This document shows positions 1 through 64,000 of a DNA stretch of 64,000 bases, one piece after another (within the stretch, counting starts at the first letter, position 1; each line of letters starts with the position of its first letter). The stretch lies in assembly GCF_024753565.1 (NCBI RefSeq), contig NZ_JANTPT010000001.1:2063336-2127335 (forward strand), given 5' to 3'. The translations under genes were made by a program, and so were the position numbers. The notes beneath the pieces were generated by a model, which was not told the origin of the DNA, made no database searches, and saw only the letters and a list, made by a program, of their open reading frames with translations. The stretch is from Mechercharimyces sp. CAU 1602. Lineage in GTDB: Bacteria; Bacillota; Bacilli; Thermoactinomycetales; JANTPT01.

Positions 1-495
1 CAGCTCTGCGCGGCTCTCACCTGCTCTTATTTCTACTCTTTCTTGTTGAATAACTTGACCCGTGTCCATCCCTTCATCAACAAAATGAACGGTTACTCCA
101 GTAAAAGATGCGTCCGCTTCTAGCGCCTGCCCGATCGCATCCTTTCCTGGGAAATGAGGAAGAAGGGAGGGATGGATGTTAATCACTTTACCCCAGTAAG
201 GCTGAAGTAACGTAGGACCGAGTAGACGCATATATCCTGCCAGCACAACCCATTCCACCTTATGCTTCTGTAGTAGCGCTAATACATCTTGCTCGTACTT
301 CGCTTTTGTCTCGTATGAGCGTGGTACAAAGACAAAACTTTTAATTCCTAGTTGCTCTGCTCGCTTTAATGCTCCCGCCTGCGGACGATCACATACCAGT
401 AGCGAAACCTCATGTAACCAACCTTCTGCGCGCGCATGAAGTACAATCGCTTCAAAGTTAGAGCCACTCCCTGAGGCAAATACAGCAATGCTCAT
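1..495 (-). CDS. purN: Phosphoribosylglycinamide formyltransferase, 3' end outside window
   Basis: The enzyme transfers a formyl group from 10-formyl-THF to GAR, the third step of IMP synthesis, in the cytosol. The minus-strand frame opens at the ATG at 495 and begins [17 protein letters not shown], the phosphate-binding start of PurN. It stays open for 165 codons to the window edge, so the C-terminus is missing. Further in, HPSLLPHFPGKDAIGQAL carries the catalytic His region and HFVDEGMDTG the conserved Asp region, where a conserved motif is expected. The start overlaps the purM stop by one base (TAATG), which implies translational coupling at the distal end of the operon. purH and purD would normally follow, outside this window. 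Confidence 0.95.
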   Translation of the reverse strand, partial: MSIAVFASGSGSNFEAIVLHARAEGWLHEVSLLVCDRPQAGALKRAEQLGIKSFVFVPRSYETKAKYEQDVLALLQKHKVEWVVLAGYMRLLGPTLLQPYWGKVINIHPSLLPHFPGKDAIGQALEADASFTGVTVHFVDEGMDTGQVIQQERVEIRAGESRAEL

Positions 496-1520
496 TACAA
501 CAGCTCTCCTTTCCAACTAAACCTCGTATCCCCCTCTATCACCCGACCTACCTGATATACTCTCTCTCCTCTTTCTTCTAAATAGGCACTCACTTCTTCA
601 GCTAAATTAGCCGCAACGCAGATCACCATACCTACTCCCATATTAAAAGTGCGAATCATATCTGCCTGTGCAATCTTTCCTTCACGCTGTACTCTATCAA
701 AAATATCGGGTAGTTTCCATGTAACCCCATCCAGTTCTGCACACAAACCATTTGGCAACATACGAGGAATATTCTCTACTAATCCTCCCCCAGTAATATG
801 AGCAGCACCTTTTAACCAACCTGCTTGTTGTAGACCGAGCAATGAGCGTACATAGATACGTGTCGGTTGCAACAGCTCCTCAGCGAGTAGAGAATCACGC
901 TCTAAGCGAGAGGGATCCTGTTCCAACAACACTTTGCGCACCAATGAGTACCCATTGCTGTGTAAGCCCTCCGAAGCTAATCCTAACAACACATCACCTG
1001 GTTTAATCGAATCTCCTGTCACCAGCTTCGTTTTTTCCACCGCTCCAACAGCAAACCCAGCGACATCATACTCACCAGAAGGATACATTCCCGGCATCTC
1101 GGCTGTTTCTCCCCCTATCAGAGCACAACCCGCTTCTTCGCATCCATCTGCGATTCCTTTTACAATCTGCTCTGCTTGCTCAGGATTTAACTTTCCAGTA
1201 GAAATATAGTCAAGGAAAAAGAGTGGCTCAGCTCCTTGCACTACGATGTCATTTACACACATAGCCACACAATCAATTCCGATGGTATCGTGCCGATCTA
1301 GCGTGAGCGCAATCTTTAACTTTGTGCCCACCCCATCGGTGGCAGAAACCAGCACGGGGTGATGCCAACCTCCCGCACCCAGATCAAATAATCCCCCAAA
1401 TCCACCGAGCAAACCCATTACTTCAGTCCGTCTAGTCCGTTGAACATGAGCTTGAATCCGCTGTACTGTCTCATTACCGGCTTCAATATCTACCCCTGCT
1501 TCTTTGTAGGCTTTGCTCAT
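495..1520 (-). CDS. purM: Phosphoribosylformylglycinamidine cyclo-ligase (AIR synthetase)
   Basis: The 341-residue enzyme closes the imidazole ring of FGAM to AIR using ATP, in the cytosol. The glycine-rich segment [15 protein letters not shown] near residues 37-51 and [13 protein letters not shown] near 59-71 are typical of the PurM/PurL ATP-binding superfamily, as is the later [11 protein letters not shown] segment. Length matches the family (about 345). The ATG at 1520 overlaps the purF stop by four bases, so I take it as the start. The gene sits between purF and purN, as in Bacillus. Confidence 0.97.
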
Positions 1521-2932
1521 CGTTTCCCCTCCAGCGCATAAACCGATTCGATCTGAGTCGGGTACTTACCATTAAAACATGCTAAGCAGTGACCACAGTG
1601 AGGCTCCTCACTTTGTCGTCCAATAGCAGAAATCATACTCTCTTCACTTAAGAATTGGAGAGAATCTGCTCCAATCAGCTCACGAATCTCTTCCACCGAG
1701 TGGCTAGCGGCAATAAGTTGCTCGCGGTCAGCAGTGTCAATCCCATAAAAACAAGAATAGCGAACAGGAGGAGAACTAATCCGTACATGCACTTCACGAG
1801 CTCCAGCATCTTTTAACATTTTTACGATTCGACGACTAGTCGTTCCCCGTACCAAGGAGTCATCTACCATGACCACCCTTTTTCCCTCCACTACTTTACG
1901 CACAGCACTTAGCTTCATCTTTACTCCCTGTTCTCGCAGTTCCTGACTTGGTTGTATGAATGTGCGACCAACATATCGATTTTTGATAAGGCCCATTTCA
2001 TACGGAATCCCCGTCGCTTCCGCATAGCCAATAGCTGCCGAAGTGCTAGAATCAGGCACCCCCGTCACCACATCTGCTTCTACTGTTGCTTCCAAAGCTA
2101 GTTGACGACCTAAACGCTTGCGAGCCAGATGGACATTAATCCCTTCTATATCGCTATCTGGACGCGCAAAGTAGATATACTCAAAAGAACAGACAGCCCG
2201 CCGAGCCGCTGGCGCAAACCGTTCATTGCGAATTCCTGTGCTATCCACAATGAGCATCTCGCCTGGACCTACCTCTCGAACATACGTTGCTCCAACAGTA
2301 TCAAACGCACATGTTTCAGAGGCAAAAACATAGGCATCTCCCAGTAATCCAAGTGATAACGGGCGCAATCCATGCGGGTCTTGAGCCACTATTAATTTCT
2401 CGCCTGCCATAATGATGATAGCGTAAGCACCCGTCAGACGATTAAGTGTATCTTTTACCCGCCCTTCCAAAGTCGTCTCGCGCGAACGGGCAATCAGGTG
2501 AGCAATCACTTCCGTATCTGTTGTCGTTTGAAAGATAGAGCCTGACCCTTCCAACTCACGCCGCAAACGATCCGCGTTAACCAAATTGCCGTTCGTCGCC
2601 AAGGCAATCGGTCCATCTTCACGTCGAAAGACAAGCGGTTGTACATTGGCAAGCGAACTTTCTCCTGTCGTTGAATAACGAACATGACCAATCGCGACCG
2701 AACCGATCAATCCCTCCATGGCCGTATCATCAAATACTTCCGTTACCAAACCCATACCGCGATGGACGCGAAACTGACCATGGTCACTTGTAACGATACC
2801 TGCGCTTTCTTGCCCCCGGTGTTGCAACGCATGCAAACCATAATAACTGAGGTGAGCAGCATCTATATGTCCCCATACTCCAAATATGCCGCACTCCTCA
2901 TTTAACTCGTCGAAGATGAATTCATCGCGCAT
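1517..2932 (-). CDS. purF: Amidophosphoribosyltransferase
   Basis: The enzyme catalyses the first committed step of purine synthesis: PRPP plus glutamine gives phosphoribosylamine. The 471-residue product starts [18 protein letters not shown]. As known for the Bacillus enzyme, a short propeptide (here 13 residues) would be removed to expose Cys14, the N-terminal glutaminase nucleophile. The PRPP-binding loop [14 protein letters not shown] lies near residue 355. The C-terminal [14 protein letters not shown] holds Cys residues of the [4Fe-4S] cluster found in the Bacillus-type enzyme. The gene start overlaps the end of purL by 31 bases and the gene end overlaps purM by four. Feedback by purine nucleotides is expected from the family and cannot be read from sequence. 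Confidence 0.97.
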
Positions 2933-5145
2933 GGAATCGCCCCCTCCCAGATGTGGGTCAACTCAGACACTTTCACATGAATGACTTCCTGTTCATTTAC
3001 TTCAATCTGAAGATTATCCTGTGTAACTTCTCCGAGACAGGCGAGCGGCACCCCTTGTGTAAGTGCCAATTGCTCCAGCTTCTCTTTGTACTCCTGCGGG
3101 ATGCTCACCAACACTCTCGATTGACTTTCACTAAATAATAAGCTATTGGGGCGCAAGGGAGATTTTATCTTCACATGTACCCCATATCCTCCTGCCATGC
3201 AGCATTCCGCCAAGGCGACGGCCAAGCCCCCTTCCGCTAGATCATGAGCCGCCGTTATCCAACCTGCTGTAATAGCAGTGTACACCGTCTCTTGCAAGCG
3301 TCTCTCGTTATCTAAATCAATGTGGGGAGGACGGCCACTCACTTCTCCCTGTACCAACTGTTGCCACTCACTTCCACCCAGCTCATCCAACGTTTCGCCC
3401 AGTAGAAACACGAGCTCTCCCTCTTCTTTAAACGCAAGTGTCGTTACATGTTGCACATTCTCTATAAGCCCCACCATTCCCACAATGGGTGTAGGGTAAA
3501 TCGCATGCCCCTTACTTTCATTGTATAAGCTTACATTACCACCGATAACAGGTGTTTGCAGAACACGACAAGCATCACTCATCCCTGTGATCGCCAGAGA
3601 TAATTGTTGGTAGATCATATCCTTTTCCGGATTTCCAAAATTGAGGCAATCAGTTACTCCCAGTGGACGTGCACCGGCGCATACCACATTGCGTGCCGCT
3701 TCCGCTACAGCAATCGCCCCTCCCTGCACAGGATCCAGGTAAACATAACGTCCATTTCCATCTGTACTCATCGCTAATGCTTTATTGCTACCGCGCAGAT
3801 GAATGACAGCCGCATCCGAACCAGGCTTCACTGCTGTACTAGCACGCACTGTATGATCGTACTGACGATAAACCCAACCCTTGCTCGCTATATTGGGAGA
3901 AGAGAGTAAATTTTTAAGTGCAACTTCAGGAGGGGTGAGAAAAAGTTCCGATGCCCAAGTATTTTCTTTTTGTACCGGATATGGAGCTAGTTTCGTTTCA
4001 TCGCGCTCATATACGGGAGCATCGTCAACCAGTGTCGTAACAGGAATATCCGCAACCACTTCGCCCTGATGAAAAATGCGATAGCGACCATCACCACTTA
4101 CCCGTCCAATTACTGCTGAAGATAATCCCCACTTAGAAAAAACTTGTTCTACTTGTTCCTCTTGTCCCTTTTCAACCACCAACAACATCCGTTCTTGTGA
4201 CTCTGACAGCAAAATCTCGTAAGGCAACATACCTGTCTCTCGTTGTGGAACAGCATCCAGGTTCAACTCTAGTCCCGTTCCGCCCTTCGCCGCCATTTCC
4301 GCACTAGAGCAGGTTAAGCCCGCGGCACCCATATCCTGAATACCTAATAAGACTCCTGCTTCTACCAATTCTAAACACGCTTCCAGTAGTAATTTTTCCA
4401 TAAAGGGATCACCCACTTGAACAGCGGGACGTTTTTCTTGAGAAGCATCACTTAATTCTTCTGATGCAAAAGTTGCTCCATGAATCCCATCTCGACCTGT
4501 ACTCGCTCCCACATAGATGACTGGATTACCTTCTCCCACCGCTATCCCCTTTTGCAAATCACCATGCTGTAACACACCTACGCACATTGCGTTTACCAAT
4601 GGATTCTCCTCATAGCGACCATCAAAAACCGTTTCGCCACCCACCGTCGGAATCCCCATCACATTGCCATAATGAGCAATCCCTGCAACTACATTTTCAA
4701 AAAGATAGCGTACTCGCGACTGATCGATCGTTCCAAAACGTAACGCATTTAGTAGAGCCACGGGACGCGCGCCCATCGAAAACACATCACGAATAATTCC
4801 ACCTACACCAGTTGCCGCTCCCTGAAAAGGTTCAATTGCGGAAGGATGGTTATGGCTTTCGATTTTAAACACCACCGCCTCACCATCACCGATGTCGATC
4901 ACACCTGCACCCTCACCTGGGCCTTGCAGAATATGTGGACCTGTAGTGGGAAAGCGTCGCAAAAGGGGCTTCGAGTTTTTATAACTACAATGCTCTGACC
5001 ACATAACACTATACACGCTTATTTCCGTCCAATTAGGAAGTCTGTCCATATGTCCAATCACCAGCTGATATTCGTCATCGGTCAATCCCAATTCCCGATA
5101 CAACCGATGGATACGGATCTCTTCTGCGCTCGGTATCTGATTCAT
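2902..5145 (-). CDS. purL: Phosphoribosylformylglycinamidine synthase, large subunit
   Basis: PurL is the synthetase subunit of the PurLQS complex and converts FGAR to FGAM with ATP and ammonia supplied by PurQ. From the ATG at 5145 it has 747 residues, the length of the small bacterial PurL. It starts [20 protein letters not shown] and soon shows [35 protein letters not shown] and [13 protein letters not shown], all diagnostic. The frame is open for 32 more codons upstream, but those overlap purQ and look unlike any PurL N-terminus, so I prefer the ATG at 5145, 13 bases after the purQ stop. The ribosome site in front of it is weak, suggesting coupling to purQ translation. Confidence 0.96.
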
Positions 5146-5158
5146 CGTGTCTACTGTA

Positions 5159-5842
5159 TTAGGCAACCCCGTCACGCTCCTTCCATTCCTGGATAATAGA
5201 TTGAAAGAGTTTCCTACCTGCAATAGAGCCCATCCACTCATGCATCGCGCGCTCTGGATGAGGCATCATACCTAATACATTCCCACGTTCATTCACAATC
5301 CCCGCAATATCAGCGACTGATCCATTAGGATTTTCTTCATCATAGCGGAAAACAATCTGATCATGTTTGAGTAAAGAGGCTAAAACTTTATCATCACAGT
5401 AGTAATTACCTTCCCGGTGTGCGATGGGGAGATGAATACGTTCATATGGAGCATACAGTCGCGTGAACGGGGTCGAGTTATTTTCTACCCGCACCACAAC
5501 TTCATCACAGCGAAACTGCAAATGATCATTAAGTCGCATCGCCCCTGGTAGCAGACCCGCCTCCAATAATATTTGAAAACCATTACAGATTCCTAAAACC
5601 CATTTCCCTGCTTCTGCCGCTTCACTTACCGCTTTCATCACAGGAGAAAAGCGTGCGAGCGCACCTGTACGAAGATAATCTCCATATGAGAAGCCGCCAG
5701 GAAGGATGATTGCATCATAAGACGACAGATCCGATTCTTGATGCCAAACCAACTCTACTAAATCCCCTGTCACATCTTTTACCGCATGCACACAATCCAT
5801 ATCACAATTAGAACCTGGGAAGACGATTACGGCAAAACGCAT
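5159..5842 (-). CDS. purQ: Phosphoribosylformylglycinamidine synthase, glutaminase subunit
   Basis: PurQ is the 227-residue class I glutamine amidotransferase that feeds ammonia to PurL. The N-terminus [17 protein letters not shown] is typical. The nucleophile elbow is [18 protein letters not shown] (Cys near residue 86), and the His-x-Glu of the triad is in [14 protein letters not shown] near the C-terminus. It overlaps purS by 16 bases on its 5' side, so the three subunits are made from one coupled stretch. Confidence 0.97.
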
Positions 5843-6093
5843 GTAGCTTCCTCCTCAATATGGAATGAATACTCCTCAATCACTGGATTGGCAAGCAATT
5901 TCTCACACATCGATTGTGCTTGCGCTTCAGCTTCAGTACGATGGGAGGTATCAAGCCACACTTCAATCGTTTTTCCCATGCGCACCCCTTGTACTTCGGT
6001 AAATCCAAGCGAATGCAGCGCTCCTTTGGTCGCATTCCCTTGTGGGTCTAGTACACTTTCTTTTAGGCGAATATGAATCGTTACTTTCATCAT
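5827..6093 (-). CDS. purS: Phosphoribosylformylglycinamidine synthase subunit PurS
   Basis: PurS is the small third subunit that bridges PurL and PurQ and permits ammonia channelling. The 88-residue product has the expected fold signature: an N-terminal strand [20 protein letters not shown], then GALHSLGF and [12 protein letters not shown]. Two adjacent ATGs (6093 and 6090) are possible; the first overlaps the purC stop (TGATG). The position between purC and purQ matches the Bacillus operon. Confidence 0.95.
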
Positions 6094-6803
6094 CAGCTCT
6101 CTCCCCCTACACGCTTAAATACCTCACGATACGCTTCCAGAACATCTCCTAAATCTTGACGAAAACGATCCTTATCTAACTTCTTGCCTGTGTTCATATC
6201 CCATAATCGACAAGTATCCGGTGAGATCTCATCGGCGAGCAACAATCGACCCTCTTTTACTCCAAATTCTAATTTCATATCTACTAACTGTAACTGATTA
6301 GCCTGGAATAAACGCCTCAATGCTCGGTTCACTTCCAAAGCCATCTCTCTCATCTCTACCACCTGCTGTGGGGTTGCTAAGCTCATAACCGCAATATGAT
6401 CTTCCGTTAACAGGGGATCGCCCAGCTCATCGCTCTTATAATAAAATTCTACCACCGGATGCGGAAGTTCCGTCCCTTCCGAAATTCCCAATCGCCTTGC
6501 TAGTGAACCGGCAACGCGATTGCGCACCACCACTTCAAGCGGGATAATCGTTACACGACGCACCAACTGTTCTGTAGGTGATAACATCTCTACCCAGTGG
6601 TTCGGAATTCCATGTTCAGCGAGATGATGAAAGAAAAAACTGCTAAGCTGATTGGTCAACTCACCTTTTCCTTGGAGCTGAGCATATTTCTCTCCGTTAA
6701 AAGCTGTGGCCTCATCTTTATAGGTAATCCACACCAAGTCAGTCTGGTCAGTTTCATATACTTTTTTCGCTTTTCCTTCATATAAGAGCGCCTGTCGCTT
6801 CAT
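6093..6803 (-). CDS. purC: SAICAR synthetase
   Basis: The enzyme joins CAIR and aspartate with ATP to make SAICAR. The 236-residue product begins MKRQALLYEGKAKKVYETD, the family's ATP-binding start, and includes EVVVRNRVAGSLARRLGI and LKLEFG-like VDMKLEFGVKEGRLLLADEI with DEISPDTCRLWD, the substrate-binding block. Length is normal. A GAGGGG ribosome site precedes the ATG at 6803. The gap to purB upstream is 37 bases. Confidence 0.97.
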   Translation of the reverse strand: MKRQALLYEGKAKKVYETDQTDLVWITYKDEATAFNGEKYAQLQGKGELTNQLSSFFFHHLAEHGIPNHWVEMLSPTEQLVRRVTIIPLEVVVRNRVAGSLARRLGISEGTELPHPVVEFYYKSDELGDPLLTEDHIAVMSLATPQQVVEMREMALEVNRALRRLFQANQLQLVDMKLEFGVKEGRLLLADEISPDTCRLWDMNTGKKLDKDRFRQDLGDVLEAYREVFKRVGGES

Positions 6804-6840
6804 TCGTTATTCCCCTCTCCCCCAGAATCTTGCTATATCT

Positions 6841-8136
6841 TTATCGTAATCCGATTTTATTAAAAATCGTATCTACATGTTGTAAATGATAGCGATAATC
6901 AAAACATTCCTCGATCTGAGTCAATGTTAGCTTCTGTTGAATGAACTCATCGTTTGCAACAAGTGTGCGAAAAGGGATTTGCTCTTCCCACGCCTGCATC
7001 GCCAAGCGCTGTACACGATCATATGCTTCTTCACGCTTCATTCCCTGGTCGATCAAGGTGAGGAGCACCCGCTGAGAATAGATTAACCCATACGTGCGCT
7101 CCATATTGCGCTTCATATTCTCTGGGAACACCGTCAACTCCTCAATGATACCCGCAAAGCGGCGGAGCATATAGTTAAGCAATGTCGTCGCATCGGGTAA
7201 AATGATACGCTCCGCCGAGGAGTGTGAAATATCTCTTTCATGCCATAAAGGGATATTTTCATAAGCCGTAAGCATATGCCCTCGCAACACACGCGCCAAC
7301 CCGCTTATATTTTCCGAGCCAACGGGATTGCGCTTATGTGGCATCGCCGATGATCCTTTCTGCCCTTTTTTAAATGACTCTTCCACCTCACGCATCTCAC
7401 TTTTTTGTAAACCACGTATTTCAACAGCAAACTTCTCTAAGGAGCTGGCAATCAAAGCTAACGTACTCATATAATCTGCGTGGCGATCACGTTGTAGCGT
7501 TTGTGTAGAAATCGGTGCCGGTTCCAACCCCAGACGGCGACAAACCGCGACCTCTACTGCGGGATCGATGTTAGCGTACGTTCCTACTGCACCAGAAATC
7601 TTACCAAAACGGACTGTTTCAGCTGCCCGTGTAAACCGCTCCTGATGCCTCTTCATCTCTTCATACCAGAGTGCCATCTTCAATCCAAACGTGGTCGGCT
7701 CTGCATGAACACCGTGCGTACGCCCCATCATCACCGTCTCTTTATGAAGCAACGCCTTCTCCTTCAATACATCCAGAAGATGAGCAATATCATCTGCTAA
7801 AATCTCATTCGCTTGCTTTAAGGTGAAAGAGAGGGCTGTGTCCACCACATCCGTCGAAGTAAGACCATAATGCACCCACTTTGACTCTTCACCTAAGCTT
7901 TCCGCGACAGCGCGGGTGAAAGCGACCACATCGTGACGTGTCTCTTCCTCAATCTCGTAAATACGCTGCACATCAAAACGGGCGTGAGCACGAATCTTTT
8001 CCACATCTTCCGGAGGGATCACACCTAGTTCCGCCCATGCTTCACATGCTGCAATTTCTACTTCTAGCCAGCTTTGAAATCGACTCTCTTCATTCCAAAC
8101 TTGCTCCATCTCTTTGCGGGTATAACGCTTGATCAT
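6841..8136 (-). CDS. purB: Adenylosuccinate lyase
   Basis: PurB removes fumarate from SAICAR and from adenylosuccinate, so it serves both IMP and AMP synthesis. From the ATG at 8136 it is 431 residues and begins [14 protein letters not shown], the usual start. [24 protein letters not shown] and [14 protein letters not shown] lie in the first half. The signature loop [11 protein letters not shown], with the catalytic Ser, is near residue 262. The frame extends to a TTG at 8145, but the AAGGAG at 8147-8152 touches that TTG and is ten bases from the ATG, so I chose the ATG. Confidence 0.97.
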
Positions 8137-8189
8137 AAACTCCAACTCCTTATGGCATCTCGTTACAAACCAAACCCTACTTTTTCACC

Positions 8190-9365
8190 TTACGATGGAG
8201 CGGCTTCCACCTGTTTTTGCTCCCACATTCCAATCCGTTCCGCCTGAGCAAGAGCACGGGTTATGCTCTCGTCCACAATACAAAGGTGCCCCATCTTTCG
8301 TCCCGCTTTCACCTCATGTTTGCCATAGATATGCACTTTCACACTGTCGGGAAGGTAGGGTAGCTGTCGTTCTAACAGGTGCAAATCATCTCCTAAGAGG
8401 TTTACCATCACCACTGGACTGAGCAAACGCGTACTTCCTAGCGGTAGCCCACATACCGCTCGTAGATGTTGCTCAAATTGCGAGGTGACACAAGCTTCGT
8501 AAGTAAAATGACCTGAATTATGTGGACGAGGGGCCAGCTCATTTACGATGATTTCACCTGTGGCGGTAAGAAACATTTCGACCGCAATTAATCCGATAAC
8601 CGGTAGCGATTCCACTACTAATCTTGCAACACGCTCCGCTTCACGAGCAACTTCATCCGATACTCTCGCCGGCACAATCGTTTGATGCAACACATGATTG
8701 CGGTGTACATTTTCAGCTAAAGGAAACGTGCGTACCTCACCGCTCGTACTCCGTGCAATAATAACTGACAGCTCACATGCAAATGGAATAAATTTCTCCA
8801 AAACAAACGCTTCTCCATCTTGACCCACAGCTGACCAAGCCGCAGACACGTCTTCTTCTGTATGCAAGATAGATTGGCCCTTTCCATCATAGCCACCCGT
8901 CGCGGTCTTCAGTACAGCAGGGGTACCCAATTCGCTAAGAGCCGTTGCTAGTTCATGCTTTTGATGTACGATGCGAAATGGGGCTACTGGAATACCCGCA
9001 GCTTTCAATGCCTTCTTCTCTGAAACACGATGGCGTGTCAACTCTAATAAATGGGTTGGTTGAGGCATCACACCTTCTTGCTCTAACAATCTTAAGCACG
9101 CTGGATCCACATTTTCAAACTCGTACGTTACCACATCACACGCTTTAGCTAAAGAAGATGCTGCCTTGCGATCACTATAATCGGCTACAATCTCCTTATC
9201 CGCCACCTGCGCTGCTGGACTATCTGCTACCTGATCCCACACGATAAAGCGGTAACCCATTTTCCGCCCTTCTAATATCATCATACGTCCTAACTGTCCA
9301 CCGCCAATCATCCCTACCGTCGACCCTGGCGGAACAACCCTACCTGATTGATGATGTAGTATCAT
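8190..9365 (-). CDS. purK: N5-carboxyaminoimidazole ribonucleotide synthetase
   Basis: PurK is an ATP-grasp enzyme that carboxylates AIR to N5-CAIR using bicarbonate. The 391-residue product has [21 protein letters not shown] near residues 17-37, [12 protein letters not shown] near 155, and the metal-binding [24 protein letters not shown] region near 265-285. The start overlaps the purE stop by four bases (ATGA), and PurE takes its product directly to CAIR. Confidence 0.97.
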
Positions 9366-9853
9366 ACCTGCTCACTCGTTTCTATTACTTGCTGACGGAT
9401 CTCATTTCGCCTTTGTTGCAGACGTTGACGTATTTCTGGGAACTTTAAACCCAATATTTGCGCCGCTAATAAGCCCGCATTAGTAGCTCCCGCTTCCCCG
9501 ATCGCTGTTGTCGCAACTGGGACGCCTCCGGGCATTTGCACGATCGAGAGAAGTGAATCCAAGCCGTTCAGCTGCGATGAACGAATAGGAACCCCAATGA
9601 CCGGCAAGACTGTCTTAGCAGCAACCATCCCTGGCAAATGAGCCGCTCCTCCAGCTCCAGCAATAATTACCTCTAAACCCTGTTCCATCGCTCCTTCTGC
9701 AAAGCAGAACATTTCATCTGGCGTGCGATGCGCTGACACCACCTGTCTTCGATGGGGTATTTCTAGTTCTGTTAATACTTCACACGCGTGTTGCATCGTT
9801 GGCCAATCCGACTTACTCCCCATAACAACCGCCACCAGTGGCTGTTCCGTCAT
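9362..9853 (-). CDS. purE: N5-CAIR mutase
   Basis: PurE moves the carboxyl group of N5-CAIR to carbon 4, giving CAIR. The 163-residue product carries [14 protein letters not shown] near its N-terminus, SAHRTPDEM with the catalytic His near residue 42, and [13 protein letters not shown] near 64-76. It is the first gene of the operon, about 230 bases downstream of the predicted transcription start. Just upstream lies the riboswitch terminator, so its expression and that of all following genes depends on read-through. Confidence 0.97.
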
Positions 9854-9884
9854 TATCCACCCAACCTTTCAGCAAATAATTTCT

Positions 9885-9937
9885 ATATAAAAAGTCCGAC
9901 CTACAGGATTTCCGGAAAGGAAACCTGCAAATCGGAC
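9885..9937 (-). terminator. Riboswitch-controlled intrinsic terminator of the pur leader
   Basis: On the minus strand GTCCGA (9937-9932) pairs with TCGGAC (9899-9894), with inner pairs including CAGG/CCTG and TTTCC/GGAAA, followed by a T-rich tail at 9893-9885. The 5' arm GTCCG can alternatively pair with CGGAC at the 3' side of the aptamer P3/J3-1 segment. That is the expected mutually exclusive antiterminator/terminator switch. Confidence 0.85.
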
Positions 9938-9957
9938 ATACCGAAGGGCAGGCTCTC

Positions 9958-10024
9958 CTCATAGTCCGGTAATTTACGGTTACCTGGTAGAAACGCCTAG
10001 GCCCTATCCCTAAGCATATATGAG
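9958..10024 (-). ncRNA. Purine (guanine-class) riboswitch aptamer
   Basis: The minus strand shows P1 as CTCATA (from 10024) with TATGAG (to 9958). P2 is GCTTAGG/CCTAGGC with loop GATAGGG. J2-3 is GTTTCTACC. P3 carries the loop CCGTAAA. The two loops have the kissing-loop sequences of the family, and the core motifs are nearly identical to the known xpt aptamer. The junction GACTATG has a C at the specificity position (U in adenine aptamers), so guanine or hypoxanthine is the likely ligand. High guanine should favour the terminator just downstream and shut off purE onward. Confidence 0.95.
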
Positions 10025-10087
10025 AAAAACCAAACACATATTTCGTTCAAGTAGGTGATACTGTATGATCCCGTCTTCTTCTCCTTC

Positions 10088-10116
10088 AGTGTACCGTGCT
10101 CCCCTAATGCTGTCAA
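10088..10116 (-). promoter_or_regulatory. Sigma-A promoter of the pur operon
   Basis: On the minus strand TTGACA (10116-10111) is followed after exactly 17 bases by TACACT (10093-10088). A start near 10081 would give a leader of about 230 bases before purE that contains the whole riboswitch. Confidence 0.85.
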
Positions 10117-10117
10117 T

Positions 10118-10162
10118 AAAATACGAACGATTATATTTATCCATTCTAAAATCGTTCGTAAA
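10118..10162. promoter_or_regulatory. Paired PurBoxes (PurR operator)
   Basis: Two inverted copies of the ACGAACGATT core lie at about 10120-10132 and 10148-10162, directly upstream of the -35 box. PurBox cores in Bacillus are CCGAAC within A/T-rich flanks and are paired in this way. PurR, de-repressed by PRPP, is the expected regulator. Confidence 0.8.
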
Positions 10163-10194
10163 AAGAGATCACTCCCATATTCGGGAGTGATCTC
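10160..10194 (-). terminator. Intrinsic terminator of the symporter gene
   Basis: A perfect 12-base stem, GAGATCACTCCC with GGGAGTGATCTC around a six-base loop, is followed on the minus strand by a T5 run. The T run directly abuts the distal PurBox. Confidence 0.9.
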
Positions 10195-10239
10195 CTATCG
10201 TTACAAACTCATCTTTTCTCTACTCTTTACAATAGCCCG

Positions 10240-11484
10240 CTAAGCGCTTTTTTGCACCAACTTTTCTTCATGCTTCGCTTCACCACGTGCAACTACTGCC
10301 GCACACATGGAATCGCCTGTGATATTGATCGCCGTCCGGCTCATATCTAAGAGGCGATCTACCCCCATCACAATACCGATTCCAGCAACAGGGAGACCGA
10401 CTGACTCAAGAACCAGCGCCAGGGTAATTAGCCCCACACCCGGTACAGCCGCAGTCCCAATTGACGCCATCGTCGCCGTTAAGATGATGGTGAGCTGCTC
10501 CGTTAAGCCCAGATCAATTCCATATAATTGAGCAATAAATAAAGCTGCACACCCCTGCATAATAGCGGTACCATCCATATTAATCGTCGCACCCAGTGGA
10601 AGGACGAAGCTACTCACCTGTTTCGGTACTTTTAATCCGTTTTCCACCCGCTCCATCGTCACAGGTAATGTCGCCGCACTACTACTAGTAGTAAAAGCAA
10701 CTTCCATCGCTGGAGCAATTTTTTTGAAAAATGTAAACGGATTCATTTTTGCAAAGAGAACCAAAAAGCTACTATAGGTAATGGTTGCATGCAGTATCAG
10801 TGCCAGTACCACTGCGAACATGTACCAAGCCATCGCACCTAGCATCTCAATTCCTGAAGCACCCACTGCCCGCGCAATCAAGGCAAATGCGGCATAAGGG
10901 ACGATGATCATCAAAAAGTCTACCAACTTCAACATGATCTGATTACCCTGGTCGATAACCGTGCGTACGGTATCTACTTTACTACCCAAGAAGGCCATTG
11001 CAATCCCGAAGACAAGGGCAAAGAAGATGATTTGTAACATCTGTCCTTCTGCCATTGCTCCCAAGGGATTGGTTGGTATGATGTTTAAAAGCGTATCAAC
11101 GACAGGAGGCGCTTCCTCCACCGTCTTATCAACACTAATCTCTTTTGCTTTTTCCATTGTTATCGAGTTACCTGGTTGGATCACATTAGCTACCAACAAG
11201 GCGATCGAGATAGCAATGGCGGTGGTGGCTAAATAGAGCCCAATCGTTTTTCCACCGATTCGACCCAACTTCTTCGGATCAGCAATACTAGCTGCCCCTA
11301 AGGTGAGGGAGAAAAAGACCAAAGGTACTACGATCATCTTAATTGCTTTGATAAATAGCTCACTGACCGGATTGAATAGGTAGGAATTCAAATACTCAAA
11401 TGCATCTGGAAACCAAATATTTAAAACAATACCCGTGATAAGACCTAAAACAATCCCCAGCAAGATCTTCTTAGTTAAGCTCAT
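10240..11484 (-). CDS. Dicarboxylate/amino acid:cation symporter (DAACS family)
   Basis: The 414-residue membrane protein belongs to the GltP/GltT/DctA family, which imports glutamate, aspartate or C4-dicarboxylates with H+ or Na+. Hydrophobic segments run through the chain, beginning with KKILLGIVLGLITGIVLNIW. The family hallmarks are the serine-rich hairpin FTTSSSAATLPVTME near residue 270 and GATINMDGTAIMQG near 305. Substrate cannot be assigned from sequence. It has its own promoter and terminator and is not part of the pur operon. Confidence 0.93.
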   Translation of the reverse strand: MSLTKKILLGIVLGLITGIVLNIWFPDAFEYLNSYLFNPVSELFIKAIKMIVVPLVFFSLTLGAASIADPKKLGRIGGKTIGLYLATTAIAISIALLVANVIQPGNSITMEKAKEISVDKTVEEAPPVVDTLLNIIPTNPLGAMAEGQMLQIIFFALVFGIAMAFLGSKVDTVRTVIDQGNQIMLKLVDFLMIIVPYAAFALIARAVGASGIEMLGAMAWYMFAVVLALILHATITYSSFLVLFAKMNPFTFFKKIAPAMEVAFTTSSSAATLPVTMERVENGLKVPKQVSSFVLPLGATINMDGTAIMQGCAALFIAQLYGIDLGLTEQLTIILTATMASIGTAAVPGVGLITLALVLESVGLPVAGIGIVMGVDRLLDMSRTAINITGDSMCAAVVARGEAKHEEKLVQKSA

Positions 11485-11576
11485 TTTCTAACTCCTCTCT
11501 CTTTAAAGGTTGCGCCATACCCGGTTCTGTCAACCTAGCTTCGTTCTATGCTAGAGTAAGAGAAAAATCTGACATC

Positions 11577-11585
11577 ATTATACCA
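11577..11585 (-). promoter_or_regulatory. Extended -10 promoter for the symporter
   Basis: The minus strand reads TGGTATAAT at 11585-11577, an extended -10 element about 90 bases before the symporter ATG. No good -35 is visible. The rest of the 324-base gap to the next gene (11485-11808) shows only A/T-rich sequence and no convincing ORF. Confidence 0.5.
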
Positions 11586-11808
11586 TATACGAAGGAATTA
11601 TTCATTAAGATGTCATAACTTTTCTTTTTTGAAGATATTTTACCATATTTATCACTAACCTTTCACAATGCAAAAGGGTGATAGGAAGTGTCGTGATCAG
11701 CATGGCCTCTATTCAAACTATATGCGCCACTTCACAAAAAAAGTAGCCCATCACTTTCACTGAGATCACTTTCACAATCCATTAATGAAGAAGAATCACT
11801 ATGGCTCA

Positions 11809-12285
11809 TCAATAACCCGTCCCACCCCGTAATTGCCAACGTATAAAGGGGAGGGCTTGCTCTGGCATCGTCACATGGGTCATTTTCACATCGCGTAATG
11901 GCAAGGGCAAGCAGACTTGTCTATATATATACCGATCAGCAAAACCATAACCATCTACTTCTGCTGTTGAGGCTGCATAATAAACGACAGGAATTCCAGC
12001 CCAATAGATTGCCCCTAGACACATCGGGCACGGTTCACTGCTAGCAAATAGTATACTATGTGGTAACCGAAAGGAACGGGTGCGACAACAAGCATCACGA
12101 ATTGCCATAATTTCAGCGTGAGCTGTTGGATCCGTACAACCCACCACTCGATTACATCCTACTCCTATCACTTTTCCAAACTGAACAATGATCGCAGCAA
12201 AAGGTCCTCCCCCCATTCCACACTCCACGTTGGTTGTAGCTAAATATAGTACATAGCGCATATACGTGTGTACATCCACTCTCAT
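11809..12285 (-). CDS. guaD: Guanine deaminase-like cytidine deaminase-superfamily enzyme
   Basis: The protein resembles the small zinc guanine deaminase of Bacillus, which turns guanine into xanthine. Zinc ligands are in PTAHAEIMAIRDAC and SSEPCPMCLGAIYWAG; YYAASTAEVDGYGF is also family-like. From the ATG at 12285 it has 158 residues, close to the family's 156. The frame is open further upstream, but that part codes for an unrelated hydrophobic stretch. GAGGGG ends right at this ATG and lies six bases from a GTG at 12279, so the GTG is a possible true start. A role in guanine salvage fits the nearby guanine-sensing pur operon, but it is a separate transcript. Confidence 0.85.
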   Translation of the reverse strand: MRVDVHTYMRYVLYLATTNVECGMGGGPFAAIIVQFGKVIGVGCNRVVGCTDPTAHAEIMAIRDACCRTRSFRLPHSILFASSEPCPMCLGAIYWAGIPVVYYAASTAEVDGYGFADRYIYRQVCLPLPLRDVKMTHVTMPEQALPFIRWQLRGGTGY

Positions 12286-12393
12286 CCCCTCAACTTCCCG
12301 CACACTTATGTACATTATGTATAAGTATATGGATGCACACCACATGAGCAGAACTATACCTTTTAGCCATCTGTTCGCTAACGATGTAAACTT

Positions 12394-12418
12394 AAAAACC
12401 ACCCTGTGCGGGTGGTTT
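12394..12418 (-). terminator. Terminator downstream of the AprX-like protease
   Basis: AAACCACCC and GGGTGGTTT form a nine-base stem with a five-base loop, followed on the minus strand by further T residues. Confidence 0.85.
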
Positions 12419-12427
12419 CCTTATTAT

Positions 12428-13726
12428 TTACGTTGCAGGCACGGCCGGTTCCTGAAAAGTTAAATATTTTTTTGCAAGCGCAACCGCCGCCTGTGCATCG
12501 ATATAACCTGCTTGACAACCCTCCATATGTTGGGCACTGCTCTTTAAAATCGTCTTTACATCATTTGGACTCAAATATGAATTAGCCTCCAACATCAAGG
12601 CAATCACACCTGCACAGATCGGAGTTGCCATCGAGGTTCCAGAAAGGCGAATATAGGTCTTACCCACACGATTTTCCGGCAGTTGCTTTTCGATAGCGGA
12701 GTCCGGTGCAGACAGAGAGACGATGTCTGTACCTGGAACGTAAATATCTGGCTTTACCAACCAATCAATCGTCGGTCCACGACTCGAATACGACGCCCTT
12801 TCATCATCCGACCTTTCCGGGGTATCAAAATCATCGGTAGAACCAACAGTAATAATAACAGGATCTATACCCGGCGTACTGATTGTTCCTGGATATGGCC
12901 CTGAGTTACCTGCCGCTGCACATACCACCATTCCATGGTGCCAAGCTATCTCTACCGCTTGTGCTAGCGGATCTTCACGGTACGTTTCATACGCGTTCGC
13001 ACCTAAAGACATAGAAATCACACGGATATCATGCTTCTCACGATTCTCTACACACCACTCCACTCCTTTAATAACAGTCGAAAGACGACCACTTCCATTA
13101 CCATCAAGCACTTTAATCCCGATCAATGACGCCTCAGGCGCAGGCGAACAATATAATTCTTCCGAATCAAAGCCGTTCCCTGCTGCATCACCCGCACAAT
13201 GAGTTCCATGACCTTGATCATCGTAAGGTTCGCTCTCTCCGTTGACCAGATCAACAAAATCGAGAATTCGTGATGTTGGTTGTACCAAATCAGCATGCGG
13301 ATGAATACCCGTATCGACGATCGCAATCGTCACCCCTTTACCACTTAGGGATTCTGCTTTTTGCAATTGATAAGAACCAATTGTTTTTGAAGCCACATCT
13401 AGAAGAGCATGCACCTCGCGATCATAATAGATCCGATTTACCCCTTCATGTTCTGTCAATCGACGAATAGTCGAAGGTTCCATCCGACCGGAGAGACTAG
13501 AAATAAGAGGCAGTTCTTTTTCCAATCGATTACACTGATCCCCTTGGCATATTTTCTTGACCTCTTGTGGATCGCCCTTCTGCGATAATTGCACTATAAC
13601 AGGGACGGTATCATCGGTAGACTTGTGCTGATGGTGTTGCTGGCGCTGCTCCATCAATTTACCGCGCAATTCGGGATCAAGACGCGAGCCTGCCTCCTCA
13701 AACCATACCTTCTTTCCAAGACCCAT
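12428..13726 (-). CDS. aprX: AprX-like S8 serine protease without signal peptide
   Basis: The 432-residue subtilase has the full triad: Asp138 in VDTGIHPH, His173 in GHGTHCAG and Ser365 in SGTSMATP, with the oxyanion Asn in AAAGNSGP. No signal peptide or membrane segment is seen. The first 130 residues resemble the N-terminal region of the Bacillus AprX protein (for example YYDREVHALLD), which is thought to act in the cytosol late in growth. A symbol is given by this resemblance only. It has its own terminator downstream and does not look like part of an operon. Confidence 0.85.
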   Translation of the reverse strand: MGLGKKVWFEEAGSRLDPELRGKLMEQRQQHHQHKSTDDTVPVIVQLSQKGDPQEVKKICQGDQCNRLEKELPLISSLSGRMEPSTIRRLTEHEGVNRIYYDREVHALLDVASKTIGSYQLQKAESLSGKGVTIAIVDTGIHPHADLVQPTSRILDFVDLVNGESEPYDDQGHGTHCAGDAAGNGFDSEELYCSPAPEASLIGIKVLDGNGSGRLSTVIKGVEWCVENREKHDIRVISMSLGANAYETYREDPLAQAVEIAWHHGMVVCAAAGNSGPYPGTISTPGIDPVIITVGSTDDFDTPERSDDERASYSSRGPTIDWLVKPDIYVPGTDIVSLSAPDSAIEKQLPENRVGKTYIRLSGTSMATPICAGVIALMLEANSYLSPNDVKTILKSSAQHMEGCQAGYIDAQAAVALAKKYLTFQEPAVPAT

Positions 13727-13835
13727 ACGATTCCCCCCTTTACTTATTATTTTAATTGGATATTAATTCGAAAAAATCCTCCCAAAAATAAAGAGCCATC
13801 CCCATTAAATACGGGTGGCGGTAAAATGGTATGAC

Positions 13836-14264
13836 TTAGGCGTTTCTTGGTAGAGAGAGCAAATCTTTCTCCAAACGGGTTGAACAGGTATTGTGAAACC
13901 CTAAATGGCGATAAAATGGAACCAGTTTTTCAGTCCCCTCATCCACTGTAATCCAGATGGAGCGCACTCCCTTATTGCGAAAACGCTCTTCTAATTCACT
14001 CGTCAATATTCTGGCAATCCCGCGTCCCTGATACGACGGATGGACAGCCAAACAATAAAAGAACCCCGTTCCCCCATCCATCGTTCCCACGATCGCACCT
14101 ACAATTTCGTTATCTTCTTCTGCAACCAATACCAGATCACGATCATGAGCCAATTGTTTCGCCATCACTTTTAATGTTTCACTTTCTTCTCTACGCACAG
14201 CATTCATATCCCATATAGTGGAAACCGCATAAATGTCGGACAATTGGAAAGAACGAAGATGCAT
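13836..14264 (-). CDS. GNAT-family N-acetyltransferase
   Basis: The 142-residue protein has the acetyl-CoA-binding motif A of the GNAT fold, YCLAVHPSYQGRGIARIL, near residues 71-88, and a C-terminal VPFYRHLGFHN segment typical of motif B. Its size and layout resemble the small YpeA-type acetyltransferases. The acceptor is unknown. A good ribosome site (AAGGAGG) precedes the ATG. It is the last gene before a patch of small accessory features. Confidence 0.85.
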   Translation of the reverse strand: MHLRSFQLSDIYAVSTIWDMNAVRREESETLKVMAKQLAHDRDLVLVAEEDNEIVGAIVGTMDGGTGFFYCLAVHPSYQGRGIARILTSELEERFRNKGVRSIWITVDEGTEKLVPFYRHLGFHNTCSTRLEKDLLSLPRNA

Positions 14265-14332
14265 GGTGATGTAGTACCTCCTTGGCAGTCAAAAAACCCT
14301 CTTCATATTCTACTAAATCTACTGCTACGTGA

Positions 14333-14503
14333 CAAGAAGATGCGTTTGGCATCGGTCTATTACCTGAGCAGTTAGATTTAATCGGAACCGTCGTTATGGG
14401 AATCGGTATTTCAAAGGGAGTGAGAGGATTTAATTTAGCGGTGAGAATTAGCGGGGCGATCATAACTGCTATCGCAATTGTTTTTCTGCTGTTTGAAATC
14501 TAA
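14333..14503 (+). pseudogene. Remnant of a membrane-protein C-terminus
   Basis: A plus-strand frame bounded by stops codes for 56 residues ending in a hydrophobic helix, beginning about QEDAFGIGLLPEQ and ending FLLFEI. No start codon with a ribosome site precedes it. It looks like the tail of a polytopic membrane protein that lost its 5' part. A faint likeness to the DAFGxG segment of YtaF/MntP-type proteins is not enough for an assignment. Confidence 0.3.
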
Positions 14504-14560
14504 CCGTAATAAGGTTCAGAAAATAAAGAACGTCTCCTATGGATAAAACACAGTCAATTG

Positions 14561-14569
14561 TGGTATTAT
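14561..14569 (+). promoter_or_regulatory. Extended -10 promoter of the convergent RNA
   Basis: TGGTATTAT is an extended -10 element. Transcription would start near 14576, just ahead of the perfect hairpin at 14584-14614. Confidence 0.45.
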
Positions 14570-14575
14570 GTTTAT

Positions 14576-14721
14576 AGAATGCAAAACGGTGAGTCCTGGA
14601 TACACTCACCGTTTACGGAGAAATTGCATGGACACAGAGCGGCGTTAAGCCGAACCCATCGAGGGAAACCTAAAAAATAGTCCACCCCTATAGGTTGTCG
14701 ACCCTGGGCGGACTATTTTTT
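14576..14721 (+). ncRNA. Predicted small RNA convergent with the toxin gene (type I antitoxin candidate)
   Basis: No ORF with a start and a ribosome site is present. The predicted 5' end forms a perfect 11-base stem, AAACGGTGAGT with ACTCACCGTTT. A second hairpin CGGC/GCCG follows, and the RNA would end at the terminator it shares with the oppositely transcribed toxin gene. The segment GGACACAGAGCGGCGTT plus GCCGAACCCATC resembles the leader of the toxin mRNA (GGACATAAAGATCC, GGCGGCGTAGGCTGAA, CCATC), so the DNA holds a diverged inverted repeat flanking the toxin ORF. The layout is like the par/Fst type I systems, but the regulatory mechanism is inference. Confidence 0.5.
14672..14721. terminator. 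Bidirectional terminator shared by toxin gene and convergent RNA
   Basis: AATAGTCC-A-CCC pairs with GGG-C-GGACTATT (one mismatch). A runs lie on the left and T runs on the right, so it should work on both strands. The toxin stop codon TAG lies within the stem. Confidence 0.8.
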
Positions 14722-14814
14722 GTATATGTTGAAAATTAACTCGGCTACCTTTATCAGCAGACCGATTAACAACACAACAAAAGTGAGGATAGCCAGAACT
14801 TCGCTTCCTGTCAT
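14713..14814 (-). CDS. Holin-like small toxin (type I toxin-antitoxin)
   Basis: The 33-residue ORF encodes MTGSEVLAILTFVVLLIGLL followed by IKVAELIFNIYKK. That is a short N-terminal cap, one hydrophobic helix and a basic tail, the pattern of the small putative holin-like toxins of Bacilli. Such peptides insert in the membrane when over-expressed. A strong ribosome site (AGGGGGTG) precedes the ATG at 14814. The gene has its own extended -10 promoter and a long, structured leader, and its stop is inside the shared terminator. It is too short for default gene callers. Confidence 0.75.
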   Translation of the reverse strand: MTGSEVLAILTFVVLLIGLLIKVAELIFNIYKK

Positions 14815-14889
14815 AGGCCCCACCCCCTACCTGATGGATGGATTTTCAGCCTACGCCGCCCGGATCTTTATGTCCAATTCTCGTAATCA

Positions 14890-14898
14890 ATTATATCA
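14890..14898 (-). promoter_or_regulatory. Extended -10 promoter of the toxin gene
   Basis: The minus strand reads TGATATAAT, a perfect extended -10. The start would be near 14883, giving a leader of about 70 bases that contains the repeat shared with the convergent RNA. Confidence 0.6.
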
Positions 14899-15012
14899 CA
14901 ATTTTCCTTCATAATAGAGGAATAATATTGCATCAAATACACCCCTTGCCCCATTTGCTACTCCCATACCTGCTAAGCAGTCATTAAATTCTCCCCAGTC
15001 ACTTTTTTGCAT
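14896..15012 (-). CDS. Doubtful 38-residue ORF next to the toxin
   Basis: An ATG at 15012 opens 38 codons, MQKSDWGEFNDCLAGMGVAN followed by GARGVFDAILFLYYEGKL. The AAAAGGG in front is too close for an ideal ribosome site. The frame stays open upstream to a stop about 17 codons earlier. The glycine-rich, single-Cys sequence is not one I recognise. It may be a fragment of a larger lost gene or a short real peptide. Confidence 0.25.
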   Translation of the reverse strand: MQKSDWGEFNDCLAGMGVANGARGVFDAILFLYYEGKL

Positions 15013-15080
15013 TCCCTTTTTATTCGCAACTTCATAATTAGCTTTTTCTACTTTTCCTTCCTTCTTTCCCTACTACCCGC

Positions 15081-15773
15081 TCATGAATAGATGCTTTCCC
15101 TTCCCTGTGAATCATCTCCTCCACTAACGAGTAACACCCACGGAATAAAAAGAATAAAGGAGCTCCCTAAGACAAACGGCATCAAGAATTCAACCCATTG
15201 TGAAGTAACCACTGCAAACAAGAGCAACGCCCATAAACAAACAGCAGTATAACTGGCCTTTTCCGATAAAAATCGAGAACGCAACATCACAGTTGTAAAA
15301 ATCAGGGCACTTATTGCATAGGCTGTATTACTAAAAAGGGTCATCATTTCTTGCATCAGTTGATCCCATGAGGAAAAATAATGGGCCAGTGCAACAGATG
15401 GCATCTGAAGAAACAGAGCAGCTACTCCAGGGATAATTGTCATTTGAATGAGATGAGTCAATACTCCTGCACTCGCACCAATCACCCAAATTAATAATGC
15501 CAACTGTAAAATAGCGCGAAATTGCCGCCCCAATTTATGCGTTAACATAATTAAGACTAGCACCATTGCCAAAGTTGCCACTATCCAGGCACTCCAAGCG
15601 ATCACTATCTGTGATTGATGATGAGAAATATAGATCATACGTTCCAAGTCAGACCCAAACAACGCTTCAGTTAAAAAAGAGAGTGACAAAATCACTGTTA
15701 CAAGATTGAGTGTTATTGAACAAAGCGTCAAACCCACATATATAGCAGACGAGTTGCCGTTTCCTCTCTTCAT
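15081..15773 (-). CDS. Polytopic membrane protein of unknown function
   Basis: The 230-residue protein has about six hydrophobic segments, at residues near 10-35, 52-77, 86-107, 112-130, 150-165 and 180-220, with few charged residues between them. No family motif is recognised. It ends with a short hydrophilic tail, GGDDSQGRESIYS. It lies 48 bases downstream of uvsE in the same direction and could be co-transcribed with it. No terminator is seen after it. Confidence 0.65.
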   Translation of the reverse strand: MKRGNGNSSAIYVGLTLCSITLNLVTVILSLSFLTEALFGSDLERMIYISHHQSQIVIAWSAWIVATLAMVLVLIMLTHKLGRQFRAILQLALLIWVIGASAGVLTHLIQMTIIPGVAALFLQMPSVALAHYFSSWDQLMQEMMTLFSNTAYAISALIFTTVMLRSRFLSEKASYTAVCLWALLLFAVVTSQWVEFLMPFVLGSSFILFIPWVLLVSGGDDSQGRESIYS

Positions 15774-15821
15774 GCGACACCTCCCCCTCGGATTATTCCT
15801 CCTATCATCACTTGCTTCAGC

Positions 15822-16790
15822 TTATGATTCCTTCCACCGTATCGAAGCTTGATCCATTACCGTGACGGCTGGATGTGAAGCTAATTCCTTTATCAGTCGA
15901 AAAAGAGCCTCGTCTTTTCTTTTTGCTTCAATCATTACATCAAGACGGTCCGTCACTTCAGCCGCCCCTCGTAGTAGTTCCACTGCATCATCAAGATGAA
16001 CATAATCTGCGTGTGCACGCATTTGTGACTCACTTCTCGGGCTGGAGAGGTGAACTTTTGGCGGAAACGGTTCATCTTTCCAAGTTGTCACAATACGGGG
16101 CCAATAATCGGTTAATAAATCCCCTTCATGATTACAACGGTGATGGTGAATATCCAATACAAACGGTGCCCCTACCTCCTCAGCAATCGCTAAGGTTTCA
16201 GCTACCGTAAAGGTTTTATCATCATTTTCCAGACACAAGTATGATTGCAGTCGTCTATCTAATAACGAGAATTGATTGATAAAGTTACGCCCAGCTTTCT
16301 CTTTATTGTTGTAGCTCCCTCCAATATGGATGTTGCACTTATGACTTTGATCCAATTCCATCGCCTCGAGCATCTTCACATGACGATCCAAGCTCGCAAT
16401 AGAAGAGGCTACTACATCGCATCGTGGTGAATTGAGCACAGTAAAATGGTCAGGATGAAAGCCTGTGCGTATCTGATGCTTACGCACCACTTCACCCACT
16501 TGGTAAAAATCATCTTTCAACAATGAAAAGTAATCCAGCCCCTCTATATAATCATGTCCTGCTAAGGGAAGAAGACGGGAAGAGAACCGATAAAAGCGAA
16601 TATCGTGCCCGATACAATGATAAAGCAATCGTTTCGTATTCTGCAGATTCTCCTGTGCAAGACGTACCAGTTTACGTAAAGCAGCCTCACGATCTGCAAT
16701 TTTTTCAAATGCAGAAGCAGTCATTGTCTTGGAGGGCGAGGCATTTTTCACTTGCATACTCATCGCCACAAACCCGAAGCGGACCAACAT
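15822..16790 (-). CDS. uvsE: UV damage endonuclease (UVDE)
   Basis: UvsE nicks DNA 5' of UV photoproducts and starts an alternative excision repair route; Bacillus uses it in spores. From the ATG at 16790 it has 322 residues, starting MLVRFGFVAMSMQVKNASPSKT. Metal-binding and core motifs of this TIM-barrel family are visible: CIGHDIRFYRFSS, FHPDHFTVL, IHIGGSYNNKE, CLENDDKTFTV, VLDIHHHRC and VHLSSPRSE with HADYV. GGGTGA lies five bases before this ATG; the upstream in-frame ATG at 16817 has no such site. Confidence 0.95.
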   Translation of the reverse strand: MLVRFGFVAMSMQVKNASPSKTMTASAFEKIADREAALRKLVRLAQENLQNTKRLLYHCIGHDIRFYRFSSRLLPLAGHDYIEGLDYFSLLKDDFYQVGEVVRKHQIRTGFHPDHFTVLNSPRCDVVASSIASLDRHVKMLEAMELDQSHKCNIHIGGSYNNKEKAGRNFINQFSLLDRRLQSYLCLENDDKTFTVAETLAIAEEVGAPFVLDIHHHRCNHEGDLLTDYWPRIVTTWKDEPFPPKVHLSSPRSESQMRAHADYVHLDDAVELLRGAAEVTDRLDVMIEAKRKDEALFRLIKELASHPAVTVMDQASIRWKES

Positions 16791-16879
16791 ACATTTCACC
16801 CAATTCCTCATTCTCATGGTACAGGTTAAGTTGCTAAGCTACTACTTAGTATATACCAGTAAAAAATGAGTTAATCCTA

Positions 16880-18349
16880 TCATTTCTTACTATTATCCAT
16901 TGACGAATGATAAATAGCATTTGCCATGGCAATTGCCGCTTTCAGAGCAAGACCCTTATCCTCTGTTTCACAAAACTCGGCTTCAATATCCGAGTCTGCT
17001 ACAATCCCACCACCCACATGAAAGGTAGCCATTCCTTTTTGACAAATAATCGTGCGGATAACCATACAAAGATCAAGCCCACCTCGCACATCGCAATACC
17101 CTAGTCCACCTGCATAGATTCCGCGTGGTGAGGATTCTAGCTCTGCTAGTATCTCCAAAGCGCGTATTTTAGGTGCCCCCGTCATCGATCCCCCGGGAAA
17201 GACCGCCCGTACTGCATCAAGAGGATTTAATCCCGCCTGTAACTTCGCTTCAACCGTTGATACGAGTTGGTGAACAGTCGCATATGTCTCCACTTCCAAC
17301 AATTGTGGAACCGATACAGAACCTGTCGTCGCAATTTTGCCGAAATCGTTTCGCACCAAATCTACAATCATCACATTCTCGGCTCGATCCTTTTCATGAT
17401 GACCCAACTGAAACCGTAATATCTCATCTTCTTCTATACTTTTGCCCCGTGGACGTGTACCTTTGATTGGAGAGCTCACCATTCGACCATCTTGATAACA
17501 GCGGAGAAGACGTTCGGGGGAAGAAGAGAGTACTTCCACCCCGTTCAATCTCAAATAGGCGGAAAACGGAGCAGGATTTAATTGACGAAGGATGCGATAC
17601 AACGTCCAACTGTCGGCCTGTAGTAAAGTTCTCACTGGATATGTATAACATGCTTGATATATGTCTCCACGCCCAATATGTTCCTGAATCCGTCTCAATT
17701 TCTCGCGATAATGGATCTTGTCCTCCATCTGCACCTCAAGTTGATCTGCCCAATGCTGGAGTGAGCCTGCATCCCATGTTTCCGTGAGCGAAGCAAGACG
17801 AAACTCATGTTGCTCAAATATCCCTTGGCGAAACGCTTTTAATGCATCCCGAGCTTCTTGCACCGATTCTTCCTGTAACTGCCATTTACTTAACCAGGTG
17901 CGCCTTTCCTTTCGGTCGTAGATCAACATTTTGTCAACAAAAATCCAGCAACTGTCCGGTATATCTTCCCCATTCTCTCTAGTCTGTGTCACAGGTTCAG
18001 CAAAGCTTTTATTTTCAAAAGAAAAGTAGCCTACCCCCCCAGCCAGAAAAGGGATCTCCTCATTATCTGATTCAATATGATCCACTTGCAGCTGTTCTAA
18101 AATCTGCTGTACGGATGAAAAAGGGTCGCCTTCCCCATCATTCACCTCACCTGAGCGCATATTTCGTAGACGGTACCTCTCACCCCAACTTTCCAAGATA
18201 AAGAAAGGGTCGCCTCCCATATAGGAATAGCGACCACGCTCATCATCATTCCCATCCAGCCAGAAGGAATAAGGTTGCTCCCCATAACAAGCCGCAAACA
18301 AGGACTCCAGGTCTATATCATGAGGATATTCTTCGATGAATAATTGCAT
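16880..18349 (-). CDS. pabB: Aminodeoxychorismate synthase component I
   Basis: The enzyme makes 4-amino-4-deoxychorismate for folate. The 489-residue product is a chorismate-binding enzyme. PIKGTRPRG has a Lys where anthranilate synthases have Ala; this Lys marks PabB over TrpE. RAENVMIVDLVRNDFG and FPGGSMTGAPKIRALEI are further signatures. The ATG at 18349 has AAGGAG at the right distance, while the ATG at 18373 lacks one. PabB needs a glutaminase partner (PabA or TrpG) and PabC, neither of which is next to it. Confidence 0.92.
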   Translation of the reverse strand: MQLFIEEYPHDIDLESLFAACYGEQPYSFWLDGNDDERGRYSYMGGDPFFILESWGERYRLRNMRSGEVNDGEGDPFSSVQQILEQLQVDHIESDNEEIPFLAGGVGYFSFENKSFAEPVTQTRENGEDIPDSCWIFVDKMLIYDRKERRTWLSKWQLQEESVQEARDALKAFRQGIFEQHEFRLASLTETWDAGSLQHWADQLEVQMEDKIHYREKLRRIQEHIGRGDIYQACYTYPVRTLLQADSWTLYRILRQLNPAPFSAYLRLNGVEVLSSSPERLLRCYQDGRMVSSPIKGTRPRGKSIEEDEILRFQLGHHEKDRAENVMIVDLVRNDFGKIATTGSVSVPQLLEVETYATVHQLVSTVEAKLQAGLNPLDAVRAVFPGGSMTGAPKIRALEILAELESSPRGIYAGGLGYCDVRGGLDLCMVIRTIICQKGMATFHVGGGIVADSDIEAEFCETEDKGLALKAAIAMANAIYHSSMDNSKK

Positions 18350-18446
18350 AATTATCTCCTTAGCTTTCGTCATACATGGTTTCTGTCACTTTCTTTCATA
18401 ATAAGGGTGTATTTCTTTAGAAAATAAACGTGTAGGAGTGACCCCT

Positions 18447-18671
18447 ATGTATGTTGGTCGTCAATTAACCGAACTAAGTGATCTCCCAATTAACCAGTGG
18501 AAGCTGGAAGAACTGGCATATTACCATACTATTATCTCCCAGCTCTCACCTTATATCAACCAGGAAGGGATCTCATTCCACCACAGGGTTGTCACTGAAA
18601 TCGAGCGACGTGGTGGGCTTCATTTCTCTGATAGTAGCTGGGATCACGGATCTCAGATCACTTTCGATTGA
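18447..18671 (+). CDS. Small hypothetical protein
   Basis: The 74-residue ORF starts at an ATG with TAGGAGTGA in front and begins MYVGRQLTELSDLPINQWKL. It looks soluble and helical and ends SSWDHGSQITFD. No family is recognised with certainty. It converges with mutY and their ends overlap by 14 bases. Confidence 0.6.
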   Translation: MYVGRQLTELSDLPINQWKLEELAYYHTIISQLSPYINQEGISFHHRVVTEIERRGGLHFSDSSWDHGSQITFD

Positions 18672-19743
18672 TACCCATCACTTGGAATGCTTTCTGATAC
18701 ACTTTAGGATAAGCGTATTCTAAAAGCCTCTCCTTTGTAACCCACATCCAGCGTGAAGGGTACGATTGCTCCACCTGCGGGGTAGCAGCTACAACCGTGC
18801 TCATCCAGCGACGGTGACTAAATACATGCTCAAACTGCCCCTTCACCCCGCTGATTACAGCTTCCAAACCCCACTCCGATAAAGCGCGGGCAAGGGTCGC
18901 CTCTGCCACCTCCCCTTCCTGTCGCTCAATCGTTGGCAATCCCCACATCCCTGCCAGCAAGCCCGTATCCGGTCGCTTCTCGATCAAGATCTGATCTCCC
19001 CGAGTCAGCCATACCATCACCACCGAAACATGTACCGGTGGCTTCGCTTTCTTTTTCACCGGCAAATCACGCTCTACATTATGAGCAAAACCCCGACAAT
19101 AAGCTTGGACTGGACAGAGCAAACACTGCGGCGACGAGGGCGTACAGATCATCGCTCCTAACTCCATCACTGCTTGATTAAAATCACCCGCTCGTTCTGA
19201 AGGAATTACTTGCGCGACCAACTGTTCAATCTTTTTACGCGTGCTCACTTTGGCAATATCATCATATAAAGCGAACAATCGGGTAAAGACCCGCATAACA
19301 TTACCATCGACAGCAGGTATAGACTTATTATAAGCAATACTTAAGATCGCCCCCGCCGTATAAGGACCTACCCCTTTTAATTTAGAGATAGCAGGAAGTT
19401 CTTGCGGGACAACCCCCCCATACTCAGCCATCACCTCTTTCACCGCCGTGTGAAGATTGCGGACGCGCGAATAGTAACCTAATCCTTCCCATGCCTTAAC
19501 TACTTCTCCATCGCTCGCCGACGCCAATGCTTCTAAGGTAGGAAACTGTGACAAAAAGTTTTCAAAATACGGGATTACTGTATCTACACGTGTCTGTTGT
19601 AACATAATCTCTGACACCCAAATACGATATGGATCTTGATTTTGACGCCATGGTAAGTCTCGTTTGGCAGTATCATACCATGTCAACAGGTCTTGCTGGA
19701 TGCCCTCTGATACTTCAGCTGTAATCTCTTCAGCACTACTCAT
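18658..19743 (-). CDS. mutY: A/G-specific adenine glycosylase
   Basis: MutY removes adenine paired with 8-oxoguanine. The helix-hairpin-helix and catalytic block LKGVGPYTAGAILSIAYN then PAVDGNVMRVFTR lies near residues 118-150. The [4Fe-4S] loop has the spacing C-x6-C-x2-C-x5-C (CTPSSPQCLLCPVQAYC). The C-terminal third is a NUDIX-like 8-oxoG recognition domain. The ATG at 19743 follows the mscS stop by one base. The frame is also open to a GTG at 19758, inside mscS, which cannot be excluded. Confidence 0.95.
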   Translation of the reverse strand: MSSAEEITAEVSEGIQQDLLTWYDTAKRDLPWRQNQDPYRIWVSEIMLQQTRVDTVIPYFENFLSQFPTLEALASASDGEVVKAWEGLGYYSRVRNLHTAVKEVMAEYGGVVPQELPAISKLKGVGPYTAGAILSIAYNKSIPAVDGNVMRVFTRLFALYDDIAKVSTRKKIEQLVAQVIPSERAGDFNQAVMELGAMICTPSSPQCLLCPVQAYCRGFAHNVERDLPVKKKAKPPVHVSVVMVWLTRGDQILIEKRPDTGLLAGMWGLPTIERQEGEVAEATLARALSEWGLEAVISGVKGQFEHVFSHRRWMSTVVAATPQVEQSYPSRWMWVTKERLLEYAYPKVYQKAFQVMGINRK

Positions 19744-19744
19744 C

Positions 19745-20695
19745 TTAGTCGGCTTCACCCGCTCTGTTCTGGCTCATAAACGACCCTTTCTTTCTCACAA
19801 CACCTTCATCACTTTGTGCTTCTACATAATCAACCACTCGCCGTGGATAAGCTAAACTGATCTCTTCTTTATTTAAACGCTCTACTACTGCTTTGCGAAT
19901 TTCACGTTCGATAAACCAATACTGATCAGCCTCGCACAACGCCATCAATGTAAATTGTGTACCATTATCCTGAATGCTGGTAATCCCTAAGATTGAAGGA
20001 GACTCCTTCAAATACGGCGCATAGCGCCGTCCGATATCTGCACAAATATCATCCAATACATCCCACACAAGCGAAACATCTGCTTCATAGGGGACTTTCA
20101 CGTTAACCAACGGACGCATCTCATCACGGCTATAATTGGAAACTTGTGTGATCTCACCATTGGATACATATTGCATCCTACCATCAAAGGCGCGAATTCT
20201 AGAAACACGTAAGCCAATCTCCTCCACCACACCTTGAACTTTACCGTTCAATTCAACATAATTGCCTACTTCCATCTGGTTATCGAATATGAGGAAAAAG
20301 CCACTGATCACATCTTTCACCAAACTTTGTGCTCCAAAGCCAATCGCCAATCCGACAATCCCTGCACCAGCTAAGAGAGGAGCGGGGTTAATCCCAAAAC
20401 CGCTATACAAGATCATCAGACCCGCTAAGAAATATATAACATACCGCGCCGTCGACTGAATCAATCTGCTCAGGGTTACATTTTTATTTCCATCTCTCCT
20501 GAGCTCAAAAATGCGGTCTATAAAGCGGGCAGAAAACTTCAAAGCCAACATAGCTAACACCACGATGAGCGCCACTTTCACTACCGGGTATAACCACTCT
20601 TCCATAATTTTCGTTAAAAATAGGGTTGGGTTATTTACAATTTCATCTGTTGTTTCCTCGGCATTTTTAAGTAAATCATCAACCGCCATCATCAT
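19745..20695 (-). CDS. MscS-family small-conductance mechanosensitive channel
   Basis: The 316-residue channel would release solutes upon hypo-osmotic shock. Three hydrophobic segments lie near residues 33-55, 75-95 and 100-130. The last is the pore helix block LLAGAGIVGLAIGFGAQSLV, the family signature. After it come VGNYVELNGKVQGVVEEIGLR and a cytoplasmic beta/alpha domain. It resembles the YkuT type. It lies 11 bases after the upstream YitT-family gene and touches mutY, so the three genes are probably one transcript. Confidence 0.93.
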   Translation of the reverse strand: MMMAVDDLLKNAEETTDEIVNNPTLFLTKIMEEWLYPVVKVALIVVLAMLALKFSARFIDRIFELRRDGNKNVTLSRLIQSTARYVIYFLAGLMILYSGFGINPAPLLAGAGIVGLAIGFGAQSLVKDVISGFFLIFDNQMEVGNYVELNGKVQGVVEEIGLRVSRIRAFDGRMQYVSNGEITQVSNYSRDEMRPLVNVKVPYEADVSLVWDVLDDICADIGRRYAPYLKESPSILGITSIQDNGTQFTLMALCEADQYWFIEREIRKAVVERLNKEEISLAYPRRVVDYVEAQSDEGVVRKKGSFMSQNRAGEAD

Positions 20696-20706
20696 ATTTC
20701 ACGTCC

Positions 20707-21564
20707 CTAGTGTATAGATTTCTTCTTAAATCGACCTCCAAGAACATCATGTACATGTTCAATCGCCACAAAGGCATTCGGATCGTGCTCAAGCACAATA
20801 CTTTTTAGTTTAGCAACCTCAATCCGGGTCACAATACAGTATAAAAGCTCTTTTGATTCCTGTGTATATGCACCCTTACCGTATATGTGGGTTACTCCGC
20901 GACCCAAACGGAACAAAATTGCTTCTGCGATCTCATCCGGTTTATCAGAGATGATCATGACTGACTTGGATTCATCTAAACCCTCCACCACAATATCAAT
21001 CACTTTAAAGGCGATAAAGTATGCGATCAAGGAATACATGGCTCGATCCCAACCAAAAACAAAACCTGCACTGCCCAAAATAAAGATATTAAAAAACATT
21101 ACAATCTCGCCCACCGAAAATCCCAGTTTTTCATTCCCAATGATCGCCAAGATTTCTGTTCCATCCAAAGAGCCACCATTTCGTATGATTAAGCCTACCC
21201 CAATCCCAATCACAATACCACCGAACACGGTGGCTAAAAAAGCATTGTCTGTTGCAGCTTCAATGTGGTGAAAAAAGCGGACAAATATTGCTAGCAATGC
21301 GACTGCCACCATCGTTGAGATGGCAAAGGTTTTCCCGATTTCGCGATAACCTAAATATAAGAAGGGTAGATTGATTAAGATTAAGTATATAGATAATGAT
21401 AAAGGTGTAATCTCACTGAAAATAATAGATAATCCTACAACTCCCCCATCAATAATCTGATTGGGAATCAAAAACAATTCCAATCCAATAGCTACCAAAA
21501 AACTACCCAGCGCAACTACAAACCACTTTCGACTAAACTTTACGGCCTTATACAATTGATTCAT
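20707..21564 (-). CDS. YitT-family membrane protein (DUF161/DUF2179)
   Basis: The 285-residue protein has about five hydrophobic segments in its first 190 residues, with LIPNQIIDGGVVGLSIIFSE, LATVFGGIVIGIGVGLIIR and NGGSLDGTEILAI as in the YitT family. A C-terminal soluble DUF2179 domain (from about residue 205) contains GRGVTHIYGKGAYTQESKEL. The function of the family is unknown. It is the first gene of the yitT-like/mscS/mutY group. Confidence 0.9.
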   Translation of the reverse strand: MNQLYKAVKFSRKWFVVALGSFLVAIGLELFLIPNQIIDGGVVGLSIIFSEITPLSLSIYLILINLPFLYLGYREIGKTFAISTMVAVALLAIFVRFFHHIEAATDNAFLATVFGGIVIGIGVGLIIRNGGSLDGTEILAIIGNEKLGFSVGEIVMFFNIFILGSAGFVFGWDRAMYSLIAYFIAFKVIDIVVEGLDESKSVMIISDKPDEIAEAILFRLGRGVTHIYGKGAYTQESKELLYCIVTRIEVAKLKSIVLEHDPNAFVAIEHVHDVLGGRFKKKSIH

Positions 21565-21790
21565 CTAATTTATGCCCCCAATATAACCTATCCCCATCCG
21601 CTACTTTCGATTTATCATCATCCTTCATTATACCAAAAGTATGGGGAGAACACGCACTGATCACACCCTCTAAACTTTCTCCCTAGAAAGTATTACCATG
21701 GTTATTAATCCGATATCTAGTAAAATAGAAGCAACTAGCATCAAGCCTACTTGGATCATTCGCTTGTTGTTCGGAGAGGGGAAACCGCAT

Positions 21791-23137
21791 ATGCCATTCT
21801 ACAGACCTTACCTTACCAGACAAATATCCTGGCTTATCGTTGGAATTCTCGTCTTCGTCGGCGCGATCAGCTGGATGTATTGGATATATAAAGAACAGAG
21901 CCATCGCCAGCAAGTACTGTTAGAAACTCACTTTAAAGAAGCTACTCCTTATCACTTTGAAAATAACCAGCTCTATTTCACTGCCCAAAAGGCTGATGAA
22001 AAAGAGAGAGAGTATGTGCTTGATCTAGATGCCAAAAAACTGCGACAAAACAACCATGAAAATATTATGATTTATGCTGCCGATCATCGCCGCTTCCCTT
22101 TAGGCGATACTCCTTGGCTCCTTCATCAAGAACAGAAGACTCTTAAGATTGAACATAAGAAAGAAGAGCGCTCCCACGTCATAACACGGAATTTACAATC
22201 CGTATGGCCATCACCTAGTGGACAGTTCATTATCTATACCACTAAACGCGGCGGTCGTGTCAGCCTCTATCTCTACAATATAAATATAAAACAAGCGTTT
22301 ATCCTCTATAACGATATCCGTGCCTTTAACCCTAATCATCCTGCTTTTGTTCAGTGGTCATCAGATGAACAATCCTTGTTATTAAATGAACATGATCTCT
22401 ACAACACGGAAAATGGAAAGAAAATCGACTCTATAGAGGGCAGTGGGGCTACTTTTGTTCCTCATAAAAATGTTCTCACCTATCTTCAAGGCGAGAAGAA
22501 ACTACGCGATTACGCCATCCCAATGGGCCATAAAATTATCTGGCGAGATTTGCAAACGAATAAAGAGACAACACTCTACACAGCAGCGAAGGAAGAATGG
22601 GTTATTGACCGTATCCTATGGGATGAGGAAGGAGAAGCTTACAGCTTCGCCACCGGCAAAATAGTTAATGAAGAACCACAAATTGATCGCGTTCATGTGA
22701 AGGATCTCCAACTTTTTCACTACGTAGAAAGTGAGCAAAACTTATTACCGACAAGTCTTAATTACCATACTCTCAGCAATCGAGGTACTTATCTCTCATA
22801 TACGATGAATGGTGTTTTAAAGCTACTAAACTTAGAGTCACAGCAATCACGCGTATTTGATGTATACCCTTATGCTGAAAGAAGTAATCCTGATTTCATC
22901 TATTACCGCGCTAGCGGGGTCTGGATTGCTCAGGCCCATGAAATTATTCGCATCGCAGAGGAGATGGAAGAGAAAGTGATGTACCACACTCCCCTCTCCA
23001 TTCAAAACTATTATCTCTCCGAAAACGAACAAAACCTTATCGTATTTGAGCAAGATACAGATTCGAAGATTCGTCTGCGTTTAGTTAACCTTCATGCGGA
23101 AGCTACAGAACAACCCCCTGCTCCGCAATCGAATTAA
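21791..23137 (+). CDS. Membrane-anchored protein with a predicted beta-propeller domain
   Basis: From the ATG at 21791 (GAGGGG nine bases ahead) the product is 448 residues. One hydrophobic helix near residues 12-32 should anchor it in the membrane. The rest is a chain of repeating strand-rich units with turns such as WPSPSGQF, VQWSSDEQS and LDLDAKK, like TolB/WD-type propellers. This is a fold inference; no enzyme motif is visible. The frame extends upstream to 21698 without a ribosome site. It is followed by an intrinsic terminator. Confidence 0.7.
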   Translation: MPFYRPYLTRQISWLIVGILVFVGAISWMYWIYKEQSHRQQVLLETHFKEATPYHFENNQLYFTAQKADEKEREYVLDLDAKKLRQNNHENIMIYAADHRRFPLGDTPWLLHQEQKTLKIEHKKEERSHVITRNLQSVWPSPSGQFIIYTTKRGGRVSLYLYNINIKQAFILYNDIRAFNPNHPAFVQWSSDEQSLLLNEHDLYNTENGKKIDSIEGSGATFVPHKNVLTYLQGEKKLRDYAIPMGHKIIWRDLQTNKETTLYTAAKEEWVIDRILWDEEGEAYSFATGKIVNEEPQIDRVHVKDLQLFHYVESEQNLLPTSLNYHTLSNRGTYLSYTMNGVLKLLNLESQQSRVFDVYPYAERSNPDFIYYRASGVWIAQAHEIIRIAEEMEEKVMYHTPLSIQNYYLSENEQNLIVFEQDTDSKIRLRLVNLHAEATEQPPAPQSN

Positions 23138-23156
23138 ATACAGGGGGCTCTTTTTT
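23114..23156 (+). terminator. Terminator after the propeller-like gene
   Basis: CCCCCTG pairs with CAGGGGG across a 20-base loop that includes the stop codon, followed by CTCTTTTTT. Confidence 0.7.
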
Positions 23157-23166
23157 ATATGCAATT

Positions 23167-23319
23167 TTATACAAATGTGCTGATCATCCATGCTAATGTT
23201 AATACAGATGCCGTCGAAATTCCTAACCATAAACCCAACCGCCGCATGTCACGCATTAAAATCTCTATCGGGGGAAGGACGTGTTCATTCTTTATTTGCT
23301 TCGCTTTCTTTTTCGCCAT
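23167..23319 (-). CDS. Small single-helix membrane protein
   Basis: A 50-residue ORF is preceded by a perfect GGAGG six bases before its ATG. The first 20 residues are very basic, MAKKKAKQIKNEHVLPPIEI, and one hydrophobic helix lies at residues 30-50 (LWLGISTASVLTLAWMISTF). No family is recognised. The ribosome site and charge pattern argue for a real gene. It converges with the gene to its left, and they share the terminator region. Confidence 0.6.
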   Translation of the reverse strand: MAKKKAKQIKNEHVLPPIEILMRDMRRLGLWLGISTASVLTLAWMISTFV

Positions 23320-23503
23320 TGTTCTCCTCCAATTATCAGACATTTTACAAATTAGTCACTTTCGTGTAACATTAGTGTAATATCTCGCTCGTATACAGAT
23401 TCACGTACGCTTTATTACACAACATGCATATACTATAACAAACCTTGCTTACGTTTACATCACATGAATAAAGGGAAAAACCATACAAGAGGTGAACTGC
23501 ATT

Positions 23504-23722
23504 ATGATATTTTTTGATCGTATGGTTGTTGTGCACGAATCCTTCGGAGCTCCCCGCGTTATCTACTCCCTACGCAATCAGTTAGAGCGACACAATATAT
23601 ACAGTGAACTTAAAGTTTCCCGTAAAAGGCAAATCGCCACCTATCAATTGCTCGTTCCCAAACGAGATGAGAAACATGCCCTTCAATTGCTTAGTCAATA
23701 CAAAGAAGCGTTGCATGAGTAA
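23504..23722 (+). CDS. Small protein, possibly DUF2007-like
   Basis: The 72-residue product starts MIFFDRMVVVHESFGAPRVI. GAGGTG lies about ten bases before the ATG; the in-frame GTG at 23492 overlaps that site and is not used here. The pattern, in which a helix near LRNQLERHNIYSEL is followed by strands and LLVPKRDEKHALQLLSQY, is like the small DUF2007 signal-transducing-type proteins. That is a weak inference. It converges with the alkA-type gene. Confidence 0.6.
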   Translation: MIFFDRMVVVHESFGAPRVIYSLRNQLERHNIYSELKVSRKRQIATYQLLVPKRDEKHALQLLSQYKEALHE

Positions 23723-23758
23723 TCCATCCCCCCTTACTCGGTTTGGGTCTACCTTCCG

Positions 23759-24649
23759 TTATGAAAGTGTATCCCATAGGTAGAACGTGGCGTAGCTTCC
23801 CCATGGATCCCACTTTTGTCCTAATCGACGAACTTCTTGCTCAGATGGTTTCTCATCGTAACCGTATGCCTTCCAAATGGCATTTCGTAACCCAATATCA
23901 ACCGCTGGCAACAGATTGGGTCTACCTAAGCCAAATAGCAAGAAGCATTCTACTGTCCATCTTCCTATACCCCGATAAGGAAGCAACGTCGTACTTACTT
24001 CCTCGTTATCCAGTACAGAAAGCGCAGCAAGATCTAAGTTATTCTCTGCTATACTGCGCGACAGGTCGATCACATACTCCGCTTTTCGTTTACTGAACTG
24101 CAATTTTTCCAAATCACTATAGTCTAGTACAGCTACCATCTCCGCTGTTGGGAAAACGGATAATAATTGCTGATTCCATGATAGTGACGGCGAAGAAAAT
24201 GCGATGAGACGATCAATTAACGTGGCTGCAAAAGAGAGGTTTAACTGCTGACCGATGATTGTACGCATCAAACATTCATATAGAGAAGGCTCCCGTATCA
24301 AATGAAGTCCCCACCGCTGCGCAACCACTTTTGTCAAGATCTCATCTTGCTCTGCATGCTTGTAAAAAGGAGTAAGGTCCGTATTTAAAGAAAACATATG
24401 AGCTATCAATTGCTTCAGCTCATTCTCTTCTTCCTGTGAAGGCTTCCCGAATACTTGCACACGCAATACCACTTCCGGTTCATCCGACCCTGCTATCCCT
24501 ATTACATAGATCCCTCCCTGGGTTGTGCGCAAGGTGCGATAAAAAAAACCATCCATCTGAATATAACTCGACTTAGAAAACGAAAGGAGGCGCCTCATCG
24601 TTTGAGCAAACGAGTAAGGCACCTGTGGCTTAAATTCCCATGTTAGCAT
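23759..24649 (-). CDS. DNA-3-methyladenine glycosylase II (AlkA family)
   Basis: The 296-residue protein removes alkylated purines. The HhH-GPD block contains LMRTIIGQQLNLSFAATL, then LLPYRGIGRWTVECFLLFGL, followed by the catalytic Asp251 in LLPAVDIGLRN. An AlkA-type N-terminal beta domain precedes it (residues 1-100). It resembles the Bacillus YfjP protein. No Cys cluster is present, which separates it from MutY and Nth. Confidence 0.9.
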   Translation of the reverse strand: MLTWEFKPQVPYSFAQTMRRLLSFSKSSYIQMDGFFYRTLRTTQGGIYVIGIAGSDEPEVVLRVQVFGKPSQEEENELKQLIAHMFSLNTDLTPFYKHAEQDEILTKVVAQRWGLHLIREPSLYECLMRTIIGQQLNLSFAATLIDRLIAFSSPSLSWNQQLLSVFPTAEMVAVLDYSDLEKLQFSKRKAEYVIDLSRSIAENNLDLAALSVLDNEEVSTTLLPYRGIGRWTVECFLLFGLGRPNLLPAVDIGLRNAIWKAYGYDEKPSEQEVRRLGQKWDPWGSYATFYLWDTLS

Positions 24650-24684
24650 TTACTTAAGCTCCTTTTTCTCCATCCTCCATACAG

Positions 24685-25335
24685 CTAATTCACCACTTCA
24701 ACTTTAAAACCCTTTTTCACACCGAACTGACGTGCCTCACTCACATCTTCCATAAAGATATCAATACGCTTTCCTTGTATGGCACTGCCCGTATCTTGAG
24801 CAACAAAATAACCGAGCCCATCTATATAAACACGTGATCCAATTGGAATCACTTGCGGATCAACCGCAACTGTAATCCCCTCTACTGCTTTAGCACCACT
24901 AGAGGTAATTCCATAACCTGGGTCACCCGCTTTTTTGCCTGTTGATTCTGGACCTGCTGTATACGCAGTCAAAGTGAATTCGCCTACTGCATCCCCTCGC
25001 ACCATCGCCGGCACCGCATTCGCCTCTTCACTTTTTTTCTTCTCCGAGTTTGCTTGATCCATAGATGCTGTCTTTTCTTCGTTTGATTGTGGTACTTTTA
25101 ATTTCTGACCTACACGTATGAGTGCTGGATTTACCAACTGATTAAGCTGTGAAATCGTATCCACATCCGTCTGATAGCGTTTTGCTAGATTAAAGACGGT
25201 GTCTCCCTTCACTACAGTGATCAGCGTATAGGGCTTTTTTTTCGCCTCTACTTCATCTTCTTTTCCTTGCATACCATTCACAGATAGATAGAGAAGTAAC
25301 AACGTGCACAATAAGAATAAGCATCGTTTAAGCAT
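24685..25335 (-). CDS. Secreted LysM and 3D-domain cell-wall protein
   Basis: The 216-residue precursor has a signal peptide (MLKRCLFLLCTLLLLYLSVN), one LysM module near residues 36-80 (ITVVKGDTVFNLAKRYQTDV) and a charged linker. It ends with a 3D domain with GEFTLTAYTAGPESTG, GITSSGAKAVEGITVAVD and AQDTGSAIQGKRIDIFM, whose Asp residues form the active site in lytic-transglycosylase-like 3D proteins. It probably binds and cleaves peptidoglycan, like YocH. The ATG at 25335 is preferred because GGGAGA precedes it; the frame also opens at 25353. Confidence 0.88.
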   Translation of the reverse strand: MLKRCLFLLCTLLLLYLSVNGMQGKEDEVEAKKKPYTLITVVKGDTVFNLAKRYQTDVDTISQLNQLVNPALIRVGQKLKVPQSNEEKTASMDQANSEKKKSEEANAVPAMVRGDAVGEFTLTAYTAGPESTGKKAGDPGYGITSSGAKAVEGITVAVDPQVIPIGSRVYIDGLGYFVAQDTGSAIQGKRIDIFMEDVSEARQFGVKKGFKVEVVN

Positions 25336-25455
25336 CTTATCCGTCTCCCTCATAGATTAATAGATACATCGTTTTATTCTCAAGGTTGACCAAAAGATAC
25401 TACTTCTATACCTATCTTCAACAAGATCTTTAGTATAGGTAATTTACATTTTATG

Positions 25456-26685
25456 CTAAGACGATAGCTTATGGGGACGCGAACGCTCATACTGATCGTG
25501 GATAAGAATCACACTGAAAAAGAATAACAATCCGATTTGGGGGGTTTGGATCGGATGATCATACATCCCGTGGCTTAAAAGCGCCACCACAACAGAGGTG
25601 AGCATCCCTGCTAATCGTTTTTCAACCCGAAGGATCGCATCTTTGCGCCAGCGGCGAGCACGGGAAATGGTTAAAACAACCAATAAACAGAATCCCACAA
25701 ATCCAGCTACACCATATTCACTCGCCACACTGAGAAACGTGTTATGCGCATGATTAATAGTATCCCCGGTACGTTCGTAAAAAAGTTGCCCAAAGCGAAG
25801 GGGGAGGGTTCCTAATGCCCAATGATCTAGAAATATTTGAAACGAATTTTGCCAGACACCAATCCTCACCTTGGCTGTAGCAAATAACGTTTCTTCCCGT
25901 GGAATTAACGTTCGATTGGTATATACCAATGCTGCCAATCCCACCAAGCTAAGAAATAATCCTACTGTTCGTTTACGGTTGCCCGTCATCCATACTTGCA
26001 CCAAAAGACCAATCAGTAGTCCCACCCAAGCTCCGCGCGATCCCGTGAACCAGATGGTGGTGCAATAGAAGAAAAAGCAAGCGAGCGCAAACCACTTTTG
26101 CCATTTTACAGTCAATACGTAGGCAGCATAAATACTGATCAATGCTAAACAAATAAACATTGCTGCCGCTAAATTAGAATTAAGTGCTGTGGCCACAACT
26201 CTCGTATGAGAAATGTTTTGCAAAGGATAATAGCCTAAGATAAAGAGGAGGGGCTCTTTATACATAGGAAACCATCCTAGACGTTGTAAAGTCGCTACCA
26301 CGGCAGGGTACAATCCTAATAGCCAAAACAGCAAATACACCCGCTGTATCTGCCTCCACGTCCAGCCCAGAGACTTCACCCATAAACTAAGGGTGTAGTA
26401 TAGAAAAAACGTAAGCATTGGAATAAGTACAATTGGAATACCATAATAATAGACCGGCTCCAGTACCCAACTTAGTAATGAGATCGCCATTAGCAACAAA
26501 AAGAATCCTTCTGGCCATGCTTTCACTTTCCAATTGAATTGCCTTTGTACCACACTTTGAATTCCCATCCATGCAAGGATCAGCACAGGAATCACAGGAG
26601 AGATCAAAATCGATATGTATAACGCGAGCACGAATTTCTCCCGCTGATCAAGAGTATTGTATATAGATCTTAGCTTTTCTTTCAT
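25456..26685 (-). CDS. O-antigen ligase/polymerase-like polytopic membrane protein
   Basis: The 409-residue protein has about ten hydrophobic segments. The largest loop (about residues 265-320) carries NRTLIPREETLFATAKVRIG, GTLPLRFGQLFYERTG and the hallmark NHAHNTFLSVASEYGVAG, as in the Wzy/WaaL-type family (O-antigen ligase domain). A perfect GGAGG precedes the ATG at 26685. It probably joins or polymerises sugar chains at the membrane, but no other glycan genes are near and the substrate is unknown. Confidence 0.8.
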   Translation of the reverse strand: MKEKLRSIYNTLDQREKFVLALYISILISPVIPVLILAWMGIQSVVQRQFNWKVKAWPEGFFLLLMAISLLSWVLEPVYYYGIPIVLIPMLTFFLYYTLSLWVKSLGWTWRQIQRVYLLFWLLGLYPAVVATLQRLGWFPMYKEPLLFILGYYPLQNISHTRVVATALNSNLAAAMFICLALISIYAAYVLTVKWQKWFALACFFFYCTTIWFTGSRGAWVGLLIGLLVQVWMTGNRKRTVGLFLSLVGLAALVYTNRTLIPREETLFATAKVRIGVWQNSFQIFLDHWALGTLPLRFGQLFYERTGDTINHAHNTFLSVASEYGVAGFVGFCLLVVLTISRARRWRKDAILRVEKRLAGMLTSVVVALLSHGMYDHPIQTPQIGLLFFFSVILIHDQYERSRPHKLSS

Positions 26686-26978
26686 AATTACCTCCAGGTA
26701 AAGACCCGTCTCAATTATAAACCCGTCATCATATAAGACCACAAAATTGCACTTTTGTAAAACCCCTCTTAGCAGTTAGCAGCAAAGAGGCGATTCTGCA
26801 ATAATTGTCATGATTTTATCATGATATAACGATACCAGTAAAACACCCAAATATTTCAACATTATTTTCTTTCTATTATGTAGCATGCTTAGCTTGACAA
26901 AAACTAAAAGAAAAAATAATGTGGTGTTAATATACTATAACGGTGGATATCTCAAGATGTACCAAGGGAGGGTGAAAA

Positions 26979-27710
26979 ATGAACGGAAATCACATTACAG
27001 TGCCAAGTGGGCTATTTCTTCTGCAATCGTTAGTCCAATTTGAGCAAACCCTTCTCCATCACCGCTCCTTACATGATTTACTTAATCAAACCCTTCATCA
27101 TATCTGTACACTAACTCCCTTTACACGCGGTTGTTTGTTTTGGCATTCCCCTCTTTCCCATCTCCCCGGTCAAATCTATACCTACCGTGTGGAAGAAGGC
27201 GAAGTCTCCAATACTGTTAAGCCCTTCTACCCCATTCAGGAATTTTGTCCAATGCTCTCAACAGGCCGGCCTCTCTACCTCAATAATGTAAGCCCTTACA
27301 TTCCGAGTAAATGGGTAGAACAATTTCATCTCAGTTCAGTCTATGTCGTCCCTCTTCGTGGACAACACCAAAAATTAGCAGGAGTATTCATATTAGATAT
27401 TGATGGTCGTCCGTTCCAGCCCACTTCAGAACTATCTCATTTGCTTGAAACACTTCATCTCCAGATCCTTCTCGCCATCCGTCCCTATCTCATGCCTAAT
27501 TCAACGACATCACCCTCTCCTCTGAGTACGCGTGAGCAACAGGTGCTCCAACAAATTGCGAAAGGATACAACACAAAGAAGATCGCTCAATCTCTTTTGA
27601 TTAGCGATCATACCGTCAATGAATACGCCAGTTCCATCCTCTATAAACTAGAAGCCAAAAACCGCGCAGAAGCGGTCGCAGTAGGATTAAGAAAGGGCTG
27701 GATCGAATAA
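26979..27710 (+). CDS. GAF-like sensor with LuxR-type DNA-binding domain
   Basis: The 243-residue regulator has an N-terminal region (about 10-170) with the pattern of a GAF domain. The C-terminal LuxR/GerE helix-turn-helix is LSTREQQVLQQIAKGYNTKK followed by IAQSLLISDHTVNEYASSIL. A ribosome site AGGGAGGG lies before the ATG. It stands alone with a terminator downstream, and its targets and ligand are unknown. A response-regulator receiver domain is absent. Confidence 0.85.
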   Translation: MNGNHITVPSGLFLLQSLVQFEQTLLHHRSLHDLLNQTLHHICTLTPFTRGCLFWHSPLSHLPGQIYTYRVEEGEVSNTVKPFYPIQEFCPMLSTGRPLYLNNVSPYIPSKWVEQFHLSSVYVVPLRGQHQKLAGVFILDIDGRPFQPTSELSHLLETLHLQILLAIRPYLMPNSTTSPSPLSTREQQVLQQIAKGYNTKKIAQSLLISDHTVNEYASSILYKLEAKNRAEAVAVGLRKGWIE

Positions 27711-27724
27711 TCCAGCCCTTTCTT
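27693..27724 (+). terminator. Terminator after the LuxR-type gene
   Basis: AAAGGGCTGGAT and ATCCAGCCCTTT form a perfect 12-base stem with a six-base loop that contains the stop codon. Confidence 0.85.
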
Positions 27725-27775
27725 TATAAACTAACCTTCTTCTTACAACGAGGGACTTCATACTATATATTTCTC

Positions 27776-27816
27776 ATAAAAAAGCACCCCGTTTTTACTT
27801 TCTACAGGGTGCTTTA
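27776..27816 (-). terminator. Terminator after rlmCD
   Basis: AAAGCACCC pairs with GGGTGCTTT around a loop that includes the rlmCD stop. On the minus strand it is followed by a T run. Confidence 0.8.
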
Positions 27817-29171
27817 AACCAAGCTACACACTCCACATGACTGGTCTGAGGAAACATGTCAACAGGTTGGACTTCTTGAATCAACCATCCCTTCTCCTGT
27901 AGATAGCGGCTATCGCGCGCTAGTGTAGATGGGTTGCAAGAAACATAAACAAGGCGGTCAGGGTTCATTTCCACAATAGCGTCCAATAGCTCAGGAGCAC
28001 ACCCTTTTCGCGGCGGGTCGACAACAACCACCTCTGGTGTGATCCCTTGCTGCTGCCATTGAGGCATCACCTCTTCCGCTAAGCCAGCTTCAAAGTGGAC
28101 ATGCTCCACTCCGTTTAAACTAGCGTTTTTCTTAGCGTCCTCGATCGCTTGCGGTACGGATTCTATTCCGTACACATACCCCGCATGCTCTGCTAGATAA
28201 AGTGCAATCGTACCAATACCACAGTAAGCATCAATCACCGTTTCTGTTCCTGACAGCTGTGCATATTGTCGTACTTGCTCATATAATACTTCTGTCTGTT
28301 CGGGATTAACCTGATAAAAAGAGTGTGGAGAAATAGAAAAGGTAACTTTACCGATCATATCTTGGATATAAGGCTCCCCCCACAACAATTTATTCTCCCG
28401 TCCCATAATGACATTGTTTTTCTGTTGATTAATATTATGAACAATTGACTTTACCTGTGGGAGGCGACTCTGTAGAGCTCGCACTACTTTCGCCTGCTGT
28501 GGTAACTCCTTGCCATTTGTGACCAGGATCACCATCTGTTCGTTCGTCTTCACCCCGGTACGAACGATGATATGACGTAATAGTCCTTGATGGGTCTTCT
28601 CATTGTAAATAGAGAGTCCACACTCCTGCGCTATTTCCTTCACCATGCGCACCGTTTCATCATTTTCCGGTCGTTGAATAAGGCATTGATCCATATCGAT
28701 AATATGGTGCGTTCCCGCTTGATAAAAGCCTGCCACTATTTTCCCTTTGTTTTTCGCCACAGGTACTTGCGCCTTATTGCGATATTGCCACGGGTTATCC
28801 ATCCCCTTAACAGGATGAATGTGAACATGGCTCAATTTAGCGATTCGCTCAAATTGATCCTGTACCTGCTCACGTTTCATCTCTAACTGTGCTGTATAAG
28901 ATAAATGTTGCACCTGACATCCACCACAGCGATCATATATAGGACAAGGTGGCTGGACACGAGCCGGACTCTCCTTCTCCCAACTTTTAACGTGAGCCTT
29001 TCCATATGTTTTTTTCACTTGAACCACTTGTACCTCTACAATTTCTCCAGGAATAGCCTGAGGTACAAATAATGTAAACCCATCCACTCTGCCAATCCCA
29101 TCACCGGAATGACTCTGACCTGTTATCTCAATTGTAACCCGTTCTCCTGGCTGTACCGGTGGCTTACTCAT
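27795..29171 (-). CDS. rlmCD: 23S rRNA (uracil-5-)-methyltransferase, TrmA/RumA family
   Basis: The 458-residue SAM-dependent enzyme methylates uridines in 23S rRNA (U747 and U1939 in the Bacillus relative). An N-terminal TRAM domain spans about residues 8-65. A Cys-rich iron-sulfur motif follows (CPIYDRCGGCQ near 76-86, with a later Cys in DQCLIQRPE). The SAM motif is DAYCGIGTIALYLAEHAG near 316. The catalytic Cys is in VSCNPSTLARD near 412. It is downstream of dagK, as in Bacillus. Confidence 0.93.
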   Translation of the reverse strand: MSKPPVQPGERVTIEITGQSHSGDGIGRVDGFTLFVPQAIPGEIVEVQVVQVKKTYGKAHVKSWEKESPARVQPPCPIYDRCGGCQVQHLSYTAQLEMKREQVQDQFERIAKLSHVHIHPVKGMDNPWQYRNKAQVPVAKNKGKIVAGFYQAGTHHIIDMDQCLIQRPENDETVRMVKEIAQECGLSIYNEKTHQGLLRHIIVRTGVKTNEQMVILVTNGKELPQQAKVVRALQSRLPQVKSIVHNINQQKNNVIMGRENKLLWGEPYIQDMIGKVTFSISPHSFYQVNPEQTEVLYEQVRQYAQLSGTETVIDAYCGIGTIALYLAEHAGYVYGIESVPQAIEDAKKNASLNGVEHVHFEAGLAEEVMPQWQQQGITPEVVVVDPPRKGCAPELLDAIVEMNPDRLVYVSCNPSTLARDSRYLQEKGWLIQEVQPVDMFPQTSHVECVAWFKAPCRK

Positions 29172-29190
29172 ACATCTATCTCCTTCTCTT

Positions 29191-29216
29191 CCCTACTTCC
29201 CTACTTCCCTACTTCC
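29191..29216 (-). repeat. 8-base tandem repeat between dagK and rlmCD
   Basis: On the minus strand GGGAAGTA occurs three times in a row, with a partial fourth copy, right after the dagK TGA and just before the rlmCD ribosome site. A unit of 8 would change spacing but not any reading frame. Confidence 0.85.
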
Positions 29217-29217
29217 C

Positions 29218-30099
29218 TCAACAGATCAATTCAAGATGATGCGGGAATACTTCAAACGTACCGGAAACGGTACCTCCCCATTCCCCGTCCACATTAAGCT
29301 GCATTTCGCTTGAAGAATGTACTTCAACTCGGTCTGTCTGGAAGTAGAGCACATGTGAGTCCTGGGGGTGCTCTCCTTTTAGTAGCAAACTAATAAGATG
29401 AATAAGATCTGGCAATCCACACTTCCGTACCCCTAATACATCTAACTTCCCATCTGTCATAGTGGCCTGCGGTGCCAAGCGAGGAAATCCACCAATCGCA
29501 GGACTATTAGCTACGATAAGTAAAATTAACTCTTCTTCATATGAGTGCGAAGCCGTTTTCAACTCCACTGGAAATGGCTCAACTAATTTACTTAGCCTCT
29601 CTAATCCCTTAGCATAGTAAGCCGCTTGACCTAGAACAGTCTTGAGGCGACTAGGAACTTCGTATGTTATCTCCGTGAGTGACCCAGCTGCCGCCACATT
29701 TAAGAAATAGCGCCCATTCACTTTACCAATGTCTACTTTCTTACCACTACCTTTTCCTAGTACCTCAGTCGCTTGCAACAAATCCCGTGGCAGACCCAAA
29801 GCGCGAGCAAAGTCATTGCTCGTTCCCCCCGGAATAATTCCTAGCTGAGGACGTTGATCAAGCACTGACAATCCATTTATCACTTCATGGATAGTACCGT
29901 CTCCACCAGCTGCGATAACAACATCATATCCATTTTCACCCGCCTGCTTCGCTGCCTCCGCCGCGTCCCATCTTCCCGTTGTTGCATGACAAGACGTTTG
30001 CAAACCACACTCTTCCAGTTTGTTTAAGATTGCAGACAGTTTTCGTTCCACCGCTTCCCTTCCCGCAGATGGATTATAGATTAATCGCGCTCGTCTCAT
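29218..30099 (-). CDS. dagK: Diacylglycerol kinase (DagK/YegS family lipid kinase)
   Basis: The 293-residue kinase phosphorylates diacylglycerol, returning it to phospholipid synthesis during lipoteichoic acid turnover. Motifs: YNPSAGRE near the N-terminus, AAGGDGTIHEVINGL near residue 63, and GIIPGGTSNDFARALGLP near 87. The Asp of DGKLDVLGV near 225 and VDGEWG near 272 complete the active site. This corresponds to Bacillus DgkB, next to the rlmCD and gat genes as in Bacillus. Confidence 0.93.
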   Translation of the reverse strand: MRRARLIYNPSAGREAVERKLSAILNKLEECGLQTSCHATTGRWDAAEAAKQAGENGYDVVIAAGGDGTIHEVINGLSVLDQRPQLGIIPGGTSNDFARALGLPRDLLQATEVLGKGSGKKVDIGKVNGRYFLNVAAAGSLTEITYEVPSRLKTVLGQAAYYAKGLERLSKLVEPFPVELKTASHSYEEELILLIVANSPAIGGFPRLAPQATMTDGKLDVLGVRKCGLPDLIHLISLLLKGEHPQDSHVLYFQTDRVEVHSSSEMQLNVDGEWGGTVSGTFEVFPHHLELIC

Positions 30100-30185
30100 T
30101 TTTTCTCTCCCCCCAATGGTCTATTCGTACCTCTTGGCGCTTATGGTGTAGTGAAGCCATCTATTTGTCCAATGGAGGTTATCCC

Positions 30186-30713
30186 ATGTCCGATCAAGCT
30201 CCTTCTGAAGAGACACCCCCCTCATCAGAGAAACCATCCGCTCCTCCAGAACAAGATAAGTCGGAAACAGAAAAAAATCTCCAAGCACAAAGTGATGTAC
30301 AACAAGCAATCTATGCAGAAGAAGTCATTTGCTCACTTACTGCCCAAATCTTACTCGTTCACCAGACCCCTTCTGCCCCGGCGTTGTGGAACGAAGTAAT
30401 TAGAGAAAACCATGAAACATGTTATCACTTGCTAACGGCGATGGGATGCATAAAGCGAATGCAATGTGGAGACTGGCATCCGCAACTACTATCCACTCTC
30501 GTTCACTGCCTTTACTACACTCGCACACACTTACGTTCCCGAGCCGGCTACCTAAATCAATTGTGCACAGCAACATCCACTACTGAGAAAACAGCCATCC
30601 AAGCACTGATGCACTGGGCTGCAATCGAAGAAGAGCACCTGCAATGTGCCATGTTCTCCGTCCAAGCGATTATCGGTTTAGACCGCTGGAACGAGTTAGC
30701 TGAAGGAAAGTAG
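30186..30713 (+). CDS. Hypothetical helical protein with a ferritin-like EEEH motif
   Basis: The 175-residue product starts MSDQAPSEETPPSSEKPSA, an acidic Pro/Ser-rich segment, followed by four predicted helices. AAIEEEHLQCAMF and AEEVICSLTAQILLVHQ hold Glu and His residues spaced as in ferritin-like bundles, but metal binding is only a guess. GGAGG lies seven bases before the ATG at 30186. The frame extends further upstream through unrelated sequence overlapping dagK and is not used. It ends four bases from the convergent next gene. Confidence 0.6.
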   Translation: MSDQAPSEETPPSSEKPSAPPEQDKSETEKNLQAQSDVQQAIYAEEVICSLTAQILLVHQTPSAPALWNEVIRENHETCYHLLTAMGCIKRMQCGDWHPQLLSTLVHCLYYTRTHLRSRAGYLNQLCTATSTTEKTAIQALMHWAAIEEEHLQCAMFSVQAIIGLDRWNELAEGK

Positions 30714-30717
30714 CGCT

Positions 30718-31035
30718 CTAATCATCTGATTTTCTAAGCCTCCGTTGCGCTTGTAAGGAAAAGAAAGCAAAGAATAGACTAATGATCCCCATCAAGTAAT
30801 TGCTCTCATCTGCATAGAAGAACTGAATCAACGCATTTCCCATTAAAACCGCTGTTAACAGCAAATAGATAGGACGAGAAAATGGTTTCCCTATAAACTC
30901 GAAAATCAGGACAAAGAAATACAGCGCGATCGAAAAATAATGCACAGCAAACATCGGCTGTGGGTTTACAGTCAAATAGGAAATCCCCCCTATGATCATA
31001 AAAACAACAATTAACGCATATAACACAACCATCAT
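30718..31035 (-). CDS. Small polytopic membrane protein
   Basis: The 105-residue product has about four hydrophobic helices: residues 4-24, 33-52, 55-75 and 80-97. It ends RRLRKSDD. GAGGTG precedes the ATG pair at 31035 and 31032. Function unknown. It lies between gatB and the convergent helical protein gene. Confidence 0.6.
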   Translation of the reverse strand: MMVVLYALIVVFMIIGGISYLTVNPQPMFAVHYFSIALYFFVLIFEFIGKPFSRPIYLLLTAVLMGNALIQFFYADESNYLMGIISLFFAFFSLQAQRRLRKSDD

Positions 31036-31086
31036 ACGTAACGCACCTCAATTCTGTCTTACTTAAAAATAGGAAGGAAGAAGACG

Positions 31087-31107
31087 CCCGCTTTTTAGAA
31101 AAGCGGG
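31087..31107 (-). terminator. Terminator of the gatCAB operon
   Basis: CCCGCTTTT and AAAAGCGGG form a nine-base stem a few bases after gatB. The following bases are pyrimidine-rich rather than a clean T run. Confidence 0.6.
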
Positions 31108-31117
31108 CCGCCTTCTC

Positions 31118-32551
31118 TTAGTCGTTCATCTTTTTGAGAATCATCTCATTTACCATTTGCGGGTTGGCTTGACCACGTGTCTGCTTCATCACTTGCCCCA
31201 CCAGAAAGCCTAGTGCGCGATCTTTGCCGTTTCGATAGTCGATCACCGATTGCGGATTTTCCTGGAGAACTGCTACCACCATCTCCTCTAGCTTTCCTTC
31301 ATCACTGATCTGCACCCATCCTTTATCTTTCACAATCTGCTCAGGATCTCCACCGTGCTCAATCAGTTCACGGAATACTTTCTTCCCTATTTTATTGCTG
31401 ATCGTTCCCTGCTGAATAAGGGTAATCATCTTCGTAAGCGAAGCTGGCGAAAGTAATATATCGGACAGCATCCTCTCCTCTTTATTGAGGAAGGCGAGCA
31501 ACTCACCCGTAATCCAGTTAGCTGCCAGTTTTGCGTCTGCTCCTTGTTCCATTGTTGCATCGAAAAAATCCGCCGTTGACTTCGCCGACACGAGTATGCT
31601 TGCATCGTATCTAGAAAGCCCACATTCGTTTATATAACGTTGTTGACGTGTATCAGGTAGTTCAGGGATTTGAGCACGCACGCTCTCCTTCCATACTGGG
31701 TCCAACTCCAACTTGACAAGGTCTGGTTCAGGGAAATAACGATAATCATGCGCTTCCTCTTTGCTACGCATTACTTTTGTCTCTTCCTTTTCCTCTAACC
31801 AGCGCATCGTTTGATGCGTCACTTTTTCCCCCGCGTCCAGCACCTCTTGTTGACGCTTCTGCTCATAATAGAGTGCCCGCTCAACATTGCGGAAGGAGTT
31901 TAAGTTTTTCAGTTCTGTCTTGGTACCAAAAGCTTCTTGTCCAACTGGGCGCAAGCTTATGTTAGCGTCACAGCGGAGCGATCCTTCCTCCATCTTCACA
32001 TCGGATACATCCGTATACTGCATAATCAACTTCAATTTTTCTAAGTAAGCACGCGCTTCTGCCGGAGTACGTAAATCTGGCTCAGACACAATCTCGATCA
32101 GAGGTACTCCCACACGGTTAAAGTCGACGAGTGAGCTTTCTCCGCTCTCCTCATGTTGTAATTTACCCGCATCTTCCTCTAAATGAACACGAGTAATACC
32201 AATCCGCTTTGTTTCTCCTTCTACCTCAATATCAATCCAGCCATGCTCTCCAATGGGCTGATCGTACTGCGAAATCTGATATGCTTTCGGACAATCAGGA
32301 TAAAAGTAGTTTTTACGATCAAATTTACTAATTTCCGCTATCTCACAATGTAACGCCATCGCTGCTTTCATTGCAAGGTGAACCGCTTTCTTATTCAGCA
32401 TCGGCAGTACACCAGGATGTCCTAAACATATCGGACATGTTTGTGTATTGGGTTCCTTACCGAAGTCGGTAGAGCATCCACAAAAAATCTTCGACTGAGT
32501 AGATAGCTCTACATGAACCTCAATACCGATGACGGTTTCGTATCGAGTCAT
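31118..32551 (-). CDS. gatB: Aspartyl/glutamyl-tRNA amidotransferase subunit B
   Basis: GatB, 477 residues, activates Glu-tRNA(Gln) (and often Asp-tRNA(Asn)) with ATP and amidates it with ammonia from GatA. The N-terminal [21 protein letters not shown] and the zinc-binding Cys residues (C-x-C near 24 and CPICLGHPG near 39) are standard. The C-terminal YqeY-like tail ends [12 protein letters not shown]. The start overlaps the gatA stop by one base (TAATG). Confidence 0.97.
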
Positions 32552-34017
32552 TATGCTTCACCGCCTTCGAGGTCTAGTTTGGGAAGACGTTCGCCATGTT
32601 GTTCATATGCATAAGCCGTATTGAGCAGGTTCGCTTCAGAGAAAGCAGGACCAATTAATTGCAGACCGATGGGTAGACCATCTACCCGTCCACAAGGAAG
32701 ACTCATCGCAGGTAAACCTGCTAAGTTAACAGGGACCGTGCAAATATCATTGAGATACATCGTGAGTGGATCATCTACCTTTTCTCCCGCCATAAAAGCA
32801 GGGGTCGGGGTAGTTGGCCCTAAGATCACATCATAGTCTTGGAAAATCGACTCAAAATCCTGTCGAATAAGTGTCCGCACCTTTTGTGCTTTCAAATAGT
32901 ATGCATCATAATATCCCGAGCTGAGTGTATAGGTTCCCAACATAATTCTCCGCTTTACTTCTGCCCCAAACCCTTCACTACGCGTCCGGTGATACAAGTC
33001 CAAGAGATTTTCTCCTTCGATGCGCTGTCCATACCGCACACCATCATAGCGAGCTAAATTTGAAGAAGCTTCCGCCGGGGCCAGCAAATAATAGGTAGCA
33101 ACAGCATAATCAGAGTGAGGCAAAGAGACCTCTTCTACTACAGCTCCTAGCCCTTCTAACACCCGGATCGCTGCCTCGATCTTCTCTTTCACACCTGGAT
33201 CGATTCCAGCGCCCATCATCTCTTTTGGAACCCCGATTTTAAGCCCTTTAATCTCACCCGTAAGCGCGCTCACATAATCAGGGATCTCTACATTAGCAGA
33301 CGTGGAGTCATATGCATCATGACCTGCAATCGCTTGTAAGACATAAGCTGAGTCCCTAACATCCTTGGTTAATGGACCAATCTGATCAAGCGACGAAGCA
33401 AACGCAACCAACCCATAGCGGGAAACCAATCCATACGTCGGTTTTAACCCGACCACTCCACAAAATGCTGCAGGCTGGCGAATCGAGCCTCCCGTATCCG
33501 ATCCTAACGCGAAAGCTACTTCGCCAGCAGCAACGGCTGCTGCTGAGCCACCGCTAGATCCACCCGGCACTCGCTTTAAATCCCATGGGTTATGTACCGG
33601 ATAATAACCTGAGTTCTCATTAGAAGAACCCATCGCAAACTCATCCATATTGGTTTTTCCGATTGTGATCGTGTGCGCAGCATTTAATTTTTGTACAACA
33701 GTCGCATCATAGATCGCCTCGTAGTTTTGCAATAACTTGCTCCCACATGTAGTAGGTAACCCCTTCGTCGCCATATTATCTTTGATCCCTACTGGAAGTG
33801 CCGATAGCGTTGATAATGTCTCCCCGCTCTTCACCCTTTCCCCCAACTCGAAAGCGCGAGCCCGCGCTCCCTCTTCATCCACCATTAAAAAAGCTTGTAC
33901 TTTCCCATCTACTTTCTTTATGCGAGTAAGTGATTCTTCCACCAAATCGGTCGGTGTAATTTCCTTAGCTACTAACCGTTTATGTATGTCGCTTATCGGT
34001 TCATGTAACAATGACAT
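32551..34017 (-). CDS. gatA: Aspartyl/glutamyl-tRNA amidotransferase subunit A
   Basis: GatA is the 488-residue amidase that releases ammonia from glutamine. The Ser-cisSer-Lys triad regions are visible: Lys in [16 protein letters not shown] near residue 79, and [16 protein letters not shown] then [16 protein letters not shown] near 152-185. It forms the operon gatC-gatA-gatB with gaps of 11 bases and an overlap of one. Confidence 0.97.
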
Positions 34018-34028
34018 ACTATCCCTCC

Positions 34029-34319
34029 TCAGTCTTCAAATACAGCGGGTACGCGTACTTGTCCATCTTTTTGATCTGGTGCATTTTTTAACGCTTCTTC
34101 TCTAGTAAGCGAAGGGCGGACTTCGTCTTCGCGCAACACATTGACGAGTGGAAGCACATGACTGGTTGGCTCTACGTCACTTGTGTCTAATTCATTCAAT
34201 TTATCGGCAAACTGAAGGATATCATTTAGCTGACTAGTATAATTGGTTACTTCCTCTTCTGTAAGAGTTAAGCGTGCCAAATTAGCAATATGTTTTACAT
34301 CAGTACTGGAAATACTCAA
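34029..34319 (-). CDS. gatC: Aspartyl/glutamyl-tRNA amidotransferase subunit C
   Basis: The 96-residue subunit stabilises the GatA-GatB complex. [20 protein letters not shown] and [20 protein letters not shown] are typical, with the usual length. It is the first gene of the operon. Confidence 0.95.
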
Positions 34320-34365
34320 CTTACGTCACCTCCACTTATTAAAACCAAGCCTTTATCATACAGCC

Positions 34366-34374
34366 AGTATAGCA
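34366..34374 (-). promoter_or_regulatory. Extended -10 promoter for gatCAB
   Basis: The minus strand reads TGCTATACT at 34374-34366, an extended -10 about 45 bases before gatC. No clear -35 is seen. Confidence 0.5.
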
Positions 34375-34459
34375 CAAAATCCTTCTAAACCTTAGCCCTT
34401 CCATGGAACGACTCCTAGTGCGTGTACATATACTTATAGCGAAAAAGGAGGTTATGCCG

Positions 34460-34921
34460 ATGAGCTTACCTGAACGCGCGCAAAACCGTTCAGCTGAACT
34501 TGACCCATTTTCGACCTTTCGTCAAGAAATAGATCGCATGTTTAAACACTGGTTTAACGATGGCTTGTTTGAGCGCACACTCTCTACTTTCAACCCCTCT
34601 ATCCAACAGACGGAGCAAGATGAATGCTACTGTATCGAAATGGATCTCACTAGCATGTCGGCTAATGATGTAGAAATTGAGGTGGAAGAAAATCAACTGG
34701 CCATCAAAATGGAGCAGATAGAACGAGTGGAGTCAGAACGTGAAGGCGGTATGCGTGTACAACAGCAAAGGTACGGCTCCTTTTACCGTACCTTTATGCT
34801 CCCACCCGATACAGATCCTGACCAAATTGTAGCGAAAGAAAGAAATGGACGTCTTTACATTTATATTCCAAAAAAATCTTATTCGACTACTCGTACAATC
34901 GGTATCGATCGTAGCAAATAA
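34460..34921 (+). CDS. Small heat-shock protein (Hsp20/alpha-crystallin)
   Basis: The 153-residue chaperone has the alpha-crystallin domain from about residue 45 on: YCIEMDLTSMSANDVEIEVE then LAIKMEQ, and GSFYRTFMLPPDTDPDQIVA followed by RNGRLYIYIPK. AAGGAGG lies eight bases before the ATG at 34460; an ATG at 34454 is too close to it. Function is to hold unfolded proteins. It is a single gene, and no CIRCE element is seen. Confidence 0.9.
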   Translation: MSLPERAQNRSAELDPFSTFRQEIDRMFKHWFNDGLFERTLSTFNPSIQQTEQDECYCIEMDLTSMSANDVEIEVEENQLAIKMEQIERVESEREGGMRVQQQRYGSFYRTFMLPPDTDPDQIVAKERNGRLYIYIPKKSYSTTRTIGIDRSK

Positions 34922-35020
34922 CATCCCCTCGCTCCTCAGTATTATCCAAGGAGCGAGGGTTACATAACCACCTTCTGCCTCCCCCTACTCTACTGAATTA
35001 TATAATTCCTTCCCTTCCCA

Positions 35021-35048
35021 TTGCGCTTCCGCCACGTTCAGGTATAAT
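35021..35048 (+). promoter_or_regulatory. Promoter of the proline dehydrogenase gene
   Basis: TTGCGC, 16 bases, then TATAAT, about 38 bases before the ATG. A perfect 14-base palindrome GAATTATATAATTC at 34995-35008 lies just upstream of the -35 and may be an operator. Confidence 0.55.
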
Positions 35049-35085
35049 AAATGCGATTCACTAAATATCAAGGGGGTGCGACATC

Positions 35086-36006
35086 ATGTCCATTTCGCGT
35101 AAGGTGATATTAACTGTTGCTGGTAACCGACTAGTTACTTCGCTAGTCTCCCGCTATGGGATGAAACTAGGAGCAGCAAGATTTGTGGCAGGCATTCAAC
35201 TTAAAGAAAGTATAGAAATTGTGAAAGCGCTTAATCATGATGGGCTGATCGTTACCTTAGACCTACTTGGGGAAAGTGTGACTACAGAAGCCGAGGCCAC
35301 TGCCTGCACAGAAGCTGTCATGAACATCTTTGATGGAATAGCAGAGCAACACGTTCAAGCCAATGTTTCTGTGAAGCTGACACAGCTCGGGTTAGACATC
35401 GATCCCCAATTCTGTTATGAAAATATGAAACGGATTGTCGCTAAAGCAAAACAATATAACAACTTTGTCCGCATCGATATGGAGGACAGCCCACGCATTG
35501 ACGTTACCATCGATATTTTCCAGCGTTTATTAGAAGAGTTTGGTAAGGAACATGTCGGACTTGTTGTTCAATCTTACTTATATCGCACGCAAAGGGACGC
35601 AGAAAAACTAGCATCATGGGGGGCTAATCTGCGTATTGTCAAAGGGGCCTATAAAGAGCCTACTGAATTGGTATACCCTAACAAAAAGGATGTAGACCAA
35701 AATTATCTTGACCTTGTGCGTATGCATTTAGAAAAAGGGTGTTACACCGCTGTCGCCACCCATGATGAGACCATCATTAACTGGACAAAACAATATGTAC
35801 AGAAACACGGTCTCACATCCGATCATTTCGAATTCCAAATGCTGTACGGCATCCGTACCGGCTTGCAAAAACAATTAGTGCAAGAAGGTTATAAAGTACG
35901 CGTATATACCCCTTTTGGTAAGGACTGGTACCCATACTTCACTCGTCGCATCGCCGAACGTCCTGCCAATGCTCTATTTGTATTGAAAAGTTTATTTAAA
36001 AAATAA
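35086..36006 (+). CDS. fadM: Proline dehydrogenase (FAD)
   Basis: The 306-residue PRODH barrel oxidises proline to pyrroline-5-carboxylate with FAD. Motifs: SVKLTQLGLDI near residue 105, RIDMEDSPRID near 132, LRIVKGAYKEP near 185, and the C-terminal YFTRRIAERPANALF containing the substrate-carboxylate arginines. The symbol follows the Bacillus gene beside fadN (yusM); the family has other names such as putB. The start has GGGGGTG before the ATG. Confidence 0.88.
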   Translation: MSISRKVILTVAGNRLVTSLVSRYGMKLGAARFVAGIQLKESIEIVKALNHDGLIVTLDLLGESVTTEAEATACTEAVMNIFDGIAEQHVQANVSVKLTQLGLDIDPQFCYENMKRIVAKAKQYNNFVRIDMEDSPRIDVTIDIFQRLLEEFGKEHVGLVVQSYLYRTQRDAEKLASWGANLRIVKGAYKEPTELVYPNKKDVDQNYLDLVRMHLEKGCYTAVATHDETIINWTKQYVQKHGLTSDHFEFQMLYGIRTGLQKQLVQEGYKVRVYTPFGKDWYPYFTRRIAERPANALFVLKSLFKK

Positions 36007-36021
36007 TTGATCTACCCCTGC

Positions 36022-36049
36022 GACATCTCCATAAGTTGGAGATGTCTTT
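36022..36049 (+). terminator. Terminator of the proline dehydrogenase gene
   Basis: GACATCTCCA and TGGAGATGTC pair over a five-base loop, then TTTG. Confidence 0.75.
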
Positions 36050-36063
36050 GCCTTGGTTTAACC

Positions 36064-37170
36064 TTAATCCCATTCTGTTTTATAGGTAATCGTTTCTTGT
36101 TCACGATCCACTATTTTGATATAAGAGATACCTTCTTTTTCCCACACCCGTTTCATCCAATTTGCCAATTCGTCAAACCACTGCTCGTCAGTGAACCGAA
36201 TATCTGTTATCAAATATTCTCCGTCTACCGTCAATACGCGAATCGCTCCATCCCATTTAAGCTCCTCCACCCAGATATACGGAATCCGATGAGCCTGTTC
36301 ATCTTGTAGTATGAACTCAGTCTCTTCGATACGCACCTCTTTATACTGACTCCATCGTACATAGCGCCACTTAGTCATAGCAGATAAACCTGCATCATAT
36401 GCAACCTTACGCAGTAGAGAAACCATCTTCGAAGAGTATGGAAAATCAAACACAACGGCATTCGTCTCGATCGTCATCTTATTTTGATTTTCATCCCAGC
36501 GTAGCTCAATAATATCCTCCAACTCTACGAGCTGCTTTCGCCCCCACTTATATATATGAAGACGATGAGGGCGTCTTTCAATCCGCTCACTCCAGACACT
36601 AAAAACAAAGAAAAAAAAGCCGGCGAAAGTTCCCGTTGCCGTCACTCCGATCACCACGTTTACTGTGCGTTCCCAACTAGAATACTGTAGCCATGTAGAA
36701 TTTGAAAAGGAGACAATCTTTCGTGTCCCCGCAATGACGTCAACTTCTACCGCTTGTCCGTTTAAAATGGCGACCATCAAATTTTTTTCATGTACAGGCG
36801 CATACAATATTTCGTATTGCCCTGCGGATGTCAATACTTGTTCACCGACAATCCCTTTGATCACAACCTCTTCCCTGCTAATTCCCCCCCATGAGCCCCG
36901 CGTTTCCCAAGTTCCCATCGTTAATACAGCCATAAACAAAACAATTGTTAAAGCGATATATGCCTTAGGATGTCGCTTTCCCCAGTACGCAGTGGAAGCC
37001 GCTATAATGACAGCGGGGAACCAAGCAAACAAATACATTTCTAACAGCCAAACAGGATAAAACTTCGTTTGCGGATACCAATACTGATATAAAATAGAGA
37101 GAGCAAACGAACCCGCTGTAGGAGCACCCAGAAAGAAAATGAGCCAAGTGTACACCAGATAACGCTTCAT
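36064..37170 (-). CDS. Membrane protein of unknown function
   Basis: The 368-residue protein has hydrophobic segments near residues 8-28, 42-63, 70-87 and 170-190. An extracytoplasmic stretch (about 90-168) lies between them and a long soluble C-terminus follows. The C-terminal part begins after the charged HRLHIYKWGRKQLVELED and is strand-rich. No catalytic motif is recognised. It may sense or bind something at the membrane, but this is not shown by the sequence. Confidence 0.6.
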   Translation of the reverse strand: MKRYLVYTWLIFFLGAPTAGSFALSILYQYWYPQTKFYPVWLLEMYLFAWFPAVIIAASTAYWGKRHPKAYIALTIVLFMAVLTMGTWETRGSWGGISREEVVIKGIVGEQVLTSAGQYEILYAPVHEKNLMVAILNGQAVEVDVIAGTRKIVSFSNSTWLQYSSWERTVNVVIGVTATGTFAGFFFFVFSVWSERIERRPHRLHIYKWGRKQLVELEDIIELRWDENQNKMTIETNAVVFDFPYSSKMVSLLRKVAYDAGLSAMTKWRYVRWSQYKEVRIEETEFILQDEQAHRIPYIWVEELKWDGAIRVLTVDGEYLITDIRFTDEQWFDELANWMKRVWEKEGISYIKIVDREQETITYKTEWD

Positions 37171-37294
37171 CCACTCACTCCCTCAATTGAATATATCCTT
37201 TTTATTACGTACTAGAATATACCCATATGTAGGCTTATCGTGTTACTCTTTTATATTATCACAATATTAAAATTAAATGTACCAGTTATATAGG

Positions 37295-38119
37295 TTATTC
37301 TTTCGTCTCTGTTGCCGGATTGATCAAAGAGCAATTGTGCGGAATGTTTACCGCTGGTGCATAGTAAGAGAGCTTCTTAAGAAAGTAACATGATTCGGGC
37401 AAATGATGTTCCAGAAAGCGAAGGCTGGTTCTGTTCATCAATCGTTCCAGTTCATATTCGCGCACTACGTATTCCACAAAGCGATAAAATTCATTTACTG
37501 TTGTTGCTGTCACATATGCTAGTTTCTCCTGCCTAGGGAATCCTTGCTCTTGCATTCGCAGATATCCTTTTATGGCTCTATTTTGCAGTAAGAGTGTCGC
37601 AAATTGATCACGAAACTTATTGGTGCGCGCCAAAATATCTCCTTCTATTAAATCTAAATCAAAGAAAAGAAGAGAGGCGTGCCCATATTGATCAGTCAAC
37701 CATAGATCACTTAAGTCGACAAGGGATAATCGCGGAGGAACTTGACCATTGGTGTAATATTTGAGCATCCTAATATACTCATCATTTTCTGCTAAAGTCC
37801 CATTAAAGTATGTAGGGGTTAACGAAATCTGAATATCGTTCATGATTCGCAAGCGCTGAATACGGCTTTCCAGTTCATAATATCCAGTCACCACCGGATA
37901 TGCACGACGGGCAAACTCTATCATCTCTTGAGACGAAGCGGGTGCTTCTCGCTGAATCTTCATCAACTCACTTTCAAGTAGACGAAAACGTGCGTTATAC
38001 TCCTCAGCGGCTTGCACCCACTCTTTCTCCTTCGGTGCTAAAAAATCATATACAAACACAGCATGATCATCTAACACGCCCAGCCAAAAACGATGCTCTT
38101 GCCAGACTGATAACTCCAT
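37295..38119 (-). CDS. DUF2935-family protein
   Basis: The 274-residue protein starts MELSVWQEHRFWLGVLDDHA and shows the helical E/H-rich pattern of DUF2935, for example YGHASLLFFDLDLIEGD and RFLEHHLPESCYFLKKL. Conserved His and Glu residues suggest metal binding, with no proven activity. GGGGAGG precedes the ATG at 38119. The frame extends upstream to 38167 without a site. Confidence 0.75.
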   Translation of the reverse strand: MELSVWQEHRFWLGVLDDHAVFVYDFLAPKEKEWVQAAEEYNARFRLLESELMKIQREAPASSQEMIEFARRAYPVVTGYYELESRIQRLRIMNDIQISLTPTYFNGTLAENDEYIRMLKYYTNGQVPPRLSLVDLSDLWLTDQYGHASLLFFDLDLIEGDILARTNKFRDQFATLLLQNRAIKGYLRMQEQGFPRQEKLAYVTATTVNEFYRFVEYVVREYELERLMNRTSLRFLEHHLPESCYFLKKLSYYAPAVNIPHNCSLINPATETKE

Positions 38120-38325
38120 ATGTTTTCCTCCCCAATCCTTTTTCATATCTATACGCATACTCCTCAATCTCCATCACCTCTATCTCTATAGAAAGAGAGA
38201 TATGATTTGTAACATACTCTTTACTTTATGTAAGCAGGGTATATCCGTTTTCTGTCTAATATTTCAAAAAGGAATTTTCATTACTATTACCTCAGTTAAA
38301 ATATACTAAAAAGGTGTGATCATTC

Positions 38326-39561
38326 GTGACTACTTCTCATGTAAAGCAGTCCTTACAATCTGCCACCTCTCTTACCACCCCTTCTTTTAAACAGCATGCA
38401 TATGCTCACTATGATGAGTTGCGTCAACACTCCCCTGCCTTCCCACTTCCTTTCCTCTACGAAGGACAACTGCGAATCATCACCCGCTATAAAGATGCCA
38501 ACTCGCTTTTAAAAGAGACTCGTTTAACTAAAAACCCTCACCTTATCCTCACAGAAGAACAATTCAGTGAGTTTTTTGTCGGAGGAAGTTCTAGTCCCTT
38601 GTCCAAACACATGTTAAATGTTGACCCACCAGATCACACTCGTTTGCGTACATTGGTACACAAAGTTTTTACTCCACGTATGATAGAAAAGTTGCGCCCA
38701 CGCATTCATGCCATTGCGTCTCATCTACTTCAACCTTACCGCCATCATTCTTCTTCCTTTGACTTCATTCAATCCTTTGCTTTTCCCTTACCCATTATCG
38801 TCATCAGTGAAATGCTAGGCGTTCCCATTGAAGATCGAGATCAATTTCGCCAATGGTCCAATTACTTAGTAGAGGAGCATGCAGAAGAAGACAAAGACAA
38901 AGAGATCGCTATCATGAAAGAGTTTACCGACTATATCGGAAGTCAAATCGCAGATCGTAGAAATCACCCCAAAGAAGACCTCATCAGCCAACTGGTACAT
39001 GTAAGGGAGAATGGGGAACAATTATCGGAACCAGAGCTGTTCTCCATGATTTTCTTACTAATTATTGCCGGACATGAAACCACTGTAAACTTAATTGGAA
39101 ATGGATTATTTGCTCTTCTACAGCACCCTGAACAATGGGAAGAGCTAAAGAAAAACCCATCCCTCATCCCAACGGCTACAGAAGAGATGCTACGATACTA
39201 TAGTCCCGTCGAGTTTTCCACCAACCGGTGGGCATTAGAAGATATTCCGCTGGGCGATACCGTTATCTCCAAGGGGGATTATGTCCTAATTTCACTTGCT
39301 GCTGCTAACCGTGACCCCGAACAATTTCCTGAACCTCATCTATTTAATATGAAGCGCAACCCTAATAAGCATATCGCGTTTGGCATGGGAATCCACTATT
39401 GTTTAGGGGCGCCACTTGCACGTCTGGAAGCTCACATCGCCTTTGAAGAGCTCTTGCGCACTCTTCCATCCCTCACCTTAGCAAAACCAGCCGAGGAGCT
39501 CTCCTGGCGTCCAAGTTTATTGATGCGAGGATTAAAAGAACTCCCACTGATTCACCGCTAA
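38326..39561 (+). CDS. Cytochrome P450
   Basis: The 411-residue enzyme has the I-helix oxygen-binding motif AGHETT near residue 249 and ExxR in EEMLRYYSP near 288. The heme loop is FGMGIHYCLGAPLARLE with Cys359. The chain resembles the CYP107/CYP109 class of Bacilli. It starts at a GTG with AAGGTG before it. No redox partner is adjacent; a 7Fe-type ferredoxin gene is at 45463-45699. The substrate is unknown. Confidence 0.92.
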   Translation: MTTSHVKQSLQSATSLTTPSFKQHAYAHYDELRQHSPAFPLPFLYEGQLRIITRYKDANSLLKETRLTKNPHLILTEEQFSEFFVGGSSSPLSKHMLNVDPPDHTRLRTLVHKVFTPRMIEKLRPRIHAIASHLLQPYRHHSSSFDFIQSFAFPLPIIVISEMLGVPIEDRDQFRQWSNYLVEEHAEEDKDKEIAIMKEFTDYIGSQIADRRNHPKEDLISQLVHVRENGEQLSEPELFSMIFLLIIAGHETTVNLIGNGLFALLQHPEQWEELKKNPSLIPTATEEMLRYYSPVEFSTNRWALEDIPLGDTVISKGDYVLISLAAANRDPEQFPEPHLFNMKRNPNKHIAFGMGIHYCLGAPLARLEAHIAFEELLRTLPSLTLAKPAEELSWRPSLLMRGLKELPLIHR

Positions 39562-39608
39562 CATCTGTATTATATACCCTATAGAACGCGCACAGCCGGG
39601 CGCACTCA

Positions 39609-39640
39609 AAAAAGGCAGAGCCCCTTGGCTCTGCCTTTTT
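39609..39640. terminator. Bidirectional terminator between the P450 gene and fadE
   Basis: AAAAAGGCAGAGCC and GGCTCTGCCTTTTT form a perfect 14-base stem with a four-base loop and A/T runs on both sides. Confidence 0.9.
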
Positions 39641-39653
39641 CATTTCAGTGCAA

Positions 39654-41429
39654 TTATACGGTATATTTGCCTGCTTCGATCACGCGTTTTGCAATCTCTT
39701 GTTTCAACGCTACTTCGTTGATTGGATCAAAACGGGTCAATTTTTTCAAGATGGAGAGCTGCGTACGTAGAGTATCGCCTTCTTCCATCGCTGCCATGGT
39801 GTGACGGGAGAAAGCTTCGATTTTAGCAAAGCCGTCATTTACGTAGGCAGTTACGAGATCAATTTTTGCAGCTGCTTTTTCTTCGCCCACTTTTTCGATT
39901 GCTTTAAGAGTGCGGAGATAAGCACTTTCCATCGCATAAAGCTCGATACCAATATCAGCGAGGTCACGCAAAATTTCTTGCTGCTTTTGTAGATCTTGCT
40001 GATACTTTTCAACAGCCAGACCCGCTGTCATAAGGAAGATCTTCTTCGCATGCGCGATTTTCTTCGCTTCAATCTCCAAAGCAGCTGGGTTTTCTTCTGG
40101 CATCGCTGGCATCATGGTCAACAATTCTTCTTGTAAGCCTTGTGCTACTTGTAGAAGAGGCAATTCACCTTTCATCGCTTTACGCATCAAGGTAGCTGGG
40201 ATCAAGAGACGGTTAATTTCATTGGTCCCTTCGAAAATACGGTTAATACGTGAATCACGGTAGATGTTTTCCACTTCATACTCTTGCATGAAGCCATAAC
40301 CACCATGGATTTGCACACCTTCGTCCGCTACATAGTCAAGTACTTCAGAGCCAAATACTTTGTTGATGGAGCACTCAAGCGCATATTCGGAGATACCTTT
40401 TGCAAATGCCTCACCGTCGTCTACATCAACTGTGCTCAAACTCTCGTCGAAGTAGCCACCTGTACGGTATACCATACTTTCCAATGCGAAGGTTTTTGCA
40501 GTCATGTTTGCCAATTTCTCACGGATGAGACCAAACTTAGCAATTGGAATATTAAACTGCTTCCGCTCTTTCGCGTAGTTAGTGGAAACTTCGATTACAC
40601 GCTTAGCGGAACCCAATGCACCTGCTGCCAACTTGTAACGACCGATGTTCAAAATATTAAAGGCGATAACGTGACCTTTCCCTACTTCACCGAGCAAGTT
40701 TTCTGCTGGAACTTTTGCATCTTCAAGAATAAGAGTACGAGTGGAAGAACCTTTAATCCCCATTTTCTTTTCTTCAGGCCCGGTGCTTACACCTGGGTAC
40801 TCTTTTTCTACGATGAACGCGGAGAATTTGTCTCCGTCCACTTTTGCGTAAACAACAAAGACATCAGCAAAAGCAGAGTTGGTGATCCATTGTTTTTCAC
40901 CGTTCAAAATATAATGCTTACCATCTTCGGTCAACGTTGCTGTCGTTTTTGCGCCTAATGCATCGGAACCAGACACTGGTTCGGTCAACGCGTATGCAGC
41001 GATTGTTTGACCGGTCGCCAAACCTGGAAGGTACTTTTTCTTCTGTTCTTCGTTACCGAAGAAAACAATTGGAAGCGTACCAATTCCTACATGAGCACCA
41101 TGACTCAGACCAAAAGAACGAGCCAATGCAAACTTCTCAGTAATAAGAGTGGAACTGATTTTATCCAAACCAAGTCCCTCATACTTTTCAGGTACATCTG
41201 CACCTAAAAGACCAAGTTCACCTGCTTCTTTCAACAACCGTTCGCTGTGCTCAAAGTTATGCTGTTCGATTTCTTCCAAAACCGGCAGTACTTGCTCGCG
41301 AGCAAAATCATCCGTGGTTTTGGCAATCATTTTATGCTCTTCAGTCAAGTCCTCTGGAGTAAAGATATCGTTTGGAGCATGATCTTCGATAAAAAAGCTT
41401 CCGCCTTTTTTAATGGTATCTGTCGACAT
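39654..41429 (-). CDS. fadE: Acyl-CoA dehydrogenase
   Basis: The 591-residue FAD enzyme makes the first double bond of fatty acyl-CoA. Motifs: YALTEPVSGSDALGA near residue 145, KQWITNSAFADVFVVYAK near 175, and the C-terminal GGYGFMQEYEVENIYRDSRI with ...RIFEGTNEINRL. The catalytic Glu lies in the second of these regions. Its long length matches FadE (YusJ), and it is the last gene of fadNAE. Confidence 0.94.
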   Translation of the reverse strand: MSTDTIKKGGSFFIEDHAPNDIFTPEDLTEEHKMIAKTTDDFAREQVLPVLEEIEQHNFEHSERLLKEAGELGLLGADVPEKYEGLGLDKISSTLITEKFALARSFGLSHGAHVGIGTLPIVFFGNEEQKKKYLPGLATGQTIAAYALTEPVSGSDALGAKTTATLTEDGKHYILNGEKQWITNSAFADVFVVYAKVDGDKFSAFIVEKEYPGVSTGPEEKKMGIKGSSTRTLILEDAKVPAENLLGEVGKGHVIAFNILNIGRYKLAAGALGSAKRVIEVSTNYAKERKQFNIPIAKFGLIREKLANMTAKTFALESMVYRTGGYFDESLSTVDVDDGEAFAKGISEYALECSINKVFGSEVLDYVADEGVQIHGGYGFMQEYEVENIYRDSRINRIFEGTNEINRLLIPATLMRKAMKGELPLLQVAQGLQEELLTMMPAMPEENPAALEIEAKKIAHAKKIFLMTAGLAVEKYQQDLQKQQEILRDLADIGIELYAMESAYLRTLKAIEKVGEEKAAAKIDLVTAYVNDGFAKIEAFSRHTMAAMEEGDTLRTQLSILKKLTRFDPINEVALKQEIAKRVIEAGKYTV

Positions 41430-41455
41430 ATATAGTGCCTCCCTAATTTATGATG

Positions 41456-42637
41456 TTAGTCTACCATTTCAATAACGCCAGCAGCACCCATGCCGCCACC
41501 GATACACATGGTGATCAATCCGTATTTTCCGTTGCGACGCTTCAATTCATGCATAATGCTAACTGTCAGCTTTGCACCAGTACAACCCAGTGGATGACCC
41601 ATTGCGATCGCTCCACCATTCACATTTACAATCTCGGGGTTAAGTTCCAATTGACGAATAACTTCAAGAGATTGAGAAGCGAATGCTTCGTTTAGTTCGA
41701 TCAGATCTACTTGGTCTAACGTAATACCTGCTTTTTCAAGTGCTTTCGGAATGGCAACTACTGGTCCGATACCCATGATGTCAGGATCTACACCGCCTAG
41801 CATGAAGGAACGGAAGATTGCCAGCGGTTTAATCCCTAGCTCTTCAGCACGTTCACGAGACATAACGATTACGCCCGCAGCACCATCACTGGTTTGTGAA
41901 GAGTTTCCTGCTGTTACACTCCCTTTTACACGAAATGCTGGCTTTAACTTAGCCAACCCTTCCATAGAAGTGTTTGGACGTACACCTTCATCTGTATCAA
42001 AGATAAACTCTTCTTCTTTTACTTTTCCGTCAGCACCAAGACTGCGGTTGGTTACTTTGACAGGAACGATTTCTTCTTTAAAACGCCCTGCTTGGATAGC
42101 ATCGAGCGCGCGTTTATGGCTCTCTACCGCGAAAGCATCCTGCTCCTCGCGCGAGATGTTAAACCGCTTCGCCACTTCTTCTGCCGTGTGACCCATAGAC
42201 ATATATGCTTCTGGCATATGATCCATCAAGTATGGATTGGGGGCTGGCTTGCTACCACCCATCGGCACCATACTCATACTCTCAACGCCACCTGCCACGA
42301 TCACATCAGCAAAGCCTGACATGATTTTCTCCGCAGCAATGCCGATCGTTTGTAGCCCCGAAGAACAAAAACGGTTAACCGTCATTCCAGGTACAGTACT
42401 CGGTAGACCTGCGCGCATCGCAACGATACGCCCTAGATTCATACCCTGTTCCCCTTCTGGGAATGAACAACCCAAGATCACATCTTCTACATCTTTCGGA
42501 TCCAGTTGTGGTGTGCGCTTCATCAATTCGCTCACTACTGTTGCGCCTAGTTCATCTGGACGATGATTTTTCAGTGCACCACGATTTGCCTTCCCGACGG
42601 CAGTCCGTACACCAGCTACGATCACAGCTTCACGCAT
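41456..42637 (-). CDS. fadA: 3-ketoacyl-CoA thiolase
   Basis: The 393-residue thiolase cleaves 3-ketoacyl-CoA with CoA. The nucleophile Cys is in [14 protein letters not shown] near residue 92. [18 protein letters not shown] and [16 protein letters not shown] hold the His and second Cys. It starts at an ATG with a good GGAGG site and lies 100 bases after fadN. Confidence 0.96.
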
Positions 42638-42736
42638 CTGTCTTCCTCCTTCACATAAATTAAATTAACCTATGAGGGTTAGGAGAGCGGACAAACCCCC
42701 GCTCACCCTCCTTTTCATTTACCTTTTCCTCTATCC

Positions 42737-45136
42737 CTAGTTGCGAAGTGGTTTGTTCTTCGACAACATATGCATCATCCGTTGTTGCGATTTCGGCTCA
42801 CCTGCGAGACTTAAAAATGCCTCACGTTCGAGATCCAAGAGGTATTGCTCTGATACGATCGTTCCTTCTGGTAGGTTACCACCAGCTAGAACAAACGCTA
42901 ACTTCGAAGCAATTTTATAATCATGCTCGGAGATGTATCCGGACTCAAGCAAGTTATACGCACCCAAGCGCAAGGTGTTATACCCCGTCTCCCCTACAAC
43001 CGACAGTTTCATCGGTTGTGGTGCAACATAACCACGCTTCGCCATCGACAAAGCCGCTTGTTTCGCATCGTAGATAAGGTGATCAGTGTTAGCCGACATG
43101 CTATCGCTATCTTTCAAGAAGCCATGCTTACGGCCTTCTTCACCACTGGTCGAAACTTTTGCCATCGCAATGGTTTCAAACGCTTTGTTAACAGCTGCTT
43201 GACGTGCAACCGCATTCTTTGGATCAATATCTTTTGTGAGGCGATACAACATTTCTTTATTACCGCCACCACCTGGAATAAGACCTACGCCTACTTCCAC
43301 TAGACCCATGTAAGTTTCACCCGCATACTGGATATGATCCGTTGGCAAGATCGTTTCTACCCCACCACCTAAGGTCATACCATGGGGAGCAGCCACAACT
43401 GGAATGTTGAGGTAGCGCATCGCACCCATCGTTGTTTGGAATTGGCGCACCATCACATCAAGTTCTGGCCAGTTATGATCTTGTGCTTCCATCAGAATCA
43501 GCATCAAATTCGCACCGATACAGAAGTTAGGAGCGTCATTTCCGATCACGAGACCGTCAAACTGCTTATAGCCTTCTTTGGCTACGTATTGAAGCATGCT
43601 GATAATATCGCCGCCAATTGCTCCCTTAGGAGAATGGAACTCAATCAGCCCAATTCCGTCGCCAAGATCAACCAAGCTAGCACCGCTATTTGATTTCACA
43701 ACTGCGCCTTGCTCTTTCAGGCGAGGAAGGGAAATTGTTTTTGGATGTTCCTCAATTCCTTTGTACTCCCCACCGAGGTGGAAAGCGAGCGGACGATGGT
43801 CTTCTTTTTGGTAGAAGGAAGTTTTACCACTAGCCAACAATTCCTCTACAAGTGCTGGAATGGTTTCTCCCTCTTCACGCATTTTAGCTACCGACTTTTC
43901 TACACCGATGGCATCCCACACTTCAAACGGACCCATGTCCCAGTTGAAGCCCCATTTCATCGCTTGATCCACATTGACGATATCGTCTGCGATTTCAGGA
44001 ATACGTGCTGCCGCGTAGAGAAGCACTTTCTTTGTGAGTGACCAAGCGAGCTCACCTGCTTTATCTTTGCCGTATACCAATGCTTGTAATTTTTCTGCAT
44101 CAGTTTTAGCACGCTTAGACATTTCAAGCGATTGTGCTTTCAACTTCTTACGTGGTTCATATTCAAACGTATCCAGGTTAAGGGCATGAATTTCCTTCCC
44201 TTTTTCCCCTTTTACTTTTTTATAAAATCCTTGACCAGATTTCGAACCGAGCCATCCGTTATCTACCATCTTCTGTATAACATCAGACGCAGCAAACGCT
44301 TCTCTTTCCGCTGGATCTTCTACGTTATCACGTACGGTTTGACACACATTTAAAAAGGTATCAAGCCCTACCATGTCCAAGGTGCGGAAAGTAGCGCTCT
44401 TCGGACGACCCATCGCACGTCCGGTCACGGAGTCTACTTCAGCTGGACTTAACTCTAACTCTTTCATAATATCAAGCGTAATTTGCATACCGTATACACC
44501 AATCCGGTTTGCAATAAAGTTAGGCGTATCTTTAGCAATAACCACGCCTTTACCCAGGCGAGTTTCCGCAAACGCTTTCATCTCTTCCACGATTTCGGAC
44601 TTGGTCGCCGACGTCGGGATGATTTCAAGTAACTTCATATAACGTGGTGGATTAAAGAAGTGCGTACCTAGGAAATGAGCACGAAACTCATCCGAACGTC
44701 CAGATACCATTGCATTAATAGAAATACCAGAAGTGTTGGAACTGATAATCGTACCAGGTGTCCATACCTGTTCAATTTTGCTAAAGAGATCTTGCTTAAT
44801 TTTCAGATTCTCTACAACTACTTCGATGATCCAATCTACTTCAGATAACTGATTCAAATCATCTTCTAAGTTACCAACCGAGATAAGGTTAGCCATTTCT
44901 TTTGTATAGAGGGGAGATGGCTTCTCCTTAAAGAGTCGATCTTTCCCGGTTTGTGCAATTCGGTTACGTACCACCTTATCCTCTAAGGTTAACCCTTTTG
45001 CTTCTTCCTTGTCTGTTAGTTCACGTGGGACAATATCCAACAATAATGTTGGGATCCCTACATTGGACAAATGACCAGCAATGGCTGCACCCATTACACC
45101 GGAACCGATGACAGCCGCGCGTTTGATACTTGCCAA
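42737..45136 (-). CDS. fadN: 3-hydroxyacyl-CoA dehydrogenase / enoyl-CoA hydratase
   Basis: The 799-residue bifunctional enzyme hydrates enoyl-CoA and oxidises 3-hydroxyacyl-CoA. The NAD-binding loop AAVIGSGVMGAAIAGHLSN lies near residue 8, HFFNPPRYMKLLEIIPT near 157, and a second dehydrogenase domain by about 310-400. The crotonase part holds NDAPNFCIGANLML and GGGVETILPTDHIQYA near 545-605. The start is TTG with AGAGGAGG before it. The FadR-type operator lies in its leader. Confidence 0.94.
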   Translation of the reverse strand: MASIKRAAVIGSGVMGAAIAGHLSNVGIPTLLLDIVPRELTDKEEAKGLTLEDKVVRNRIAQTGKDRLFKEKPSPLYTKEMANLISVGNLEDDLNQLSEVDWIIEVVVENLKIKQDLFSKIEQVWTPGTIISSNTSGISINAMVSGRSDEFRAHFLGTHFFNPPRYMKLLEIIPTSATKSEIVEEMKAFAETRLGKGVVIAKDTPNFIANRIGVYGMQITLDIMKELELSPAEVDSVTGRAMGRPKSATFRTLDMVGLDTFLNVCQTVRDNVEDPAEREAFAASDVIQKMVDNGWLGSKSGQGFYKKVKGEKGKEIHALNLDTFEYEPRKKLKAQSLEMSKRAKTDAEKLQALVYGKDKAGELAWSLTKKVLLYAAARIPEIADDIVNVDQAMKWGFNWDMGPFEVWDAIGVEKSVAKMREEGETIPALVEELLASGKTSFYQKEDHRPLAFHLGGEYKGIEEHPKTISLPRLKEQGAVVKSNSGASLVDLGDGIGLIEFHSPKGAIGGDIISMLQYVAKEGYKQFDGLVIGNDAPNFCIGANLMLILMEAQDHNWPELDVMVRQFQTTMGAMRYLNIPVVAAPHGMTLGGGVETILPTDHIQYAGETYMGLVEVGVGLIPGGGGNKEMLYRLTKDIDPKNAVARQAAVNKAFETIAMAKVSTSGEEGRKHGFLKDSDSMSANTDHLIYDAKQAALSMAKRGYVAPQPMKLSVVGETGYNTLRLGAYNLLESGYISEHDYKIASKLAFVLAGGNLPEGTIVSEQYLLDLEREAFLSLAGEPKSQQRMMHMLSKNKPLRN

Positions 45137-45244
45137 TTTCGTTCCTCCTCTCGTGCACGCCCGCGTTCATGTCGCGGAGCATCACGTAGTTATTCGATCA
45201 GAGATCCGAAAGATTCGGACAGGCAGATGCTATGCCCTATTCCC

Positions 45245-45264
45245 ATGAATGAATGCTCATTCAT
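45245..45264. promoter_or_regulatory. FadR-type operator
   Basis: ATGAATGA-N4-TCATTCAT is a perfect palindrome that matches the Bacillus FadR (TetR-type) box. Long-chain acyl-CoA would release FadR. It lies about 100-120 bases downstream of the best promoter. Confidence 0.85.
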
Positions 45265-45267
45265 TTC

Positions 45268-45287
45268 AAGGTGTTAAAAAACACCTT
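45268..45287. other. Perfect hairpin next to the FadR box
   Basis: AAGGTGTT and AACACCTT pair exactly over a four-base A/T loop. It lies in the fadN leader, between the predicted transcription start and the FadR box. It has no T run after it on the minus strand, so its use is unclear. Confidence 0.5.
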
Positions 45288-45370
45288 CCAGCGGATAGGC
45301 GCGTGTCTTCATCTTTGATCCTTCCAAGCATCTTAAAAATCATCTAACTTAAATGTTACTCTCACTACTT

Positions 45371-45399
45371 ATTATCGAACTGATTATGCTTTTCGTCAA
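45371..45399 (-). promoter_or_regulatory. Sigma-A promoter of fadNAE
   Basis: Minus-strand TTGACG (45399-45394), 17 bases, GATAAT (45376-45371). The start near 45364 would give a leader of about 230 bases. No ORF with a ribosome site is visible in this 325-base interval. Confidence 0.65.
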
Positions 45400-45423
45400 G
45401 GGGTTAGTAAACATTTTCAAAAC

Positions 45424-45451
45424 AAAAAGGGGCCTTGAGTAGTATGCCCCT
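45424..45451 (-). terminator. Terminator of the ferredoxin gene
   Basis: AGGGGC pairs with GCCCCT around a 12-base loop, followed on the minus strand by TTTTT. Confidence 0.7.
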
Positions 45452-45462
45452 GTATCTTCACC

Positions 45463-45699
45463 TTAATCAGCGAAAAATTTTGCGTTGATCTCTGTAAATT
45501 GTTTTTCATCGTCTGGAACAAATTCCTCTTCGTAAATTGCTTCTACAGGGCATACAGGCTCACATGCACCACAGTCAATACAGGTATCGGGGTCAATATA
45601 AAACATAACGTCATCCCCATGAATGGCATCCACCGGACAAACATCAACACAATCTGCTGCTTTCTCAGTTTTGCATGGAGAAGTAATCACATAAGCCAA
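45463..45699 (-). CDS. fdx: Bacterial ferredoxin, 7Fe type
   Basis: The 78-residue electron carrier has C9-x7-C17-x3-C21-P, which suits a [3Fe-4S] cluster. CIDCGACEPVCP gives C40, C43, C46 and C50 for a [4Fe-4S]. The acidic tail ends INAKFFAD. Start TTG at 45699 with AAGGAGG nine bases before. It could feed electrons to P450 or dehydrogenases, but no partner is adjacent. Confidence 0.93.
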   Translation of the reverse strand: MAYVITSPCKTEKAADCVDVCPVDAIHGDDVMFYIDPDTCIDCGACEPVCPVEAIYEEEFVPDDEKQFTEINAKFFAD

Positions 45700-46102
45700 G
45701 AATCAGTTCCTCCTTTGTGATTGGGGTACTCACTTACTATTAAAAAGCGTAACGCATCTCTTTCCTATACCATGTATACGGATGATTCGTACTATTTACG
45801 CCATACATCCCTACACACAGCATCTTATGCTAACAACTTAGGTTGGTGTCACCAATATAAGCCCAAACCCCCTTGGATGAATTCATCCCGCCTAGTTATT
45901 CATATTCGATATCCATAGACAACATTCCTTTTCCGCATGCACTCTACTATCCTATTCCCACTTACATAGATGATAAAACAATAAGGTGCCTCATTCTTTC
46001 GATTATGGTTTCGCCACATAACAATATCAAGGTATCTATCCAATCAAAAAATCGATAGGAGCATATGATAGCAAATAGTTAGATCCAAAGGAGGTAATAG
46101 AT
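45700..46102. other. Intergenic interval without recognised gene
   Basis: About 400 bases between the ferredoxin gene and the DUF1259-like gene. Frames in both strands are short and lack ribosome sites. The right end holds AAAGGAGG at 46087-46094 that belongs to the next gene. Confidence 0.5.
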
Positions 46103-46942
46103 ATTCCTATTAGCCCTTTAATATGTCGATTGTTTGGAGAAATATTAGGAGCCACCTCCAGCCTGAATGCTGATAGAAGTGCGTGTGTGGCAACTTTCCT
46201 CCGTAATCTCCCTATAAGAGTAAAAGGAAGACCAGCCACTATCTTAAATCTCTCCTCTTTTTGTTTCGAGTCATTGGGTCGCGATGGGAAGGCTCTCAAT
46301 GTAGGTACCATTCCCCTTTTAACCAATGAGGTGGATCCGTTGATCCGTTCCTTGAATCGCGAGGGAATCATAGTTTCAAGAACAGCTGTGCGAGTCCAAT
46401 TTGAAGTGCCTTCTTTGACCAACATCTACTTTCAGGCAGTGGAAAATCCCATTCTTTTCGCAATAAAAGTAGCAAAAGTGTTGCAAGAAAATAAGATCAC
46501 AAGGAGCTTAGCCGGAACCCAATCATCTCCTGCTTTCCAGAGGTTATGTCAGCGATTTGTAAGCATTTTAGACGGATTTGCTAATACGACATTTCCAGGG
46601 GTATGTATCTCCTTCCAATCGAGGGATTTCCCGGTTCGAATTTCTGGGAAGCCCGTAGTAGACAACATTGTGAAGTCGGTTGTCGCAGGGTTTGAATCCC
46701 TTTCTTCGGATGGAAAGGCACTCTGTTTGGCTGATGTGACATTGTTAACTGATGAGGTCCAACCTTTTATCCGTAGGGTTCGTCAACAGACAGGATTCAT
46801 GGTCGCTTCAATAACCGACCGCTTCCTCTCGATTGAACCCACCTTATCCTATGTATTTTTACAGACGATTGCTAACCCCATTCTGTTTGCCAATCAATTG
46901 GCAGCTGTTCTACCTTTACAAAGAGCTCCGGCCCCTGCATAA
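46103..46942 (+). CDS. Two-repeat DUF1259-like protein with probable ATT start
   Basis: The product (279 residues from an ATT at 46103) consists of two similar units of about 120 residues. The first is LICRLFGEIL..., then LPIRVKGRP and LLTNEVDPLIRSL; the second is RLCQRFVSIL..., then FPVRISGKP and LLTDEVQPFIRRV. Each ends with a segment like the DUF1259 (LppY/LpqO) family, but the typical His residues of that family are replaced (RTAVRVQFEVP and SITDRFLSIEP). The only usual start, TTG at 46130, lies inside repeat 1 and has no ribosome site. AAAGGAGG at 46087-46094 is eight bases before ATT 46103, so I prefer ATT. Function unknown. Confidence 0.6.
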   Translation: MPISPLICRLFGEILGATSSLNADRSACVATFLRNLPIRVKGRPATILNLSSFCFESLGRDGKALNVGTIPLLTNEVDPLIRSLNREGIIVSRTAVRVQFEVPSLTNIYFQAVENPILFAIKVAKVLQENKITRSLAGTQSSPAFQRLCQRFVSILDGFANTTFPGVCISFQSRDFPVRISGKPVVDNIVKSVVAGFESLSSDGKALCLADVTLLTDEVQPFIRRVRQQTGFMVASITDRFLSIEPTLSYVFLQTIANPILFANQLAAVLPLQRAPAPA

Positions 46943-46967
46943 AATTAATCGATAACCGATTATCAAG

Positions 46968-47002
46968 AAAAAACAGGCTGTCAAGAAAATATTGACAGCC
47001 TG
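46968..47002 (-). terminator. Terminator of the nitroreductase gene
   Basis: CAGGCTGTCAA pairs with TTGACAGCCTG, followed on the minus strand by TTTTTT. Its sequence is close to the hairpin at the right end of the IS element (58491-58525). Confidence 0.85.
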
Positions 47003-47041
47003 AGCTCTGTTTTAGCATACACAGGTCTACATAAGACTCGT

Positions 47042-47665
47042 TTATCCCTCAATCCATGTGGTCATCTTTTCAATATCAAAGCGAGAAGTTGGATGTGCCT
47101 CTTTTGCTGCCTTGCCGAGGGCAATTAGCATAACCGGTGTATAGCGCTTATCGATGTTAAACTCTTCTACTAACTGCACCGGATTAAAACCACCCATCGG
47201 ACAGGTATCCCACCCTTTTGCTTTTGCGATCAACATAAATTGCATCGCTGCCAAAGATGCATTAAGAATAGCGGAATTACGAGCGGTTCCTTCCATTTGA
47301 TAAGCTCCGTTAATGTTGCCTAAGAGGGCATTATATGCTTCTTCCGTCATAAAACCCCCTTCTAATATTGGTCTAAAAATAGCTTCCGCATTTTTGTTCG
47401 CTTCTAAGTCTCCCAAGATTGCAATGACTGCTGAGGCATCTTTTACTTGAGGCTGATTAAACGCGATCGGTAAAAGCTTCTGTTTTACTTCTTCCCCTTT
47501 AAAAACCATAAAATGCCAATGTTGCAAGTTCCATGATGACGGTGCGGTCGTCGCTTCCTTTAACATCTCACTCAGTTCTTCCTTTGAAATGTCCGCATCT
47601 TTTTGATACAACTTGACCGATTTCCGGTCATGCATCACTTTTAATAGCTCGTTATATGTATCCAT
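47042..47665 (-). CDS. Nitroreductase-family FMN oxidoreductase
   Basis: The 207-residue protein reduces nitro or quinone compounds with NAD(P)H by homology. HDRKSVKLYQKDADISKEEL starts the fold, followed by TAPSSWNLQHWHFMVFKG (FMN-binding) and CPMGGFNPVQLVEEFNI near 160. It resembles the YodC/YdgI type. A strong GAGGAGG lies before the ATG. Confidence 0.88.
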   Translation of the reverse strand: MDTYNELLKVMHDRKSVKLYQKDADISKEELSEMLKEATTAPSSWNLQHWHFMVFKGEEVKQKLLPIAFNQPQVKDASAVIAILGDLEANKNAEAIFRPILEGGFMTEEAYNALLGNINGAYQMEGTARNSAILNASLAAMQFMLIAKAKGWDTCPMGGFNPVQLVEEFNIDKRYTPVMLIALGKAAKEAHPTSRFDIEKMTTWIEG

Positions 47666-47914
47666 ATTTTAAAAACCCTCCTCGGTTCTTCTCAAAATGA
47701 TACAGTATGTATCCCCTAAAACCCAACCTCTATTCTACCCTAAGTAACAACTTTCACTCAAACAAAAACCACCCTTTATTAGAGAACAGAAAGCAAAACT
47801 ACTATTTTTTGGTGGTACGTGTTATGCTCATATAAAGATTATAGGCTCTATATTTTAAAGAATCTCTATATAGAAGAGGTAGAATCATTATACTTTAGTG
47901 TGGAGGTATCCAAT

Positions 47915-48667
47915 ATGATTGAAATACGCAATGTTAGCAAAACATATCGCGGCTCCAAACACCGCTCCGTCGATTCTTTATCTCTTACCATACAACCAGG
48001 GGAAATCTTTGGCTTCCTCGGCCCCAATGGAGCTGGAAAGACAACAACCATCAGAATGATGACTGGGATCTTAACACCGGATGAAGGAGATATTCAGATA
48101 GCAGGATACTCCATCAGGAAGAATGCTGTAGAGGCCAAACGATATATCGGCTATGTCCCTGATTCTCCTGAGCCATATGATCGGCTCACCGGCATGGAGT
48201 ATATCAACTTTATCGCTGATATCTACCATGTAACAGTAGAAGAGCGCAAACAGCGACTTCCTCAACTATTACAAAAATTTCGTATGGAAGATGCAGTCCA
48301 CCATTTTATCCATAGTTACTCACGTGGCATGAAACAAAAAGTCACCCTCATCGCCACCCTCCTTCATCAACCTCAACTATGGATTTTAGATGAGCCGATG
48401 GTGGGACTAGATCCTCAGGCAGCGCTCACACTTAAAGAGATGATGCGCCAGTATCGCGCTCTCCAACACTCCGTCTTTATCTCCACTCATGTGCTCGAAG
48501 TTGCCGAAAAACTGTGCGATCGCATCGGAATAATTGATAAAGGGCGCCTTATCGCTGTCGGTACCTTAAATGAATTACAACAAGGACAAGGCAATATGAT
48601 TGAAGACCACGCCACATTAGAGCAGTTATTTATTCAACTTACAAACGATGACTCTATCGCAGGATGA
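47915..48667 (+). CDS. ABC transporter ATP-binding protein
   Basis: The 250-residue ATPase has Walker A GPNGAGKTTTIR near residue 41, the signature HSYSRGMKQKVTLIATLL near 135 and Walker B LWILDEPMVGLDPQA. The H-loop is FISTHVLE. GGAGG lies before the ATG at 47915; the frame opens earlier without a site. It works with the permease that follows, of the ABC-2 exporter type. Substrate unknown. Confidence 0.92.
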   Translation: MIEIRNVSKTYRGSKHRSVDSLSLTIQPGEIFGFLGPNGAGKTTTIRMMTGILTPDEGDIQIAGYSIRKNAVEAKRYIGYVPDSPEPYDRLTGMEYINFIADIYHVTVEERKQRLPQLLQKFRMEDAVHHFIHSYSRGMKQKVTLIATLLHQPQLWILDEPMVGLDPQAALTLKEMMRQYRALQHSVFISTHVLEVAEKLCDRIGIIDKGRLIAVGTLNELQQGQGNMIEDHATLEQLFIQLTNDDSIAG

Positions 48668-48717
48668 TCTATTCCCTCATCTACTCGTGACTCATTAAGC
48701 AAAGGAGTATGGCTGAC

Positions 48718-50364
48718 ATGTCCACCTTTATCCCCTTACTTAAACATACTTTACGCAATCAATACCCACTCCGCTATATAAAGTACCGCCTCTTCACGAA
48801 GAAAAACTTCACTGCTGAAGCTCTTTCTGGAATTTCCATTATTTTCTTTATTCTCATGTCACAACTTTTTATCATTCCACTCTCACTTACCCTCTACACA
48901 TGGCTCGCTGCTATTAATCAGGAAGAAGCTATGCTGAGTGGAATCGTCGTTCTCCACCAAATAACTACGTTCTGTCTTGCTCTACTCTTCGTATATAACA
49001 GTTTATACCATAATAAAAACCATGATTCTTATTTAAGCATGCCTGTCTCTCCCCTTCAAGTGCTAGGCGTGAAATTTGTTGGGATGTGGCTTCATGAAAT
49101 CACCAGTCTACTACCTTTCTTCCTTCCTCCACTCCTCATTTATGGAATATTAAGTGATAGCGGATGGAGCTACTTTATCACCATGGGCATCGTTTATCTG
49201 CTATTGCCGCTTTTCCCTCTTGCGTTAGCTGCTTCTATAATTATGTTTCTCATGCGAATCATTCCATTTCAACGTATAGGCACCTGGGCCGCAGTTCTTA
49301 CTCCTATTCTGGCCATGGGCGTCTATCTCGCTTTCTTTCAACATTCACCAAACACCAACGGTATCGGAGCGTCGTCCATTGGGCAATGGCTAACAAATGA
49401 ACATCATCTTGTCACCCTACTTGGAGAGTGGTTTCCTCCGAGTTTATGGGCTGCCACTGCACTTTCCAATCCATCGTTAGCCGCTCTTCCCGCCTGGGGA
49501 GGATGGATACTTTTTCAAATTTCATCTGTATTTCTCTATCTTAAGCTAGGACATTTTTTTTACATACCCAGTCTGAGGCGTAATCATGAGTCATCTCCAC
49601 AACCACGCAAACCAAAAGCAGAGAAGCAAACACATCAATCGATGCTCTCTCCTACCTTCTCTCTCTTTTGGAGGGAATGGAAAATGTATTATCGCACGCC
49701 CGTTTTTCTAGTCAATACGCTTTTAATGCCATTTATGTTATTTGCATTTATGGTTCTCCCGCAACTACGAAAGCCAACCGATCTCCCTCAAGCCCCCAGT
49801 GAGTGGGAGTGGGCAACCTGGATCATTACTGTCATAATGGTCTACCTAACAAGTGTAAATGGCGCATCTTACTCTGCAGTATCCAGGGAAGGACCTTTTT
49901 TTACGTTCACCAGATCACTACCCATTTCAGGGAAAGAGTGGATCCAAGCGAAGTGGCTTCATCTCATGATTCTAAATAGCAGCTTTATCACCATTACCTT
50001 GTTGGTAATTACACTCTTTCTCGGTGCATCCCCTGTCGACATCGTTTGGATCTGGCTCCTCTCTCTACTCAGTGGGGCGCTCTCAACACATTTAGGGATT
50101 TTTATTGATCTTTCCTCCCCCAAATTGGACTGGATCAATCCTAAAGATGCTACCAATAAAAATTTCAACGGTCTAACGATGATGATCCTAACCACCATCA
50201 TACTCATCGTTTTCGGATCACTGGTTGGGTTGTTATACTGGCTCCTTCTTCCAGCATGGGTTGTTAAGAGTACCTCTATCCTCCTCCTCATTGCAATAAA
50301 CTATGGCTTTTGGAGAGGGTTACTTCAACAAGCAGAAAGAGCCTTTACTCGCATAGAAAGATAG
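48718..50364 (+). CDS. ABC-2 type permease
   Basis: The 548-residue membrane protein has about 12 hydrophobic segments, with a soluble loop near 290-320 (SPQPRKPKAEKQTHQSM). It is like the large permease partners of YthP/SkfF-type exporters. The ATG at 48718 has AAAGGAG at suitable distance; the ATG at 48709 is too close. It follows the ATPase gene by about 50 bases and shares its transcript. Confidence 0.85.
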   Translation: MSTFIPLLKHTLRNQYPLRYIKYRLFTKKNFTAEALSGISIIFFILMSQLFIIPLSLTLYTWLAAINQEEAMLSGIVVLHQITTFCLALLFVYNSLYHNKNHDSYLSMPVSPLQVLGVKFVGMWLHEITSLLPFFLPPLLIYGILSDSGWSYFITMGIVYLLLPLFPLALAASIIMFLMRIIPFQRIGTWAAVLTPILAMGVYLAFFQHSPNTNGIGASSIGQWLTNEHHLVTLLGEWFPPSLWAATALSNPSLAALPAWGGWILFQISSVFLYLKLGHFFYIPSLRRNHESSPQPRKPKAEKQTHQSMLSPTFSLFWREWKMYYRTPVFLVNTLLMPFMLFAFMVLPQLRKPTDLPQAPSEWEWATWIITVIMVYLTSVNGASYSAVSREGPFFTFTRSLPISGKEWIQAKWLHLMILNSSFITITLLVITLFLGASPVDIVWIWLLSLLSGALSTHLGIFIDLSSPKLDWINPKDATNKNFNGLTMMILTTIILIVFGSLVGLLYWLLLPAWVVKSTSILLLIAINYGFWRGLLQQAERAFTRIER

Positions 50365-50368
50365 ACCC

Positions 50369-50407
50369 AACGTAGAGGAGCCAATTCTGTGATTGCTCCT
50401 CTACGTT
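50369..50407. terminator. Terminator between the ABC permease and acyP
   Basis: AACGTAGAGGAGC and GCTCCTCTACGTT form a 13-base stem; T follows on the plus strand. It may serve both convergent genes. Confidence 0.85.
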
Positions 50408-50682
50408 TTCACTTCAAACCCCTTTAGCACCCGCTCCACTCTACGTGTATGAATCGTCAAATCACTCACACGCGCTAAGAGTGGACCTTTCCTCATTCGT
50501 CGCAAAAAGCGGTCTACCTTCTCCTGCTCCCCCTGCACAAAAATCTCCACTGTCCCTTCAGGTAGATTACGCACCCAGCCCTTCACCCCTAATTGGCGTG
50601 CCACTCTAACAGTATATTTACGAAAGCCCACCCCTTGCACTTTCCCATGCACAATAATATGATAACCGATCACAACCTTCAT
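50401..50682 (-). CDS. acyP: Acylphosphatase
   Basis: The 93-residue enzyme hydrolyses acyl phosphates. The catalytic Arg21 is in VQGVGFRKYT and Asn39 in GWVRNLPEGTVEIFVQG, the two signatures of the family. GAGGGGATG-like site before the ATG. Standard length. Confidence 0.93.
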   Translation of the reverse strand: MKVVIGYHIIVHGKVQGVGFRKYTVRVARQLGVKGWVRNLPEGTVEIFVQGEQEKVDRFLRRMRKGPLLARVSDLTIHTRRVERVLKGFEVKT

Positions 50683-51088
50683 CCCCTCCTCTTATGCTAG
50701 TCTTTTTCTTCTTCATTCATAACAGTAAATCCTATGCATCTATTTCCCACTCTCGTTCCAACAAAACCCCATTCTCCCCTACTAACACCTTCTCAAAATA
50801 GGATAGGCCTTTGGCCTTTACAGCTCATCTGTTTTAAATCTCTATATAAAAACTCGCTTCGCCACTTTCTAAACAACTGTATGTTGATACGAAATCAAAG
50901 GAAATTCCGCTTAAAATAAGTCAAGCGTTGTAGTAAAGATACAAACATGTTTTTAGTAATTGAATATAGTAATTGTATCGCAAATGACAAAAAGAGAGTA
51001 GAGAGCATTCTGAAATGAGTGTCCCCTCCCCTACCATATGGACCCCTATAGCAATCATGTACCTTTAATTAAACGGAGGTGAAGCCAT
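50683..51088. other. Intergenic interval without recognised gene
   Basis: About 400 bases between acyP and the interrupted protease gene. Frames are short, and I see no RNA or operator motif. AACGGAGG at 51073-51080 belongs to the protease start. Confidence 0.5.
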
Positions 51089-52018
51089 ATGCTACCACAC
51101 AAATGAAGAGGAATCATTTACCCCTTTTTCGGTCGACAGCGACGCAGAATTTCTCTTTCTTTATACTTGATATTTTTACCTCTACTCTTCCTAAGCGTAT
51201 TATTCGATCAGAGCGAAGACCCCGCTACCTTTTATCTATCATCTTCTTCTCTAAATGATATTTCTCTGATTCCCCCACACATCTCTTCCTCTTCGCCTCC
51301 GCTCTTACTCTATTCGGCTCCCTTTCCCATACTCCCCGCCTTTACGTCAGATGACCAGCGCCGTCTGACAAACGCTCAAACTAACCAGTTCCCATACAGT
51401 GCTGTCGTCCTCCTCCGCCTTCAAAATAACCAGGGAGAATGGTACTCTTGCTCCGGATGGTATATCGACTCCAATTCAATTGTCACCGCCGCCCATTGCG
51501 TCTATGATACCTATGAAAATGAATATTTCCGCATCGCTCTCATCATACCGGCAACTGATCAAGAGCAACCACCTTGCGAGATAGAGTATAGCCGCCAATT
51601 TTATGTTACCCGCTCTTGGCAAGCAGCTCAGCCTCAAGAGCCGGGGAAAGTCCCTTATGAAGCTGTGGCAGAAGATTATGCCATCATTAATGTAGCAACC
51701 TCACATCCGAGTTGGCTAGCCATTACTAGCCCCATTCCGAACGCCCCCTTGTTCACTGCCGGTTACCCCGCCGCACTAAAAAAGGAGCGCATGGTTACTA
51801 ACTCCGGGCAACTGATGGTGATAAATCGTATGAATCAAATTATTCATCACAATGCCTATGTAGGCAACGGAATGAGTGGTGGGCCCATCTTGATATACAC
51901 AGATTCCACTTGGAAAGTTGTTAGTATTAACAGCACGAGAAGATGGGGTCCACTTTTAGATAGCTGGGCTATCAACACCCTTTTAGAATGGGCCCAAAAA
52001 AACGACCAAAAAAAGTAG
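51089..52018 (+). pseudogene. Trypsin-like secreted serine protease gene with in-frame stop at codon 6
   Basis: An ATG at 51089 with a strong ACGGAGGTG site opens MLPHK and then TGA (51104-51106). The same frame continues open, with RGIIYPFFGRQRRRISLSLY then LIFLPLLFLSVLF, a good signal peptide, and a trypsin/V8-like protease to 52018. His is in SIVTAAHCVYD, Asp in AEDYAIINVA and Ser in GNGMSGGPILI, so the catalytic domain is intact. A TTG at 51167 would give 283 residues but lacks a ribosome site and the basic part of the signal peptide. I call it a pseudogene by the stop; read-through, an alternative start or a base error are not excluded. Confidence 0.55.
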
Positions 52019-52087
52019 CCTATCCACCATGTAGGGCTACCTTTTCTCTATCGCCACCTCCCATTATTAGCTCTCTTTACTCACTAC

Positions 52088-52345
52088 CTAATTCTCATCT
52101 CCTCGTGGAGCAACAGGACCGACCGGTCCAGGCGGAGCGATAGGACCGGGTGGAGAAACAGGGGCAGGCAGAAGTGGGCCCACCACGGGTCCAGGACCAA
52201 TATTGGGGACAGTAGGTGGATCTCTAAGGAAATCTCCCGGAGAATCTGTCGATTTGCTTACCACATTTAAGGTTGTTCCTATGTTTAATGAACCTGCATC
52301 ACTCACCGAACTTATGCTCAAGGAGAACACCATTACACGAAACAC
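52088..52345 (-). CDS. GerP-like spore germination protein with PGP-rich tail
   Basis: The 85-residue ORF begins at GTG 52345 (MFRVMVFSLSISSVSDAGSL) or ATG 52333, with NIGTTLNVVSKSTD as in the small GerPB/GerPF-type proteins of the spore coat. The tail is rich in Pro and Gly (for example GPGPVVGPLLPAPVSPPGP) and ends VAPRGDEN. No strong ribosome site is seen. It has no other gerP genes near it. It may be part of the spore coat and affect nutrient access, by homology only. Confidence 0.5.
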   Translation of the reverse strand: MFRVMVFSLSISSVSDAGSLNIGTTLNVVSKSTDSPGDFLRDPPTVPNIGPGPVVGPLLPAPVSPPGPIAPPGPVGPVAPRGDEN

Positions 52346-52579
52346 ACGCTACACCGCTTTATCTCGGAAGGTAGACCTTCACTACATGTAATAGGATGTG
52401 ACATCACCATATTGAGCATCATCCTCTCCTATTCTATATATATCACCTATTTCACAAAAAATCCCCCATCCTCCATCAGCCTAGCATACAATTTTTCTGA
52501 TGTAGTATAAACACCTCTTCCCTCTTCACCTTACAGTGCGTATAGTATCGTAACATCAGTGGAGAAAAGGGTGATCTCA

Positions 52580-52912
52580 ATGCCAAGTCTCTCAAGGGAT
52601 ATCCAAGAGCTTTTAAGGCAAATGAATGACTTGATCAAACAGAGCATTTGGTTACAATCTGTAGGAGCCAAAGTGGCCACTTTAGGTGAAAGCAAACTAT
52701 CCTCTTCTTCATCTAGAGAAAAAAAGGATGGAGATATCCTTATTACTTTGGGTCATTCTATCCAATACACCGCCCATGCTATTCAAACCGTGCTACTTAA
52801 GGAACATCGTAAGCTTTCCCAACAGAGTGAGCATATTGATTTACATGCTCTAGAATCATGGTTACAATACGTACGCAAACTTTTTCATTCAATCAGTAAA
52901 AAAAGATCATAA
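52580..52912 (+). CDS. Small hypothetical helical protein
   Basis: The 110-residue product starts MPSLSRDIQELLRQMNDLIK, with AAGGGTG seven bases before the ATG at 52580. Helices around a Ser-rich linker (KLSSSSSREKKDGD) and a basic C-terminus are seen. No membrane segment or known family is recognised. It stands alone between the GerP-like gene and the thioesterase. Confidence 0.55.
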   Translation: MPSLSRDIQELLRQMNDLIKQSIWLQSVGAKVATLGESKLSSSSSREKKDGDILITLGHSIQYTAHAIQTVLLKEHRKLSQQSEHIDLHALESWLQYVRKLFHSISKKRS

Positions 52913-53003
52913 TTCCATCCACACATCCTTTTTGTTGTCCAGGCTTTTTATAGGCTCATTATGATAAAATAAACCTATAACACAGCAAATCGGAGGGATA
53001 TCC

Positions 53004-53414
53004 ATGAATTTTCAAGTAGATAGCTGGTCCCAACTCTCAACTGAAACCTTGGCAACCACACTTGGAATCGAACTAAAGCTAATCGAAGACGAAAAGGTCA
53101 TCATGACCATGCCTGTAGGTCCAAATACTCGTCAACCGATGGGCATTTTACACGGAGGTGCCTCTGTCGCACTAGCAGAAACCGCCGCTAGCATCGGCGG
53201 ATACAACCTTGCTCAAAAACAAGGGAAAGTTGCTGTTGGACAAGAGATCAATGCCAATCATCTCCGTCCCAAGTTGGAAGGAATCGTTACCGCCACAGCT
53301 ACACTCATACACAGCGGACGCAAGTCGATGGTATGGGAAATACATATCACAGATGAACAGGAAAAACTAATCTGCATCTCCCGCTGTACACTTGCCGTGA
53401 TTGATCCAATGTAA
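53004..53414 (+). CDS. PaaI-type hot-dog thioesterase
   Basis: The 136-residue protein hydrolyses acyl-CoA thioesters. Motifs: QPMGILHGGASVALAETAAS (the HGG and catalytic Glu) and GQEINANHLRPK. It is of the YuxO/MenI type; MenI acts on DHNA-CoA in menaquinone synthesis, but no men gene is near and the symbol is not given. CGGAGGG before ATG. Confidence 0.88.
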   Translation: MNFQVDSWSQLSTETLATTLGIELKLIEDEKVIMTMPVGPNTRQPMGILHGGASVALAETAASIGGYNLAQKQGKVAVGQEINANHLRPKLEGIVTATATLIHSGRKSMVWEIHITDEQEKLICISRCTLAVIDPM

Positions 53415-53490
53415 TACTTTCTTCTCTACCACTAGCGGAGCGATCCCCCAACTTCCCTTTGCATTCCATTAACCTTACGGAGGCGTTACC

Positions 53491-55305
53491 ATGAATAAAA
53501 AAACTCGGCAAATCATTCCATTAAGACGCTATCTTGGTGTGCGCGCAGCGCATGCTCCTTCTTACTCTGCTGACGATCAAACTCTCTATTTCCTCAGTAA
53601 CTTAACAGGATTTTCGCAAGTGTGGAGCAAATCACCTGCCAATCCATGGCCACAGCAGATTACCTTTTTTCTCGATCGTGTGCTGGGAGTACATGCCTCA
53701 CCCAGAGGAGAGTATATCTGCGTAAGTGCAGATCAAGGTGGGAATGAGCGGGCCCAATTGTTCCTCATGAATACTGAAGGGTCAGAGAATAAAAACCTTA
53801 CTCAAGACCCCCATCACATCTATCACTTTGGGGCATGGTCTCCAGATGGACTCCAATTTACATACAGCAGTAATAAACGTGACGGGCAACATTTCGACCT
53901 CTATCTCTATGATGTGCATACGGACTCCCACCGCACACTCTTTACAAGCGATCATACCAATTATGCCAGTCGTTTTAGTCCCGATCAGCGCTATATTCTC
54001 TTTTCACGCTCCCATACCAATATGACCAATGACCTCTTCCTTCTCGATCTGACGAGCGGCAAGCATGAACGAATCACTTCTTTTGCCGAAAATGATACAC
54101 AGTATCGTATGCCACATTTCTCCCCTGACGGTGATTTGCTCTATCTACTCTCCAACCGCAACAGTCAATTTCTCCGTGTCGCTGCTTACCACTTACAGAC
54201 AAAACAGTGGGTATGGCTTACAGACGATCAGTGGGATGCCGAACACTTATCCCTTTCACGCAATGGTCAGTACCTCGCTTTTGCCGTTAACGAAGGAGGC
54301 ACTTCACGCCTTCATATTATTAACTGTGAAACTTCGAAACGGATCACGCTTCCTTCCACCCCAGCAGGTGTAATCTCGGAACTTACATGGAATCACCAAA
54401 GTAATTCATTAGCCTTTACTCTCAGTAGCCCAAGTCATGCGACAGAGATATGGACAATCCAGATGAATGGAAACCAGTTAGAGCGGGCCACATACGCTTC
54501 CATCTCTGGCGTCCCTGCAAGTACTTATATCGAGCCGGAACTCATTCATTATCCCTCTTTCGATGGACTGGAGATCCCTGCTTTTTATTATCGACCCTCT
54601 CATGTCAAGGGGCCTTATCCTGTTCTCGTATATGTTCATGGCGGTCCAGAGTCACAAAGTCGCAACGGCTTTAATAGCCTCCTTCAATACTTCCTCCAGC
54701 TGGGGATGGCAATCCTTGTACCTAACGTGCGAGGGAGTTCGGGATACGGACGTACCTACGTCCACCTCGATGATGTAAGAAAGCGTATGGACTCTGTCGC
54801 TGATCTTAATGCAGGCGTCGATTGGCTCATTTCTAAAGGAAACGCTAATCGAGATGCGATTGCTGTGATGGGCGGAAGTTATGGTGGCTTCATGGTTCTC
54901 GCCGCCCTAACCCACTATCCCGAACGCTGGGCTGCGGGAGTAGATGTTGTCGGTATTTCCAATTTCCGCACCTTTATTCAAAATACCAGTTCGTATCGCC
55001 GCCATCTGCGCGAATCAGAGTACGGCAGTATCGAAAAAGATGGTCAGTTTTTCGATCAAATTTCACCAATCCATCACGTAGACCGCATCCAAGCTCCACT
55101 CTTTGTCATTCACGGAGCCAATGATCCTCGTGTCCCTGTAGCAGAAGCAGAGCAAATCGTCACTTCCCTCAAGGAAAGGAAGATGCCCGTCCAATATCTG
55201 CGCTTTGAAGATGAAGGACATGGTCTCGCAAAGTATAAAAACCGCCTCGAAGCATACACCCAAGTAGCAGACTTCCTACAAGAATGGGTAATAAACAAGG
55301 TGTAA
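53491..55305 (+). CDS. S9 family peptidase (prolyl oligopeptidase type)
   Basis: The 604-residue enzyme has an N-terminal seven-blade propeller (FSPDQRYILFS, FSPDGDLLYLLSN etc.) to about residue 330 and an alpha/beta hydrolase domain. Ser463 is in GGSYGGFM, Asp545 in GANDPRVP and His577 in DEGHGL. It resembles YuxL and acylaminoacyl peptidases, which act on short peptides. No signal peptide. ATG with ACGGAGG. Confidence 0.92.
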   Translation: MNKKTRQIIPLRRYLGVRAAHAPSYSADDQTLYFLSNLTGFSQVWSKSPANPWPQQITFFLDRVLGVHASPRGEYICVSADQGGNERAQLFLMNTEGSENKNLTQDPHHIYHFGAWSPDGLQFTYSSNKRDGQHFDLYLYDVHTDSHRTLFTSDHTNYASRFSPDQRYILFSRSHTNMTNDLFLLDLTSGKHERITSFAENDTQYRMPHFSPDGDLLYLLSNRNSQFLRVAAYHLQTKQWVWLTDDQWDAEHLSLSRNGQYLAFAVNEGGTSRLHIINCETSKRITLPSTPAGVISELTWNHQSNSLAFTLSSPSHATEIWTIQMNGNQLERATYASISGVPASTYIEPELIHYPSFDGLEIPAFYYRPSHVKGPYPVLVYVHGGPESQSRNGFNSLLQYFLQLGMAILVPNVRGSSGYGRTYVHLDDVRKRMDSVADLNAGVDWLISKGNANRDAIAVMGGSYGGFMVLAALTHYPERWAAGVDVVGISNFRTFIQNTSSYRRHLRESEYGSIEKDGQFFDQISPIHHVDRIQAPLFVIHGANDPRVPVAEAEQIVTSLKERKMPVQYLRFEDEGHGLAKYKNRLEAYTQVADFLQEWVINKV

Positions 55306-55319
55306 GAAGTATGTAACAA

Positions 55320-55345
55320 GCCCTCATCCAGATGGATGAGGGCTA
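55320..55345 (+). terminator. Terminator of the S9 peptidase gene
   Basis: GCCCTCATCC and GGATGAGGGC pair over a four-base loop, then a T-poor tail. Confidence 0.65.
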
Positions 55346-55446
55346 CTCTTAATTAGAGATATCTTTATATCATTTCTCGGGAAATGCTTTTAGGGAACAA
55401 TATTTCTCCTCTATCCCAGTAACGATAAAGCATTCCTAGTTAAACA

Positions 55447-56223
55447 TCATATTCCGATCAACCCTTTAGAGTTATCGATAATAAACTGACGGATCGTCGC
55501 TTCTGCTTTTTCCACCGTCGCTAACTGATCAGCGGTAAACGCAAAACGCCCCTTCTTCTCATCTAAATCCAACTTATCCGCCAGATAGCCTTCTAAGCCC
55601 GCCGTGCGCTTATCCAACTCAAAAAATCCTTCTATACGGCTTTGAGTCGCCCCTGGTTGAAAATTGAACACAATCTCATCATACTTCCCTTTCAACCACT
55701 CCGTCGGATAAAACTGAATGATTTGCGCTGAGCCATGTCGACGACCCGTATATCCTTCCCCGATATGACGAAAACCGAGACGTGTGAAACCATCCATAAA
55801 GTTTTTCAACAATCCAGCGGGCAGTACGTTGATATAGTCACGGTCTTTCGCATCCATACCTTTCTCAATCTCCAAATTGGTCAGAAAATAATACTTCGTG
55901 TTAATAGATGAGACGGGTAAATATTCTGGGCAGATGAAAGAAAAAGGGAACGTTTGTTCTTCTGAAGCTTGCACAGTAAATGGGCTTTTTACGATCGGAA
56001 TCGTATCCACCCGTTCATCCACATTCATCACCTGATCTCCCATAGAGAAATGAGACTGTACACAAAAATGAACAGATAAATATTCCATGCGCTGTTCCAC
56101 TTCTCCACCCTGAAGTCTTATTTCTCCTGTGACCTCTTCACCCATCGTGACATGATCTTGATCCAACACGAGATCAATTTTAGCCGCGCCAATTCCGAGT
56201 GATGCTAGCATCGTTTTAAACAT
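55447..56223 (-). CDS. spo0M: Sporulation control protein Spo0M
   Basis: The 258-residue protein is arrestin-like and is known to influence the start of sporulation in Bacillus. It starts MFKTMLASLGIGAAKIDLVL and has VTMGEEVTGEIRLQGGEVEQ and FPFSFICPEYLPVSSINTKY as in Spo0M. The C-terminus is a helix with IDNSKGLIGI. Own ribosome site (GGAG). Cytosolic, no enzyme motif. Confidence 0.92.
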   Translation of the reverse strand: MFKTMLASLGIGAAKIDLVLDQDHVTMGEEVTGEIRLQGGEVEQRMEYLSVHFCVQSHFSMGDQVMNVDERVDTIPIVKSPFTVQASEEQTFPFSFICPEYLPVSSINTKYYFLTNLEIEKGMDAKDRDYINVLPAGLLKNFMDGFTRLGFRHIGEGYTGRRHGSAQIIQFYPTEWLKGKYDEIVFNFQPGATQSRIEGFFELDKRTAGLEGYLADKLDLDEKKGRFAFTADQLATVEKAEATIRQFIIDNSKGLIGI

Positions 56224-56430
56224 ATGTGATGCTCCTCTCCCCTTTATACCATAATCATAGCATATCTATACGGAAAATTCTAACGTCTATGGTCATTTCT
56301 TTTTGTAATACTCCATCCATATAGCTTTAATCTACAACTTATAGGTCGATATAGTCTCCGAGTGAGAATAGATAAAGGAAGTCATAGAGGAAGGCTCGAC
56401 CGAAAGTTTACCGTATTGAGGAGGACTCTC

Positions 56431-56508
56431 ATGGACAGATGGAGAACCAAACAGCATATCTGGAACAGAAAAGAACAGAGTAAGAAAAGGGGATTAAATA
56501 ATGCTTAG
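56431..56508 (+). CDS. Predicted 25-residue basic leader peptide
   Basis: ATG with a perfect TTGAGGAGG before it (about seven bases). The peptide is MDRWRTKQHIWNRKEQSKKR followed by GLNNA. The stop lies eight bases into the next ORF, so they overlap out of frame. The strength of the site, not the sequence, argues for translation. It may control the next gene by coupling. Confidence 0.45.
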   Translation: MDRWRTKQHIWNRKEQSKKRGLNNA

Positions 56509-56743
56509 AAACATGAGAGCAATCACTTTCTCATCACTTTTGCTGTCACTAGCTATCTTTAGCATCTTCACGCTTACTCAGCATCCCAACATGGAATACA
56601 ATCTTGCACGAATTCAGGTAGAGAGTAACGCTCTTACACTCCAACTGATAAAGTATTACTTAGGAGCGTTTATATCTGTGTTCTCTGTCTTAATTATTTT
56701 TTCGTTCTTCCGAAACAAGTTTTGGGGACTTCCTCAAAAATGA
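56501..56743 (+). CDS. Small two-helix membrane protein
   Basis: The 80-residue ORF starts MLRNMRAITFSSLLLSLAIF and has two hydrophobic helices, residues 7-25 and 50-70, with a polar loop between. AGGGGA is before the ATG. The end is FRNKFWGLPQK. No family is known to me. It overlaps the 25-residue ORF. Confidence 0.55.
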   Translation: MLRNMRAITFSSLLLSLAIFSIFTLTQHPNMEYNLARIQVESNALTLQLIKYYLGAFISVFSVLIIFSFFRNKFWGLPQK

Positions 56744-56903
56744 TCGGTGAAAAAAGAGATTACCTTATGATAAGAATGAAGCGAACATTGTATCACACAA
56801 TGACCACCACGACCGCTTTGAACTAATAATTGTTAATGACGGTCTACTTAGAAGAGCAGATTCCACTGAAGAAAAAGTTGTTCTAGGAGAAATAAGCAAA
56901 TAA
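56742..56903 (+). pseudogene. Possible frameshifted small gene
   Basis: An ATG overlapping the preceding stop (ATGA) opens 28 codons beginning MIGEKRDYLMIRMK. A second frame beginning KKRLPYDKNEANIVSHNDHH stays open to a TAA at 56901 with RFELIIVNDGLLRRADSTEE then KVVLGEISK. A single frameshift could join them. It lies just left of the IS element. The function is unknown, and the fragment may be a relic. Confidence 0.35.
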
Positions 56904-56966
56904 TTTACACTAATATTTTCTAATTTTTATTTCCGTCATAAAAAACCCTTTCCTTCGGAAAAGGCA

Positions 56967-57000
56967 GAGTGTGGAGAAACCGATCATTTTCTCCACACTC
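56967..57000 (+). terminator. Hairpin at the left IS end
   Basis: GAGTGTGGAGAAA and TTTCTCCACACTC form a 13-base stem, followed by TTTCACTTT on the plus strand. It faces into the element and can block read-through from the left. Confidence 0.6.
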
Positions 57001-57069
57001 TTTCACTTTATATAGATGAAAAGGCATTATCTATATCGTCTATTCAAATCAAAAAGTTCTCCCAACCAC

Positions 57070-58422
57070 CTAGTTCATACGAGCTAGGTGGTTGGCAATC
57101 TTCTTGATGTTCTGCGCAGTCGCTGTCATCAGCGCCTGCTCCTCGACATTTTCCCGTCCTCGCAACCGGCAATAGCGAAGCCCATGCAGTTCTTTTCCAT
57201 CTGCAAAGCTTCGCTCAATAGTCTCTTTTCTTTTTTTGTAAAGGAGCTTGCCCTCGGATGAAAGCCGATTCGTTCGCACCTTTTCTTTATGCTCTTCCCA
57301 TACGTGGCGCGTCAGGACCTTTTGATGGTTCCTTGAACGTGTACACGATGTGAGTAGAGAACACGTGGAACAATTCTTTGGATCCGATTTGTATTGACGG
57401 TACCCTTGACGATCGGTTGTACTATACGCGAGTGTCTGTCTATTTGGACACAAATACGTATCGTTCGTTTCATCATATTGAAATTTCCATTTGGGCATGA
57501 GTCCTTTAGTGGGTGAATACCGACGATGTCCGATGACTCCAAAGATATTCCGATCACTCAACCCTTTACAAATGGGATTGGTAAGATAGCCTGCATCTAA
57601 AGCTACTGCTTCAACCTCAAATTGAAATCGTTGTTTTTGACGGTCTAACCGCTCGAGGTAGGGGATAGAATCATGCACATTTCCTGCCGTCACATGGACA
57701 TCGGTAATGATGTTGTATTTGATATCTGTCGTGCGATGATCGAGATAGAAAAACCCTTCAGGTTTCCCTTCTCGATACATATAGCCACTCTCAGGATCTG
57801 TCGAACTCACCTTCACTTCCTTTGTCTCCTTCACCTCCTCCTTTTCTTTTAATGGCTTTTTTCCGTGATCCTTCCGATCCTCTTCGATGGCCTGATTTAG
57901 TTCTTCTAGGTAGGCACGAGTCTGTCCTTTTACCCTCTCTTTTTTAAACTTTCGTTTGTTCGCGTTGGCTTTTAGGTGGGTCGAATCCGTCATCAACACC
58001 CGTCCACCCACCATGCGGTGATTCATGGCTTGCAGGACAATCTCATCAAAGATCTCTTGGAAAATGGAGGTTCCTTTAAAGCGAGTTCGACGATTCCAGC
58101 TGATCGTGGAATGATCAGGAACCGGATCCGTCAAATGTAATCCTAAAAACCAACGATAAGCTACATTTACACGAACCTCTCGTTCCAATTGTCTCTCCGA
58201 ACGAATGCCATAGAGATAACCGATGAACATCATTTTGAATAGAACGATAGGATCGATGGAGGGGCGGCCATTATTTTCACAATAAAGAGGGCGAACCTTC
58301 TCCGTGATAAATGAAAAATCGATATATTGGTCGATCTTGCGGAGAAGATGATCCTGGGGAACAAGCTCCTCTATGCAAACAAATTCCATCTCAGACTGAG
58401 TGTGATTCGTTGAACGTAGCAT
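57070..58422 (-). CDS. IS1182-family transposase
   Basis: The 450-residue DDE enzyme has an N-terminal DUF772-type domain ([20 protein letters not shown] near residues 45-64). DDE-like acidic residues are in [17 protein letters not shown] near 145, [11 protein letters not shown] near 273 and [15 protein letters not shown] near 408. A zinc-like Cys cluster ([13 protein letters not shown]) lies near 347. It is intact with no frameshift, so the element may be active. The start is the ATG at 58422. Confidence 0.93.
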
Positions 58423-58490
58423 CCGATTCTTCCTCTCTTCTTCTATGTATATCTCTATACTATTTCACTTGGAATAAACATGAAAGGGGT

Positions 58491-58525
58491 AAAAAACAGG
58501 CTGTCGAGACTTTCTCGACAGCCTG
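58491..58525 (-). terminator. Hairpin at the right IS end
   Basis: CAGGCTGTCGAGA and TCTCGACAGCCTG form a perfect 13-base stem with a three-base loop, followed on the minus strand by TTTTTT. It lies between bioF and the transposase, so bio transcripts should stop there. Confidence 0.8.
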
Positions 58526-58577
58526 CCCTTTCCTTCGGAAAAGGGTTTTTTATTTAAAGAAAAATTCTTGATATCAC

Positions 58578-59752
58578 TTAAATAGAAGAAGGAACAGACA
58601 TCCGCGCCAGCACTTTTACGACATGCTCCAGTTCCTCCTCCGTGTGCGTCGCCATCAATGAGAAGCGGAGGCGTGCTCTACCTGCTGGTACGGTTGGGGG
58701 GCGAATTGCCACTGCCAGGATGCCTTCGTCGATGAGCTGCTGACTTACTTTCATTGCTCGTTCACTCGACCCAATCAGTAGCGGTATGATTTGGGTTGTG
58801 GAACCAGCTGTTTCCCACCCTCGCTCGCGCAAATGCGTACGAAACCAGTCAGCTTTTTGTTTCAGCATGCAGCGCCTTTCCTCCGCACTTCTGACCACTT
58901 CCAACGCAGCTGCTATCGTACCAATCGTAGCAGGTGGTAAGGCGGTTGTATATATAAATGAGCGAGCGGAATTGATCAGATAGTCGATCCACACCCTCTC
59001 TCCTGCTACGTATGCACCATAAGCGCCAAATGCTTTACTGAAGGTGCCCATCAAAAGATCTACTTCATCTGCTACACCATAGTGGTGAGCTAAACCAGCA
59101 CCTTCCGCTCCCCACACCCCACTTGCATGCGCTTCATCCAATATTAATGCTGCTCCATATTTCTTTTTTAGTTCAATGAGTTGTAACAGAGGTGCTTCAT
59201 CCCCATCCATGCTGAAAACCGAATCGCTGACGATCAGCTTGTGTTGGATACCTCTTGTCTCCGCATCTACTAGCTGCTGCTCTAATTGTCCCATATCCCG
59301 GTGACGATAACGGTATCGCTCAGCATGAGATAGGCGAATACCATCAATGATACTCGCATGGTTTAGTTCGTCACTAAACACGGCATCTCCACGACGCAGC
59401 AACGAAGATAATACCCCAATATTAGCTAAGAAACCACTGCCAAAAAGGAGCGCCGCCTCTTTTCCTTTCCAGGCGGCAATCTCCTTTTCCAAATTTACAG
59501 TCGCCTCATCCGTCCCCACAATCAAGCGCGATGCAGTACTGCTTCCACCACGTTCCAATGCTTGGCGAGCCCCATCTTGTACTTCTTTTAAACCTGCAAA
59601 CCCTAGATAGTTGTTGGAGGATAGATTGATTAGCTTCTTCCCATTGCGGGTGAGTGCTGAACCAACCGCTCCTTCAACGGGATGTAGTTGACGATAACAC
59701 CCCGCTGTTTCAATCCGTTGTAACCTCTTCTTTAGCTCGTTCTCCCACAGGT

Positions 59753-59756
<4 letters not shown>
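58578..59756 (-). CDS. bioF: 8-amino-7-oxononanoate synthase
   Basis: The PLP enzyme joins pimeloyl-ACP/CoA with alanine, the first step of the conserved biotin ring path. The product is 392 residues from GTG 59756 (or 395 from ATG 59765). SSNNYLGF is near 50, LILDEAHASGVWG near 206, and the PLP Lys in LLMGTFSKAFGAYGAY near 240. I choose GTG 59756 because it overlaps the bioB stop (GTGA) and GAGG lies ahead. Confidence 0.94.
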
Positions 59757-61482
<1,726 letters not shown>

Positions 61483-62838
61483 TTACACCGTCACCTCTGC
61501 AATCGCTTGTGCTAAGATCGCAATCATCTCTTCCATTTCCGCTTCTGATGTTACCAGCATCGGCATAAAGGTGATCACATCCCCTAGTGGACGGGTAATC
61601 AATCCCAGTTGACGAGCACGGCGACACACTTTCTTTCCCATGCCTACATCTGCTGGATATGGTGCTTTGCTCGTTCGATCAGCCACTAACTCTATGCCGA
61701 TCATCAAACCTTTCTGTCGCACTTCCCCTACATGCTCCAGTTCAGCGATTTGACGCAACTTCTTAGCTGTAAAGCGGGATAGCGCTTGTACATGCTCCAG
61801 CACACCCTCATTTTCGTAAATATCTAGATTGGCAAGTGCAACAGCACACCCCAATTGGTTTCCTGTATATGAATGACCATGAAAGAACGTTTTCATTTCA
61901 TGGGGGTCTGCATAAAACGCATCATAAATCTCATCTGTCGTTAAGGTAGCAGCCACGGGCAAGTACCCACCTGTCAATTTTTTTCCTAGTGTCATAATAT
62001 CAGGAGAAACCTCTTCATGATCACAGGCAAACATCTCTCCCGTGCGTCCAAACCCGGTTGCCACTTCATCAGCAATCAGTAACACCCCATGATCACGGCA
62101 CAGCTCTTCTACCTTCTTCAAAAAGCCAGCAGGCATCATGATCATGCCACCAGCCCCTTGTACCAACGGCTCCACAATCACACCTGCGATGCACTCTCCA
62201 TTTTGTTGTAAACTCTGCTCCAACTCAGCCAGTGCAGCATGCATACATTCAGCTTCTGTACCCTGAAAACGGTATGGATATGGATATGACACTTTCTCTG
62301 TCGGAAAAAGCATCTTTTCAAAGGTAGCATGAAATAGATCCATTCCCCCCACACTTACTGCACCGATGGTATCACCGTGATAGGCATTTTTCATACTAAT
62401 AAAGGTAGTTCGCTTCGATTCACCACGGTGCTGCCAATATTGATAAGCAATCTTTAAGCCAATCTCCACTGCTGCGGCCCCACTATCCGAATAAAACACC
62501 TTATTAAGCCCTGCAGGTGTTATCCCTACCAATCGCTCTGCTAAATCGAGTGCCGGTACATTAGCCGCCCCCAATAAGGTGGAATGAGCGATTTGATCTA
62601 ATTGCTCCTTTATCGCATCATTTAGTTCTTTGCGTCCATGTCCATGAGGGTTAAGCCAGACGGAAGCATTCCCATCATAATAAACTTTCCCTTTAATATC
62701 GATGAGCTTCGTCCCTTCACCCCTTTCTACAATAAGGGGTTCATCGTGTAAATACTCTTTCATCTGCGTAAATGGGTTCCACAGATAACGGCGATTTTTC
62801 TCTAAGTACGCATCATAACGACTTTCTCTCTCCGTCAT
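61483..62838 (-). CDS. bioA: Adenosylmethionine-8-amino-7-oxononanoate aminotransferase
   Basis: The 451-residue PLP enzyme uses SAM (or Lys in the BioK type) to aminate KAPA to DAPA. RRYLWNPFTQMKEY is near the N-terminus, YSDSGAAAVEIGLKIAYQYW near 105, and LLIADEVATGFGRTG near 245 precedes the PLP Lys (TLGKKLTGGYLP). AAGGAGG is six bases before the ATG 62838. The frame opens at 62928, but the extra part is unlike the family. Confidence 0.95.
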   Translation of the reverse strand: MTERESRYDAYLEKNRRYLWNPFTQMKEYLHDEPLIVERGEGTKLIDIKGKVYYDGNASVWLNPHGHGRKELNDAIKEQLDQIAHSTLLGAANVPALDLAERLVGITPAGLNKVFYSDSGAAAVEIGLKIAYQYWQHRGESKRTTFISMKNAYHGDTIGAVSVGGMDLFHATFEKMLFPTEKVSYPYPYRFQGTEAECMHAALAELEQSLQQNGECIAGVIVEPLVQGAGGMIMMPAGFLKKVEELCRDHGVLLIADEVATGFGRTGEMFACDHEEVSPDIMTLGKKLTGGYLPVAATLTTDEIYDAFYADPHEMKTFFHGHSYTGNQLGCAVALANLDIYENEGVLEHVQALSRFTAKKLRQIAELEHVGEVRQKGLMIGIELVADRTSKAPYPADVGMGKKVCRRARQLGLITRPLGDVITFMPMLVTSEAEMEEMIAILAQAIAEVTV

Positions 62839-62853
62839 GCTTGCCCTCCTTAT

Positions 62854-62883
62854 TGTCAACTTGGGATGCATCGACAGTTGACA
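62854..62883. promoter_or_regulatory. BirA-type operator
   Basis: TGTCAACT-N14-AGTTGACA is a perfect inverted repeat, similar to the Firmicute BirA boxes (TTGTnAACC type). It lies between the -10 box and the bioA ribosome site, so biotinyl-AMP-bound BirA should repress. Confidence 0.8.
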
Positions 62884-62894
62884 TTGTCGCTTCG

Positions 62895-62924
62895 AGTATA
62901 GCATGAGAAAAAAAGATTTGTCTA
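62895..62924 (-). promoter_or_regulatory. Promoter of bioADBF
   Basis: Minus-strand TAGACA (62924-62919), 18 bases, TATACT (62900-62895). The start near 62888 is only a few bases upstream of the BirA box. Confidence 0.65.
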
Positions 62925-62991
62925 GCAACTGTGTCTCTTCTTACTTTTTCGCTATATGACCGCAACTGACCAGAACATACGCCTGTACCTG

Positions 62992-64000
62992 TTACTTATC
63001 TGGTTTTCTAGCCGCTTCCACCGTTAATAAAAATGTCGTTCCTTCAGAAGAGCTCTCTTTCAAGGTTAAGTCTCCTCTTTGCTCTGTAGCCAACATTTTA
63101 CTAATTGGCAAACCTAATCCCAATCCACGCACACGCTCTTTTTTGTTTGCACCACGAAAAAAGCGTTCAAAGATCATGGATTGCTCTTCTACAGGGATGC
63201 CTGATCCAGTATCGCTAACCTCGATCATAATCGCATCATGATTTCCACGGTAAGCCTGCAAACCAATCTTACCCTGATCACTTAATGCCGCACGGCTATT
63301 GTTGATTAAATTGAGTAAAATCTGTTGCGTACGCGCAGGGTCGACCACAGCATAAAGTGGGGTGGGAGGTAGATTACAGGATACTTCAATTCCACTCTCT
63401 CCTTTTGATACTTGCCACTTCTGAACAACCTGCTGTAAAAGTTGGTTAACATCGACTACTTCCCGCTTCACTTGAAATGAACCGGTCGCATACGTGTTAA
63501 AATCAAGCAAATCCTCAACCATACGACGCAAACGTCTCGTTTCCTGTAATGAGAGTTGTACAAACTCATCACGCTCTGCGCCTGTTACCACTTTCTCATC
63601 CACCGCTTGCAACAACCCGCTAATAGAAGTGATCGGTGTTTTCAATTCATGCGTCACACCTGCAAGCAGCTCTGTTCGTAATGATTCCAATCGTTGTAAG
63701 CGATTAGCCATCTCCGCAAAAGAAGAGGTAAGCTGATATATCTCTTCTTCTTTGGCATCTTGCGGCAATGTAATATCATAGTTGCCTCGACGAATTTGTG
63801 TTGCAGCCAATGCCACCTCACGAATCGGGTGGGTTAATTTGCGAGACAACAAATAAACAACAAACCATCCTACCACACTGATCCCCGCTATCACTAAAAG
63901 CCAAGGCAAAATCGGCGGTGCACTTTCCTCCTGTAGAAGATTTTTTTCAGAAACCGCTAGGTGGATATTGGCAACCACTTTCTCTTCATAAGAAATAGGT
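62992..64000 (-). CDS. Sensor histidine kinase, 5' end outside window
   Basis: The frame is open to the window edge (PISYEEKVVANIHLAV is the first part seen), so the N-terminal sensor is missing. A hydrophobic helix ILPWLLVIAGISVVGWFVVY is followed by a HAMP linker, the HisKA box AGVTHELKTPITSISGLLQA and an HATPase domain (NLINNSRAALSD, SDTGSGIPVEE, RGLGLGLPIS). A response regulator is likely upstream, outside the window. Ends VEAARKPDK. Confidence 0.92.
   Translation of the reverse strand, partial: PISYEEKVVANIHLAVSEKNLLQEESAPPILPWLLVIAGISVVGWFVVYLLSRKLTHPIREVALAATQIRRGNYDITLPQDAKEEEIYQLTSSFAEMANRLQRLESLRTELLAGVTHELKTPITSISGLLQAVDEKVVTGAERDEFVQLSLQETRRLRRMVEDLLDFNTYATGSFQVKREVVDVNQLLQQVVQKWQVSKGESGIEVSCNLPPTPLYAVVDPARTQQILLNLINNSRAALSDQGKIGLQAYRGNHDAIMIEVSDTGSGIPVEEQSMIFERFFRGANKKERVRGLGLGLPISKMLATEQRGDLTLKESSSEGTTFLLTVEAARKPDK

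Follow-up and report, generated by a model that had tools for sequence, protein, structure and literature searches.

An apparent AUU start, a lost histidine set and a sporulation-type promoter motif in a two-domain DUF1259 gene of Mechercharimyces sp. CAU 1602

Background

AUU is the start codon of infC and pcnB in Escherichia coli, as it appears to be in the gene described here, and in infC it is used for self-control by IF3. For Staphylococcus aureus, excerpts of PMC13009471 describe near-cognate starts (AUU in cvfC1 and AUA in ccpN) that are functional with extended ribosome sites and yield ~10% of AUG in poor medium; according to the same excerpts, the odd start and long ribosome site of CcpN are also kept in Bacillus subtilis. 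Another gene with an AUU start, that of PncA (BBE22) in Borrelia burgdorferi, is carried by databases as a truncated protein, and its product, unlike the one considered below, is an active, experimentally proven enzyme (PMC13398362, in excerpt).

The gene considered here encodes two domains of family DUF1259 (PF07485), for which the literature passages retrieved by a search on the name gave no function. Single-domain PF07485 proteins of Firmicutes (e.g., L211 of Thermoactinomyces vulgaris) resemble its product in the domain, in a pair of cysteines and in the column of the start codon, and many of their genes carry a similar -10 box upstream; unlike it, most keep a set of one glutamate and three histidines (E/H/H/H) and start with ATG, GTG or TTG, with one CTG exception. 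Two-domain proteins of Bacillus and its relatives (e.g., L259 of B. subtilis DE0224) likewise have tandem domains in one chain, but E/H/H/H is intact in 25 of their 26 first repeats and in all 26 second ones; this sample was retrieved by means of the HNHW and YIH motifs and is therefore biased towards keeping them. The present gene shares with cvfC1 and ccpN a near-cognate start behind an extended Shine-Dalgarno sequence; however, those two encode regulators or small proteins whose odd start is conserved among species (PMC13009471, in excerpt), whereas in DUF1259 such starts are dispersed over paralogues, and the encoded protein is a presumed structural component of the spore.

Results

The window (the whole 64,000-nucleotide stretch that was analysed, from a draft genome of 11 contigs) carries on its + strand an open frame from 46079 through a TAA at 46940-46942, closed upstream by an in-frame TAG (46076..46078). 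Within it, the coding sequence 46103..46942 (+; 279 codons plus TAA) encodes two DUF1259 domains and no histidine. In a Pfam profile search PF07485 was the sole family found, in two stretches (E 6.1e-27; 94.3 bits versus a curated cut-off of 25), and each repeat separately exceeded that cut-off, in agreement with an earlier sequence-only reading that had called the product a DUF1259-like two-repeat protein; an NCBIfam search of the protein gave zero matches. Overall identity to relatives was ~30%, and both repeats had long branches in the family tree.

It is a solitary gene: upstream, on the opposite strand, is a ferredoxin-like gene, and a nitroreductase-like gene lies downstream in convergent orientation (both named from their translations), and a hairpin that is terminator-like on both strands (CAGGCTGTCAA..TTGACAGCCTG, 46974..47002) is common to the window gene and the latter. 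Elsewhere in the window (57070-58422, - strand), a transposase-like gene adjoins a run of biotin-synthesis-like genes, also named from translations.

The ATT at 46103..46105 (+) was the best-supported start of this gene, judging from its spacing, the lack of alternatives, the way it aligns with relatives and the N-terminal helix in the structure model. An extended Shine-Dalgarno sequence (AAAGGAGGT, 46087..46095, +) forms the one strong ribosome site, of 9 bases, and the spacing from AAAGGAGG to ATT 46103 is 8 nt. No in-frame ATG, GTG or TTG was present upstream of the TTG at 46130..46132 (+), the first canonical in-frame codon, which lies just inside the domain; the next in-frame start with a ribosome site of at least 5 bases is TTG 46340, 79 codons into the frame. 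Genes with an AUU start of this kind are taken to have the codon 7-9 nt downstream of a long ribosome site and to lack a canonical alternative, as is the case here; the sequence-only reading had likewise placed the start at this ATT behind the only ribosome site. Three other codons were rejected: ATA 46097 (too near the ribosome site), ATT 46109 (13-14 nt from it) and TTG 46130 (no ribosome site; a start there would halve the first helix and cut off Cys 8). Folding of the leader RNA was nothing unusual (z -0.77).

Comparison with relatives bore out a further claim of that reading, namely that homology begins before TTG 46130: the helix carrying Cys 8 is common to relatives, and the start column of all 11 aligned two-domain relatives coincides with the window ATT. 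Nine of these 11 start with ATG or TTG and two are non-canonical; a normal start elsewhere, which the reading had named as a point against itself, was not found. The structure prediction that it had proposed as a check agreed as well: modelled from codon 1 with 24 sequences, the protein reached a mean pLDDT of 87.1 and a pTM of 0.81, with residues 1-20 at a mean pLDDT of 94 and a confidently modelled N-terminal helix at residues 5-15.

Non-canonical starts recurred across the family, an observation that is new here and goes beyond the earlier reading. The sample comprised 152 DUF1259 genes from class genomes (128 single-domain and 24 two-domain), from which 8 partial genes were removed before start counts; L110, a gene from outside the window's order with neither a canonical start nor a ribosome site, was judged degenerate and also left out. 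The 143 called starts were 105 ATG, 22 TTG, 10 GTG, 3 ATC, 1 ATT, 1 CTG and 1 CAT. The window's order is probably Thermoactinomycetales, judging from a single-domain protein of genome G004 that matches the one in a named Thermoactinomyces vulgaris record at every one of 132 residues. This order contributed 57 genes with a start called (not all existing ones), and five of these had no usable ATG, GTG or TTG (ATT, ATC, ATC, CTG and ATA/ATC): the window gene (ATT 46103, +, behind the 9-base site), L045 (ATC at 830, 8-base site), L052 (ATC, 5-base site), L022 (CTG, 11-base site, with two in-frame TTG that lack a ribosome site) and L051 (no canonical codon before the domain; ATA, ACG or ATC, counted as non-canonical with the codon used ambiguous). 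When the motif columns were left out of the tree, these starts needed five separate changes, on five branches and in four genomes. Outside the order, non-canonical starts were absent from all 86 genes with a called start, and also from a further 64 complete genes taken from named genomes, of which 62 had a scored ribosome site and 2 did not. Strong ribosome sites were not special to such genes, as two of the five had 5-base sites only. In the single-domain gene L019 (1474-1500, - strand, genome G005), the ATG is one base short and out of frame and the aligned codon is CAT; this gene was kept in the 57 and not counted as non-canonical.

As a control, 895 ORFs of at least 100 aa (444 from the window genome, 246 from G015 and 205 from G034) were scanned for near-cognate codons preceded by a ribosome site of at least 8 bases. 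Credible near-cognate starts without a usable canonical start nearby numbered four: the window gene, L045, a CcpN-like regulator (L176, ATC) and a short-chain dehydrogenase (L201, ATT). Most other candidates had an ATG one or two codons further; L181 (ATG 11 codons further) and L187 (an internal part of DnaI) were not credible. L176 (6465-7100, window genome) encodes an HTH and CBS protein that looks like CcpN, judged by its domains, and its apparent ATC start lies behind AGGAGGTGA with 44 codons free of any canonical codon; since an odd start has been published for CcpN, the control scan probably recovered a known case. The apparent ATT start of L201 (14718-15473, G034) lies behind AGAAAGGAG.

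Compared like for like at sites of at least 8 bases, 2 of 19 DUF1259 genes versus 2 of 876 other ORFs had such starts (p 0.0025, post hoc); earlier Fisher tests were post hoc too and used unlike thresholds on the two sides. A first scan of the fetched loci had given 3 near-cognate versus 38 canonical sites for DUF1259 genes, and 1 (L054, a GRDB-like fragment) versus 30 for the others. Moreover, among 83 sigma-K-type genes (-10 box plus a ribosome site of at least 7 bases), four had only near-cognate codons at the site: two were DUF1259 genes and the other two had an ATG 2-11 codons further, and general near-cognate use in sigma-K-type genes was therefore rejected.

The E/H/H/H residues, which lie in the LGE, HNHW and YIH motifs, form an E...HxH...H pattern that was near-invariant in the 128 single-domain relatives (E in 114, H in 125, H in 115 and H in 115) and in a smaller set of 31 single domains (29, 30, 31 and 31 respectively). 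From the kind of residue and the spacing, they may form a metal site. By contrast, across 34 repeats from the 17 two-domain genes in the smaller set they occurred only 2, 1, 1 and 1 times, and none of these 17 genes, which belong to three genera (g1, g12 and g24) and include the window gene, had the full set. The scaffold was nevertheless kept in the same 34 repeats (C2, C21, R27 and L60 in 33 each, P98 in 34), and all five scaffold residues were present in both window repeats. In repeat 1 (46124..46489, +; residues ~8-129; Cys 8 and Cys 28 kept) T/A/R/Y stand for E/H/H/H, and in repeat 2 (46529..46909, +; residues ~143-269; Cys 149 and Cys 168 kept) D/T/R/F do. The earlier statement that the family histidines are replaced in both repeats thus held, and it can be extended to the conserved glutamate, which that reading had not mentioned and which is also replaced in both.

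Because of these replacements the window protein was filed in a His-less branch of PF07485, as an atypical member; the E...HxH...H set is a feature of most members and lies outside the Pfam definition. Since His loss in both repeats is common to all 17 two-domain genes of the three genera, the non-catalytic or structural role proposed earlier is a fair inference. A single origin of the His-less doubles was not rejected (AU p 0.31; monophyly of repeat 1 was borderline, p 0.06), and therefore we do not argue that the histidines were lost more than once. In the class set, the three histidines were present in both repeats of seven other two-domain genes, bar one gapped position. Two side observations concern this motif: in ten single-domain genes (L074, L076, L090, L131, L134, L135, L137, L157, L158 and L170) R/H/E/N replaces E/H/H/H, and genome G015 (L044-L051) carries at least 12 His-less two-domain DUF1259 genes, a large local expansion.

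Searches for solved relatives by sequence gave none (the best match, RanBP2 at E 0.051, was taken as chance). The structure closest to a single DUF1259 domain was the C-terminal fold of T4 MotA (Z 8.1, rmsd 3.5, 99 aligned), within the range of chance arrangements; Foldseek returned no match at E 0.001 or better, and the structural lists held no clear relative.

The sigma-K consensus consists of a -10 CATAnnnTA and a -35 element with AC at 16-17 nt spacing, and a -10 box for sigma-K or sigma-E has the form CATAnnnT[AG]. Such a box (CATATGATA, 46062..46070, +) lies 32 nt before the window ATT. Across the family, the pattern was found 15-60 nt upstream of 82 of 143 genes versus 43 of 590 control genes: 32 of the 57 order genes and 50 of the 86 others carried it (shuffle means 2.2/57 and 3.4/86), with distances clustering at 25-34 nt. 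It was present in only 8 of the 17 His-less doubles and in only 19 of the 62 genes of the named-genome sample. Where the sigma-K -35 element would lie, C was common in the 82 family genes (63% at -18 and 59% at -17); the window gene has T and C at -18 and -17, a partial fit to the family pattern.

Co-occurrence pointed the same way: of 99 genomes with DUF1259, 90 also had SpoIVA, as against 178 of the 299 that lack DUF1259. Nine DUF1259-bearing genomes were without SpoIVA, and the five of their DUF1259 genes that were read all lacked the Cys pair. Neighbours of some relatives were spore-surface-like, namely collagen-tailed SBBP propellers beside this genome's other DUF1259 genes and a multicopper oxidase in G015; the window gene itself had no spore-gene neighbour. 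At L041 (1836-12491, window genome), four collagen-tailed SBBP-propeller-like genes, one of which was Pfam-tested, flank two adjacent single-domain DUF1259 genes.

Discussion

We consider it reasonably probable that the window gene is expressed in the mother cell during sporulation and encodes a minor protein of the spore surface that is non-catalytic, has lost metal-site-like residues and is weakly translated from AUU; the AUU use, expression, yield and location, and the metal site of the relatives, are what we infer. The sigma-K-type promoter just upstream would give a short-leader mRNA late in sporulation, on which the extended Shine-Dalgarno sequence would hold the 30S subunit for initiation at AUU. 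The yield would be a fraction of the AUG rate, perhaps ~10% if the S. aureus reporters apply. The product would keep the DUF1259 fold and one Cys pair per repeat, would be unable to bind metal in the way its relatives probably do, and may be a minor component of the spore surface, with a structural or scaffold role. No sign of an infC-like self-control loop was seen for the window gene. C1402 methylation of 16S rRNA by MraW is reported to restrain AUU initiation and to matter late in sporulation (PMC13317604, in excerpt), and dose control through a MraW-type effect at the window gene is conceivable.

The ATT may also be real and yet belong to a decaying gene, in which redundant coat paralogues drift, the ATG has mutated and a strong ribosome site yields leftover, meaningless translation. 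The concentration of non-canonical starts in fast-evolving, duplicated, His-less paralogues (four of the five belong to the 17 such genes), the long branches of the window repeats and the one-base shift at the start of L019 agree with decay; we nevertheless hold it unlikely, as the 279-codon frame is intact and keeps the scaffold residues in both repeats at ~30% identity to relatives, and the other four non-canonical-start genes all have full-length frames. A sequencing or assembly error, with G as the true base and an ordinary ATG start, would need a single base change in a draft genome. Against it, five genes on five branches in four genomes are non-canonical at the same place with different codons, and the 895 control ORFs held only two other credible cases, one of them CcpN-like, a family with a published start of this kind (excerpts of PMC13009471); the chance of such an error seems slim.

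Translation from TTG 46130, which would give a protein nine residues shorter, as an automatic annotation would have it, has in its favour that this is the first canonical codon, but it is very improbable: the codon lacks a ribosome site, and the protein would be without Cys 8, a residue conserved in 33 of 34 repeats, and would have only half of a helix modelled at pLDDT 94. As to function, the product may be no spore protein at all and instead a soluble binding protein that reuses the emptied pocket for another ligand. Such reuse is possible, the fold search gave no functional relative and the gene stands alone; set against this are the family-wide sporulation-type promoter and the co-occurrence with SpoIVA, which make a soluble binder distinctly unlikely in our view.

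With the spore-surface protein translated from AUU as the preferred reading, gene-finding software that accepts only ATG, GTG or TTG would make the protein nine residues short and overlook that a structural gene seemingly relies on AUU. More tentatively, near-cognate starts (AUU, AUC, CUG and perhaps AUA) may have arisen at least five times in one sporulation-linked family of one order, four of them in duplicated copies without the metal-site-like residues, and a weak start could be a repeated low-dose setting for non-catalytic coat subunits, possibly aided by late mother-cell ribosomes; this wider proposal is possible and we regard it as doubtful. If the recurrence is true, start-codon change would be a repeated route to dose control among paralogues. 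For PF07485, a family still named for its unknown function, the E...HxH...H set and the sporulation-type promoter are concrete leads.
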